Shown one piece after another: positions 1 to 64,000 of a stretch of DNA of 64,000 bases. The notes under the pieces are model-generated. The model was not told the origin of the DNA and did not search any database. It saw only the letters and a list, made by a program, of their open reading frames with translations. The number at the start of each line of letters is the position of its first letter. The stretch's first letter is position 1. The translations under genes were made by a program, and so were the position numbers. Source of the DNA: Heliocidaris erythrogramma (lineage: Eukaryota > Echinodermata > Echinoidea > Camarodonta > Echinometridae); the NCBI GenBank assembly GCA_025617745.1, contig CM046864.1, positions 24,097,152-24,161,151 of the forward strand, read 5' to 3'.

Positions 1-1640
1 AGCTTCAGGGTGATTCAGAAAAAAGTGTCGTTTTTTTTAAGTTATGAATCCTGTGATTCTAAGCACAATCGATTGAAATTTGAGATGAAATGAAGAGGGA
101 GAGAGAGAGATTCCTACTTTTAGCTCTGTTGTGATTACAGATAAAACATGAACATTTTGAGAATTTTAGTTTCAAAATTTTGCTCTGTGGTATAGGGTAA
201 TCGAGAAAATTAGGGTTGGGCACTTGGGCCATTGTAAAGCACCAGCAGATCAGTCGCATTTCGGAATTTGGGTAGGTATATGGGCTGTGACAAAAGGAAA
301 GAAATTTTTACAAGTATGTTGAAATTCACAGCCTGCCTTCCTCATAAAGCAAAATTAGTAGAGAGATAGTTTCCCAACGGTTTATTCAGACTTTCAAATG
401 ATAAAAAAACCGATCAAACTGCATTTCAGAGTATAAAATCGATAACTGTGCAGGTGTCTGCTTTTTAAAAATTATTTTTCTTTTATTTAATGTTTTTTTA
501 AAATAACCTGTGTCAGGGGGGGTTATCGTTATTTTTTCAAATTATTTTATTAATAACCTACTGACAACAGAGTTTGATTGGTTATTGAGTGTTGTGTACA
601 TGGATTGGAAAAGAAGACCTTCGGGTCATAGTTATTTGGTTAATCTTTTTGTTTTCCCGGCATCCATGTGACTCTCTTCTAATCTACTGTTTTGTATCCT
701 CTGATTTCTTGATTTTTGTCTTTGCCGAATAAATAATAATAATAATAATCTCTTTTGTAGAGTTGATGTACACAAAATTCCGCGAAACTTTGCACAGGTC
801 TAGTAGACATCCGGTAGATACTGCCGAGGAAATTTCAAGGTCACAAATTCTATTTAACTCCTTTTTAAGAAATGAACATCTTGCTTTTGTCGCAGATGGA
901 GCTATTCAGAAATCAGCTCATGTACATTAATATATTACTAGTAACGGTCAAAAGATAATTATTCAAATTACGCAAGTTTTTTCAAGTTGAAAAAAAAATG
1001 GTCTTACCAAGTTGTTGTTATTACATACTTAAAAGCAAATTATAATCATTGTCACATCTGCACAAGTTTTCTAAAATTTTATAATTCTTTTGTTATTTAT
1101 CGCATACTCACACAACTTCAAAATTTAGGGCTGCAAAAAGGATGAAGGACCTTTAAGTCCCAAACAAAGTAAATAGCTTGGACTTGCTTTCAAAGGTATT
1201 TTCCAGTTTGACAGCTCAAGATTTAATCAAAACTATTAAGCACCATGTGATCTGATAGTCCTTAACTGATGATTGTCACAAGTGTTTGCAATCATATAAC
1301 TCTGAGTTATGCTATTTCAAACTTTAATTCTACTTGCTTTTAAAATTGATGATGCTATCTTTAATAGTCTCCTGTCAGAAGAAAGGTATATTTGTACATG
1401 TAGGTTATTTTTTGTTCTTTGTACAGGCATAAAGAGAGATTGTTGAACTAGTATAGGGTGGTACACAATTTCAAAAGATAGGATCTGCCCTAAAAATACT
1501 GGAAACGGATGTATTATTGTAAAAACTTATTTGGAAAAAGGAGGGAAAATTCCAAAAATTGTGTAAGCCGCATACTGTTGCTGAAAAAAGAGAGAAGCAT
1601 TTCCAAATACTTGTTGCATTCTAAAAGTGTAGATACACGT
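1..1640. other. Non-coding DNA, probably intronic or upstream of the first gene
   Basis: No convincing exon was found. If the 2383-2446 exon is real and not the first, this stretch is intron. Positions 604-750 end in a GAATAAATAATAATAATAAT tail that resembles the 3' end of a non-LTR retrotransposon (CR1/L2-like) in plus orientation. That reading is inference only, because no reverse transcriptase sequence precedes it. A possible acceptor followed by a short open stretch at about 895-945 was judged too weak to annotate. Confidence 0.4.
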
Positions 1641-1643
1641 TGA

Positions 1644-1864
1644 CTGGTATTCTGAAAACGATTGTATCTTTTATGTTAGTAAGAAGATGTTAATTGTCGT
1701 AACAAATCAAAATTAGGATAAGACATTGGTTAATGTCTCCGCAAAGCTGGCTGCGTTCGCGTAAAATTAATAGAGACAACTGCGCGAGCGCCAATGACAA
1801 GTGTTATGACAATCAACGTCATTTTTCCTTAACATAAAAGATAACATCGTTTTCAGAATACAGC
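1644..1864. mobile_element. MITE-like palindromic element, about 220 bp
   Basis: The ends form an imperfect inverted repeat of about 35 bp. The left arm begins GTATTCTGAAAACGA near 1647 and continues into a run matching ATCTTTTATGTTA. The right arm (about 1829-1861) is its reverse complement, ending TCGTTTTCAGAATAC. The interior is GC-richer than the surroundings and has no ORF. A non-autonomous DNA transposon is the simplest reading. No target-site duplication could be fixed and no transposase is present. Confidence 0.55.
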
Positions 1865-2174
1865 CCCTGAATACTTTTTCTGCCAAGAGATGTGGGAGCC
1901 AGATGGGCGTTAAATAGCTTTATTATTAAATGTATTTAATTCCATTTCGGCTCTCAGCAATGATAGAAAATGGATAGATAACAATAAGCACTTGTATACA
2001 TGCTGTTACATTATTATCATCATATCCCATTGTTTCCAAGGTGTTTTATCTTCAGTTGCCTCTCTCAACCCAGGGCACTTTATGGGTATCTATATAATAC
2101 ATGTATGTAATGCCTACAAGCTGATCATCTTGTCTCACTGCTATCAGCACTTTGTCATCAGCTGTATCTCATCC

Positions 2175-2316
2175 CAGGGGAGTGTTTCATCACGTGTTTT
2201 GTCAGTGATATTTACCGACAAATTTGCTCTCAGCCAATCAGATGCAAGGATTTCAGTAGCTTATAACAGTTGTCGATAAAAATCACGGACAAAACACTTG
2301 AGGAAACGCTCCCCTG
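2175..2316. mobile_element. Family A palindromic MITE
   Basis: The element has inverted ends (CAGGGGAGTGTTTCATCA and TGAGGAAACGCTCCCCTG) and the shared core CTCAGCCAATCAGATGCAAG, followed by TTTCAGTAGCTTATAAC. The core lies in reverse orientation relative to copies such as the one at 57490. It is 66 bp upstream of the 64-nt exon, so it sits in the preceding intron. Confidence 0.75.
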
Positions 2317-2382
2317 TTGTAAAGAATACAATGTAATTACATGATATGTTTTTATTATTCTTTGTTCTCTACTGTTTTGCAG

Positions 2383-2446
2383 CTCTGCTAAAGCTCGTCA
2401 TGCTTTCAAGATGTTCCACACACCAACACCGCTCAGGCAATCAAAG
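2383..2446 (+). CDS. Internal coding exon of an unidentified gene (64 nt)
   Basis: A strong pyrimidine-rich acceptor (TTCTTTGTTCTCTACTGTTTTGCAG) ends at 2382 and a consensus donor (AAAG/GTAAGT) begins at 2447. After one base that completes an upstream codon, the exon reads SAKARHAFKMFHTPTPLRQS followed by K. It ends exactly on a codon boundary. The next supported exon, 10215-10331, begins on a codon boundary, so the two join in frame. The encoded segment is basic and contains a TPTP motif that could be a proline-directed phosphorylation site. I do not recognise the protein family. The exon rests on splice signals and phase only; upstream exons lie outside the window or were not found. Confidence 0.55.
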
Positions 2447-2671
2447 GTAAGTTTACATGTAATTGTCTCATGGGAGTTTGAATAGAAGTGATACACGGAC
2501 GAAACTGTTCAAATGCATGTGCTGCATAGTGATACAATATATAAAATGACAATAATGGCCCTTGCCATTTTGATTGTATTACATTGCCTACGCTAATCAT
2601 TCCATGAAGAGAAAAGTGCGTTTGCCAGTAATGCAAAGCATTGCTTGCACTGCTCATTAATTAATTGTTTT

Positions 2672-3595
2672 AAAAGGGAAAGTCCACCCTGGGGGTGTTT
2701 CATAAAGCTGTTTGTAAAGTTACGCACAACTTTACGAATGACTTATATGTGACAAGCCAAATGGGATACTCAATTGTTTTTTAATCGTTTTTTAATGCAT
2801 CAACTAAAGTTGGACTGTGCAGATGTAGATTATAACATTCTTATTATAACAAACAATTTTAATGCAAAGTATATTTTTTGCCATTTGTAAATTGATGTTA
2901 CTGGAAATACAATCACACTTTGTTAAAACATGAGGAAAAACTTTGGGCATCCTATTTGGCACTTCATATTCAAGTCGTTCGTAAAGTCATGCGTAACTTT
3001 ACGAACAGCTTTATGAAACACCCCCCTGGTATTATTTGATTTTAATAAAAGAAAATGAGAGAAATGGAGTAGTGACAGTTTGAGCAAAATCAGATAAGAA
3101 ATAAGAAAGTTATGACTTTTTGAAGTTGTAAATTAATCAAACGCAAATTGGCAACTCCGTGATTTATCTTGCAAACTCCTCTCCCATTTGCTCAGTACAG
3201 AAAATCTCGTAAATTTTCATTTTTCTCAGTTTTTGATGAAGGAATAGATGTGTTTCATACAGGTTCTGCCTAAAAAACATATGGGCGATGATTATATCTG
3301 TTAAGGTGCATGTATGTTTGAATATTTTCTTTAGATAAAATGGAAATTAATGAGTTTGGGGTACCGAGCAAATGGAAGAGGAGCTTGCAAGATACATGTA
3401 CCTCACAGAGTTGCCAATTTGTGTTTGATTGATTACAACTTCAAAAATTCATAACTTTCTTATCCATTCAGAAAAATGTTTGAGGTACAACCTTTCTTAT
3501 CCATTGTCGTATTTTGCTCAAACCTCCGCTGATCTGTTTCTTTAAATTTGCTGACTTTTAAAATCAACTTGTAATCAGGTGGACTTTCCCTTTAA
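2672..3595. mobile_element. Large palindromic element (about 0.92 kb) with a nested insertion
   Basis: The terminal inverted repeats are AAAGGGAAAGTCCACC at about 2673-2688 and GGTGGACTTTCCCTTT at about 3579-3594. Inside the ends, the two halves match as inverted copies. For example, AATTGGCAACTCCGTGA near 3147 corresponds to the complement of the CAGAGTTGCCAATT stretch near 3406. The left arm is interrupted immediately after its terminal repeat by a separate element at 2689-3029. There is no ORF, which suggests a non-autonomous foldback or MITE-type element. Confidence 0.7.
2689..3029. mobile_element. MITE nested inside the 2672-3595 element
   Basis: The ends are CTGGGGGTGTTTCATAAAGC and GCTTTATGAAACACCCCCCTGG. 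The inverted match continues inwards with TTCGTAAAGTTACGC-type sequence on both sides. The terminal TTTCATAAA resembles the ends of families A and B, but the interior is unrelated to their core. It is about 340 bp and has no ORF. Confidence 0.7.
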
Positions 3596-3852
3596 CTGTT
3601 TGTACCATGTCACTCTCACATGGCTTGTCCAAGACTGCGATGCAGTCCTTCGTCGAAAGGACGGCTATGTGCAACAGGCATTATCCAAATAAGGGTAGCA
3701 AAAAAATCTATATCTCATGCATGTTCTTGAGAGATCACAATGTTAAAGAACAAAGAATGGGTCCTAGAAGTGGAATCAAATCTACAAGTAACAGGAGAAC
3801 ACTTTAAAGGTGCACCAAGGAACTGTTCAGTTGCAGTCATGTCATAGGGAAA

Positions 3853-3995
3853 CAGGGGGGCGTTTCATCAAAGGACTTGTCAGACATTTTATCCGACAAA
3901 TCTGCTCTCAGCCAATCAGATGCAAGGATTTCAGTAGCTTATAACAGTTGTCGGATAAAATATCTGAAAACTTCCTTTGATGAAACGCTCCCCAG
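3853..3995. mobile_element. Family A palindromic MITE
   Basis: The ends are CAGGGGGGCGTTTCATCAAA and TTTGATGAAACGCTCCCCAG, flanking the CTCAGCCAATCAGATGCAAG core in reverse orientation. The inner arms (TTTTATCCGACAA and TTGTCGGATAAAA) pair perfectly. This copy carries ATCC where most copies have TTACC. Confidence 0.75.
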
Positions 3996-4983
3996 GACCT
4001 TGATAGATGCATTGACCCATTTCAGATCAGAGTTCTGTTGTGGTCTAAATTTATTAAATCGGCTGTCCCTCCTCAAATTGGCAACAATAAATCTTTTTTT
4101 TTCCTTATTAAGTGAATAGATGTCAATGAAAATTGCCAATTTGTACACGAATCCCTCGTGTTCTTGAACCACACAAGGAACTGCATGGGAAATAAACTGA
4201 ATTTTTTTTTTAATTTATGCTCTTTCTGCTCTTGTATAATGTGTAACTTGTAGCATTCTGGATCAAAAGATAATAAAAAACATAGCTAAAAGGAGGCACT
4301 GTGCTGCTATGGGTTAAAAGACAACGATAAACCAAATAGGGGGTACATATGTAAACATCAGTAACCCTCATGTCATGGATGTTCATGAAAAGCTTACATT
4401 GCCAAGAACAAAGAATGGGCCTATCAGTGCAATCGAATCTGTAATTGTCAGAGTAAGACCATTTGTACATGTAGGTGAACCAGAGCACAGTTCAAATGCA
4501 CTTTTTAGGAGGCGGGATCCACTTGTCACTCTGCATCAATCAGTACCAGACCATCTTTTCCGACGTTCTGAAAAGCGGCGCAAACATGGCGTTAGCGCTT
4601 CCCAACAAACACACTTAAGTCATGTCAACAGAGCAAGAATCAGGCAAATATCGCTGGAAAATGCTCCGAAAATTGATACATTTGTCGTGGATTCCCTGTT
4701 GCTTGGAGTTCACATATTTGTATTTGCAGTGGCGAATGTCACTCTTATTGTGCGGTTGCTGGTGGAAGTCTGGGCTTTGTGGTAGGACTGAGAGTGTTAG
4801 TGCTTTTCTGTTTTATTTACATTAGTCTGGTTTTCTTTCTTTGTGAGTTGAACAGTGCTGAATAGGTGGGTACACATACATGAACTTGTTGCTTATATTT
4901 GATTCGAGGAATGGTTCACATAGAAAAGTGTTAAGAGGACTTATTTATTGGAGAATGGAGATGCTTTCGTTTTCATTCCATTT

Positions 4984-5295
4984 TTCTCTCTTCTTCTTCT
5001 TCTTCCTTTTCTATTTTCTTCCTCCTCTTCTATCTTCTTCCTACTCTTCTATCTTCTTCCTCCTCCTCTTCTTCTTCTTCCTCTTCTTCTTCCTCTTCTT
5101 CCTCTTCTTCTTCCTCTTCTTTCTTCTTCTTCTTTTTCTTTTTCTTTTTCTTTTTTTTCTTCATCTTCATCTTGTCTTCTTCTTCTTTTCTTCTTCTTCT
5201 GCTTCTTCCTCTTCTTTCTTCTTCTTATTTCTTTCTTCTTCTTCTTTCTTCTTCTTCTTTCTTTCTTCTTCTTCCTCTTCTTTCTTCTTCTTTTG
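4984..5295 (+). repeat. CTT-rich polypyrimidine tract
   Basis: About 310 bp of nearly pure pyrimidine on the plus strand, built from TTC, TCC and CTTTTT units. The leucine/serine/phenylalanine-rich ORFs across it are artefacts of composition. The tract lies in the presumed intron of the first gene. Confidence 0.9.
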
Positions 5296-5472
5296 AAGAG
5301 GATACTATTTTACATTTTTAGAAATCATTTTCTTTTCATGTAGTGCAATTTGAAAGATGACAATTTTAGGTGAAATTACCCTGTACAAGTGAAATGTTAA
5401 AACTACTATTACATTGTGAAATTACATTGTGAAAAAAGGCAGTTTAAAGGCTGATGTGAAGTAAGATGACAT

Positions 5473-5617
5473 CAGGGGGGCATTTCATCAAGTGTCTTGT
5501 CTGTGATTTCTACTGATAAATTTGCTCTCAGCCAATCAGATGCAAGGGTTTTAAACAGTAGCTTATAACAGTTATTGCAACTTGTCATTGATGACAAATT
5601 TTATGAAACAGGGCCCC
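5473..5617. mobile_element. Chimeric MITE: family A left arm, family B right arm
   Basis: The left end (CAGGGGGGCATTTCATCAAG, then TGTCTTGTCTGTGATTTCTACTGA) is family A. The core CTCAGCCAATCAGATGCAAG follows. The right end (GTTATTGCAACTTGTCATTG, then ATGACAAATTTTATGAAACAGGGCCCC) is family B. The arms are therefore not reverse complements beyond the shared terminal TTTCATNAA. The copy at 14000 has the same arrangement on the opposite strand. Confidence 0.75.
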
Positions 5618-6957
5618 GTATGGACAATGGTGTGGAATTCCTTGAAACTACTCTGCTCAGTATAATGAAATCAATTATCTCAGAATTATTATATGACAGA
5701 TGGAATAGAATCAATATTCTTATTGAAAATGGATGCAAACGAAACATGATAGATATTTTCTCCCAATTACTTTCAGGGATTCCCACCCACCCCCCCCCCC
5801 CCCCCCCCCAATATGACAAGACAAATCAGTAAACAATTAAAAAACTACATGCCGTCAAATGGGAGCCACAATTTACCCCAGACCTTTCTTAGGCGAGAGA
5901 CAATGTACATGGTTGCAATTCAAATGCACATGTGTTGATAATTGAACTCGGCGACAAATCAGCCCTACTGACTGGTGAGAACACACCCAAATGTCTTGCC
6001 CTCCAAATGACATTGTTACAATGTAGCATTATATGTAACTTGCCTTAATTGGTGTTGCCTGAAACCAGGTCCTGTAATGGAACGATAATATTTGAACCCT
6101 CTAAGAAATTACAGGCAACAACATTGGACATGCAGGTGTTCACTTGCTGCAAGGAGGTGAAAAATCGCCTAATAAATTTGACCTTCTTATAATGCAAAGT
6201 TTTGAAAACATGTTGCTGGGTTGAGCTTTTTATGAGAGTAACAACATGTACATGTATCTACATTACTTTTTTTGCAGTACTGTTGCAAACTAAAAGTCGT
6301 GTGTTGAGAGCCAGAAGGGCGTTAACTCTGTGTTAAAACATACGAGTTAACATCCTTCTGGCTCTCAACACACGATATGTCCTTTAGGCCATCCCAGATT
6401 ATTGCCTTGAATGTCTAATCACAAGTGTTAACTTGTTAAACTAAGTAATAAGTAGATCTAATTTCAGTGTTATAGTTAAGTGTATTCTGTCTTTTCTTTC
6501 ATTTCTCAATCACTTTGATTGTTCCTATTATTCTTATTTGTATTATTTGCTATCCTCCATTCTTTTCTGGACAACCCAACCCTCACTCTGCATGTCATGT
6601 CGTAATAATATTGTATGTAGTGATCTTCACTGGCATGGTTTCACCTTTGTGGGGGGGGGGGGGGGACTGTCAAGCATTGTCCTAGGGGGAGATTGTCCAT
6701 GGGATGACAGTCCAAGGTGCACTTTTCCTAGAATGACACATTTGTAATTTTTAATTTGTTTGAAACTTAGAAAGGGGCCAAATTTGGTCTGATGCATTTA
6801 GCTTGTTAGAAAAAGTACTACAGATCCAAACTTTAAAATGACTTTTCCAACTTCACCTCACCCATGCACCCTCTCCTCCATTAAAGATACATGTATGACC
6901 ATGTGTTCAGTTGTAACCAAGATTGAGATGGTGAGTTTTTATAAAGGAGATGATAAA

Positions 6958-6993
<36 letters not shown>

Positions 6994-8799
6994 TTGTTAA
7001 AAGGAGTACAAATAACGGTAGACTGGTAGTGATGAGAGCAGAATCATGTTTGAAGAAGAGGATATAAAGAAAAAGAGGATATAAAGAACAAGTGAGAGGC
7101 TAATTAACAATAGAACAACAAAATGAGCAAGTAAAATCGTATCCACTAAGCAAATTTGCAAACTCACAAAATGGCCATCCAACACTGTTCTCAGAATGCA
7201 TTTCACTTCAAGTAGCACTCGACACTTAAAAAGCATTGTTACCACCAGAAAAGTGGTTCTTAAGAACCCAAATTTTAGGACAAACAAGCAAACAAAGCTA
7301 ACTGATCCTCAGGGGGTAGGAAAAGATTTTGAGATTGATTGGGATATTGTTGGTCAATTCTCACCCCTAAGGGTGATATCCCGATTCTCTTTATGGAATC
7401 GTTGAGAAAATAGTTTCCTAGCTGGAAAAGGGGGGTTATTTGTTTGAGAGCTACATGTAGAGACCCCTACAGCCCATTATTAAACAGACTGGCTGTCCGG
7501 CTTTATGGCTTTGTCCAGCTCTCACAATAGGCCTTTTAACTGGGGCTAGACATGTGCTTTGAAAAGGATTATCTATAAGTGGCAAATGATGTCAAAAGTT
7601 TATACAAAGATGCACATCCATCAATTAACGGTGTAATTGAATGGGAGGGGAAGATGTGAGAAAATTGAATTACATATTTGTTGATAATTTAGAAGAAAAT
7701 ATAATAGTTTTGATGTCTATTGTATTATATATTTATTTGAATTCAGTTTTACCCATCAAGTTATATTACAGTAACATCTGCTGAAGTTCTTTGCAACTTA
7801 TATTTATCCTTTTACCTCCAGATATTTCCTTTCTATCAATACAAAATGATATAACTTCCAGTTGTTTTATTATGTCACAGATGACCAATTTGCCAGTTTT
7901 AGATTCACATAGGTTAAAGTGATCTGAACTGTCATATAAAGTACTTAAATAGCATTTTAATTATTCAACTATATTTGTCCAATTTCATTCAAGCTGTCCC
8001 AAACCTTTTTGTACTTCAACAAAATTAAACTTGTTACAAAGGGTGGTGGATAGCCCTGTAATTACTGTTCCTCTAACTGATGGAATAATAATAAGAAAAA
8101 AAATTCTGGCCAGGCTTTCTGTTCATACTTTCACACAGATTTGCGCAGACTGGTCTGTCTGAGTTTGCCTTTCCCCTGCAGTATAAATGGTTCTTTGTAG
8201 AAAGGCACAAGTAAAGCCAATCTTATCTGAAGTACTTGATGGATATGTCACTTTTCTCTGAGCGACTGTTCTATTTTGCTGGATGGCTGGAGTTTGAGAT
8301 TGTGTGAGTTTTGGACCAATTGCACCCACTCTGAAATGAATTAGTAAAGGCAGGTAGCGGCGCTGTGTGTACTTTTGGAATGTCACCCACTTCTTAAATG
8401 AAAGAGAGAAATAGACTTTGTTATTCGCAGGCTTTTAACCTGAAATCTGACAGGTGTTGGTGCGAAGGCAGTCACATGCCCATACTCTATGCAAATTTTG
8501 TCTATACATTTTACAATGACAATGACAATGATATTTTATTTCTTGAACGGCCCCTCATGGGGGCATGGAAGCAATACAATTATACATGTACAAGTACAAC
8601 ATCTGTATACCTAATTCAGCTTCTACACGACTCAGCAGGATCCATTAGTTGGGATAAAATGTTGAGAATTAAAGCGTGGTAGACAAGATGCTGAACAAAT
8701 AATGATTCAATTTAAGTATAGGAAGACAAGGTAGCTGTGTGACATTCTCAATTATATTTGGTTTCCTCATTTAAAAAAAGATTCTTCTTGCATAGGACC
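5618..8799. other. Intronic DNA with simple repeats and no exon seen
   Basis: Contains a 20-base poly(C) run at 5790-5809, a poly(G) run near 6651-6665, a GA repeat at 6961-6989 and the hairpin at 6299-6374. The other open frames are short and have no splice or codon signals that I trust. The sequence around 8505-8590 (repeated CAATGA units, then a TTTATTTC stretch) resembles a degraded retrotransposon tail, with low confidence. Confidence 0.35.
6299..6374. repeat. 31-bp inverted repeat hairpin
   Basis: The arms CGTGTGTTGAGAGCCAGAAG...GTTAACTC (6299-6329) and its near-perfect reverse complement (6344-6374) are separated by 14 bp. Related sequence occurs near 1890-1959 (GGAGCCAGATGGGCGTTAAA) and 37448-37505 (GAGTTAACGCCCTTCTGG). 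It is therefore likely a short dispersed palindromic element and not a unique regulatory hairpin. Confidence 0.7.
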
Positions 8800-9020
8800 T
8801 TGACAAGTCAGTACCACTCAAGATGCTCTAAAACTCCTATGCCATCAGCCAGGGCATCGATATGGGTCTTCGTAGCATTCAAGGAATTCCTTCCTATTTG
8901 TACTAGGTACCGTTTGCACCTGGGGTCGAGAGTTCAATGTATGTCTCGTCAAAGGACATTCTGTTCTGGGGCTCGAACCCACAACCCTCATACATTGTAT
9001 ATCCAGTTTTAGTGTTCACC
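8800..9020 (-). mobile_element. tRNA-derived SINE-like copy
   Basis: Read on the minus strand, a B-box-like sequence GGGTTCGAGCCCC (about 8967-8985) is followed by a body with CAAACGGTACC, then GGAATTCCTTGAATGC. The same body words appear in the copies at 49095 and 43340. The promoter A box is not clear. Established knowledge: tRNA-derived SINEs carry pol III A and B boxes in their heads. Boundaries are approximate. Confidence 0.5.
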
Positions 9021-9874
9021 CCAACTGAATACAGTAACTCTCAGTACTGCACGTTGCTAACAGGAGGAACACATCATTTGGTTTGGGTTACTTTGTGAAT
9101 TAACTTTTCACATTAATGCTCAAGATATTCAAATGGGTTTACATGTACTTTGTTATTCATTACTGTTCCTTTCTTTTTCTCTCTCTCTTTTGTTGTTATT
9201 TTGTTTTGTTTGTTTTTTATTAGAGCAGCATGAAAGTAGTGTTCTACAAAAATCTGCAGAGGTTTTTAAAATTCAAGTTCAGTTTTGGTGCTATAGCCAG
9301 CCAAAAAGAAAATATAATAATAATAAAGATCTGACTATAAGTGACAATAAGAACCCTTGACCGCAACTCTATGAAATAAGGTTTGTTGTTTGTGATAAAA
9401 GCCTCACAATCGCTGTGTTTCTTAGAGATCTAGATCTGGGGGATTATCTGAAATGTGATATGAGCAAAAATGAAAATTGTATAATAGGCCTATTCTTGCC
9501 CTTTTGAAATTTCAGCAAGTAACAGAGTAATGTCTGGAGGGTCTAAATTGTGGCCTGTTTTATGATTGATTTGAAGTTTTAAAAGCTTTTTCTTCTGAGT
9601 CAACACAATCTTATTTCCTATTAATTTGTATAGGAAGTGCAATTGTTTGGGAAAGTGTGAGGGAGACATTGCGGCTAAGAAGAAGTGCACTGAATTTTTC
9701 TCTTTTTTAATTGCTGAAATTTGTATCTGACAAAGTGTAAAGACCTGTGATAAATGAAACTTTTAATCTGAAATATTACTGGATATATTTATCTGTATTT
9801 GCAAACATTTTATAGCTTCTTTGTGTTTCGTTGAAACTAACCGTTTCTTTTTTTTATCTTTCTTCACCCCCCTC

Positions 9875-9915
<41 letters not shown>

Positions 9916-10214
9916 TATGCTGCTTTCTTTGTCTTTTTCCCCTTCTCTCTTCTTGTCCCTCGCTCTTCTATTATGTCTATTGCCTTTCTCTTTCGTCTTT
10001 CATTCCCTCTCTGTCGTTTTTTTTTTTGTTCTCTCTCTCTCTCTTCTGTCATTGTCTCATTTTCTTTCTGTATTTCTTTCTCTTTTCCGTCTTTCTCTTT
10101 CTCTCTTTATCTTATCTATTTCTGCTCTCTATTTCTCTCTCTCTCTCTCTCATTTCTCTGTCTTGGTCTCTGTCTCTGCCTCTCTTTGTTTTTTTCTTTC
10201 TTTCTCCCTCCCAG
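9875..10214 (+). repeat. CT-rich low-complexity tract leading into a splice acceptor
   Basis: A (CT)n run at about 9880-9912 grades into interrupted CT/TTC-rich sequence that ends in CTCCCTCCCAG at 10214. All three overlapping ORFs here (100-166 residues of Ser/Leu/Phe) are compositional artefacts, although the third runs into the real exon. Confidence 0.85.
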
Positions 10215-10331
10215 GTCCTGGATCTTCATCAGAGTCCCAACCTCTCCAGTCCAGAGGTGGAACTATCAACCATGAGCTTTGCTTCACCCTCGTCTAACCT
10301 CAACCTGAGTGGAATGAATTTAGACGACTGA
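10215..10331 (+). CDS. Terminal coding exon of an unidentified gene
   Basis: Following the acceptor at 10213-10214, the frame reads VLDLHQSPNLSSPEVELSTM and then 18 more residues ending SGMNLDD, with a TGA stop at 10329-10331. It begins on a codon boundary, matching the end of the 2383-2446 exon. The peptide is serine- and acid-rich, with no domain I recognise; a short acidic C-terminal tail such as this could be a disordered interaction or phosphorylation segment. Support is the splice signal, phase agreement, balanced amino-acid use compared with the flanking CT repeat, and the long unique AT-rich sequence that follows. An alternative is that the frame is a chance continuation of the CT-rich ORF. 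Confidence 0.6.
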   Translation, partial: VLDLHQSPNLSSPEVELSTMSFASPSSNLNLSGMNLDD

Positions 10332-11449
10332 GATTCAACTCAATTGAACAAGTACCTGAACCCTTTTGTCTCCATCATCTTCTTGCTCTCTTCTTCTCCT
10401 CCTTCTCCTTCTCCTTTTATCACCTCTCTCTCCTCTTCCCCTTCTCACAATCTAGAGGTGTAGTTGCCATTTGAGCTGTTCTTTGTCTTCTATCCTCAGT
10501 CTGAATAGAATTAATTTTAGTTTTAATGATTGACAAATCTCAGTTATTTTCTCTTCCTCATCTCCTCCCTTTCTCTCTTTCTCTCTCTCTCTTTCTCTCT
10601 CAATCTGTATTCCTCCCTTTTAAATTACTTGATAAAATTAATTAAACTAAAAACAACTAAATGTGGTCACAATCCCCTCTATTAATTTGGTCAAATTATT
10701 TGTAACATTATCTATTAAGGAGAAACATTACTTCGACCGCATTTGCATATGCTAATGAAGTGAGTTAATGAATGTATAATTCTGTACAGAAGACAGTTCA
10801 ATCAGGTAGAATATGTTCCTCAAAATAACTACATTATTAGAAAAAACATATCTACAAAGAGTTATACTCATCTTTTAAAGACGGCAAAAGTATTACAAAT
10901 AGTATTAGTCAGATGCAGCAGCTTTCACTTTTATGCGAAAGCATACTTTTCAAAATATTTTATTTGCTTTTTGTAGAATATGCTGATTACAGTGCAATGA
11001 CTTTGTATTTTTTTAATATAAAAGTCTAACCCATGTGCAAATATTTGAACAATTTTATTACATGTACCAATTTGCGTGACTTGTATTAGTCAAAACTGTA
11101 GATGAAGTTATTTTCACTTTTTTCAAGATATATGCTCTTCGAATTTGGTAAAAAGAACATTTGTGTTTGATCTTACTGTATGTTTATAATGCAGATATAA
11201 TATTTGTATTTTTAATGCAATATACTACATTGTTCTTTATAGTTTATAAACAGTTTAACATGTCACATTTGGGAAGGTAAATCATTATTTCATTGCATGA
11301 GAATGATATAAAATTTGTTAGGAGCTTATAAATAGGCTTAAAAATAATTGTCGCTTTTCAATCTGGATGTTATAGGGCCATTGCACAAATAATCTGTAAG
11401 TTAAGAATTAATTTTTTGTATAAGTTTAATATATGAACAAGATTAAATG

Positions 11450-11455
11450 AATAAA
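11450..11455 (+). terminator. Candidate polyadenylation signal AATAAA
   Basis: A canonical AATAAA about 1.1 kb after the TGA at 10331. A second occurs at 12453-12458. Which one is used cannot be told from sequence. Confidence 0.35.
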
Positions 11456-11610
11456 TAGAAATATCCATGTGTGCACTGTAGAATATAAATGAAAGGATGT
11501 TTCTATATAATTCTTTATAAACCTTTATCACTGACAGAATGACAAATGTTTAAAAAACAGCTGTGGTTTTTGCAAGTTTGGACAATATAAAAGTATTCCA
11601 TATGTAAACT

Positions 11611-11782
11611 AGCTGCAAGCTTGCCGCACGCTTACTATTTTTGTGCAAGCTTGCGGCAAGCTTGCCACTCTTCCTGCAAGCTTGCGTAACACTTGCGGTA
11701 TTAGCTTGCCATCATTTTCTAAGCAGCTTGCCGCAAGCTTATTTTATCTAAAAACACGCTTGTCAAGCGTGCCGCAAGCTTA
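11611..11782. repeat. Cluster of GCAAGCTTGC-type palindromic words
   Basis: Within 172 bp, the words GCAAGCTTGCCGCA, GCAAGCTTGCGGCAAGCTTG, GCAAGCTTGCG, GCTTGCCGCAAGCTT and GCCGCAAGCTT recur at irregular spacing on both strands. The cluster is GC-rich inside very AT-rich DNA. It is not a regular tandem repeat. Confidence 0.7.
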
Positions 11783-12599
11783 AATTTGTATAGGGGGTAT
11801 ACAGTAGTACTCTTCAACCACGTGTATGCTAAACTCATATTTAAAAAATATCAAAATATATCAAACTGATTCGGAATATGAATTTCAGATAAACTATGAT
11901 TATGATATATGCAGTGTAGGATTGATAATATGTTTGAATATATTTTCATATTGAATTTTGAACTGGAATTATATCAACAGTAATTTGTGTGCTGTCAGTT
12001 TTGTTAGATTAAGTAAATTAAAACTTTTCTTTTGTGATATAATCTTATATCATTTAGATCAGACAGGGAAAATAGTACTTGTAACAACGTTTTCATTTTA
12101 TGTGCCTTCAAATTTGCCAAAATATGGACATATAGATGAGAAACTTCTATTATGCTAAATGATCTACTGAATTTAAATCAAACGGAAATTTTAAACATAA
12201 CATTTTTATTGTGTGCCTGCAGTGTCTTCAGATTTTTTCCAAAGTAAAAACACATTCAACAAGACACTTCCTAATAATTACTAGTATGCTATATGATCTT
12301 AAATGTTTAGATCAGACAGAGGAATTTTAAGTAACATTCGTTCTAGTATTTCACATATCACGCAATGCCCAGTAGTTCATTGAAATGTAATATTATAGAT
12401 ATTAAACAACAATGTATACTTTTTTTGGAAATTTCTAGCCATTTTCACTAAAAATAAAAAAAGGATACTAATATTCAATCATTGTGTCATTTTACGTCAT
12501 TTTGGGAACTTATACTTTCTTCGTATTTCTCTGTTTTTGTTTGTCCGTTTTGTTTTGTTCTGTTTCTTGTATATTTGTAGGTGAATGATAGGAGTTAAA

Positions 12600-13550
12600 T
12601 TTCAATGGACCTACGTACCTTTGCTCCTAAGTCATACTGGTCTTATACGTACTACTGATCAAATTTTAAAAAAAAATCTAACCCTAGTCCGTTGTGAATG
12701 TTTTGATATCTCGTTCTTTTATCTATCATTTATTCGATTTTTAATTTTTGTTTTATTATTATTATTTTTTTTTATACGGAGCTACGATAGTCGTGTTTCT
12801 TCGTTCCGTTCTCCCTTTCTTTCTATATTCGCTCTTTCTTCTTTAATTTTCTTCTTTAGGAATGTTCGAAAAATATATTTGGACGGGGCTAGCCTCGACC
12901 GTGACCCCTATCTCATCTCGTTTCTCTACCTCTCCCCGTTAAGCTCGTAAATCGCTCAAGTTTTCCACAGCTTCGTATGAAATCCAAATATCCCCATTGT
13001 TTTGTTTCCAAACACGAGGGGCCAAAAATCCCACGCAGAAAGTGGAAAGGATCCGAAGAGAAAATGGGGTCCCCTTCTTCAACTTTAAAGGCCTTTTTTT
13101 TTCTTCTTTTAAAGTGGACATGCTGGTGCAGGAGGAAATGTCTTCATCGTTATTAGGACGCGACGGTTGTAGTAACTACACGTAGAAAGAAACTCGAACG
13201 GAAATGGACTGTAAAAAGATGGCGGTTGCATATGTATATTTCTAAACTTCTAAATACCGTGATGGGGTTAATTTGAATTTACATAATTTTTAAAAGCAGT
13301 TTTACTAAAGGTACTTTGATATTTCAATGATACAGTCTTCCCTCACTCCCAAAGGTGAGTGGCGTATCGTTCGTGGGTCCGGTAGTGGTGGGAGGAAGGG
13401 GGGGGGGGGGGGGCAGGAGCAATGGGTAGGAGGGGCAATATCACGTAATCCATGACTCCATAGTGGTGGGGAAGGGGAACGGGGGGGGGGCAGGAGCAAT
13501 GGTAGGAGGGACAATATCACGTAATCCATGACCAATTGGTTACTTGTCTT
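12600..13550. other. Unassigned sequence with poly(G) runs
   Basis: No recognisable gene. Weak ORFs occur on both strands. G runs at about 13399-13412 and 13481-13488 belong to two copies of a roughly 85-bp direct repeat (CAGGAGCAATGG...CACGTAATCCATGAC) at about 13413-13455 and 13489-13532. Confidence 0.35.
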
Positions 13551-13555
13551 TTTTC

Positions 13556-13945
13556 CGAAAGTTCGTTTTCCAGAGGTTCATTGCTGCGACGATTCGTAAT
13601 TCTATAAAAGGTTCATTATTCCAAAAAAGAAATAGGTTTCGTAATTCCTGAAATGAAATAAAAGTTCGTAAAAAGTTATGTAGAACTCTATTGCATTTTC
13701 GGAATTACGAACCTTCGGAAATACGAACCCATTTTCTTTTTCGGAATCGCGAACCCTATTTTATTTCCAAATAAATATGAACCTTATTCTATTTTTTAAA
13801 TAATTGTGAACCTTATTTCATGTTCGGAATTATGAATATTCGGAGTAATGCATGAAGTGTTGGGTATTATGAACCCCATTTCATTTTCGGAAATTATGAA
13901 CCCTCTGTTATGGGAAATTTGTGTTTCGGAATTATGAACCTTGGG
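13556..13945 (+). repeat. Degenerate tandem repeat of TTCGGAATTATGAACC units
   Basis: At least eight imperfect units of about 25-30 bp carry the consensus CATTTTCGGAATTATGAACC. The first part is in inverted orientation (GGTTCATTATTCC, GTTTCGTAATTCC) and the rest is direct, so the array folds back on itself. Confidence 0.75.
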
Positions 13946-13999
13946 GACCCCTGCGATCAATTGATTCATACTTGATTACCATTATGATGATGATAATCT

Positions 14000-14131
14000 G
14001 GGCCCTGTTTCATAAAACCTGTCATCAAGTTACAATAACTGTTATAAGCTACTGAAATCCTTGCATCTGATTGGCTGAGAGCAGAATTTGTCGGTAGAAA
14101 TCACCGACAAGACACTTGATGAAACGCCCCC
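14000..14131. mobile_element. Chimeric MITE: family B left arm, family A right arm
   Basis: The left end GGGCCCTGTTTCATAAAACC with CATCAAGTTACAATAACTG is family B. The core is GCATCTGATTGGCTGAGAGC. The right end (TCGGTAGAAATCACCGACAA, then GACACTTGATGAAACGCCCC) is family A. Reverse-complemented, it has the same order as the element at 5473: the GAGAGC side of the core carries arm A and the TTATAAGC side carries arm B. Confidence 0.75.
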
Positions 14132-14139
14132 TCCCCCCC

Positions 14140-15219
14140 CGATAATGATGATGGTAATGGTGATTTTTTTAAATGTTATTTTTGATGGTGGTAATGGTGC
14201 GGATGATGATCGTTCGATGAGTTCACCATCTTCATTATTATCATCTATATCGTCACCATCATCGTCATCATGAACATCGTATCGTTATAGTCATCATGGT
14301 ATGCATCATGAATCCTTTAAAGTCAAACATTAGTTCATAAAATAATGTATAACTTTTTTTTTAACTGTTATTTTAAAAGGATGAATCACAATTGATGTGT
14401 AATTCGTCAAGTTGTACAAACTTTCATATTCTTTTCCTTTCTGTATTTGAACATCCCGTTCCACTTCCAAGTCTTGCCATCTTTATTTGGACCTATTACT
14501 ATGTACTGTTCCCTGCTTCCCCTCCCAACGCCCACGTACCCCCATTATATTTTTTCAAGTACCATTGAAATTACTGTATGAGTCAAGTGCACTTCTGATA
14601 ATTTCCGTTTTCCCTTTTTCCCTCTCCCTCTCGCCATTTATTATCCACCCTCTCAGGAGCTTCATCACCTACATGTATATATCCCATTTTCTCTGCTTAT
14701 TTGTTTCTCCTGTTCGTCATCATTCCCAAATAATACTCTGTATTATTGATACTTTTATTGACATTTTTTCTTATTCCTAAACCTCATTTCTAGCCGCCTC
14801 TGTGTACCAACCACATCATAATAACATTTAACCTTGTGCAATATCCTAATTCTGTCTACAAATCCCATAGTATGTTGTTATATCCCTTCATTTTATTCCT
14901 TTATTTGTGTAAGCTGTCACTCATGTTTTCTCCGGTCTTCGGAGCAACTGTTACCGGAGAGTTGCGGGTTCACGCCACTTTTGTTCTCGGCAACCTCTCC
15001 TAAGCCGGTCTCAAAGCGGTCCGGATGTTTTTAGAGCGGCAAGCGTCTGACACTTTGTAACGAAATGTCGTTTTTTAAGTGATTGGTTTTCCTCGTTTTT
15101 TTCCTTCGTTCTCTCCTCTCGGAATTATATCTATCATCTATCTTGTTTTTCACTACCTTACTTATTTTCTCTCCATTCTCTGCGCCCCTTCCACAACTTT
15201 GATCACCGTATTCCCATCT

Positions 15220-15255
<36 letters not shown>

Positions 15256-16030
15256 GTTTGTTCTGATATAACGACTCATGATTAATGAGCACGTAAATTT
15301 TTAATAAGAAACTGCTTAATATGGTATCTGGAAATGAAAAACATGTAGTATGTAATGAAGGTGCATGGTTGAACAGTAATTTACAGGGTTAGCAACCTTA
15401 AAAAACCCAAACAAATTGATTAATATTTAGTGTTTGTTTAAGTGGTGTGTGTGTAATCTTAGTCACCCCCCCCCCCTTTTTTTTCGTTTTTGTGTTTTGG
15501 GGTTGTGTTGGTTTTTTAAGTGCGTATTCACGTAAACATTGTAAAGAGGAATGGTCGTCATATGAAGGAGGTACTATGCAAGCTGTTAGGTCATATTGCA
15601 TTTTGCAGGGGATGGTACTCCCCCTTCTTCTTCTCCGCCCGTTTTTTCGGGGGGGTCTTGCTATCCATAGCACTTGGAGTGAGTTTGTGTCATACTGTTT
15701 ATATTAAAAAAAGGAAGTTGATAATCCCTTTAATCGAGACGGGACTGGTGAAGAAAGAAAGGGGGAAGAACATGTCATTCTTGGGTTAGATTTGGGTTTA
15801 CTTTTCGCGACCTTGATCGATTTCTTTACCGAGTTGCTCGTCTTTGAGTGGCCCAGCAGGATACGCCTGATTGTGTATTATCCTCCGTCTTTTAGTCTGG
15901 TCCGCCCTCCTACATTCACGTAACAATACAACACTTGACGCGTGAAAATCGCTGAGGATTCGCACAAAACCTCAGCCGCTGTTTGTCCCAACCCACCTTA
16001 CGTGTCTAACCCTCCCCAATCTTACTATAC
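14140..16030. other. Unassigned sequence, simple repeats only
   Basis: Contains ATC/GAT-rich simple sequence (14140-14300), a CT repeat at about 15222-15252 and a poly(C) run near 15467. Several 60-97 codon open frames show no domain, splice or composition support. Confidence 0.3.
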
Positions 16031-16034
16031 TAAC

Positions 16035-16312
16035 AGGGGCGTATCCAGGATTTCCCAATAGGGGCGGGGGGGGGGGGGGCGCCAGGAATTATTGATCGCC
16101 GTCATGGGGGAGGGGTCTTTGGAAAATTTTTGCTTCTGAAGAAGGGCTGAGATGCAAAATAGGACTATATGTGACCAATTTTGATGCCTATTTAATGAAC
16201 AATATTTTCAATTGGAATGAGGATTTTTTTTTGGTTTTGCTAGTTTTTTTTTTTACGACGGCCAATAGGGGGGAGGCGCGCCTGTTGCGCCCCCTGGATA
16301 CGCCACTGATAC
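16035..16312. mobile_element. Element with GGCGTATCCAG ends, copy 1
   Basis: The ends are GGGGCGTATCCAGGATTTCC and CCTGGATACGCCACTG. The second internal pair is CCCAATAGGGG and its complement-like partner GCCAATAGGGGGG. The interior (AATTATTGATCGCCGTCATG through CAATATTTTCAATTGG) is nearly identical to 47298-47544. It is non-coding and consistent with a non-autonomous DNA transposon. Confidence 0.75.
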
Positions 16313-16758
16313 TAACACAGTCCGCAGTCAGGAGGGGCGTCGGTAGAAGATTTTGAATTGGGAGTGGGTTCCCCCCCCCCCCCCTCCGGCCCCTACTTCA
16401 AGTGTCCGAGCGCGACGTTCCGCCGCCTCTGGTAGGGGCCAGCATCATGCCAGAGATTCAACTTTCCAAGTTTCTGAATTCTCTGCCCGTATACATAAAT
16501 ATGACCAGAATATAGGTTTTCGGAGGGGTCACCCCCCCCCCCCTTGTAGCCCCACGCCTCGTATACATTCATCCTGTTTTTGAGAGGGGGTAGTCGGTCC
16601 GAATTCGCCGACAGGTTAGTAGTCAAAGAAGCAATATCACAATATAAAGATCCTCTGTTTTTTTAATTGTTGTGTTGACAAACTTTAAAGAGTTATACTT
16701 TCGCCAACATCAGTCACTGATTTGCAAGCTGAAATTCATGTAGGGAGGATGCCCACCT

Positions 16759-16801
16759 CCCCCCCCCCCCCCCCCCCAAAAAAAAAAAAAAAAAAAAAAA
16801 A
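16759..16801 (+). repeat. Poly(C) run abutting a poly(A) run
   Basis: About 19 C followed directly by about 24 A. It is one of the longest homopolymer junctions in the window, and run lengths may be affected by sequencing. Confidence 0.9.
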
Positions 16802-16809
16802 TCCGCCCC

Positions 16810-17725
16810 TCTTGCGATGGCAGTGACGATGGGTCTGCACTTTTCAGTTATATCCTTTACGAAGCCATCAAAAGAATGAAACTGTCTTTCTTTTTGAGAA
16901 GAGGAAGAAAAATATTGCTACAGTCCGCACAATGACGGACCTCCTCCTGTTCCATAAAAAGAAGACCAGGACTCGAGCGGAACAGAAATTTTTAGTTTTT
17001 AGAACTGGTTCTGGTTTGGGGGCTGAGAATCAGCGCGAGTAAAGGGAAGGAAGCGATGCTTTCGTTCTAATTGAGGACAAAGGGTGTGAATTCTGACACT
17101 TTATTATCCGACAAATATTTAGATTCAATCCTTCGCGACAATAAGGATTCATATAATGGAAGATGCAGAGCGTGAAATAAGATTTTCAAAGGCATACAGA
17201 CATAATTTTATGCGTTGTGTGTTGAGTCATGAACTTCGGTTTGAGGAAGATCTGTAGGACATGTATGGGCTGTTGATTGTTTCTCCGGCAGGCAGGCCTT
17301 AGATCAGTTAGATGAATGTTGATTTTATAACTTCGGCATGTCTCATCCACTCTTCATCATGTTCATGATTATGCCCTGTTGTGGATTAATTATTTTATGC
17401 TATACGTAGGCCTATATTTTAAGACTCCCATCGGTCTGAAGTCAACCATTCAATGAAAGCGAACCCTAACCCTTAACTATTGGGGTGTTTGGCAACTGGG
17501 ATTGACAGCTAAATCGTTGTCACTGCACCAGTTGTAAGGTAAATGAGAAGAAGAATCAATGGGGTGGTACACTAGTAAAGAGACTTCTAGTAATAACAGG
17601 AACATCACCCCCCCCCCCCTTGCCCGGCCCCCCTTACCATCTTATCGGCCTTACCCCATCCGACTCCTTACCCCGATAATGATGGTGATACTGGTGATGA
17701 CGATTACTCTGTTTTGTTTTACCCG
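16810..17725. other. Unassigned sequence
   Basis: Nothing recognisable apart from a poly(C) run near 17608. No exon or repeat family was identified. Confidence 0.3.
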
Positions 17726-17729
17726 ACTG

Positions 17730-17912
17730 CAATACAAGTATTCTAACCTTGCAGAAAAGCAGTTATTGGATGTCAGGCTTTAGATCTTATCCAAAAGACT
17801 TGGTAAAGGATAATATATTCCCTGCTAAAGGGTGCCAGCTAAAGCATCGACTTGATTGCGAACCCGGGACCTCAAGTCTAAGAGACCGCTGCTATACCAC
17901 TGAGCCTATATA
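17730..17912 (-). mobile_element. tRNA-derived SINE-like copy
   Basis: On the minus strand, 17912-17850 reads as a tRNA-like head. An A-box-like GGCTCAGTGGTATAGC is followed, at the expected distance, by the B-box-like GGTCCCGGGTTCGCAATC. The body then contains words such as CTAAAGCCTGACATCCAATA. The head cannot be a functional tRNA gene as seen, because it lacks a clean acceptor stem. The 3' boundary is approximate. Confidence 0.6.
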
Positions 17913-17914
17913 TA

Positions 17915-19980
17915 CGTATATGGAGAGGGGCCATTGCCCATGCAGCCGATAGAGTAGCCTTGAAACACAACGCAACTGTATACAAGAGGCCATCGGTGTC
18001 TCTATAATGGATCAAACATTTTCCCAATGATAGAATGTAATTTATTTTTTTAGCCCTATTATAATCTTCCATTTGAACACACTCACCGCAAATGGAGAAA
18101 AACGGTGCATCATTTCACCCAAGAACAATTTTGGGATTAAAATGGGATTACAACTGTGCCAAATGGATAATACTAAATCATCCTAAAGGATTAGCAATGG
18201 ATCATTAGGCAGGGCGAAATGTCATAATTGCCCTTTTAAGTGCATTATTGATCTAAGATGACCTTCTTAACTATGTCTGCCCGCTATTCTTACAATGGCG
18301 TACATCGAATAGATAGATTCCATGCCCCGTTTAAAAACGTTATTATATTGAACAAAAATATATATATGATCGAGATACGACCTTCATGCGGTAACACTTT
18401 GGGATAACTTCTTGTTTGGGCATTTTAGTATGGTTCATCAAAGTATATTACGTTCCTATGCGGAAGAAAGCATTTGGATCGGATATATGGTTTGGGGGGG
18501 GGGGGGGGGGATGGGTTGTTGCACGGATGGCTGCACGGACTCACAAAGGTTAAAGACTGCGTTATAAAATATTATTCCAGGATTCCATAAGCTAATATTT
18601 TTCCTATTACCAAATGAGAAATTAATGTGATGAGGAAATTTTCAAAGTCCTTTCTAACATGTTATGATTTCACAGGTTACCGTGATAAGAACGGAATTCT
18701 GAAATAAAGGACACAATAAACACAATCCGTGATTCAATTTACTTTGTTTTATTTCCCGAATTCATACTTTATCATGGTTATGTGATAACAATAATTATAT
18801 TATATTTCGTTTTGAATTCAACTTCCGAGAAAAACATTACAATTTAGTACTACCTACCGTTTTTACAGGATGACACTTTTTTGATGAAGAAGATGCCCTG
18901 AATAAACCAGGGAATGTTGATAAATTTGTTTTGCAGCTTTCCTGCTTCTAATCAGTTAAAACCATTCATGAATAATCAAATTTTGGTAGGTTGCAGGAAT
19001 CGCTGTAATCAAATTTTGATTTATTTAGAATGCAGCTTTCACGATCGCTGCTTGAATGGTAACATTAACCCATTGGCTATTTGAGCCACGTGATCCCTGT
19101 ATTAAGGCTATGGGAATGAGAAAATCCAGCAGTCAAAGGTTAACATCGAAATTATATATATTAGTATGTAGGAACTCATGGTTTCCCCACAGAACATTTA
19201 GAATATAATGACAATTGAAATTTTACGAATCTAATCTCTGTCAACATCGTCCTGGCTATATACCACCTACACAGAGCATCCCCCCACCCATTTCCGTATA
19301 CCAGTAATATCAACAATCCGATGTAGCCCCTATTACATTCATTTTGCCAGATCTAGATGTCTCATTTTGGAGATATAAAGCGACTGTTTTTGTCCAAATC
19401 TGTCATGTTGACACCGTCTTGTTTGGCAATGACAAAATAGAGCAAAGGAAATCTGCAACAGATCTGATTGCTCCTTCAATGAAAACCCAGACCTGTCTTA
19501 CGACTATAAACCGTATTATGATAGCCGATGATATAGCTCTTTATTGTAAAGCCACGAAGTTGAATTCTCGCGTTTTGAAGGAAAATGCGAATTGTTTGCT
19601 TTAGCCAAACCTCTAAACCTTCTTCGGAAAAGGTGTTCCTTTCTTCCCTTTTCTCCGAGTTTAATTTGCCTGGAGTAGGTTAGCAAACTGAAGTAATCTC
19701 AACCCGTAGTGTGAATCATGACCAATTAAGAAAGGGGAATAAAAAGAAAGAATAGGTTTCAAAAACCTCCAATCAAGTGGGTCTGCCAGTGCCTTTGTCG
19801 AATCGGGGAAATTAGGGTAATTTGTTCGACGGAGGGGCTATTATTACGTCGTCAGTGTCTTGATCCACCTCGTATGGATGCACTGTCCGCCAGAATACAC
19901 CATCGTTTAATTAATGCATGGTGTGAACGTCCCTGAAATTCGTATTTCAATATCGGATTATGATTTCAGAACTTTTTTTT
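17915..19980. other. Mostly unique sequence upstream of the CRD gene
   Basis: No clear gene. Contains a poly(G) run near 18494-18510 and an imperfect hairpin around 18678-18785 (TTACCGTGATAA against TTATCATGGTTA). An open frame at 19344-19604 contains IADDIALYCKA, which faintly recalls the YADD box of reverse transcriptases but has no other supporting motif. This 2 kb is the likely place for distal regulatory sequence of the CRD gene (inference). Confidence 0.35.
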
Positions 19981-19984
19981 CTTC

Positions 19985-20175
19985 TTCATTGTGCGCGCGT
20001 CGCTCTCGTTTCGTACGTCGGTGTCGCCGACTGTTCGCTCGCGACGATTCGGATCGCTTGCGTGCGCACTCTGTCATAAATTGCAGACGATGAAATAATT
20101 TGTGAGAATTTGTGAACTGGCGCTCGGGAAAGTTAGGACCAATTACGGAGCTACTTTCGCTCGCGACAGGTGATT
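19985..20175 (+). promoter_or_regulatory. CpG-rich promoter-like region
   Basis: A local concentration of CpG dinucleotides (TGCGCGCGTCGC, TACGTCGG, CGCTCGCGACGATTCGGATC, TTCGCTCGCGACAGG) in otherwise AT-rich DNA, 350-540 bp upstream of the CRD start codon. No TATA box is obvious at a fixed site. The role is inferred from position and composition. Confidence 0.45.
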
Positions 20176-20524
20176 TTATTCTTCAACTTGGACTGGTTGA
20201 TGCCAGGAGCTCTCAAACCTTGTTTCTGGAAAGATATATCTTTCGTTAGCGATTTTGCAGAGCGCTGGCCCTGTCAAGTTTGGATTAAACATCATTTCTA
20301 TGTTTGCTGCTTTACCCAGGTAATATAGTATATAGCTGACGATAATTAACTAAACATCACATTGTTTTTGTGTTTGTTTATCAAACTGCGTTCGCAAGTG
20401 TTCAAATAAGGGCAGTTGAAATTGAGAACTGTTGTCAGATCAACTTCATCACAGACATTGCTCGACAAAGATTTTCTTTATACCTCGCGCTTGGATGATT
20501 TTGATAGAAACAGTAGCATAAATC

Positions 20525-20878
20525 ATGGGATTTTCGACATTTCTAGCTGTGCTGGTCGTGGCCGGAGTTCTACTCACCAGTGCCCCCGAAACTTGGGCGG
20601 CGAGGCGCGATCGACAGCAGCGTGAGCAGCAGCGCTGTCAGCGGATCAAGACGCCGCAATGCAAGGACGTGGGACTACCTTACGAACGGACAGTCTTCCC
20701 GAACATCTTCGGGCAAGACAGCCAGAAATCGGCCAAATCAAGCTTGAAGAAATGGGAACAAGTTATCGAGACTGGGTGCTCAGCCTACATTCGACCCCTT
20801 CTCTGTGCTGCTTTCGTCCCGGCCTGCCCCCGTAAGAGCTCGCAAGCACTGCCTCCATGTCGCGAGCTCTGCTTGAAG
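20525..20878 (+). CDS. First coding exon of a secreted or membrane protein with a Frizzled-type CRD
   Basis: The ATG at 20525 opens 118 codons up to a consensus donor (GAAG/GTAAGA at 20879). Residues 1-25 form a signal peptide: MGFS, a hydrophobic stretch LAVLVVAGVLL, and a likely cleavage after ETWA. From residue 38 the pattern matches a Frizzled cysteine-rich domain: RCQRI, PQCKDVG, a TVFPNIFG block, ETGCSAYIRPLLCAAFVPAC and PPCRELC. Seven of the ten expected cysteines are present, so the last three should lie in the next exon. Established knowledge: this domain binds Wnt ligands in Frizzled receptors and secreted Frizzled-related proteins, and it also occurs in Ror, MFRP, corin and carboxypeptidase Z. 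Which family this is cannot be settled from one exon. No second exon was recognised downstream. The ORF continues past the donor to a stop at 20942, which looks like read-through into the intron. Confidence 0.85.
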
Positions 20879-21467
20879 GTAAGACGAAACATTTTTTCCT
20901 ATATTTTGTGTCGAAAACAATTGACCTCGGAGCAACAGGCTTGATGCTAAGAGCGTGCTCTAAATAAAGAATATTGTTCGAAAATTATTGATGACAACTT
21001 CTCGATGTATGATAGCTTGCTGCGTATATTTTGTAAGGTAGTACTAGACCAAAAGATCAATAGTTTGGTCCCGGAGTTTGGTCAAGGAATATGACTGTAA
21101 ACATGGGAGAAAATAGGTAATCATCACCATGAGCCAAATGGTGTAGCACTCTATGTAAAACGGTAATCTTCTGGTAAACTGTTCTCTATTCTAGTGTACA
21201 TGAGCCACAATTATGTTATGCATTTGTGAACATAATTTATTCACTGCACGATTTCACGAATGTTATTTTAAGGCCGCTATTCAGCACACCCGTGTGCGCG
21301 ACTTTCTTTTCTTATTTTCCCTACTATTTTCATACAATTATACTAATCTTAATTATACAAGGTGTACAAAAAAACTTTACGATGTTTTCGATCGTTGATA
21401 GGTCAATAGTAACAACCAAGGAGTTATCGCTTATAACTCCTTCTTACTGGTTACATCTAAGATCGAC
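20879..21467 (+). other. Start of the first intron of the CRD gene
   Basis: Begins GTAAGA. AT-rich with no further exon seen. The intron may extend far to the right, since no CRD continuation (the remaining cysteines) was recognised. Confidence 0.45.
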
Positions 21468-21597
21468 CTGGGGAGCGTTTCATCAAGCGTTTTGTCAGTG
21501 ATTTTTACCGACAACTGTTATAATCTACTGAAATCCTTGCATCTGATTGGCTGAGAGCAAATTTGTCAGTAAAAACACTTGATGAAACGCTCCCCAG
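21468..21597. mobile_element. Family A palindromic MITE
   Basis: The ends CTGGGGAGCGTTTCATCAAG and CTTGATGAAACGCTCCCCAG are perfect reverse complements over 20 bp. The core is GCATCTGATTGGCTGAGAGC. The right inner arm has a deletion of about 12 bp (CAGTAAAAACACTTG), which makes it shorter than other copies. It is probably in the first intron of the CRD gene. Confidence 0.85.
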
Positions 21598-21599
21598 AG

Positions 21600-24500
21600 T
21601 TTGCACATGCATTGTGATATAGATAGGACCATGTGATATTTCGATTGATTTTTTTCTTTCTTTTAGTACATTTGCTTTAAATGTTATTCTCAAAATGATG
21701 TATCCAAATTAAGAATACTTTGTTGTTTTTCTTTTTGACAAATCACTGCCATGGAATTTGGGTGCTTCGGAAAATTATTTATAGCACGGTCACCTGCCAT
21801 TATATACCTCTTTCTGCCTATCTTAAACCTTCCTACTATTTATCTTTAATTCATAACATTGGGTATAGCTATTGCTGTCTAGTCGGCCTTTAATTGGTCA
21901 AACAAAAGAGGAAAGTGATGCTTATTGATTGTCTCGTCCGGATTCGATAATGGTCAATTTTAGTAAAAGAAAATCACAATGATTTGCAGTCATTCAGTGT
22001 GATGTCATCAACATCAATGCTTCTAGAATTACAAAGTGCACTAATTTTTTTTTTTTTTTTTTCATTTAACTATTACAGCAATAATACTTCGAAATGACAA
22101 TGTTTGATGTCATTGAAGTTTGACTTAAAGATTTTAAAGTAATACAATGCAGCATGTTTGAGAGGAACTTACTTGGTATTGTTCAGTGTTTCTTCACCAT
22201 GTTCACTCTTGCTTGTGGAACGAACCACCTGCGGATATTAACAATGAGACTACACTGAGAACAAGAGAGGAGAGAGAGGCAAAGAGAGAGAGAGAGAGAG
22301 AGAGAGGGTGAGAATGAGGGCAATGCTAAGATTAGGCGATGGTGGAGAGAGAAAGAGAGAGATGGATGAGGAGAGCTAAGCAAACAGAGACGCATTAGAA
22401 TTATTTTCATGTGACCAAATCAGTTCATAAACTTGTTAATAAGCAAAGATTTGATATAATCCACTGGTATACAGGCTAGTGTCTTTAACATAAATTTTAT
22501 AACCTCTTGATTTTCTTTTTCTTTTCTTTTTTCTTTCCTTTTTCTTTTTGTTTTAATTCATATAATGTCAGTATACCCAATGGTCTGTGAAAATCCAAAA
22601 TATAGTCAAACAAAAACAAAACCAAACAAAACATCTGGCAGAGTTTGAATAAGAACTGAGCTGTAACGTTCTTTAGCATTAACCCAAACCCGTCACGACA
22701 AAGTCATTTTGGACTCATTTTCAGGTAGCGTCATATTTGCATTCTTGCTCTTCAGACATTGTCAAATAAGACCTCTTTCGTTGCACCGAGTTCAATCCCT
22801 CGTAAATCGCACTTCACAACAATTCATCATATTTAGAGTATAGCATTATCCGTATACAAGTGGGTAGGTCAAGGGTATGTTCTCCATGTGAAGATTTCGT
22901 TGATAACGTGACTAGATAACATCACAAGAATTACATCAATACACTGCTGAGAAACTGAAAGAGCATTAAGTCAATGGGATGGAGTATAATAAACATAACT
23001 TTTGCTAAATATTTCATGATGAAATGACTTTTTAATGGTATTGATTTTGAATGGTATTGATGTGGACTGCGGTATTTTAAGTGGTGTGGTCAGAAATTGA
23101 TTTAAAAAAAAAAGAGAGACGAAATGTACATCCATGCCTTAAACAGAGAGCACGTGTAAACATTCATTCTTTGGGGTGACTGCTCACGGAGGTCCTGTAG
23201 GTTGATAATAATCGAATCGACCAAAATTTGCGTGACAGAAACGTTTGCACCCCCCCCCCCCCCGTTTTATGAAGAATCCTGGATCCGCCGTTGAGAATGT
23301 TTCTTGTGAATGTTCTGTGAATTTGAAGAGGTGTCCTGTTGTTGCGAGTGTACTTCACTTAGTACTGTAGGTGTGTAGTCCTGGGTTAAATCAGTCCTGT
23401 CATGGGTCACATCACCTAAACTACTGTCGACCCAGAGGGGTTCTTTTCTCATTTTTGGAGAATCGATGTGAAGAGCCGTAGATCTGACGACAGCGGTGCA
23501 TGTGGGGGTTTGAAAATCATGAAATATTTGAGTGCATAAATTTCATGGAGATTACCACTTAAAATGATTATGTTGTTGTTTTTTGTCTTATTATAATACT
23601 TCTAGGCAAAAATTGTGTGATTACATAATATTACAAAAGAATACAGTGCTTGAATATTGTAACGGCAAACATGGAGTTCCGCTAGCTAGCTTGATTATTC
23701 AGTTTAGAAATTTACTGGACTTGCACTCATTACTATAAATTAGCAAATACTAAAGTGTGTTTAAAGAAAGTGTGAGGCTCTGATGAGTAAAAATATATGC
23801 AAGTAGGTTTATGATTTATGTATTTATTATAGAGATAACAGACGGTAGAGGCGCATGTCTTTCTGCCCCCCCCCCCCCCCCCCCCCGGGCCCCACCTCTG
23901 GAAAGTAGATCCAAACTGGACACATGTAAGATGGCGTGTGATAACTTTTTTTTTACAATTTTATGTTTGCTGAACTGAACAGAAACGAACCGAATATAGG
24001 CGCACACGCTTTTGAACTTATCTGAGTTCAGCGAGCGCTGGTGTTTTTGTCTCGAAGTTTTTAACACCGTCTAACCCCAAAGTACAATTTAACTATCTCA
24101 TAAGGATCTGTCACCAAAGAGGAGCCCTGCTCCCAACACTCATCAGAAATCATGGCGATTAATTCCATCCCGTGTCATCACCATTGAATGCATACAATTA
24201 CGCGCTTTAATGCGCGGGGGTGAAGGCTGAAGTTAGCAATCAACTCGCGTGTCCAATTTGATGAAGGTTTACAAACTGGAGCGCGTCGACAGATGAGGAT
24301 GGAAAATTCGGAGATCACCATCTAAAAGGGTATTGGATGTTAGTGTAACGGTGTCTCGGAGGTATTGGAAACATTTGCCTTTCTTGCTCCACAGAGGACC
24401 GACTCTGATGGGCGGAGAGATAGGCACTTTAAATGCAATTTGCGTATCGAAACTAGATTTGTTAAGCTTGTTCGGAATTGTGTTATTGTCTATCAACCGT

Positions 24501-25060
24501 TGTCAGTGACGTGACCTTCAACATGATCGCGGCGTATTAAAGTGATAATTTCGAGAAAAAAAGTCTTCGGTTGCAATAAATAGTTTTAGAATTTCATATA
24601 ATTTTGATCACACGTTCGAAAGATTCAGTCAAGATGAGTTTTAAATGACTTTAATACTTTTTGCTACATGACTGTATACTCTGTTCTAATTCAGAGTAGA
24701 AAATAATATTTGAAATCGCCAGTATGAGATTTTAAAACGTGTGTAATTAATGGACCCTTTGAAAACCAACTGAAATCTAAAGGGTAATCTACCCAACATG
24801 TGGGAATAGATCAATAAAAAATACAAATAAAACCACGGAGATACTTGTAAAAGGTAGAAGCAGTAGCTACAGTAGATGTAGACATGTTAAACATCAAGTA
24901 AAATTGGCATGAAATATTTACGAAGATTATACGAAGGATAGATAACGAGAAGAAATAATAAGAAGCTTCAATAGTCATTTATTTGTGATTTATAGGAAAT
25001 TGTTGCAATATAGCATCAACATCCTGCGGCAGTTGCTGTAGAATATTAACCCACAGCCTA
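21600..25060. other. Unassigned sequence with homopolymer and GA repeats
   Basis: No gene recognised. Contains a T run near 22047-22062, GA-rich sequence at 22265-22370, poly(C) runs at about 23250-23264 and 23866-23886, and scattered short open frames lacking support. Confidence 0.3.
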
Positions 25061-25069
25061 CTGGAACCA

Positions 25070-25220
25070 GGGCCCCGTTTCCTCAAACTTGTTATCAATA
25101 TAAAAAAGTTACAATAATTGTTATAAGCTACTGAAATTCTTGAATCTGATTGGCTGAGAGCAGATTTGTCATAGAAATGGGACTGTTGTTATTGATAACA
25201 AGTTTCGTGAAACAGGGCCC
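25070..25220. mobile_element. Family B palindromic MITE
   Basis: The ends are GGGCCCCGTTTCCTCAAAC and GTTTCGTGAAACAGGGCCC. The inner arms are ACTTGTTATCAAT and ATTGATAACAAGT-like. The core is GAATCTGATTGGCTGAGAGC. It directly abuts a family A copy on its right. Confidence 0.8.
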
Positions 25221-25361
25221 AGGGGAGCGTTTCATCAAGCGTTTTGTCAGTGATTTCTACCGACAACTGTCACAAGCTAGTGAAATCCTTGCATCTGATT
25301 GGTTGAGAGCAAATTTGTCAGTAAAAATCGCTGACAAAACGCTTGATGAAACGCTCCCCAG
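25220..25361. mobile_element. Family A palindromic MITE, abutting a family B copy
   Basis: The ends are CAGGGGAGCGTTTCATCAAG and CTTGATGAAACGCTCCCCAG, with the core GCATCTGATTGGTTGAGAGC. Its first base overlaps or touches the terminal GGGCCC of the preceding family B copy, so the two share the target site or their terminal bases. Confidence 0.8.
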
Positions 25362-25477
25362 GTTGTTCATGTATCAGCCTGTGGGAAATAAGATGATTCA
25401 GTAGTTAACGGGTTAACAGAGTCGTGGACAATGATGTACACTGAAAAAAAAAATCCTTGAAAAATGTTAATACAAAA

Positions 25478-25800
25478 AGTGTTAAACTTTACCAGAGTTC
25501 CGGGTTGACCGGCAGCCAACATTTTTACCCCGCTGCCTGGGGAGCGTTTCATGAAGTGTCTTGTCAGTGATTTTTACTGACAAATTTGCTCTCAGCCAAT
25601 CAGATGCAAGGATTTCAGTAGCTTATAACAGTTGACGGTAAAAATCACTGAAAAAACGCGTGATGAAACGCTCCCTGGTTATTTCATAAGCATCTGCTCT
25701 ATAATCAAATGACGAAATCCCTGCTGAACTAATGCGATTATACACGAAAAAGAAAAATTACATGGCAACATTTTTTAACCTGGTTTTTCTGTGTGTTGAA
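25478..25800 (+). repeat. Repeat unit of about 320 bp carrying a family A MITE, copy 1
   Basis: The sequence on both sides of the MITE (GTTAAACTTTACCAGAGTT on the left; TGAACTAATGCGATTATACA and TTTTTCTGTGTGT on the right) is repeated around the MITE at 52139. The MITE was therefore copied together with its flanks. Boundaries are approximate. Confidence 0.7.
25537..25678. mobile_element. Family A palindromic MITE inside a larger repeat
   Basis: The ends are CTGGGGAGCGTTTCATGAAG and CGTGATGAAACGCTCCCTGG, with the core CTCAGCCAATCAGATGCAAG in reverse orientation. Its flanks recur at 52065-52395. Confidence 0.8.
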
Positions 25801-25931
25801 ATCGATATGAAAATTACGTGCAGTGGAGACGAAAATAATAAGAGAATTTCATTTACATCTCCTGTTTAGTATTAAGAATTTTAGGTTTCATTATTATCAC
25901 GTGATTGATGTAAAGTGGTAGACACAGACAT

Positions 25932-26066
25932 GGGCCCCGTTTCATAAAACTTGTAATTATCAATAGCAAGTTACGATAGTTACTGAAATCCTTGCATCTG
26001 ATTGGCTGAGAGAAAATTTGTCATGTGGCAGTTGTTACTGATAACAAGTCTTATGAAACGGGACCC
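25932..26066. mobile_element. Family B palindromic MITE
   Basis: The ends are GGGCCCCGTTTCATAAAACT and TCTTATGAAACGGGACCC, with the core GCATCTGATTGGCTGAGAGA. The core's TTATAAGC part is deleted (GTTACTGAAATCC). Confidence 0.8.
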
Positions 26067-26151
26067 TGTTTCCCGTTGTAAATAAAGTATAGGAAACCAT
26101 AGACCTTTAAGCGAAATAAATTGAACGATTCCTTTTCTTTCATTGCTGCAG

Positions 26152-26272
26152 AAATGTTGACCTATTCGATGAATATCGCACCACCTGCCACGGCAACTTT
26201 TTCCAAAGATATGATTCCTCACGTTCCTGGTTGGTTACTTTCAACGCGATCCCATTCGTGCCCTCCTACTGA
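26152..26272 (+). CDS. Weak candidate terminal exon
   Basis: A good acceptor (TTTTCTTTCATTGCTGCAG, ending 26151) is followed by one base and an open frame of 39 codons: NVDLFDEYRTTCHGNFFQRY, then DSSRSWLVTFNAIPFVPSY and TGA. An AATAAA lies 27 bp after the stop. Composition is protein-like (aromatic and charged residues), but I recognise no domain. The phase (one leading base) does not fit a direct junction with the CRD exon, which ends on a codon boundary; intermediate exons could reconcile this. A chance open frame is quite possible. Confidence 0.25.
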
Positions 26273-26298
26273 TTATAATCTTTATTTCTATTCAAATG

Positions 26299-26304
26299 AA
26301 TAAA
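26299..26304 (+). terminator. AATAAA after the candidate terminal exon
   Basis: A canonical signal 27 bp downstream of the stop at 26270-26272. An unusually short 3' UTR would result, which counts mildly against the exon. Confidence 0.25.
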
Positions 26305-26309
26305 GTATG

Positions 26310-26361
26310 TTGTATTATTCTGTCTTTCATTTTCTACCCCCCCCCCCCCCCCCTCCCACCC

Positions 26362-26400
<39 letters not shown>

Positions 26401-27375
26401 ACTCATGGTGCCTCTTTCTTTCCCTTTTCTATCTATTTGTGTCTTTATCCTTCTTTTCTTTCTTCTTTTTCTCTCTATCTTTCGCTGCTGTTCTCCACCT
26501 TTTATAGGCACTTTCCAAGACACCATGTCAATTTTACTTTCAGAACATTTTTTCTCTCTTTTCCTTTTAATCAAATTTGCCGACAAGGGTTTAATAAATT
26601 TCACAAATTTACATTTTGCTCCAACCTTGAGGCATGACCAAGGATGGTTGTAGCACCAAGAAGTTGTTTTATTTTCTTTCAATCGTTGTCTTTCAGATCC
26701 AGCTATCTTTTGTTTCACAATCCCGTGAAGATGGATATAAAGCCACCGAAGCGATAGACCCGAGCGAATAAGCCTATAGAATGATCTCATCGGAGACATA
26801 TTTACTTGATTTTCTCCATAATTTGATTGTCGAGATTCCCGATGCGAGGGTGATGGGAATTGTACAGATATCACGGGGTGGCATAGGATCATTGTATCAT
26901 CACCGCGTGTCAATTTGAGAGGTCAAACATTTGCAAAGCAACTGATGGGAATTGAACCAGTCAAGCATCACACGTAAAATATTCAACAGGCTCGAAAGAC
27001 CATCTATAATGATTGAAAGTGTCATAATTAACTTGGTAATTAAAGACAGAGTGACTCGCCGCCATCTTTGTGATATGAATTGTATTTAATCATTTGAATC
27101 GACATGGCTGATAATTCCTTCGACGACATTTACACAAAATAAAGTAAAAACTCAGTTTAAAGATAGATAAAGCAAAGTGTAAGGGTTCAACTATTTTGTA
27201 TCTTATATATACAGGTACAATAACAGCACCCCCGTGGGTGCAAAGTCAGGTTTCGTCCCGGGTACGGGACCGTGCACATTTGCCAATTTTAGGTTCACAT
27301 TGGCAGCCAATTTCAGAGGCGCTGATATTGAATACAGTCTGCACCAGATGTCCACATGTGCACCTCTCTAGGTCT
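26310..27375. other. Unassigned sequence with poly(C) and CT repeats
   Basis: A poly(C) run at about 26338-26353 is followed by (CT)n to 26400. A 172-codon minus-strand open frame (26395-26913) has no recognisable motif and ends in the CT/GA tract; I regard it as chance. Confidence 0.35.
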
Positions 27376-27378
27376 ATA

Positions 27379-27646
27379 CACTATGAATATGGCGACAAAG
27401 AAGCGGACAAAATATACAGCTCTCTCATTGTACCTTCCACAATTGCCCTGGTAGACAAAAGAACATCCCTTCATTGCTATTATGTAAAAATATGTAGAAC
27501 AGGTGTCACATGCATATTCACCTGTTCTACTTATTTTACATAATAGTAATGAAGGGACGTTCTTTTGTCTACCAGAGCAATTGTGGAGGGGACAATGAGG
27601 AGCTGTATATTTTGTCCGCTCTCTTTGTCATCGTGTTCATAGTGAT
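27379..27646. repeat. Long near-perfect palindrome with arms of about 125 bp
   Basis: The left arm (27380-27502) contains CACTATGAATATGGCGACAA and TAGACAAAAGAACATCCCTT. The right arm (27519-27645) is its reverse complement with few mismatches (AAGGGACGTTCTTTTGTCTA, TTGTCATCGTGTTCATAGTG). The spacer is about 16 bp (centre ACATGCATAT). No transposon-like termini were recognised. Confidence 0.8.
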
Positions 27647-27649
27647 AAT

Positions 27650-28590
27650 GCTGCACCCTCATAAGTCAGTCAGGCTTCGTCAAGAGTGCACGCTGCATAA
27701 TTATTTTAAGATTCAGATTTGCACCCCGTTTTTCAAGAGTTGATGCAACTGTGCCATTTTCTGTAAGAAACGAGAGTTTTATGTGTTTTAGTATGTGATG
27801 TGTACGGTGAACAGATTTTTAGTATTGTCTTTACTCTTTCCTCTTCTCTATTCTGTACCAGCACAGACAATAAAAGAAACTATTTAACCGTTAATGATTA
27901 GGAAATCTTCAACCAATTTTAAGAGAGTGGCAAAATTAATTTTGCGGGATTGTCACCGCTATATTCGTTCTTTAAAAGCGAGCTTCCGGGATTGTTCGAT
28001 CTCATTAACATCTCTCTGCAAGGATTATTGCTTCCACATTGGTCACGTGATCTTATCAATAATAAGAAGTGAATGTGGCAATGCAGAACATCCCGATTTT
28101 AGTTATATTATATCATTGACCTGAGATGCACATTATAACATCAGGGTGAAATTGGCTTGATATGCAGATTTGTAGCCAGATAATAAGCCAGTTCGGGGTT
28201 AGCGCATGGTACAAATGACCCCAAATATCCACAGATATTTTAGACATGGAGGGTCCCTTTATGTGCACTTCAGAAAAATAACTCTGGGAGTGATATGCTT
28301 TTGTGAATAGCTTTTGTTTCCCCCTTTAAAAAGAATACTTCCACCTGGATATCATGGAATGCACCATTAGTGCATAATTGAATAATGATTACATGACATT
28401 CATGAGCACATATCGAATATTAGTGTCAGTGGGTTTTAGAATTTGGTACAGATGACCTTTATCTGCTCATGCTCAAATTGCATCTCCGAAGTGGCTTATA
28501 GTTGGACCGTGAATTTCCCTCAAATAATGGCTGTAGATAATTCGTTGTTCGGTGGCAACGCTATTGCAGAGGATTCAAACTTTTGCGAAA
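27650..28590. other. Unassigned unique sequence
   Basis: No gene or repeat recognised. Open frames of 68-77 codons show no support. Confidence 0.3.
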
Positions 28591-28593
28591 GTC

Positions 28594-28831
28594 TTAAGCC
28601 CGGCTCACACGATGCGTCATTTCGATTGCGTCAGTACCTGCGCCAATAATTGACCCCGCGAAGACAGTTTACCCATACACCAGCTATTAACAAGTATTGT
28701 TTGCACTGTTTATTTTGCAATCAATTTTTATACGATATATCAGTCTTTCATGACGCGCAGAAGACCTTACCAGCCACTGACGCTGCCCTAACGTCAGCAA
28801 AATAATGACGCCTCATGCAAGCCGGGCTTAA
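28594..28831. mobile_element. MITE with TTAAGCCCGGC ends
   Basis: The ends TTAAGCCCGGCTCACACGAT and CTCATGCAAGCCGGGCTTAA form an inverted repeat of about 25 bp with GCGTCAT/ATGACGC inside. Both termini begin with TTAA, which could be a duplicated target site as used by piggyBac-type transposases (inference). No ORF. Confidence 0.65.
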
Positions 28832-28921
28832 TAGAAGCATTATATATATATAGTAATGAGTGCTGACAATAATGTGTAGGCAATGTGAGCTTCATATTCC
28901 TCAATGGATAAATACTGACAT

Positions 28922-29067
28922 GGGCCCCGTTTCATAAAACTTCTTATCAATAACTAGTTATAATAATTGTTATAAGCTACTGAAATCCTGAATCTGATTG
29001 GCTGAGAGCGAATTTTTCATAGAAATAGGCAGTGGTTATTGATAACAAGCTTTATGCAACAGGACCC
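28922..29067. mobile_element. Family B palindromic MITE
   Basis: The ends are GGGCCCCGTTTCATAAAACT and GCTTTATGCAACAGGACCC. The inner arms are CTTATCAATAACTAG and TTATTGATAACAAG. The core is GAATCTGATTGGCTGAGAGC. Confidence 0.8.
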
Positions 29068-29069
29068 TG

Positions 29070-31240
29070 ATACATTGGTTGATAGCTCGTTTGCCTATTC
29101 TGGCATGCCTGGCGCTGGCACAAGGATCATTGACATCAACGAAGACACACAATCATTTTGATAGGCAACTTCAGATTCTGACAAGCCATTTAATTTAGTA
29201 GATGGATGGATACTATACATGTAGATTTCATTACGCTTTTAAACAAAATAAATTACTACTCATAGATATCCAAGTATATAATTGACAGGAGTGAAAAAGC
29301 GAAAATTTTCGAAATTATTTTTTTTTTAATCATCGTCCTCTGGTGTTATATGATTTAGTTTAGAATACGTAAGAAATTAGATTATTGGAATGGGATGAAA
29401 TGATTCTTTACAACTTGTTTTCTTTCTTTTCTATTTTATGTTACCTTTTTTTTGTGATATACTTCTTACGTACATAATTGACTCACATTGTATGCTAGCT
29501 ATGTGAACATTAGATTACTTTTTGAAAGGAAAGATCTCTAAGTTTGACTGATTGGAAGGAGCACCGTCTTGATCAAAGGTCGTCGACCCTCACCCACGGA
29601 TTCAACAAACAATTATTATTGAAGAGGTGTGACAGAGAGAGCGGTAGATCCAAGAGAGGCACGCCCCCCCCCCCCCCGAATTTGAATCAAGAATACATCG
29701 ACATTTCGCCCCGGAGGGACATCCCCCCTCCATTTCTGCCAATACTGCTACCGGGGGCATGGGGCTCCCCCCCCCCACCCCCCACCCAACCCCTGTCCTC
29801 ATATCGAACGGGTAAAGTGAAAAGGAAATGATGAGACCACTCCTACACCATCTGCTTATCGATCACACCGTATTCATATTTTCCTCCACCTTGCAAGACG
29901 GGCGCCCCGATGATGCGAGTACCCATCATTGGAGTTCGCCAACGCTACTCCACGGATTAAGCCTATATGTGAACATAAACAGTACTATTTCAACTTACTC
30001 TGTTACTTGGCCCATGCATTTTAGGTCAAAATCAAGTTATTTCATAGTTTCTCGTCCCCTCCTCCTTCCCTTTTTTCGGCCTGCCTCATTTTTTTTTATT
30101 TGATATTTTTGTATTGAAATGGAATAAATAAATATCTAAGGACATCTGGACAATGGGGGGACAAAATAATGGAATTTCACGTTGTGAAAGTGCATGTACA
30201 AATAAAATCAAATGAGAAAAAAATTGTTTGGAATTTGACCCAAGAGCATTTTCATGTACAGACAAAATATCAAATATTTGATAAACAACACGGAACCTCC
30301 TCCTCCTCCTCATTCCTCACTGTAGGAATCAACTTTATTTGGCCTTATACTCCCCTTATCAATAAGTATTGGTGACGCTTGTAATGAGCCCTATTACAAT
30401 ATTTTGTACTAAGTATATACCAGAGGCGTATACCAAGCATTGTACCCCTCAACCCCTGCTCACTAGGAAGGCTCTCTAAAGTCAAGAAAACATGCAGTGA
30501 GTCTAAACGACATTCGTGGCTGTCTTGATGGCATTTGCCCCCCCCCCCCCCAATCCCCTGTTAATTTATCAAAATGTTAATATACCAAAGAATAATGAGA
30601 TAACTGTGAAACTGACAGATAGGCCACACAATTTAAGACCAAAACGATCTTCCACGTTCCATCTTAGAAGCCTGGAACCGCCACTGCGCGCGGCGACTTC
30701 AACAAATCTACACAACACAATCAAATTTTCCCCTCATAAAGAGATATAAATTACACTGTATAAGCAGCACGTCTGCTGCTGACAATTGTCAAATTCGTCA
30801 TCATCACAACAAAGCCGTCAAATCGAAATAACCGCCCATATCATTTGCAGGATTAGATGTTAAAAGGAAAAGAAAATGGAAGGCACACCGACTCAATAAA
30901 CAGATACTTGTCACAAGCAATTTGTGTCGACGTCTGTTACTAAATTCAGAAATGGAGACACGTACCGTGCGGAGTTTGATGGCTCGCGACAGATTATATG
31001 CGCGTAAAAACCCCGAAACGGTTTCACACGTATTGGTGTATTGAATTATGAAATATTTATGTGAGAAAGGGGAGAAATTGAAATCATGATGGTCTGTTAT
31101 TGTGGGTACAGAGAAAGGGATAATGCCAAGTAGATTTATATTAATATTTGTTTTTTTTTTTAGTATAATAGAAATTATGCAATGCAAGCATTTTTGATAT
31201 TATTCTGATAGTATAATTAAGAGCGGAGGAGGATGGTGAT
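29070..31240. other. Unassigned sequence; possible degraded GGCGTAT element
   Basis: Contains poly(C) runs near 29663-29677, 29767-29776 and 30538-30552. From about 30422 (AGAGGCGTATACCAAGCATT) to 30688 (GAAGCCTGGAACCGCCACTG) the ends resemble the GGCGTATCCAG element, strongly diverged. No gene recognised. Confidence 0.3.
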
Positions 31241-31244
31241 GATG

Positions 31245-31247
<3 letters not shown>

Positions 31248-31284
<37 letters not shown>
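31248..31284 (+). repeat. AT dinucleotide repeat
   Basis: About 18 TA units following a GATGGTGATG simple stretch. It lies about 110 bp from the hammerhead-like motif. Confidence 0.9.
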
Positions 31285-31287
<3 letters not shown>

Positions 31288-31387
31288 AACAAAATATGAA
31301 GTTCTGCGTTGGTGTGTAAATAATAGATATCGAAGGAAGAGTAGATACTCAGGAGTCAAATAAAAACACCGCAGGAGCCAAAAATGG

Positions 31388-31425
31388 GGACTGACGTTTC
31401 GGTCAAAGACCTTTATCAAAGTAAG
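31388..31425 (-). ncRNA. Degenerate hammerhead-ribozyme-like motif (Penelope-like element relic?)
   Basis: On the minus strand the sequence reads TTGATAAAGGTC, TTT, GACCGAAACGTC. This matches the hammerhead layout: a CUGAUGA box (here TTGATAA, two changes), a 4-bp stem II (GGTC/GACC), the GAAA box and a following ACGTC. Established knowledge: minimal hammerheads of this form are carried in terminal repeats of Penelope-like elements and in retrozymes. The altered first box and the lack of a clear stem I argue that it is inactive. No Penelope reverse transcriptase is visible. Confidence 0.4.
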
Positions 31426-32837
31426 ACTGAAAATAAACAATCAGATGCAAAAAATTAAGAACGCGTAAAGTAGAGAGAGAGAGAGAGAGAGAGAGCGATT
31501 ACGGCTTATTAAAAAAACTCAGCCCAAACACGAAAGCCAAATTGTTGAAGTTTCAAGGCAGGCAGAGCTTAATAAAAACTCAAACGTACAAAATAGATTT
31601 AATGTTAACAAAATTATTGGATATGTACATGTATCACAGTGTGAAAATAGATAACGGTTTTTATCCCTATTCTGACGTAGTAATATCCAAATCAACCCCC
31701 CCCCCCGTTTTTTTAAAAGAATGTATACGTCTGTCAACAGTTATTTCTTCATTTCCGAACTTACGTTATCTGACAAAAATAGTGAAATTTGAGTATTTCG
31801 TAAAGAAAACGTGCAGCTTGAAGTGAAGCGTGCAAGAGAGAGAGAAATTGAAATATCATATACCTTTAGACTATTTCAAATATTAGGCTTTATTCCCAGG
31901 AACCATGGTTACACAACTTGGTTTCATTTAGTTAACGTGTAGTAACTGCACTTGGCTGTTTTCAGTACAGAAAATTACATTTGCGTGAACGAAACAAAAT
32001 TAGTTAATGTCATAATGTGATGTTTGACGGAGAGGGTGTTGAAAGTTGCAATTGGAGTCACTCTTACTTTGTATGGCTGGCTCTAGGTTTTCCAAATTAC
32101 TCTGTTTTCTATCTCGCTTTCTTTGCTTTTCCATGCCTCTCATTGTCACCCCTACATCTGTACATGTTCTACGTGTTCATAATTTCCCTTCTCTCTCTCT
32201 CTCTCTTTATCTCTCTCTACCATTTCTCTCCTAGACACTCCCCGCTCTTTCCATCCTCTCTCTCTTTCTATCCTTTCTCTTCTAGACTCTCCCCGCTCTT
32301 TCCACACCTCTCTCTCTCTCTCTTTACACCCCCCCCCCCATTTTTCCCTCCCCCCCCCCCCATCCCCTCGGTCTGGGAGCCACATCTCTGGTCATTCATT
32401 TTCATTGGAGTTTTCTTATTTACTATGATATACATGTATGTTTACCTTCCTTCCTAGATCCGACCCCCCCCCCTCTCTCTCTCTCTCTCTTGGCCTCTAT
32501 ACTCTTTTCTCTTCTCTTTTCCTCCATCTTCCTCACAACACATGGTATTATTTTATTTATTTGTCCTGAGTTGTCAATGAAAGACATTGGTTAGGGTTGG
32601 AGAGATACTTATCTTTCAAATACTCCCAAGTCACCTTGAACATGACCATGAAATAAACTTTGTTAAACTGAACGAAATTCTCTCCCACACTCGAATTCGA
32701 ACAAAGTCGTAACAAGTTTTCACTTTAAAGCATGCTTGGCCAGGAACTCTGCTAACCCTATATGACTACTGTATTATCTTGTTCCCATAGGCTCAATACA
32801 GAAACATCCGACTATCTTTCCCATCCAACCAATAAAC

Positions 32838-34110
32838 CTCCTACAGTCGAACTCAAACAATGTCCTAGCAATATTTAACTTCAAAATATGCTTGAGTAGC
32901 AACTCTGTTAATCTTTCTATAATAATATTAATGTCTATCTTCCCCATCCAACCAATACCCTCCTACAGTCGAACTCAAACAATGTCCTAGCAATATTTAA
33001 CTTCAAAATATGCTTGATTAGCAACTCTGTTAATCTTTCTATAATAATATTAATGTCTATCTTCCCCATCAAACCAATAAACCTCCTACAGTCGAACTCA
33101 AACAATGTCCTAGCAATATTTAACTTCAAAATATGCTTGATTAGCAACTCTGTTAATCTTTCTGTAATAATATTAATGTCTATCTTCCCCATCCAACCAA
33201 TAAACCTCCTACAGTCGAACTCAAACAATGTCCTAGCAATATTTCACTTCAAAATATGCTTGATTAGCAACTCAGTTAATCTTTCTATGATAATATTAAT
33301 GTCTATCTTCCCCATCCAACCAATAAACCTCCTACAGTCGAACTCAAACAATGTCCTAGCAATATTTCACTTCAAAATATGATTGATTAGTAGCTCTGTT
33401 AATCTTACTATGATAATATTAATGTCTATCTTCCCCATCCAACCAATACCCTCCTACAGTCGAACTCAAACAATGTCCTAGCAATATTTAACTTCAAAAT
33501 ATGCTTGATTAGCAACTCTGTTAATCTTTCTATAATAATATTAATGTCTATCTTCCCCATCCAACCAATAAACCTCCTACAGTCGAACTCAAACAATGTC
33601 CTAGCAATATTTCACTTCAAAATATGCTTGATTAGCAACTCTGTTAATCTTTCTATAATAATATTAATGTCTATCTTCCCCATCCAACCAATAAACCTCC
33701 TACAGTCGAACTCAAACAATGTCCTAGCAATATTTCACTTCAAAATATGCTTGATTAGCAACTCTGTTAATCTTTCTGTAATAATATTAATGTCTATCTT
33801 CCCCATCCAACCAATAAACCTCCTACAGTCGAACTCAAACAATGTCCTAGCAATATTTCACTTCAAAATATGATTGATTAGTAGCTCTGTTAATCTTACT
33901 ATGATAATATTAATGTCTATCTTTCTCATCCAGCCAATACCCTCCTACAGTCGAACTCAAACAATGTCGTCACAATATTTCACTTCGAAATATGGTTGAT
34001 TAGTAGCTCTGTTATCTTTCCCATCCAACCAATACTCTCCTATACTCGAATGCAAACAAACTCGTAAAAATATTTCACTTCAAAATATGCTTGCTTAGCA
34101 ACACTGTTGA
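32838..34110. repeat. Satellite array, 123-bp unit with a four-unit higher-order repeat
   Basis: The word CTCCTACAGTCGAACTCAAA recurs at 32838, 32960, 33083, 33206, 33329, 33451, 33574, 33697, 33820 and 33942. Spacing is 123 bp, or 122 bp where AATAAACC is replaced by AATACCC. The short variant recurs every 491 bp (32960, 33451, 33942), as does the variant GATTGATTAGTAGC (about 33380 and 33871). This defines a four-unit higher-order repeat. The last units (33942-34110) are diverged. Because 123 is divisible by three, both strands stay open, so the 97-122 codon ORFs here are artefacts. Confidence 0.9.
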
Positions 34111-34139
34111 TCTTGCTAAGATATATTAATGTCTATTTT

Positions 34140-36060
34140 CGCATCCAACCACCAGTAGTTCTTCTATGTTATTAATATGTTTCTATATAACGAATTTATT
34201 TTAGTTTTTTTTGTGCCATTTTCTTTTTCCTTCAAATTTGTGTTTGTATTGGTAGAAAGGGGGCACGAATGGGCGGAATGGCTACTGCATAAATATTTAG
34301 ATACATGTATAAATATATCTGATGAAAATAAAGATATTATTTTGTAGCTGTTGAGCGTTTGCAGAGTGATATCAAACTCAGTATATCGTAGAATATAATT
34401 GAAACTACACTGGAGAATCACTTAACGTCAATTGTAATATCCTAAATATGAGCGAAATTTATGGCAGATAATCGCCCGCTGTTTTTTGCACTTTATGTGA
34501 TCACTTTATAACACATTATTCGTTTTCTTTTGCCGAATGATTCTCCTTTTTGCAGAGAAAAGGAAAACATGATTTCATACATTTCTCCGATGCAATGAAA
34601 ATTAAAAAAAAAAAATTCAGAAGTGACATTTACTGTATCAACCATAAAAAGGGGCTACTTTCAGCTGTTTACGGAAGTAAATGGCAAGAAGTTCGATTTG
34701 GGGCTATTGAAAGGAGAAGGGGGAATGAAAAAAAAACCTATGGAAACCTAAAATACTCAGGTTATATTTTAGTTGTCACGGTTCTTGCTATACTCCACAG
34801 TTCACGGGCATTTGTGGAAAGTTCACCTGTATTCAAGCGCGATGGGTGAGGGTTGTTACAGGGGCTCGAGGGAGACTTTTAGCACTAAGTCGATACCCTT
34901 TCCCCGCTCTTCGAATCAACATTATGGCAGGAGTGAATAAATAATATTCCGCATATCTCTTGCTCCAAGCGAGTGTCAATGTTTCACTCAATCGGTGTTG
35001 AAGCAGGGCCATTTGACAGGTGGCATGGCCATTATGTGGTCCGATGCTCCTCATGGGGGGCGGAGTTCCGGACCACAGAGGGGCAAAGTTACCCCCCTCC
35101 GAAGCCATCATGTTTGGACTTTTATGAACGCATATAAAGTCTTTGTTTGGAAGTAGACTAAAGTAAACACAAATATTACGAAAGTAACAACAGCAAAAAA
35201 CTCCAAATGGGAGGGGGCGGGCGTAAACCTGGATCGAATGGAGTTGGGACAAAGTCCCCCCCCCCCCCCCCTCTTTATCAGCTTTTTCACTTTTACAAAT
35301 CCATAAAATGTCTTTGTTTGGAAGTTGAACTAAGAAATAATAACATTTAAAAAAAATAGAACCGTTTTATTCTGCTCAAGGGGTTCGGGTGTCCCATGTG
35401 CTTATGGGAGGGGGGGGGGGGGGGGCAAATTTCCCCTCCGTTTAAAACTACAATTTTATTTAATTATATATATATATATTATATTTATATATTTTTTATT
35501 TTACTTTTATGAATGTGTAAAACTAAATACAAGAACGTTTCTCCGTTAACAACAAAATGATGCATAAAAATACATTGTTTACAAAGCAAGATAAAACCAG
35601 CAGCAATACAACAAAAGTTATCCAGTTGGTAAAAGCCATAGCAAATCATAAACGTAGTATGTCGATTTCATACTACATAATGCGCCCAAGGGATTTTGAT
35701 TCCACGATTAATATGACATATTCATAAATTTTCTGTTCCTCTTTGCAGGAGGTTGACGTTTTATGTTGTCATGTCGCAAAAGTTCAAAGGGATAACCCAA
35801 AATACATCCCCATTTCTTTATCTTGTGTGGTTTCTTGTGTCTTGTTTTGCTCTTTTATTTCTATAACCGTTTTTCTATTTTTCTCTGTGTGTTCGGGTGA
35901 TCATAGCGGAACCTAACTGGCACTGCAGGGGTTCAACAGCATTATTCACTTGACCATGTTGACGAAGGGCAGATAGTTTTGTAAACATTTATTATACGAT
36001 TTGCAGATATAAATTAATGTTTATCTGTTTATTTCCGTAATAAAGAAAAAAAGAGAGATA
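34140..36060. other. Unassigned sequence with poly(C)/poly(G) runs
   Basis: Two diverged direct copies of a unit containing AAAGTCTTTGTTTGGAAGT and TTTGTTTGGAAGTTGAACTA occur at about 35110-35180 and 35290-35350. Runs of C (about 35259-35272) and G (about 35410-35425) are present. No gene recognised. Confidence 0.3.
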
Positions 36061-36068
36061 ACACAGGG

Positions 36069-36292
36069 TAACCTCGCTAGTAATAAGGACCGCTATCCAT
36101 AACGCGTGACTAAATGAATAGCGGTCCTTCTAAATAGCGATCAAACCATTGAGAAATTACCTCGCTATTCATAAGGACCTCCATTCATAAGGACCACTAT
36201 TCATAGCTATTCATAAGGACTGATATTCATAACGCGTGTAAAATAAATATCGGTTTTCTATGAATAGCGGTCCTTATGAATTGCGAGCGGAC
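36069..36292. repeat. Repeats of CTATTCATAAGGACC and inverted copies
   Basis: The word TATTCATAAGGACC and its complement GGTCCTTATGAATAG recur about eight times within 220 bp, with ATAACGCGTG twice. The outer parts (CCTCGCTAGTAATAAGGACC and CGGTCCTTATGAATTGCGAG) pair as an inverted repeat, so the whole may be a palindromic element. Confidence 0.75.
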
Positions 36293-36299
36293 CCGGATA

Positions 36300-37680
36300 A
36301 GACAGTCACACTAGCAGATAACTACAGGGAAAAGCTCTTTTTGCTATATTAACAAAACACCACCGTTTCCTCACCCGATTCTTCCATCATGTCCACGGTA
36401 AACAAAGTCAATAATCTATTTCAAAATTCTCTTCGATTGTCGTAAACGTATATTCACGATAAATTACTGTTTTCACGATTATGCAGAAAAACGACAATTA
36501 TTACCATAAACATGGTCATGTAGAAATTGCATTGTATCTTTAATTTGACATACTTCGTTATTTGTATTATTGTTAACGTCTGCTTGTTTTCTTGATATTC
36601 CAGAAATATTTTGTAGTCATATTTATTTGTTGTTTATAATTCAATTCTGTATTATTTTATACCAATCATCGTTAAACATATCAATTTCTAGTAATGATTA
36701 TTATTCTAGCTCAGTTCAAACCACAGTCGTGTAAGGCTGTAGAACGGAAGGTATTCGTATATACTGGCTTGGAGCTAGGCTACATGCCTCTAGGGTCGAA
36801 ACAAGAATAATATATGGACAATTTGTCTGTTTGATTGGCGTTTTGCAAGCTGAAACTAGCACCATCCGTGAGGAATTCTTGAAAAAGCAGAAGGTATATT
36901 CCTCAGAGATGGGCAAGAAGTATCAACTTGTTATGGACTGGTTGTGAAGTACATAAACAACCCGGTAAGAAAACTGTAAGAAAAGTGTTTTGGAGGAGGA
37001 GCGGAGTAGAATAGGAGTGGGTCGGGATCGGGGTGGAGTAAGGCAAAAAATGATGAGGAAGGGGGGGGGGGTATAGGATAGAACGTATAGGTGTGGAAAA
37101 TAAAGCTAATTATGTCAATAATGACTATATACACAATACGGAATTTCGATTTTACATCTAAGTTTGAAAATTGACCAATCTGAGTGTTGGATGAGCGGTA
37201 AGGCTGAAGAAGACCGGCGAGTGAACATGGTGAATACCGAAACAGGGTGGACAGAGAGAGAGAGAGAGGGGGGGGGGGTAAAAAGAAGGGAGTTAGAGGG
37301 GAGAGGATTGGAGATAAACATGGAGGAAAGGGAAAACGGCGAGAGGAAAATAAAGGGAGGGAAGTAGATAGTATAAGGGAGAAGGAGAGAGAGATAGGGG
37401 GGGGGGGGGTACTGATGACGAATGTCGGTTAATGGAGAGATACTGTTGGGAGCTAAAACGGCGATAACTAATTGTTAAAACATATGAGTTAACGCCCTTC
37501 TGGATCCAAAGAGGTGTAAACCTTACGCACCCAATTCTAACAGTTGTATTTCATGTACTCTTATAAATGGATTTTTAATATGTTTGGAAAGAAAGAAAAA
37601 GCAAAATGCGATAAAAGATCCGTTACTCTGTGAACATGGGTGTAAAAAGACAGTCATGTAGACCTAACTTATTTGTGTAG
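36300..37680. other. Unassigned sequence
   Basis: Contains GA/G-rich simple stretches (37250-37410) and a short copy of the AGTTAACGCCCTTCTGG hairpin family at about 37448-37505. No gene recognised. Confidence 0.3.
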
Positions 37681-37689
37681 AGATGTCAT

Positions 37690-37850
37690 TTATATAGTAG
37701 ATACGTCACCGGACTTTGTATCAGATGGCATGGATGGTATGTGGGGTTCAAATTCACGTCACAGCACTCACATCATTTGGCAAACTATTAAATCTACACT
37801 CAACCCAGGTGATGTAAATGGGTAATGGTTACCATGGTTACACAAATTTC
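37690..37850 (+). mobile_element. tRNA-derived SINE-like copy
   Basis: The start CGTCACCGGACTTTGTATCA resembles the start of the 43340 copy (GAGTCACCGGACTGTGGACC). A B-box-like GTGGGGTTCAAATTC follows at 37741-37755, then ACCCAGGTGATGTAAATGGG and GGTTACC, matching the body of the other copy. Diverged, with approximate boundaries. Confidence 0.5.
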
Positions 37851-37854
37851 TCGA

Positions 37855-39285
37855 ATTATTGAAACACATGTAGGTTATACTTGATGGTGGACTACGGCGC
37901 ATTTTAAGTGCATTTACTACTTTCAATGGATGCATTTAGCTATATTTCTTACATTATCAGGCAGTAGATGGCAAATGCTACTTTTAATGACTTGTATTGT
38001 CTAAACTGGGTTCACGTATTTCTTGTATTTATTGATATATTGATACTGGTAATATGATATTTGTACGTGCAATATTTTGGCATAATATGTAATCCAAATA
38101 AATGCAGTTGACACAGGCAGTCCAACCCATGAGTGGAGAATGAATAAGTCCCATCAAACGACAATAATTAGACAAATATTGACTCTGCATTCCGCACAGA
38201 ATAATTATTATTACGTTTTTTTTTTAGTTGTAAAATCACATATTGGAATATCTCCTGTGTAGACTCTTTATTACCTCCTGTACCTGCGAGCTAGTATAAG
38301 GAGAACGTTTTCTCCTCTCAAAGAGTAAAAATTTCACCTCCCAGTGGAGTCTATAAAGCAAGTAATACGGGGCTCTTAACCCGATATGGAGCGCTGAACG
38401 AAATCAGAGAGGGGCGACAAATTTGCCGAGTATTTTAGGCCGCGAAAATCCTCGAATAAACACCCGAGAAGGAGAAAAGTTCCCATGGGTGGCTTGCGGG
38501 GTGGAGAGGGAAGATGAACCGGGTGACTGGCTGGAGCGAGGCTAGGAGAAACTTGGTGTTTTGCTTGCAATACATTTCTATGGTAAAGTGTATAATATTC
38601 CAAGTGCAAAATAGTGCATATTCAAATACATCACATTGCAAATGTGATTTATCCAGACGTGCTTTTGTTGAAATCAAAGGTCGGCTACAGTTAATTTCAA
38701 ATGCCGCAACGATGAATGGTCCAAATTGTTCATCTTTCGAATGATTATGTCTAATAACAACTTCTGATAAGTATTTTAATTTCAAAATCAAACAGCGTAG
38801 GAGGATATCAGAAAAGGAATTAAACGACAAAGGCTAACAAAAATCGTGGTTATATCATCAAAGACATTTTTTGTTTGTAATAATTTTCATATATAAGAAT
38901 ATATATCTTTACAATCGTAATGACATTTTGCGGATCATATTATAATAGTTGCGGGTTCCCTTTTGATATCGACTATGGTAGGCCAAAATTGTTACACCAT
39001 AATCGGCAACAACGATCTCCAGCTAGGAAAAAGACGTTAATTTTTAATTAAACGTTTAAAAATTTCACGGTACTTTTCTGCGCTAAAGTATGCTAAAGAA
39101 ATGTCTTCCTTTTAAAGACTATAAGCAACCTAGTTAAATCATCATTCACACCTAACAAAATTACAAATAACTTGAGTCGTTAACAACAACTCGAACAGCT
39201 GATGAAACCTCTAAACTTTTCCTTGTCATTTCTCGATTGGAAAGCAAACACACGCCACATAGCAAAGTCACCAGCTGCGTTGTGA
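37855..39285. other. Unassigned sequence
   Basis: No exon or repeat family recognised. Open frames of 76-131 codons around 38376-38830 lack recognisable motifs. Confidence 0.3.
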
Positions 39286-39288
39286 GTG

Positions 39289-39425
39289 GAACTGACGTTG
39301 AAATGACATAGCGACACGGGTACCCTTGTAATGACATTGGTATGACATTGTTGTGATGTCGATGTCACATTGACATGACATTGACATGACATTGATGTGA
39401 CACTAACGCGTTATTGACGTGACAA
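39289..39425 (+). repeat. ATGACATTG minisatellite-like cluster
   Basis: ATGACATTG, TGTGACA and TTGACATGACATTGACATGA recur in tandem through about 135 bp with imperfect spacing. The cysteine/valine/threonine-rich minus-strand ORF here is a product of the repeat. Confidence 0.7.
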
Positions 39426-39533
39426 CGTGAAACGACTTGTTTACATATTCAGCGTGAATTGGTTGCTATATGATCAACCCTGAGCGACCCACAGGTTTGT
39501 GGTTCTTGGTACCGGAACTGGAATGACCACTAC

Positions 39534-39560
39534 GGGGGGGGGGGGGGGGGGGGGGGGGGG
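39534..39560 (+). repeat. Poly(G) run, 27 bases
   Basis: The longest uninterrupted G run in the window. Others of about 18-23 bases occur at 39845-39865, 56559-56581 and 62211-62228. Confidence 0.9.
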
Positions 39561-39662
39561 TATGGGTGAGAGGAAAGACCAGGAAGAACCTAGATTCTTG
39601 TAGAAATTGCCAGATGATTCAGATGAGGGATAACGATGAAGCTACGTTAAAAATAAACTTGA

Positions 39663-39975
39663 CCATGTGAGATAAAAGCGTACTGAAAGATCATGAGCGG
39701 GACGGGAGGAGGGAATGAACGACAGAGAGAGAGAAATTCAGGCAGAAATTCAGACGAAGACATGCCCAAATATACAGAGAGATGTTCAAATAGAAAATTG
39801 CCAGAGACACTAAGAGTGAGAGAGAAAGGAAAAGAGAGATAGGTGGGGGGGGGGGGGGGGGGGGGCGGGAAGAGTGTAGAAAGAGAAGGGGTACCGCAAG
39901 GAGATACGGTCTGCACGGTAACAATGGTGACACTGACATCAGTTTACTGACTCTAATTTTTCTTCAAGTTTTTTT
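39663..39975 (+). repeat. Duplicated segment B, copy 1
   Basis: This begins CCATGTGAGATAAAAGCGTA and includes GA-rich and poly(G) sequence. It is nearly identical to 41491-41804, apart from G-run length and a few substitutions. Confidence 0.85.
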
Positions 39976-40512
39976 GCGGAGCGAGAATAACTTCAGTATT
40001 TGTATAAAACAAATTTGATTTCATTTGCTTGTTCTGAAGATTATCTTGTTACGGAGTCAACAACCTAACTAAATTCTCCGTCGCATTGCCATGGATGAAT
40101 CAACAATCACTGCCAAAGACATGTACTATGCTTCTTATTGCGTGTAATTTTTTTTTCGGAAAGCACCCCCCCCCCCCCCCCCGCCTCGAAGAAGAAAGGG
40201 GGAAAAGGGAAACTGGAGATGATTTGAGGATCTACGATTACAGGTCATCATCAAAATATTTTGGAACCGTGATAAATTGTCAGGTCTAATTGGTATTGAT
40301 GGGCTCCTGCCCGTCGCTGCGTCTAGGGTACCCTATATCTGTTGACAACCAGCGGGCTGCGTAGCCGAGGGTTGCCCTTGTCATTGACACTCGCCATTCA
40401 CCGGGCCGAAAGCTATGCCTCCCGCAGACCGCTGTCGGCTAGGGATGTGTGGTCCACCAGTTCTTTGAACTTGTGCAAGGAACATTATTCTCTGTGCACA
40501 TATTGGAATATG

Positions 40513-40866
40513 AGTAGAAGGAGGAGGAGGAGAAAAAGGAAGAAGACGAAGAATAGGAGGAGGAGAAGGAGAAGGAGATTGAAGAAAATGATGAAGATGA
40601 TGAAGAACTGAGAAGAGGAGGAGGAAGAGGACGAAGAGTGAGGAAGAAGAAAGAGGAAGAAGAAGAAGAGGAAGAAGGAGGAGAAGAAGAAGAAGAAGGA
40701 AGAAGAAGAAGAAGAGGAGAAGGAAGAAGGAGGAGGAGCAGAAGAAGAAGAGGAGGAGAAGGAGGGGAAAAGGAGAAGAAGAACAAGAACAAGAAAAAAG
40801 AATAAGAAGAAAAGAAAAATAAAGGAACGTGGGACGATAAGAAGAAAAATCAGGAGAAGAAGGATT
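40513..40866 (+). repeat. Polypurine (GAA/GAG) tract
   Basis: About 350 bp of nearly pure purine (AGGAGG, GAAGAA units) on the plus strand. It accounts for the 117 and 187 codon minus-strand ORFs rich in Ser, Leu and Phe. A mirror-symmetric purine tract such as this can form triplex DNA (established for (GAA)n). Confidence 0.9.
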
Positions 40867-41190
40867 TAAAAAATACCTTTGTTTCGCCATCACTTCAAAC
40901 AGTGGTGGAGAGTGGATATAGCCATCAAGGGGCATTGGTGTCATTAGTGAGGGGGGGGGGGGGGGGAGCTACAAGGCGGGTTGATAGTAAGGGAAAAGGG
41001 CCATACCAGACCTGAAGAGATGAAAGGGGTATCATCATCTTCGCCTACCATCTCATTCTCTCTCTCTCTCTCTCTTATTCCATTTTGAAAGTTTGTTTTG
41101 GTAATTCGATTGGGGGCACGGACCTGTACCCCCTTTAATAGCAGCTACGCAACTTCCTTTCCTTCCAACAATCATCCTTGAATGTTGACG

Positions 41191-42104
41191 TGAGTGATCA
41201 TGTTAGCGGAAGGTAATGTGGTTTAGGAAACATCGCAGATAATTATTCCATCAGAAATATGATCCTACATAAACGAACGTAAAGGCAGAACATGAGAGAC
41301 GACACCCACATGACAACTCTTCGGAAATTCTTGTATTGCCCCTTCTCATCATGCATTTATGGTATTCTTATTGGCTTCTTTTTGAAACAAAACGAGCACA
41401 AACACAACCGCAAACAACATCTCCATTCCCAAACGCAGGGGCCTGAAAGAAGGTACTGTGATCAGGTGACCATGGCTCATTAATTCAGAACCATGTGAGA
41501 TAAAAGCGTACTGAAAGATCATGAGCGGGAGGGGAGGAGGGAATGAACGAGAGAGAGAGAGAAATTCAGGCAGAAATTCAGACGAAGACATTCCCAAATA
41601 TACAGAGAGATGTTCAAATAGAAAATGGCCAGAGACACTAAGAGTGAGAGAGAAAGGAAAATAGAGAGAGAGAGGGGGGGGGGGGGGGGGGCGGGAAGAG
41701 TGTAGAAAGAGAAGGGGTACCGCAAGGAGATACGGTCTGCACGGTAACAGTGGTGACACTGACTCCAGTTTACTGCCTCTAATTTTTCTTCAAGTGTTTT
41801 TTGGTGAGTGATCATGTTAGCAGAAGGTAATGTGGTTTAGGAAACATCGCAGATAATTATTCCATCAGAAATATGATCCTACATAAACGAACGTAAAGGC
41901 AGAACATGAGAGACGACACCCACATGACAACTCTTCGGAAATTCTTGTATTGCCCCTTCTCATCATGCATTTATGGTATTCTTATTGGCTTCTTTTTGAA
42001 ACAAAACGAGCACAAACACAACCGCAAACAACATCTCCATTCCCAAACGCAGGGGCCTGAAAGAAGGTACTGTGATCAGGTGATCATGGCTCATTAATTC
42101 AGAA
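41191..42104 (+). repeat. A-B-A segmental duplication (614-bp period)
   Basis: Segment A at 41191-41490 (TGAGTGATCATGTTAGCGGA to TCATTAATTCAGAA) is followed by segment B at 41491-41804, then A again at 41805-42104, almost identical. An identical small ORF of 63 codons appears in both A copies with one residue changed. I treat it as non-coding because it shows no domain. Confidence 0.85.
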
Positions 42105-42325
42105 GCTATCGAGTTAGATCAGCAATTTATATGGAATCATGGAATTATAGCGTCATTCATCAATTCAATTCAGTTATTTCATTTTTTTTCACTTCAGTTT
42201 AACAGACATACAAACATTGAAATAGGCCAGTATGTTTACAGTCATTTAAAAGGAGATAAAAGCGTCTATGGAGGCTGTAAAAGCTGATTCTGGGGTAATA
42301 ATAAATGCCGGACCCGCAGGAAGAG

Positions 42326-42657
42326 CAGTATTAAAGGGATACTCAACCGCAGACTGTGGACGTTTTTATGCCAGGAGAGGGCACCGTGATCGTTACCTGA
42401 TCATGCCGTTGCCCTGCGGGGCGCAAACTTCAGACAGACTGGTCGCCGCGCAACTTGCACGCTCCTCCTGAGCTCGAACTTGAGCTTTTGCGCGGGATTT
42501 CGGAGTTCTGTGGATTTGGTGGGCTTCGTGCAGTCCGAAATGTAATCCCAGCAGTCCGACGGACGCGTTCGACGCTCAAACTTTGTGTACGAGTTAATGG
42601 GGCTTACGCAATCCTGACATTCCCCACGGCCGCCTGGTGGCGTATCCCTTAATACTG
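42326..42657. mobile_element. MITE with ATTAAAGGGATAC ends
   Basis: The ends CAGTATTAAAGGGATAC and GTATCCCTTAATACTG pair. The GC-rich interior (GCGGGGCGCAAACTTCAGAC, GGACGCGTTCGACGC) contrasts with the AT-rich flanks. The 65-67 codon ORFs inside have no recognisable motifs. Confidence 0.7.
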
Positions 42658-42659
42658 AT

Positions 42660-43335
42660 GTAGCGGCCCTCTGTAAATAAGACCCTACCCAGTAATCTGC
42701 GTTCTGACATAATTATTTATATCAGGAATATTAACGGCAGAAGAAGCTAAATAGAAAAATCAGAATAATTTGGTTTTGTAAATTGATTTTTTATTACATA
42801 TAAAGATATTACGTATTGCTCGAATCTTATTTTGAAAGAATCAGGGAATTAGATTTCTCGTCAATTTTTTTGTAGAAATGGCTTTCAGACGAAACGAAAG
42901 AAAGCGAAGTGAACGGGGTGTCTTCCAAGATAACAGCAAACTTTTCGTAATGGAGACGAGAGAGGGTGAAGGGGCATGGAGATGTTGTGTCTGCCTCGAT
43001 GTTCAAAACAACATTTTCTACTGACCTGATTCTAGAAAACAAAGACAGTAGCAACAGGTGCCCCTTCCCCCACACGACTTTTCTCAGGAGATATGTCCTA
43101 AATTCTTCTCTTGTAATCACGTGGGAATGGAACAGTATTATAAACAGTATTTAGAAAAGGAAGTTGTCTGATTTTAAAATTGTATTTTGCTTGACGGTAA
43201 TGTTACATGATGTTTTGCGAAATTACGGAAAAGAAAATGTCTCACATTCCGAAGTCGGATACAGACTTCTACCCATCTCGGTTAGTGTTGCGTAAATGTG
43301 CTTGGTTGAAACGAGGCGATTATTTTCTCGTTCAC
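42660..43335. other. Unassigned sequence
   Basis: No repeat family or exon recognised. A 97-codon minus-strand open frame (42827-43120) lacks support. Confidence 0.3.
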
Positions 43336-43339
43336 TCAA

Positions 43340-43605
43340 AAGCGTAGAGTCACCGGACTGTGGACCATAAGGAACTGTGTTGGAATCCCCGTCACGGGAC
43401 TAACGCTAAAGACATTAAGCTACATTTGACACTCCCCACCCGGGTGAAGTAATCACGGTAATGGGTACCCAGTAGGAAGAAATACCTTGAATACCTGAGC
43501 GCCGTATCATTGGTAGTCGGGGTGAAACCGGGGTAAACAATGATTGCAGTGCCCTCGGGGAGATGAGGCTACCTTACGTAAACAAGAATTATTATGAAGA
43601 CGGCA
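43340..43605 (+). mobile_element. tRNA-derived SINE-like copy
   Basis: The tRNA-like head (GAGTCACCGGACTGTGGACC, with the B-box-like GTTGGAATCCCCGTC) is followed by a body with AATGGGTACCCAGTAGGAAG and ATACCTTGAATACCTGAGCG. It ends near an A-rich stretch at about 43602-43615. It shares the body words GGTACC and CCTTGAATGC with the copies at 8800 and 49095. Confidence 0.65.
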
Positions 43606-43615
43606 AAAAAAAAAA

Positions 43616-45220
43616 TCAAAATTTAGGCAATAATTACATATTTGAGTAGCCTTGTCATACTTGCAGTCACCGAAAATTTTCACCGCTTCTTGAAATAGAA
43701 GGGCTGAGAATATTCACTGTGCAGTGCCTGCGAAATGGAGGGGGCGGGCAGATGACTCGGGGGCCCTCACATTTTAGAAAAATGGAATTGGCACCCAAGC
43801 ACTCGTGGAGCCCATGCGCCTTTGGGCACTTCCTGTACTTGCTTTTCTCACTTTATAAGTTAAAACAAATATAAATGAAATGGCCTTGAACATGAGGAGG
43901 AGGTTCCTTGTTATTTAATATTTGACATTTTCCCAAACTTAAAATTGCTACTGGGTCAATTTCAACACATTTTGATTTTTTTTTAAATTTCATTTGTACA
44001 GCTTCTCAGGGGTTCAACACAAGGGTAAATTGCTTTTAATGACGTTCTTACCTCATTGTCTAGATGTCATCATATTATTATTTATTTAATTTAACACCAA
44101 ATATATCAAATTACAATAAAAAAATGAGGCGCCCCCTAAAAAAACAAACAAACAAAAAACAAGAGAAGAGGGGACGAGAAACTGGGAATAAATTTAATTT
44201 GGCCTAAGCAAGCTGTAGAAGATGATATTTGTCGAGAGTATTTAGTTCTTGTCGGGTTTAGACATAAGAGTGGGAACTCCCATGTCGTGACATCATGAAG
44301 CATCTATCAAGTCTATCACAGGGAGACCACAAAGTAACCCTTGGGATCCCGTTTGCAAGAGACACGTCAACTTGGACGTGGAACCCCCGGGGCATGTTCG
44401 TGAGATGTCTATTAAATAGACATTACCAGAATCAGATAGAGTTTCTTATCATGAGCAAGTACCATCATTTATAGAGATGAAAATGGGGGGGGGGGGGGAT
44501 GGGGTAGGAGCCCCAGAATCCTGTTCCAAAACAGAAAATAAGTATTTTTTATTCGTAAAGCAATCACAACATTTGCATCATGGGGAGATGCACAAAAAAT
44601 ATTAGTAATTAAAGGGAAGCTTGAGTTCTGGGAAAGGTAAAAAATAATTTGTGAGCGTTCTCATTCTTTGTTATTTTAGTTTGGAAGAGTATCATAGTGG
44701 AATGTCCTCTGCTAAGGATTGATCTTTGAATGCCCTCGCATTCCAAATATGACAAGAAACAATTGAAATGTTCTGGACTACACACGTTTGTATGTAGTCC
44801 CATATACACTTTTCTGTGTGCGGTGCATGTGACTCTCGGGAGGATTGAGTCCATTTTTGATATTTTTGGGGATTCCAAGACCTTACAGCATAGACAAATT
44901 CTTATGTGCTATATAATCAACTTTTCACAATTGCTTTGAAGTTTAAGACAGATTCTTTCACGATTCAGTCTCATGAGGAGAACTCAACTTTATCTTTAAC
45001 TCCAAAAGAGGTGGCGGGGCGGGGGCAGCTACGCCCCCCTCCAAACCTTTCTCTATTTATCTCTCTAACGAACTAGTTGATAGCCCCTCCAACAATTCTT
45101 TTAAACGGAAGCTAAGGTGTTACCTCTTAAGTAAGTACATGTATGTATGAATATTCATATCATGCTGGATCTTACAGGTGGTCACATAGACCTTGCTCGT
45201 GTAACACTGTCATGTCTTTA
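43616..45220. other. Unassigned sequence
   Basis: No gene recognised. Contains a poly(G) run near 44486-44499. A short inverted pair (TGGACTACACACG, GTATGTAGTCC) occurs around 44772-44800. Confidence 0.3.
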
Positions 45221-45222
45221 CA

Positions 45223-45390
45223 ATTTTTTTTCTTCTCCTTCTTCTTCTTCTTCTTCTTCTTCTTCTTCTTCTTCTTCTTCTTCTTCTTCTTCTTTTCTTC
45301 TTCTTCTTTTCTTCTTCTTCTTCTTCTGCTTTTCTTCATTTTCTCTTTTTCTTTTCTTTCTTTCTTCTTCTTCTCTTTCGTCTTTTTCGT
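45223..45390 (+). repeat. CTT trinucleotide repeat
   Basis: About 20 near-perfect TTC units from 45236, grading into interrupted TTC/TTTC sequence. The poly-Phe, poly-Ser and poly-Lys ORFs are artefacts. Confidence 0.95.
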
Positions 45391-45459
45391 TTCTTTACTC
45401 CACATTCTGAGCTTTGCTTTATAAATCTGATACTTCTAGTCCGTCTCCCCTTTTTATTG

Positions 45460-45715
45460 CATCCCAATCAGAATTACTCTATACGGGGGCCTAATCATTT
45501 ACAAGCAATGCTTTTTATTTAGGCTCCCCACATTTTACATTTTTGTTACTTCTTTTGCCAGTCGTTTATACATTTCTCAAAATTTCTACCTATTTACTGT
45601 ACATTATACTTGATCTGAGTTCTTTTGAAATTGACAATTATGCTTGTAAAATAACTTCTGAAATATTGTTTTCATGTAAATATGGAATGTGGAACAAATA
45701 AACTTCAAACTTCAT
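45460..45715 (+). mobile_element. Possible 3' tail of a non-LTR retrotransposon
   Basis: The sequence ends ATGTGGAACAAATAAACTTC, then AAACTTC, following a T-rich stretch with TTTGTTAC and GTACATTATACTTGATCTG. The form resembles CR1/L2 3' ends in marine invertebrates (pattern recognition, no search). No coding part is present. Confidence 0.3.
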
Positions 45716-45719
45716 TCCT

Positions 45720-46720
45720 CCTTTGCACCCCTCAAAATTCCTTCTTGAATTTCGATATGACCAGTTTTGAAAGGATATAGGTCAATGAACTATCCAAATT
45801 TTCGAAACCATATATCGAACCCACGCTCCCACCGTTATTATGATAATTTTATTTTATTTTACTATTTTTTTTCACAGTGCTCTCAGAAAGTATGTGTTAC
45901 TTTTTCGATACTGTATAAATCTTTTGGGCATTTCTGAGCGCAATTACCAACGAACTGTTCCACCCCACTCCACCCTCTATGTTTATATTCATTGGTATCA
46001 ATGAACGCTGTTATGAGGGCAGTTTACGACTCCAGGGGTACATTCTTGCACCCCTGGCACGGGAGTAGTCATCGAAGCCCTCGTTTCCGTGTTTGTCACT
46101 GTCATTAATGTCAAAAATTGTCATATTCAGACATGTTGGCGCGATTGTTAAATATCTAAATCATTTAAACATGGATTCATGTAGTCTGTTTGGTAACAGG
46201 CCGTTAAAAGTTCATGACACAATCATCTATGTTGGAGGAGGAATGTTCCTATTTCCGTTGTCATAATTTATTATGCGGAGATTAAGTTGATTTCCCCTCC
46301 GCGCTTTTTTTTCTGTGTAATTAAATACAACTGAACAATTTTGACTAACGAGTAAAAAATATATATATACTCGTTACTTTATTCCTAAGTGGGAACGATT
46401 TGCACATAGAGGACGGCGATTTATTGTCACGATGGGAGGGGGAGGGGTGGCGCGACATTCGAAAGGGCTTAGCGACCATGCGATGAAGAGTCGGGAACAC
46501 CCTAGGAGCTGAGCGGTTGAATGGCCTCACATACCACAGTGCCCTCAAATTATCCATAAAATGATCCATACATATCCTCTGATTTGAAATAAATAGTCCA
46601 GATGTCAGGCCATCACGTCCATCAAAAAGTAAATGTGTCGTCTGCCGCATATTTCACTTTTATCGAAATATAAACACGGATGTGCCAGGAATAATACCCC
46701 AGTCACACTGGCGAGACCAA
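45720..46720. other. Unassigned sequence
   Basis: No gene recognised. A 101-codon minus-strand open frame (46345-46650) has no domain features. Confidence 0.3.
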
Positions 46721-46725
46721 CACCA

Positions 46726-46872
46726 GGGCCCCGTTACATAAAACATGTTATCAATGACAAGTTACAATAACTGTTATAAGCTATTGAAATCGTAGCATTT
46801 GATTGGCTGTCAGAACATTTGTCGTAGAATTGTGACACTTGTTATCAATAATAGTTTTATGAAACGGGGTCC
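46726..46872. mobile_element. Family B palindromic MITE
   Basis: The ends are GGGCCCCGTTACATAAAACA and TTTTATGAAACGGGGTCC. The inner arms are TGTTATCAATGACAAG and ACTTGTTATCAATAATAG. The core is GCATTTGATTGGCTGTCAGA, the most diverged core in the window. Confidence 0.75.
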
Positions 46873-47297
46873 AGACCGACAACAAAATACTACATTACAC
46901 CGAATGACCAAGAATCAGTCAGTTTGGAATGGGTGTGGAGTCGGTTTTCGATGTCTCCATTCTGAAGTACTAGTGCTTTAGCCTGTCTTCCAGGCGAATC
47001 TATGGGTTGCCCTTGGAACGAATAGTTGCTTTGGGGTCCCCATAGTTCACTCTTCTTTGTATAAAAGCCCTATCTTTACACCTAGATCATTTGATGTACT
47101 TATTTATTTTTTAGTCTTTCTTTCTACATGAAATCAGTCTACAGTTTGTTTTGTGTTATAAATAGTATTCTAAAATAATGTTAATTATGTAACAATGCTC
47201 TGATAGGGAAACTTACTTTGAGTCTGAAGTATAAAGACTATATAATATCGGTCTTCCCACAGTGACTCTCTTGCACTACTGAAGATGAATGATAGCA

Positions 47298-47544
47298 GTG
47301 GCGTATCCAGGATTTCCCAATAGGGGGGGGGGGCGCCAGGAATTATTGATCGCCGTCATGGGGGAGGGGTCTTTGGAAAATTTTTGCTTCTGAAGATGGG
47401 CTGAGATGCAAAATAGTGCTATATGTGACCAATTTTGAAGCCTATTTAATGAACAATATTTTCAATTGGTATGAGGATTTTTTTTTTACGACGGCCAATA
47501 GGGGGGCGCGCGCCTGTTGCGCCCCCCCCCCCGGATACGCCCCT
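47298..47544. mobile_element. Element with GGCGTATCCAG ends, copy 2
   Basis: The ends are AGTGGCGTATCCAGGATTTC and CCGGATACGCCCCTGG. The interior matches 16035-16312 almost base for base. It lacks about 20 bp (TTTGCTAG-type sequence) near its right side, and its G and C runs differ in length. Confidence 0.75.
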
Positions 47545-47549
47545 GGTTA

Positions 47550-48285
47550 GGGACAGAGAGACAGAAACAGAAACAGAGAGACACGTTTCGAATGTATACA
47601 CAAACATCGAGTAAGATTAGAGGGAGACTAGATAAGATGCATACGAGCCGTAAAGTCTCCACGTTCTATATATTTTTCAACGGTGGCGATTGACAGAAAT
47701 AAGATTTATCCCTTTCTAAATATGAAAACATTTACATATTTATTATTTCCGTTCGATTTATATTCAGCTATTAGTAGCACGATTTTGAGCGTTTGTTGTC
47801 ACATATTCACGTGATTTCTTGTTATATGCGGCCACCAGTAAAAATCCCTTCAACACAGGAAACATTAAATATTTACTTGAATCATGGGAATTATTTTTTT
47901 TACCTGAACTTTGTATGTAAATGTTCAATTACACTAATGTAAAATATACAACATTTCAACACAAATGTGTAAAAGTGAAGTGTTACGATAATGATTTAAG
48001 GAGGAAAGAAACTTTGATGATTATATGATATAGTTTGAATAGTGAATTGTTTTCACTCAACGGATAGCCTCACGCTATATACCGGGCATACCGGGGTGAA
48101 GCTTATGAAGCCATTCAGAAGACAGCGCACGGAGCAAGGGATTTTCCTCAAGTCCCATCTATATCCATCCGTGGCATTCTGAAATCAATATTGAAGGGGT
48201 TTTAGTTGCAAAAGGCGTTGTCTTGATTTATGGTGATATACTTGTCATTTTTGCCGTAATGTTACATCTAAAAATATTATTTAGT
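47550..48285. other. Unassigned AT-rich sequence
   Basis: No gene or recognised repeat. Confidence 0.3.
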
Positions 48286-48288
48286 ATT

Positions 48289-48712
48289 CATGAGAACTGA
48301 AATGGACTTGAAAATTTGATGTCATCGTTTAAGATGATAATATTATGCGCGAATATCTATATTACATCGCAGAAGGGTGCAAGTGCTTGTTTGTTGAATG
48401 TATATCATGCTCGTCGTTTGGTTACGGGAATGAATGCTATGTTCTTCAGTGCAACATGGACTTAATGCCTTATGGTAATTACGTTATCGGTTGAAATGCT
48501 ACCAAATCTGAGTCTCTTTATAACCACGCAGAAGGGTTCAAGTGTAGATGGTGAACTTGAAACATGCAGATCCTTCTGAGTTCATAAAATTGAAAATGGA
48601 CATAATTCCTTATGGCAATGACGTCATCGTTTAAAATGTTATGACATACCGGAGTCTACGCAGAAGGGTTTAAGTGCAGGTATGTTGAATGTGAAACATG
48701 TAGGTTCAGGGA
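48289..48712 (+). repeat. Three-unit diverged tandem repeat
   Basis: Units of about 130-160 bp carry CGCAGAAGGGTTCAAGTG (near 48368, 48528 and 48659) and CTTATGGCAATGACGTCATC-type sequence (near 48302 partial, 48471 and 48609). Divergence is moderate. Confidence 0.75.
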
Positions 48713-49094
48713 TTAAGGGATGAGGGGGTCGTAAGTCAGGTGTGAGCCCATGAAAGTGCACCTGCCCTACCCAATGACGTCTTATTTCAGTCCAACATCA
48801 CGTGTATATGAATTGTGAGACTTCATCATTTCTTAAAGGCGTCCTCGGGCGACGATGCATACATTTTGAATGAGCGCTTGTCGGAACAAATTTGTCTACA
48901 ACTTCTTCCGTCGGAATTTTCAACCCCGCCAAAAAAGATTTCTTTTCTTTCTTTTGTATTGTTGACTACAAGTTTCAAGCTAGATTGTAGGGCTAACACA
49001 TAAACTCTTCTTAAATTGAAAGTTCATGTTTGGTATTCAGTTCCTTTTCAGCCCATATTATATAGTTGTATAATGTTTCTATGCACTTCCGAAG

Positions 49095-49290
49095 AGTTTG
49101 GGATTATTACCCCAGCTCTAACCTAGCTGCAGTGATAAAGCGCTGAGGCATTCAAGGAAATTGTACCAGTGCCAATTGACTTGACCTGGGTCGATTGTGG
49201 CAAAGGTTGTTTGTGCTTTGGCAGGGATTCGAACCCCTTACTCTGTGATCCACTGACCTTTGACCTATCCTCTAGATCACAACACCTATT
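49095..49290 (-). mobile_element. tRNA-derived SINE-like copy
   Basis: On the minus strand, a tRNA-like head (GTTGTGATCTAGAGGATAGG, then the B-box-like GGGGTTCGAATCCCTGCC) is followed by the body CACTGGTACAATTTCCTTGA, ATGCCTCAGCGCTTTATCAC, and AGCTGGGGTAATAATCCC. This is the best-preserved head in the window. The promoter boxes are intact by eye. Confidence 0.65.
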
Positions 49291-49897
49291 ATTTCTCTGA
49301 AATTTTGGATGCATCTCGAAATTTCTCAGCTCCTTCCGAATCTTTATTTTTGACAAGATGACAGGCCCCCAAAATATGTTAAGAGGTTGAGACACATTCG
49401 AAACTTTGTCACAATTCGTTCTGATCGTAAACTTGCCTGCTTCGAAACATCATTGTCAGGACATTACCCTAATACACTCTAAGAAATGACGACTAAATCC
49501 TGGATACATCTATCCACATTTTGTTTCAAAGTTATCGTAATTGGCAACAAGTATTTGCATTTTAACTGAGCACAGAACTGTCGACAAGTTGGTCGCATAT
49601 ACAAAAGCGCCAGCGTTGGGCATTTGTTGTAACCTGGGCGATATGGGACATAGAAACATTATTAATTTTCTCCATGATCACAGTGCACATATGGTAGAGT
49701 GAAACAGTAGTCAAACTTCATAGTAAAAGATTTCAAGATTTTACATGTTATGGATAGATTAAACGATGAAGTAAAAACGAGAGACAATTCACGGAATCAT
49801 GATCCAAGTATATTTTTGAGAGTTTATCGATAGCCGATATCCTATGGGTATACCGTCAAAATATGAAAAAGTATTTTTTTATGTTCGTCAGTCTTCA

Positions 49898-50562
49898 GGG
49901 CCGTTTCATAAAATGTGTTACCAATAACAACTGCCTCCTTTCTCTGACAATTCACTCTCAGCCAATCAGATGCAAGGATTTCAGTAGCTTATAACAACTA
50001 TTGTAACTTGTTATTAGCTACGTTCATACGGGACTTGTGGTTTCGAAACTTTAAGTTAGTGAAACTTTGAGTTAACGAAACCACGACTCCCTAACCGCAA
50101 CGAGGGTTCACACGAGCCTGAAACAACGAGCTGAAACTACAAGCCGAGCGAGCTTTGTGGTTAACCCCGGAAGTAAATACTACCGATTGTGTGTATAGTA
50201 CACATATACAGATCCTGTGTTCATGATTCGCGCGAAGGGTATGACCTGGAAATTCAACATGAACAGCGAGGTGATCCTTAACCACAAGCTTGCGAAACTT
50301 AAAGTTTATTCCGTTCACGTGGGCCGTAACTTCGAGGGAGGCTCCACGCTGCTCGTGGTTTCGGCCTTAACTACGAGCTCGCTTGTGGTTCTAGAACTAC
50401 AAGTAAACTTAAAGTTTCGAAACCACGAGTCCGTTCATACGGGCTGAAACTACAATATAACTACAAGTTAACTTAAAGTTTTGAAACTACAAGCGAAACT
50501 TAAAGTTTAGCTCCCATCGTGTGAACGTAACTAATGATAACAAGTTTTATGAAACCGGGCCC
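49898..50562. mobile_element. Family B MITE interrupted by another palindromic element
   Basis: The left part (GGGCCGTTTCATAAAATGTG, core CTCAGCCAATCAGATGCAAG, CTTGTTAT) and the right part (ATGATAACAAGTTTTATGAAAC, GGGCCC) rejoin to a normal family B copy. They are separated by about 500 bp at 50016-50533. Confidence 0.8.
50016..50533. mobile_element. Palindromic element nested in a family B MITE
   Basis: The ends GCTACGTTCATACGGGAC and ATCGTGTGAACGTAAC are inverted, with TA on both sides as a possible target duplication. The interior repeats CGAAACTTTAAGTT, AAACTTAAAGTTT and GAAACCACGAG on both strands, so it can fold along much of its length. The overlapping 75-76 codon ORFs on opposite strands are artefacts of this symmetry. 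Confidence 0.75.
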
Positions 50563-50564
50563 AT

Positions 50565-51040
50565 TTACATCTTTGTTGACAGAAACACAGGCAAAGAATT
50601 GTGATGAGAAATCGAGACACATTCGAAACCTTGTCACCGATCGTAAAACCAGTCTCGCGACATCGTCTTAGGACATGACCTACATAGATCTATATTTAGG
50701 ATGCTCCTCTGACGGAAACCAATACCCATTTGTTCTATATGTCACTGGGTTTGCTAACCTACAGGTTAAAAATGATTATAACCCCCTCCCCCAATAAAAT
50801 GTGTTTTGAACCGAGTCTGCCGGAGTATGATGACTACTACCCCACCCCCTCCTCCTCTTCACATTTCTTCCCTCTTTCATCTCATTCCCATTATTTTAAC
50901 CCCCCCCCCCTCCTCCTTCTCCTCCTCTTCCCCTCTCCTCTCTTCTCTACTCTTTTTCATTTCCCTTATTTATGTTATATTCTATTGTACATGTACTATA
51001 TAATGTTCCAGCATATTGTTATAATTCTAGATTATACAAT
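50565..51040. other. Unassigned sequence
   Basis: C/T-rich simple stretches at 50840-50960. No gene recognised. Confidence 0.3.
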
Positions 51041-51043
51041 TGG

Positions 51044-52032
51044 AGGCCTTTCACACTCACTTCTGGACCGCTCCAAGTTAGACCGCTCCAGAGGAACGGT
51101 TCTTGAAGAACGGTTCGTTTGCTTTCACACTCACACGCATTTTTTATGTCTTGAATCGCTCAGCGAGTCAAAGTGGTCTTGTTGCTATGGCAGCTCAGAT
51201 CAGCGGGTCAAATTTTTCGCGCGGAATTCAAACCGTATAATGCGTAAGGTATCAAATCGCTCAATTTATCAAATCACCCATTGATTTCCCGCGAAACACA
51301 CACACTCACTTCCGGTTGAAGTACGCTTTAGGATCGCTTTGCTTTCACACTGCCACGTTGGAGCGGTCTAACTAAGAACCGTTCCTCAAGACCACCTCGC
51401 GAGGTGGTCTTCTGGAGCGCTCCAGAAGAACGCTTCCTGGACCACTTGAGCATTCACACTCACCTGGGAACCGCTCCTGAGGAACCGTTCTTAGAGGCCT
51501 TTCACACTCACTTCTGGACCGCTCCAAGTTAGAGCGCTCCAGAGGAACGGTTCTTGAAGAACGCTTCGTTTGCTTTCACACTCACCGCATTTTTTATGTC
51601 TCGAATCGCTCAACGAGTCAAAGTGGTCTTGTTGCTATGGCAGCTCAGATCAGCGGCTCAAATTTTTCGCGCGGAATTTCAAACCGTATAATGCGCTGTG
51701 CCGCTGCCCGGTCGGTCTGTCGTATCAATGTATCAAATCACCCATTGATTTCCCGCGCCACACACACTCACTTCCGGTTGAAGTACGCTTTAGGATCGCT
51801 TTGCTTTCACACTGACACGTTGGAGCGCTCTAACGAGGAACCGTTCCTCAAGACCACCTCGCGAGGTGGTCTTCTGGAGCACTCCAGAAGTACGCTTCCT
51901 GGACCACTTGAGCATTCACACTCACCTGGGAACCGCTCCAGAGGAACCGTTCTTAGTTAGAGCGCTCTAACGAAGTGAGTGTGAAAGGGCTCTTAGTTAG
52001 AGCGCTCTAACGAAGTGAGTGTGAAAGGCCTC
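51044..52032. mobile_element. Element of about 1 kb with AGGCCTTTCACACTCACTTC ends and an internal tandem duplication
   Basis: The left end AGGCCTTTCACACTCACTTC (51044) and the right end GAAGTGAGTGTGAAAGGCCT are inverted repeats. The left end recurs at 51495, so the body is duplicated with a period of about 451 bp. The right end is also duplicated (about 51957-51991 and 51994-52032). Inside, CACCTCGCGAGGTGG and GGAACCGTTCCTC form local palindromes. The 81-184 codon ORFs run through the duplicated body and are not protein-like. Confidence 0.8.
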
Positions 52033-52064
52033 TTGGTCTCTCTATTTTATTTGATTCTGCATAC

Positions 52065-52395
52065 AAAAAGGGTTAAACTTTACCAGAGTTATGGGTTGAC
52101 CGGTAGCCAACACAAATCTGGTAATTTTTACACCGTTACCTGGGGAGCGTTTCATCAAGTGTCTTGACAGTGAGTTTTACTGACAAGTTTGCTCTCAGCC
52201 AATCAGATGCAAGGATTTCAGGAGCTTATAACAGTTGTCGGTAAAATCACTGAAAAAACGCTTTATGAAACGCTCCCCTGGTTATTTCATACGCATCTTC
52301 TCTAATCAAATGACGAAATTCCTGTTGAACTAATGCGATTATACATGGAAAATAGTTTACACAGAAAATTTTTAACCAGGCGTTTTCTGTGTGTA
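52065..52395 (+). repeat. Repeat unit of about 320 bp carrying a family A MITE, copy 2
   Basis: Matches 25478-25800 on both sides of the MITE (GTTAAACTTTACCAGAGTT; CTGGTTATTTCATACGCATC; TGAACTAATGCGATTATACA). A 17-bp-scale insertion (AATCTGGTAATTTTTAC) distinguishes the left flank. Confidence 0.75.
52139..52281. mobile_element. Family A palindromic MITE inside a larger repeat
   Basis: The ends are CCTGGGGAGCGTTTCATCAA and TTTATGAAACGCTCCCCTGG, with the core CTCAGCCAATCAGATGCAAG in reverse orientation. Confidence 0.85.
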
Positions 52396-52605
52396 TATAG
52401 TTCTTTTTCACGAGCATCATTTTACATAAAATATTATCAAAATACTTTCCCCCTCTTGTTTCTTTGTCTGCACCCCCACCCCCCCCCCCCAAAAAAAAAG
52501 AGAAAGGGTGAAAATATAATCTTTCTTTTGAAATATTTTCTGGTCATGTAGATGAACTGTTCAACCATCTATGATAGAAGAGGTTATTTTTTGTTGTTTA
52601 CTTCA

Positions 52606-53161
52606 GGGCCCCGTCTTATAAAATGTTGCGATTGATTTGAATCGATCGCAACTTGAAATCAATCGCAACTCCTATTTCTTAAGTCCACCGCACGCTATAC
52701 GATCGGTCTGCATAGCATCAAATATGAACATTCAAACACGTAAAATATATTTGATGGAGGTTCTAAAATAATAGTCATATAGATAGTGAAATCTAAATTA
52801 CGGCCAGTTGCGAGCCTTCTAGTACGAAGAAAGGCCAAATCGGCTCCGAATCGCAGTGTAGTCGGAGCAGTCCTACGATTGTCTACGATTTGAAACTGAT
52901 TTGGCCCTTATTCCATGTGGTAGGCTGACAACGCATCAACTTCATAAGTTTGGTATTCATATTATTGTTCAGAACCTGAATCAGGTACATTCTATTCGTC
53001 AAAATACCCATATTAAATGCTATTGCGATTTATTTCCAAAATCGGATTACAGTCGATCGTATAGTATGCGGTGGGCTTTAAGTATAAATTATACACATTT
53101 GCGATTAATTTCAAGTTGCGATCGATTCGAATCAATCGCAACTCTTTATAAGACGGGGCCC
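52606..53161. mobile_element. Palindromic element with GGGCCCCGTCTTATAAA ends, containing a nested palindrome
   Basis: The ends GGGCCCCGTCTTATAAA and TTTATAAGACGGGGCCC are perfect. The inner arms (ATGTTGCGATTGATTTGAAT and ATTCGAATCAATCGCAACT) pair as well. The termini resemble family B (GGGCCCCGTTTCATAAA), but the interior is different. An inner element interrupts it at about 52679-53082. Confidence 0.8.
52679..53082. mobile_element. Nested palindrome with CCACCGCA-type ends
   Basis: The ends CTTAAGTCCACCGCACGCTATACGATCG (left) and CGATCGTATAGTATGCGGTG (right, then GGCTTTAAG) are inverted over about 28 bp. Further in, GAATCGCAGTGTAGTCGG-type sequence is unpaired. The 79-130 codon ORFs across it read both strands of the palindrome. 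Confidence 0.7.
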
Positions 53162-53189
53162 AGGTTAATAAATATCGGTCACTGGCGGT

Positions 53190-54066
53190 ATTGCAATTCT
53201 CTGCAAGCACACGAAATAATAAGAGGTATAGGAATCTCATCTCGGCCTGCATCCTATATGGAGATCTCTCCTCAATTTTATCCCGAGATATAGTCGAAGA
53301 GAATACTATTTTGTTTATTTCAGCTTTTTTTTTTTAAAGTGATATTACAATCCTCTAAAATTACACGAAATACAATGATATAAGCCAAAAGAAGCGTCTC
53401 TTCGACACCGCAAACCTCTATGGAGATTTTAGAGCGCGCATAAACATGATCAGAAATGAAAATACACTTTGGCAGAGGAAAGTGTGATTTTCCTACCTCA
53501 CCCATCCATCCCTTTCCTCTTGATCATTCTGATCATCATCATTTCTGCAGAGACAACAAATGTAAAATATACTATATATAAGATACCATATACCATAAGA
53601 TATATTTTACTTTGAGATCATTTCTAGTCACATAGATTCAATTTCCACCCATAGAAGAGGATATAATACTTGAACTATAAAAATGTACGATTCTCCAAAT
53701 TCACGCGAAATAAGAGCCAAGATTGGTGTCTCTCTGTTATACACTTCATATATATGGATGGAGACTTTGCATAAAGATATCTCTAAACATAGTAAATAAT
53801 GATGAGAATATTATTTTGTTTACTTCAGCTTTTTATAAACCTACATTACAATCCTCCAAAGTCACACGAAATAGGGGAAAAGTCATCTTTCCGTGAAACA
53901 CGCATTACTATACAAACCTCAATGGAGATTTTAGCGCATGCCTAAACATGGTCAGAAATGAAAATACACTTTAGCAGAGGAAAACGTGATTTTCCTACCT
54001 CACCCATCCATCCCACAATCTCTTTCCTCTTGATCGTCATCATCATTTCTGCAGAGACAACAAATA
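53190..54066 (+). repeat. Diverged tandem array with ACACGAAATA and TATGGAGATTTT words
   Basis: Four units start near 53190, 53340, 53690 and 53840 (words TTACAATCCTCCAAA, CACACGAAATA, TATGGAGATTT). The second and fourth are close copies (245 bp, offset about 505 bp) ending CATCATTTCTGCAGAGACAA. It is therefore a two-unit block duplicated once. Confidence 0.75.
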
Positions 54067-54069
54067 TTA

Positions 54070-54870
54070 GAGGGGTTGTTTGACGTCTGGACTAACGACG
54101 AGCACATTGGCTGTCACACGCGATTTAAAGGATTGAACCATGGAATTGAAATTGTTCGAATTGGATTTATTTATCTGCGGTCAAATCCTATATATTCGCT
54201 GCCAACGGGAGTAGTTTAAAGAAAGTCCGCGTTCTGCATTCAGTACTTTATTTCTCTCCTCTTTCTTCTGTTTATTTTTTTTTTTTTTGTTATATTTCTT
54301 TTTCTTGTTTATATATTTTTTGTTTTGTTTTGTTTTTACTTCTTTTCTCCTCCTATCGTGATAGAGTCTTGACAATATTATCATAGTCAGCCTTTACCTG
54401 TTTAAAATTTTGAAGAAACACGGTAAAGTCAATGCATTATGAAAAAGGCCCTTCCCCCCCCCCCCCCTTCCCCCACCAAAAAGAAAAAATAAAATAAAAA
54501 TCTTAGCAGTCTTGTATAGTTTTTGAACATATCCATAGTCAAAACACTACATTATCACATTTTAAATGACAAGTATAATTGAAACAAAGTAATTTAAAAA
54601 ATATTATCAAAGGAATTCTCAATATTTCTTTAGATACGGCCCTTGGCAATTAAAATACAACATGACTCCAGAGGGGTGAGCTATATAGTGTTTATATCTT
54701 TTTTCAATTATAAAATTATTTGTATGTAAGCGATATTATGCCATATACCTCCAGCTCTCTCCATAACCTTTGTATGTAAAATTCAAACGAACACAAATTA
54801 TCAAGGCAATCAGTTGGAAAGGAAATAATTACGAAATGATATTTGAGATTATGTCTTTAATCTGGACTCC
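54070..54870. other. Unassigned AT-rich sequence
   Basis: T-rich and A-rich simple sequence at 54270-54350 and a poly(C) run near 54455. No gene recognised. Confidence 0.3.
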
Positions 54871-55867
54871 TCATACTTTGATGTAGGTCCCCGTGGTCTG
54901 TGGCATGAATGATGTTTGTATCGCTGTTAACATCAACACGAAACTTTGATGACATGCATGCCATACACGATGACAGATCTAACTAACCGTAGCGAGTTTT
55001 GTATCCTTTTCCACTCCAAGCCCCCCTTTTCTACTTCTGTTTTTCATCTCCAACTGCATTTAGGCCTAAATGACTCAACTTTGCTCTCATAAGTATTTTA
55101 CAACGCAAATTTCTCAGCGGGAATTCAGTGAGATTGATCAAACTAACGATGAACACAAGCATTTTGAAAGATACTTCTTACTGTGAAATAGCTACGTTGA
55201 TAAAAGATTGCCTGCCGCTCTCATCAAGTCTTTCGTCTGTTTTTATCATTATCATTATCAATATCATCATATAAAAGATCTAAATCGTGGGTCATATTTT
55301 GTCCGATAACGATATCGATAACGATATTTTTCATTAAAAGTGCACCCTATAGAGCTGCCCTACTATTAACAAACACGAGCATACTCACATGTACTCACTA
55401 TACAGTGCATGTCAAAACAAAGTACACACTTTGAAAATATCCTCCAAAATCATAATTTCACATTATCGATATGAATTTATCTTGTGCAGTTATACCTCAG
55501 GGATGTTGCGTTTCAAACGTTCTTTGTTTATTCACTGTTCCTGCTATGCATTTTTCAATGTAACTCATTGAATTTTGTAATTTGTAAATGACTATTTTGC
55601 ATGGTGAAAAAATAAAACAAACAAACAAATTATGGGAGAGGGTCGGTTTCATCAGATGACACTATAAGCATTGACAGTACTTTACGCTTGAGTGAATACT
55701 GGCTACTTTTGTAAAACTTGCAAAAATTGGTTTGCACAAAAATGCCTCAATCTTGAATTTGATCAAAGTGAGTATGAAGCAGTAAATGCATGTTCTCTGT
55801 TAAGTAACAATAATTCATTTTTAACAATTATCCAAGCCTTAACCCTATACCTAGTAGTGCACACCCA

Positions 55868-56003
55868 CAGTGGTGTATCCAAAAATTGAATGTATCTGGG
55901 CAGCTGCGTAACATCATGAGCAAAGCAAGTTGCACTGATTGTTTTCCTGGGCTTTCAAGAAGAAGCTACACCAGCTTCTCCCAATGGCTGGATACGCCAC
56001 TGC
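55868..56003. mobile_element. Element with AGTGGCGTATCCA ends, copy 3
   Basis: The ends are CAGTGGTGTATCCAAAAATTG and CAATGGCTGGATACGCCACTG. It is only 136 bp and has an interior different from copies 1 and 2. It is located at the inner edge of the left arm of the 55282-57082 inverted repeat. Confidence 0.65.
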
Positions 56004-56898
56004 CCCACCCCACCCCACAACCGCCATCACCATTGCAGGTGGTGTCTTTCCAGCACAAAATGATCTGCATCAATACATATTTTTGCCTGAAGCTTGTTGG
56101 AAAGATTGAATGCAATAACGGGAGGATAATCCTAAAATTTACATATGTTCTTCTTCAAATTTCTTATTCATAGTAAAGGTTACAAAACCCCCTAAAACTA
56201 CGTCTTGTATGACGAATAAGAATTTAAAAGAGAAGGAAATTTATTGATTGAAATAATGTTCTAACATTTCTTCAATCAAACATGTACATGTGAAAGATCT
56301 CATCATACTGTAGAGTGCATCCTCTCGACATATGTTCGAGACAGTAACGCATCCTCAACTGGTTCTGAGAGATGGGGCAAAGAAAGGAACCAAATTTAAT
56401 GTTCAAAACCAGATTTTTTTTTTCGCTCTCTACCTTCTTGAAAATCGAACATTTTACGGGTCCATATTACTGTAATGCATTTCAATTTGCATCCTTTCGA
56501 CATGCTCCAGTCAAACATGGAAGTGTGTGCACAAAGACATAATCTGTATTTTTTCGGCGGGGGGGGGGGGGGGGGGGGGGGTGAGACTGTGCTGCTAGAT
56601 ATAGGATTAATGATTGAATGATTGTTCAAATCAGTTATTGATACTTAACATATAACAAGTAGTTATTGCCTGTTGGGCACTTTGATCAAATTCAAGACTG
56701 AGACATTTTTGCGAGTTTTACAAAAGTAGCCAGTAGTCACTCAAGCGTAAAATATTGTCAGTACTCATAGCGTCATCCGATGGATCAGACCCTCACCCAT
56801 AATTGCATAAGAAAAGGTTTATAATTATATTGATATTGTGAAATTATGATTTCTGAGGATTTTATTTTGATACACACTGTATAGCAGAGTGTACCTTT

Positions 56899-57081
56899 AA
56901 GGGCTGGTCACATTTGCCCAATAGCGATAACGATATTTTCGATTAATGGTACACCGTACTATATGGTGTGTACGTATGAGTTTGCTCTCGTATGTTAATA
57001 GAAGGGCAGCTCTAGGGTGTACCTTTACTGAAAAATCTCGCTATCGTTATCGTAATCGGGCAAATGTGACCAGCCCTTTAA
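56899..57081. mobile_element. Palindromic MITE with GGGCTGGTCACATTTGCCC ends
   Basis: The ends GGGCTGGTCACATTTGCCCA and GGGCAAATGTGACCAGCCC are near-perfect inverted repeats. CGATAACGATA and TATCGTTATCG pair inside. A truncated relative is in the left foldback arm at about 55290-55400. Confidence 0.8.
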
Positions 57082-57489
57082 CTGAAAAGGGGGCTCTTTA
57101 TAGTTTTAGGTTAAACGTGATCCATGCTTATTTCATCAAGATTTTGTATTTTAAATATGAAATGCTAAAGGAAACACGATGACATACCCGATGACAGATT
57201 GAACTAAGCGTTGAGAGATTTGTATCCTTTTCGACTCGACGCCCGCAATTTCTACTTCTGTTATTGATCTTGAATTGTGAATTGCCAAGTGACTCAACCC
57301 TGTCCTGTGCTTTCAAATAAGTATTCCAGATAAAGAAGGAGGTATTATTTCCTTGGAGATATAGCAAGTTTCTATTGAAAAGGAAACAATCGCAGTTTGT
57401 TATAATAATGGCAATGGCAACAAGCACAAGCTACAGGATATCGCCGTTGCATTAGTATAACACTCTTCAAGTTGAACGATCGCTGTAAT

Positions 57490-57632
57490 CAGGGGAGCGT
57501 TTCATCAAGCGTTTTGTCAGTGATTTTTTACGGACAACTGTTATAAGCTACTGAAATCCTTCCATCTGATTGGCTGAGAGCAAATTTGTCAGTAAAAATC
57601 ACTGACAAAACGCTTGATGAAACGCTCCCCAG
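57490..57632. mobile_element. Family A palindromic MITE
   Basis: The ends CAGGGGAGCGTTTCATCAAG and CTTGATGAAACGCTCCCCAG continue into CGTTTTGTCAGTGATTTTT and its complement, giving arms of about 48 bp. The core is CATCTGATTGGCTGAGAGCA. This is one of the best-preserved copies. Confidence 0.85.
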
Positions 57633-57634
57633 GT

Positions 57635-58220
57635 ACTATAATGACATGGATATATTCTCTCAAAAGAGTACTAACTTTTTTTTCTCTTCTTTTTTTACAA
57701 CTTGTCTTAAAATTTCACTCAGATTTTCCCCCTGATTTCTGTCTACTTCAGGTCACTTTTGTATTTCCTTTTAATTGCAATCAAAGATTTTTCTTCGTGT
57801 AAATATTGTGTCACTATTTCCCTGTTTTGCATTGATTAGTATAACCATGATAACCATCATTGTAATCATGTGTTTAATTTTTTAATGTGACATTCTAAGG
57901 AATACGATAGCATACGTGATGTATGAAATGTAGTAAATGGATAAATTCATCATTATGGCAACAAGCTAACATTTTTAAAGATACATAATGTATTTAAATG
58001 AGTGTACTTCTGTCAAAATGTAAGAATAATTTCCATTCCGCTTTTAAATGCATGTAAATCTGCTTCTGTGTACCTCCATTTTGTCGGTATTATTGCTAAG
58101 CAAGTTTTCTTTTCTCTCCTCTGCTTGGTGATAGATATTATGTTCTTGATATTAGATTGTATGATTATTTTGAAAAGGTTTGAAAATGTTTGATAGTTTA
58201 TTTTACTTGACTTCTAAGAA
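57635..58220. other. Unassigned AT-rich sequence
   Basis: No gene or repeat recognised, apart from faint similarity to the 54.9-58.9 kb local repeats. Confidence 0.3.
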
Positions 58221-58224
58221 AGCA

Positions 58225-58396
58225 TGTGTATGCAAGTAAGCAATCGGGGGATCGACGGCTTTAAGTCCTCGCTGAGGGACTCGGTAATGAGGATTAACGC
58301 CTTACCACATGGCACTAGCACATCAACTTGCATGGTTTCGAACCCGGGTCCTCCCAGGTACGAGATCACTGCTCTGCCATTGAGTCATCGTTCCTC
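58225..58396 (-). mobile_element. tRNA-derived SINE-like copy
   Basis: On the minus strand, a head with an A-box-like GACTCAATGGCAGAGCAG and a B-box-like GGACCCGGGTTCGAAACC (58394-58334) is followed by a body with GCGTTAATCCTCATTACCGA and GGACTTAAAGCCGTCGATCC. The head is related to the copy at 17730-17912, and its boxes look intact. Confidence 0.65.
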
Positions 58397-58935
58397 CTAT
58401 CAAATGCAAAATTTAAAATGTTCAATTTCTTCCACATTGGAAAGTCAAATATAAGAATGAATGCCTGTTACAGAATTATCCAATCTTCAACACATCGATC
58501 ACTGAAGAACTGTTCTCAGCATATTATGATAAAGACTTTTGTTGCTTTACGGTTTAATAAACTTGAAAAAAGGGGGAAGTTTTGATAATTATGAGGAATT
58601 ACCCTTCTCAGATGTCGGTATGGTCTTAATTTCTTCTCTCTTTTCCAAACAGTTTGTCATTTGATAATTTACCATAGTTTTGTACTTTGACGTGGGATTC
58701 CGTTTTGTGGTTAAAACGAAATCCTGAGAAATCGGGATGTAATAAACGGTGTTGTACATCATGTCTTGTATACCGCACGATGACAGATGTAACTAACCGT
58801 AGCGAGTTTGTATCCTATTCGGCGCAAAACCCCCGCCATTTCTACTTCTGTTTTTCATCTCAATCTGTGGATTGCCAAATAACTCAACTTTTACCCCCTG
58901 ACAAACACTTATACCCTATTTGCCGAAGTACTATA

Positions 58936-59995
58936 TAAGTTCACTGTATAGTAATTGATTATTTTTAATTGAACAAAAACAAGTTTTGAATACCTTTTCA
59001 TAAAGAGAGTAGAACATCTCGTGTACTGAATATTCAAAAGGGAGAAAAACACTCTGTATGTAATAATGAATAATTTCAGTATAGGATACTGTGCAGCCTT
59101 TGATTTTAATGTATTTAATATCTCAAAAAGATATGTAGCAACGTTAGTCCAAAACGTTATAGGCAGCAAGATATCTTTTCTGAAAAACAAAGAGTGTAGT
59201 TTTACCCTAAGTTTGCAAAACAAAGATAAAACGTCTATAAGGCAGGCGGAATTTCCTTTTATACATTGCCATTAATAACCACTTAACTGAATCGTGGAGC
59301 CTTCCAATAAGTTCTTTCCAGCTCACTAGAAGTGAACACAATTCAACCACAGGCATGACAGGAAAAACCCTGAATCGATAGAGAAGCTATTAACATGTTA
59401 AATTGTTAAACAATTCAATTCAATTCAATTTCAAGACATTATTTCCAACTTCAATATAAGTGTACAAAATAATAAAATAATGTACATATATTTTTAACAA
59501 AAATATGGCAATAATATGAGCTTGATTGGAGGGGGAAAAGAAAAAAGGAAAGAGAGAGAACAAAAGAGGGGGAAAGAGCGAAAAAGGGGGAAGAATGGAG
59601 GTGCAATATAAAATGAGTACGGAGAAGAGCTGTATTCACGAGGAAGCAGAGAGAAGAAAGTGAGAGAATAGACCCAATGGAGGGTGGGGAAGTGTCTTAA
59701 ACCATATTATAATTATGTAAGATGAAGTGAAAAGGTTTTTTTCACCCTTCTTGGGAAGGTGGCAAGAGATGCGGAGTAACACAAACATATTTAAGCTGTT
59801 TATGTAATACAACACACGAATGCACGGAAAGCTGAAATAAATCCTGATTGAAAATGCATTTGACCCACACTTAGTTATAGAATGCTTTCACAATTCGAAA
59901 CATTTCCATCTGCTCACCTCGCTTACTATCAATCATTAAAGGTATTGACTGCACAAATCTCGAGGCATTATAGCTGAAGTGTTTTTGCACATTAT
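58936..59995. other. Unassigned sequence
   Basis: Tandem AATTC units (about 59408-59432) followed by TTTCAAGACATTATTTCCAA resemble a degraded retrotransposon end in minus orientation. GA-rich simple sequence lies at 59530-59690. No gene recognised. Confidence 0.3.
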
Positions 59996-59999
59996 ATTC

Positions 60000-60612
60000 A
60001 TATTTTGCTCAGGTACGAATATTTGCCATTCCTTCTCCCTCCTCGGTGTTATCTCATCACTCAACTGATAAAAGATCCTGCTCCCCATCGAGACCTCGTG
60101 TTCAAAATGAATTTCCATTTGGTCCAAAAGCCATTAATGGTACCCATCTCGTTCAGTCAGACTTCAGGTCATCTACTTTCTGTGGTACAGTTGCTGATAT
60201 AAAATTTCTTGTAATTATCATTATAATATGATGACGTAGTTCCTAATTAAGTGATCGGTTGATAGTGGACATGTGACCAGACATCTTTTTTTCTCACTTA
60301 GTCGTTAGAAAATGCTAATGATCATAATGACCGGTCAGCATTTTCTGTCGACCTGGGGCCAGTTTCCCGAAACCGTCATTAGTCTATAAGTTTATAGACA
60401 TCCAATAGAAACACGTGTTGGAGAATTAAGACGCGTTTCAATGGGATGTCCACCCTGCTGGTTTATCGTCTAAATCCAACATTGTCAGTCGACTCTACAC
60501 CATCTTCATATTTTGCTTAGGTTTGAATATATTCTGTTCCTCCCCTCTCCCGTTATCTCGTCACTCATCTGATAAAAGACCCTGCTCCTGATCGAGACCT
60601 CGTGTTGGTGGT
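60000..60612 (+). repeat. Two diverged copies of a sequence of about 110 bp
   Basis: CATATTTTGCTCAGGT, TTATCTCATCACTCAACTGA and TAAAAGATCCTGCTCCCCAT, then CGAGACCTCGTGTT, recur at about 59997-60100 and 60508-60608. A third, partial copy is near 62332-62395. Between the two copies, 60407-60452 forms an imperfect hairpin (GACATCCAATAGAAACACG against CGTTTCAATGGGATGTC). Confidence 0.65.
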
Positions 60613-60614
60613 AC

Positions 60615-61130
60615 ATTTGCCATTTTGTCAACAAACGACTCACGAAAACCATTTCATCTTGTCCCATTCAAGTTCGTCTACAGTTCAGTAATTTGTGAGG
60701 CCAACTAACTCCGGACAAATGCCCCCAAATGTGTAATGTTCGTTTGACTGTTATCCGATTTTATAAAACGGGTTCAAGAATGTAGCCATCCTGATTGGTC
60801 AAATAACACCACGTGACCGTGCAAAAAAAGTGATAACGCACGACAAAAAAGGCTCTAAAGACTAAAGCACGGCTGAGCTGCTCGTACACGTACCTCTGGT
60901 GCGTGCAAACTTAAAACGCAATGAAATCGCGTACATGTAGTTTTATTGTCATTTTAGCGCAGGGATTACATGCGCGCACTAAAACGCGCATGACTTTTGT
61001 TGGCTGCGCTTATGTGATGTCATCCAGGAAAGCAAATGGAAGCCTCCATGACTGTGCGACTCTTGACGTTTCTATGGGGTTCATAACCATTTATATAGAC
61101 TTCATAATCATATTGCCGACCCGTTTTTAT
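60615..61130. other. Unassigned sequence
   Basis: Contains CpG-rich words around 60780-61010 (ACGTGACCGTGC, GCGCGCACTAAAACGCGCAT). A 77-codon ORF starts at 60921 (MKSRTCSFIVILAQGLHART). It begins with a hydrophobic stretch but has no other support. Confidence 0.3.
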
Positions 61131-61133
61131 AAA

Positions 61134-61954
61134 ACTATTAACACATGGTTGTGAGTTCGTGCGTTAGTGCGATCCGGCAACATTCAGGTTTTTATCGTGG
61201 TGTCCAACACACTCGGCTTGCGCCCCGTGCGTATAATACACTTTGTATGATGGGGTGACCATATTTCGCGCACACTCAAATTTTTATTAGAAATGTGCTA
61301 TTCGATACTTGATTTCTCATATTCTACAATAATTTATTTATAAAGTTTTATACCAAACGGAAAGCAAAATTCTGGACTAAAACTTGATTCAACAAGAACA
61401 TTAATCGACGAAGAATTTCGGAAATATCGCGATCTCGAAACCCAGTGTCGGATCGCGCAACACACTGAAAAAAAAAAGGGCATAAAAACCACGAGACCTA
61501 AGTTCGCGCACGTAAATTAACATCTAAGTTATCCAACGTAGCGGTCCAGCAAAGGGAAGATAATTGCATCATTTGTAAGACAAAATATCATACAATCATT
61601 TGGTATCACGTTTTACCTACAACTTTGATGACATCTTCTATCAAAATGAGGATTTTTTGACCGTTGTCGGTAACTTCATATTTTTCGGAAACTGACGCAA
61701 AAAGTAGCAAAATTGCCGATATTTTGTCAATATCTTCATAATTTCTCACCCAACTTAAAAGAAAATATAGTCCATATGTAATTTTAGCTTCCTCTATCTA
61801 ATAGCGCTATCAGATTTTCGAAATCTTTTGTAGTTTTTTAGATATTGCCCTGTGCGCGAACTTAGGTCATGCGCGAAATATGGTCACACCACCATACTAT
61901 AATACCTTTGTGTTGCCAGATCGCACCAACGCACTCCCAACCATGTATTAATAG
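61134..61954. mobile_element. Palindromic element of about 820 bp with CATGGTTGNGAGTNCGTGCG ends
   Basis: The ends CTATTAACACATGGTTGTGA (61135) and CCCAACCATGTATTAATAG are inverted, continuing with GTGCGATCCGGCAAC against GTTGCCAGATCGCAC. The next inner pair is TGACCATATTTCGCGCACAC against GCGCGAAATATGGTCACACC. The interior is non-coding, with many GCGCG words. Confidence 0.75.
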
Positions 61955-61959
61955 TATAT

Positions 61960-63525
61960 TGTCGAATTCTCAGTTTGTCTTATGCTAGTTTGATTTACGA
62001 AATATAATTATCAATTTAAGGTAGCATTTTAAGAAAACGTCGGCAGTCAGATAACGAAATACATGAAAGCTTCCCCTCGAGATCAAATGGGTAATAAGGT
62101 AGACGAAATTGCCAGTGGCCCAATCGGTCTGTAGAGCAAGTGATACTTAGGGATCATGGGAATAAGACTAACTGATAATTAAACACGTGGCTATTTTGAG
62201 TGTAGGAGGAGGGGGGGGGGGGGGGGGGTATTAAATCGTAGGAAGAACGTGATAGGACATGATTGTGTCGATAAAAAATGTGATTGCACAGACTAGCTGG
62301 GTTTGGTCGACCAAATGGAAATAAACTGGTTTTATCTCGTCACTCATCCTGTAAAACACTCTGTTTGCGATCAGACACTCGTATATACGTGTTTAATACC
62401 CTCCTGATTGATCGACAGAAATTGGTAACACAGGGCGCCAGGAGTTACCCGTGGACTTAAACACGGATGGAACTGTCATGCCACCCTGGTTGCTGATCGC
62501 GTTTTCGTCACTGCAAAACAAAAGCGTCCAAATTGTTTTCTTCACTTGTCCTTTCGTAAACTTTTCCCTGGTCTTTACCTATTCTTTATTGCGTCGTTCA
62601 CATAATTTTTTTTACCATTTAATTTGACTTATAAAATTCTGAATGAGGAGAAGAAGGGTAGTATTTTATCAGCTTAACCCACTGTTGAATACTGAATTCT
62701 CAAACTCCCATAGGGTTTATACAGGGGCATGCCGGTTCCCGTAGGTAATGGGTTAACAAATTTGCTACCCCCAATGAAAGTGACACATTGTCCAATTGTT
62801 ATGCTAATACATGTATAAACGGCATAAAGTTATTTTTTTTTTTTTGCTATGTTTTTTGTACTGCCACACACTCACATACTCAGAGTACAAAACTGATTAA
62901 AATATTTTCTTCTTACAAACTCTTCATTTCCAATTGAAAATACTTTATCATTTATGAAGCGCGGCAAGAGTAGTTTGGTGGGTTTTTTTCGTTATCATAA
63001 AGCGAAAGTTTAGTTTATACCGATATCTTGATTTTTATATTTCCCCTTTTTTCCTTTAAGATGGATCTCCAAATCACCTCCCACTCCTTCACATCTGATT
63101 GCATGTCATTTATCCATTTCAACTCCTAAAAAAACTAGTTGGAAATCGAATAGCATTGTGGGAGGCGTAGGAGACCAGTTCTAAGAAATGACCATGCGCA
63201 CGTTTTATTCTTTGTTTTTCTTTCGTGCTTCCCAATTTGCACGCTACCTTACACAAACATTTATGAAGTGAAGGAAACCTTGTAGTCAACAACCAATCAT
63301 CGCTTCCCATTGCATGGCTCCGATGAACACGTGATAATAGACCATTTTCGTCATACATTCTTCCTCAAGTGCTCAGTCACATACTATTCCAGTTATCTGG
63401 TACGACGTACTTAGTTGTTGTTTAATTATTTACTTATGCAGTGGGATTATACTCCAAGAAAGAAATGGGAGCGGAAAATTTACTCCGAGAAACTCGGATA
63501 CGTATGGGACCAGAAATGTTTTTTA
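61960..63525. other. Unassigned sequence
   Basis: Contains a poly(G) run at 62211-62228 and a T run near 62832. No gene recognised. Confidence 0.3.
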
Positions 63526-63527
63526 GG

Positions 63528-63642
63528 TTGGTTAAAATATGAACCTATACCAACTGTTGGTTTAAAATAATCCCCATATGTTTTACATACAATTTTTTTA
63601 ATCAACAGTTGGTAGGTTCATATTTTATTAACCAACCTAATG
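63528..63642. repeat. Hairpin with arms of about 42 bp
   Basis: The left arm AGGTTGGTTAAAATATGAAC with CTATACCAACTGTTGGTT pairs with AATCAACAGTTGGTAGGTTC and ATATTTTATTAACCAACCT. The spacer is about 35 bp. A third partial unit (TTTTAACCAACATTT) follows. Possibly a small MITE. Confidence 0.75.
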
Positions 63643-64000
63643 ATTTTAACCAACATTTCTAACTTCTAAAAGTGTGGGGATATTATCAATAGACCTCGTG
63701 GACTTGTCCAGTAGGACGCTTCAAAAATTCAGGCCAACATTTGATTGGCAAACGTTGACACAGCTTGGAATACTTCAGGATATATTTAGATCCTCTACGA
63801 AAACAGACTGTGATGATATATATTGTGTTTGTTTATTAAGGTCACGCAGCAAGTCGATGAGTTTTCACGGTCAATGATTAAACAAAATACATTGCACTAA
63901 TTTTGTTTCTACAGTGTACCTTCTTTATTAAGATTATTGAATCATTTCTGTAGGGGTTCTGTAAAATTGCTACCGTCTAGAAAACATTGAAGATACTAAT

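Follow-up and report, generated by a model that had tools for sequence, protein, structure and literature searches.

A probable mobile MITE subfamily with unlike ends in the genome of Heliocidaris erythrogramma

Two hybrid elements and their relatives in the window

Two short elements in the window, the whole stretch of 64,000 nucleotides of Heliocidaris erythrogramma DNA that we analysed, each join an arm of MITE family A to an arm of MITE family B through a common core. It is quite probable that both belong to a single mobile subfamily, non-autonomous and about 136 bp long, whose ends are unlike; it would be moved by a NuwaI-type transposase and would descend from a founder recombined in the core. 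Copy 1 is found at positions 5476 to 5615 on the minus strand and copy 2 at 14001 to 14131 on the plus strand. When oriented by the core, both copies consist of a B arm (GGCCCTGTTTCATAAA...), the core (AACTGTTATAAGCTACTG...CTGATTGGCTGAGAGC...) and an A arm of the A1 type (...TTGATGAAACGCCCCC; copy 1 has a single change). The sequence and BLAST thereby bear out the first-pass annotation, which had described one A and one B arm per copy joined through a common core, with the B arm on the TTATAAGC side and the A arm on the GAGAGC side despite the opposite strands. The boundaries given here lie a few bases from the earlier ones after removal of the 3-bp CWG. Copy 1 is 5.1% off the hybrid consensus and copy 2 is 2.3% off, with six gap columns. 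Copy 1 is flanked by CTG at its A end and CWG is absent at its B end. In copy 2, CTG lies beside the B (left) end and a C/T run beside the A (right) end. The first-pass annotation had also held that the unlike ends share only TTTCATNAA. The likeness turned out to be greater, as 11 of 16 tip positions are the same (counted by eye) and the consensus of each arm contains an inner palindrome, TTGTC...GACAA.

The window also contains A-A and B-B elements. A-A elements occur at 2178 to 2313 (minus strand, flanks CAG/CTG), 25540 to 25675 (minus), 52143 to 52277 (minus, CAG/CAG) and 57493 to 57629 (plus, CAG/CAG), as well as at 21471 to 21594 (plus, CTG/CAG), where the right arm is shortened. The element at 3856 to 3992 (minus, CTG/CTG) is of the A2 type. 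B-B elements are located at 25933 to 26065 and 28923 to 29066 (both plus), at 46727 to 46871 (plus, CAG/CAG by eye) and at 49897 to 50562 (minus), the last having an insert of about 520 bp within one arm. A further B-B element at 25071 to 25219 (plus) adjoins an A1-type A-A element at 25223 to 25358 (plus, CAG on both sides by eye) in direct orientation, and the two share one CAG. Our element finder recovered 11 of the 14 window copies and missed those starting at 25223, 46727 and 49897, which are hence outside the sample counts below.

The arms of the hybrid come from different families

At the consensus level, the left arm of the hybrid matches B at 40/44 positions and A1 at 25/44, and the right arm matches A1 at 39/44 positions and B at 28/55. 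All 96 sampled hybrids were typed as B-left and A1-right; most of them had been chosen by exact tips, so it is the inner arms that bear independently on this typing. There is practically no chance that the hybrids are A or B elements of the ordinary kind that have decayed locally, since their arms fit different families on opposite sides in every sampled copy, and no support for such decay was found. The arm alignment, named in the first-pass annotation as the refuting test, contradicts local degeneration.

The 55-bp core is identical at 55/55 positions among the consensuses of the hybrid, A1-A1 and A2-A2. The B consensus differs from it at two positions, and the arms differ between the families. 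The arms of the hybrid consensus also differ from those of both parents at common positions.

The hybrid works like a MITE with unlike arms. It is short and present in many copies (136-bp consensus; 442 pattern matches), but its tips alone match, whereas the A-A and B-B parents have the matched terminal inverted repeats of a MITE. The two arms match each other at 23/44 positions in the hybrid, compared with 43/44 in A1-A1, 41/45 in A2-A2 and 39/54 in B-B. The predicted DNA folds of the consensuses have energies of -19.4 kcal/mol for the hybrid, -50.2 for A1-A1 and -35.3 for B-B.

Hybrids are numerous and oriented one way

In the host genome, the B-left/A-right hybrid had 442 exact pattern matches versus four for the reciprocal, using a matched pattern in core orientation. 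Exact tips were counted for 4591 A-A, 636 B-B and 370 mixed elements. Reversed-pattern controls yielded zero matches in the A-A, B-B, mixed, hybrid and reciprocal searches, so the hybrid signal is beyond chance. The 96 sampled hybrids, which comprise the first places listed by the mixed-tip pattern search (contigs C1 to C5) and the best matches of a separate search, average 3.9% from a single consensus, and two among the first 56 are identical to it. Samples of A-A and B-B elements were drawn from contig C1, with three B-B from C2. The 20 B-B and 40 A-A places retrieved gave 19 and 40 counted elements, and one extra A-A element came with locus L011.

CWG was found on both sides of 56/96 hybrids, 35/36 A1-A1, 5/10 A2-A2 and 14/22 B-B elements, where a shift of a few bases was allowed for the left CWG and a C/T run for the right one. 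In the other 40/96 hybrids, CWG is missing from at least one side. The flank preference is AYCWGRT. Because of the orientation bias, the single consensus and the CWG on both sides of 56 copies, we regard the hybrid as a mobile subfamily, which was one of two options raised in the first-pass annotation. Each end comes from a different family, and the copy number, the one consensus and the CWG flanks indicate that the hybrid probably moves as a unit.

The second option, repeated recombination, holds as a rare side event and fails as a general origin. By eye, the four reciprocal copies appear to represent at least two lineages, and one A2-left, A1-right hybrid (locus L120) was present among the 40 A-A places retrieved. 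From these few other hybrids, it seems that recombination took place repeatedly as well. That every one of the hundreds of hybrids arose by an independent in-place exchange between A and B at the core is very improbable. The identity of the A and hybrid consensuses over the core would fit such exchange, as would the CWG middle base, which agrees in 37/56 and disagrees in 19/56 of the hybrids with CWG on both sides; exchange predicts disagreement in about half. However, agreement exceeds 50% (p 0.022), and similar disagreement is found in A1-A1 (11/35) and B-B (6/14; heterogeneity p 0.88). Exchange should also yield both products and does not account for a single consensus whose arms are unlike those of both parents. 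It is the orientation bias that mainly led us to reject it.

Over all types with CWG on both sides (n=110), the middle base agrees in 72 and disagrees in 38, and hybrids and parents are alike in this respect. Mutation or slow exchange as the source of the disagreement was rejected, as the mean divergence of the 37 agreeing hybrids (0.0360) is the same as that of the 19 disagreeing ones (0.0353; p 0.96). The idea that the A-arm palindrome underwent paired changes once inserted was likewise rejected: in 56 hybrids, no clear pairing was seen at the variable positions 97, 98, 110 and 111, which lie within CpGs of the consensus. Should the middle-base disagreement be confirmed, it would offer evidence at the population level on the cutting and rejoining of PIF/Harbinger elements.

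Superfamily placement and candidate transposases

On sequence features, the elements are placed with the NuwaI type of the PIF/Harbinger (PHIS) superfamily because of their CWG duplications and GG...GTTTCAT tips. NuwaI has a CWG target-site duplication, according to the available part of PMC4482050; here, the duplication was judged by flanking CWG, and the ends show the G-rich GGG/GG start (GGGRGCG and GGCCCYG). The hybrid would move by cut and paste through a NuwaI-type transposase, a DDE nuclease with a Myb/SANT partner. Such a transposase could move it because each end has a tip and an inner palindrome that the machinery would accept.

Among 581 candidates there were 150 scored DDE_Tnp_4 matches. 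One of these loci (L170) has a 373-codon frame and, about 650 bp upstream of it, CAG followed by GGCATCGTTTCATCAA, a related tip; the far end of this element was not found. We found no autonomous element bearing A or B tips in the flanks searched, which extended for about 1.5-2 kb or more to either side of the DDE match at eight loci, in five more stretches and in four more stretches with five matches; ends may lie beyond. Weaker tip matches were seen beside other transposases at loci L166, L172 and L177.

It is plausible that one transposase would accept both ends. The hybrid could instead need two different cooperating transposases, one per end, as suggested for AgaP2-P12MITE, and this we consider somewhat unlikely. 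The poor match between the two arms (23/44) would speak for two enzymes, and mixed pairings of Ping and Pong proteins are functional (PMC2836001, available text). Conversely, the shared tip positions and the palindrome in both arms argue against it, and A-A, B-B and hybrid elements all occur at CWG, which makes one enzyme simpler.

Origin and relative age of the hybrid

The founder probably arose by recombination within the common core between an A-armed and a B-armed element and would have been amplified afterwards. One possible route starts with tandem insertion at a common CWG; a later deletion between the two direct cores would leave a B-left arm, the core and an A-right arm with usable ends. 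The direct B-B/A-A tandem at 25071-25358 in the window is of the predicted precursor kind. By pattern, only two direct tandems of this strict type were found in the genome, and neither is among the 29 exact B-end/CWG/A-end junctions. These junctions exceed a rough expectation of about 0.6 (CWG) or 2.5 (YCWGR). Eleven of the 29 have the opposite direct order, which has 17 matches; such tandems would give the reciprocal if they consist of A-A and B-B, and many may be hybrid-hybrid tandems.

The scarcity of strict precursors and their absence from the exact junctions would favour a founder made by gap-repair template switching, or by a core crossover between distant copies, rather than by tandem deletion. 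We give this a chance only slightly short of even. Gap-repair copying that uses ectopic templates has been discussed for the birth of MITEs (available text of PMC1562414), but gap repair would often be expected to leave unmatched flanks, and the excess of B/A junctions at a common CWG is against both routes.

Divergence from the A-type core was 0.059 for B-B (59/1004), 0.038 for the hybrid, 0.025 for A2 and 0.015 for A1. B-B cores diverge by 0.052 from their own consensus, and the three window B-B copies differ from the A-type core at 14/158 positions. This ranking would make the hybrid older than the A burst, although exact-tip patterns, which include more CpG sites in the case of A-A than in those of the hybrid and B-B, favour young A-A copies. 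Five window A1 copies that were not picked by pattern also gave 0.015 (4/265); the two window hybrids, a small sample, gave 0.019 (2/106), in the opposite direction. The present A-A burst is not an obvious parent of the hybrid because the core of the hybrid is more diverged than that of A1.

Significance and comparison with known systems

The two ends of a transposon are usually taken to be a matched pair. Hundreds of hybrid copies suggest that unlike ends can be used together, and an exchange of arms about a constant core may let MITE families swap transposase dependence. The case lends itself to direct testing, as a single genome contains the parents, the hybrid and the rare reciprocal. One scenario, which we regard as unlikely, is that the lineage switched its arms from B to A via the B-A hybrid, following successive transposases with the 55-bp core constant, and carried a 3-nt CWG overhang from the old site. 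A carried-over overhang would explain the middle-base disagreement in about a third of the duplications.

A CWG-type palindromic target like that of the present elements is known for Harbinger3_DR of zebrafish. This element is named in the available part of PMC2836001. NuwaI families, in the PHIS (PIF/Harbinger, ISL2EU, Spy) superfamily, share the 3-bp CWG duplication, the G-rich starts of the ends and occurrence in animals; unlike the hybrid, which is without matched inner arms, they have DDE and Myb/SANT proteins and inverted repeats of 12-61 bp (PMC4482050, as far as its available text goes). The Tourist-type mPing is also a PIF/Harbinger MITE, has a 3-bp duplication with a freer middle base and uses proteins from two related elements, Ping and Pong. 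Its duplication, however, is of the TWA type rather than CWG, and hybrid ends are not described in the available portions of PMC2836001 and PMC4561436.

The Anopheles and cod cases were the hybrid or chimeric MITEs that we found in the open-access literature. There is also a bacterial study on mosaic non-autonomous transposons (PMC4133298). In Atlantic cod, the chimeric MITEs found at inversion breakpoints are also two-part copies made by ectopic recombination, but by in-place exchange between related copies, and a mobile subfamily is not described in the accessible part of PMC12368964. For a hybrid-ended MITE, a precedent has been published from Anopheles gambiae: AgaP2-P12MITE is a family with ends related to two different transposon subfamilies, for which its authors proposed a new route of emergence, possibly with two transposases (PMC1562414, in part). 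Like it, the present hybrid has ends from different families and probably moves as a unit. AgaP2-P12MITE belongs with P elements, has 8-bp duplications and a middle suggested to be genomic DNA between two copies (same partial source), whereas the present hybrid has a core common to the two MITE families that supply its arms.

Hybrid elements form one abundant subfamily

The two hybrid elements of the window lie at 5476-5615 (minus strand) and 14001-14131 (plus strand). The first-pass annotation assigned each a family B arm on the TTATAAGC side of the core and a family A arm on the GAGAGC side, and both sequence and BLAST layout bear out this make-up and orientation in the two copies. The layout comprises 14 element copies: seven A-A, five B-type and the two hybrids. 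One B-type copy (49897-50562) is interrupted by roughly 520 bp inserted into its arm; the insert resembles another inverted-repeat element. A different list, of matches to the core motif CTGATTGGCTGAGAGC at up to three mismatches, also has 14 entries in the window, versus 0.25 expected. No common core was seen in a further element at 2691-3025, about 330 bp long, which has CTG on either side and a GTTTCATAAA tip.

We searched the assembly (1.06 Gb, 26 contigs; window at C12:24097152-24161151) with exact patterns, whose counts are lower bounds because decayed copies escape them. Patterns with both 16-base tips matched 4591 A-A, 636 B-B and 370 mixed A/B places. The genome count of chimeras proposed in the annotation used patterns including part of the core, which fixes orientation, and gave 442 matches for the hybrid versus 4 for the reciprocal arm order. 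Reversed-pattern controls gave 0 in every such genome count.

After removal of places with identical 12-base flanks, 96 hybrids were sampled: the two in the window and 94 others, mostly from contigs C1-C5. They average 3.9% from a single 136-bp consensus, to which two among the first 56 are identical, and all 96 were classified as B-left, A1-right. The hybrid unit is therefore real, and a mobile chimeric subfamily, the first option of the annotation, is correct. By eye, one of the four reciprocals (L159-L162) has CTG on both sides, one has CTG/CAG and two lack the right CWG. Three have one right-arm form and the fourth differs, so they likely represent at least two lineages. Another hybrid (L120), A2-left and A1-right with CAG/CAG, was the one met among 40 A-A places.

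Arms vary around a common core

Consensuses were built from 36 A1-A1, 10 A2-A2, 22 B-B and the 96 hybrids. All have a 55-bp core in common, identical in hybrid, A1 and A2 and different at two positions in B-B. Since at least 2 of the 22 B-B copies carry A-like states at both positions, the hybrid break point could fall at any position within the core. Consensus identities are 34/45 for the A1 and A2 left arms, 40/44 for hybrid and B left arms, and 39/44 for hybrid and A1 right arms. With the core constant while these arms vary, arm exchange may be general in these elements.

The A1-A1 and B-B consensuses are predicted to fold into long hairpins (-50.2 kcal/mol, z -13.6; -35.3 kcal/mol, z -9.3), and the predicted hybrid fold is much weaker (-19.4 kcal/mol, z -3.3). 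These predictions indicate that a full-length hairpin is not required for spread.

Origin of the hybrid

A mobile subfamily with unlike ends, founded by recombination in the core, is the best explanation and in our judgement a probable one. Core-to-core deletion in a direct B-A tandem would produce exactly the hybrid. Junctions of B end, CWG and A end have 29 exact genome matches, versus a rough expectation of 0.6 (random CWG) or 2.5 (YCWGR sites) that uses exact-tip counts and window composition, with segmental duplications left in the 29. The matches include hybrid-hybrid tandems (e.g., L045), and two seeming segmental-duplication pairs lie on C13 and C14. This excess speaks against a founder that arose at the core through crossover or template switching. 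That alternative is nonetheless rated as likely as the tandem route, and we put it only a little short of an even chance, since strict direct B-A tandems number just two genome-wide: one on C8, and one in the window (25071-25358), where B-B and A-A abut across one CAG. Neither occurs among the 29 exact junctions. In the opposite direct order, A-right precedes B-left; its 17 matches can take in hybrid-hybrid and A-hybrid tandems, and 11 of them are among the 29. A-A/B-B tandems of this order would produce the reciprocal, not the hybrid. The substrate of the tandem route thus has living examples, yet the counts do not favour the route.

Some target-site duplications disagree at the middle base

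The duplication is CWG, with a flank preference of AYCWGRT in 56 hybrids. CWG is present on both sides in 56/96 hybrids, 35/36 A1-A1, 5/10 A2-A2 and 14/22 B-B elements. Many of the failing hybrids have C runs at the A end, where the run often extends into a long poly-C tract. The middle base differs between the two sides in 19/56 hybrids, 11/35 A1-A1, 6/14 B-B and 2/5 A2-A2 (pooled 38/110, 95% interval 26-44%). This frequency is below 50% (p 0.0015), similar across element types (p 0.88) and, in hybrids, does not increase with divergence. Mutation alone should yield far fewer disagreements, an estimated few per cent, considering that just 12/96 hybrids lack CWG at the left end altogether.

The authors of mPing experiments read them as evidence for cleavage that leaves 3-nt 5' overhangs derived from the duplication (PMC4561436). 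If an element departed with a 3-nt overhang of its donor site and this were joined into the new gap, a mismatch would arise wherever donor and target middle bases differ. By our reckoning, such carry-over would give 25-50% disagreement; the portion of the mPing text covered does not state it as a cause of mismatch.

Other features of the window

An open frame at 20522-20944 encodes an Fz domain (Pfam E 8.9e-20) with a signal-like start, and may be one exon of a gene for a secreted frizzled-type protein. A tandem array (32812-34093) has a period of about 123 bp and one frame open over long stretches. A 99% identical pair, 41190-41489 and 41804-42103, lies 614 bp apart and adjoins further local duplications from 39662 on.

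Transposase and comparison with known elements

DDE_Tnp_4 has 581 candidates in the genome and 150 scored matches; these include groups of equally scoring places that have open frames. At one locus (L170), CAG followed by GGCATCGTTTCATCAA lies upstream of a DDE_Tnp_4 open frame; the far end of this element was looked for and not found. The tip at L170 is of neither A nor B type but related to them, and the transposase next to it is of the right kind.

Hybrid, A and B elements share CWG with NuwaI, a PHIS superfamily group for which this duplication has been described (PMC4482050, in part). Like the hybrid, AgaP2-P12MITE has hybrid ends (PMC1562414, in part), making hybrid-ended MITEs a known kind. 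Apparently new in the searched literature are the core common to both parent families, the burst's size and one-sidedness, and the CWG middle-base disagreement.
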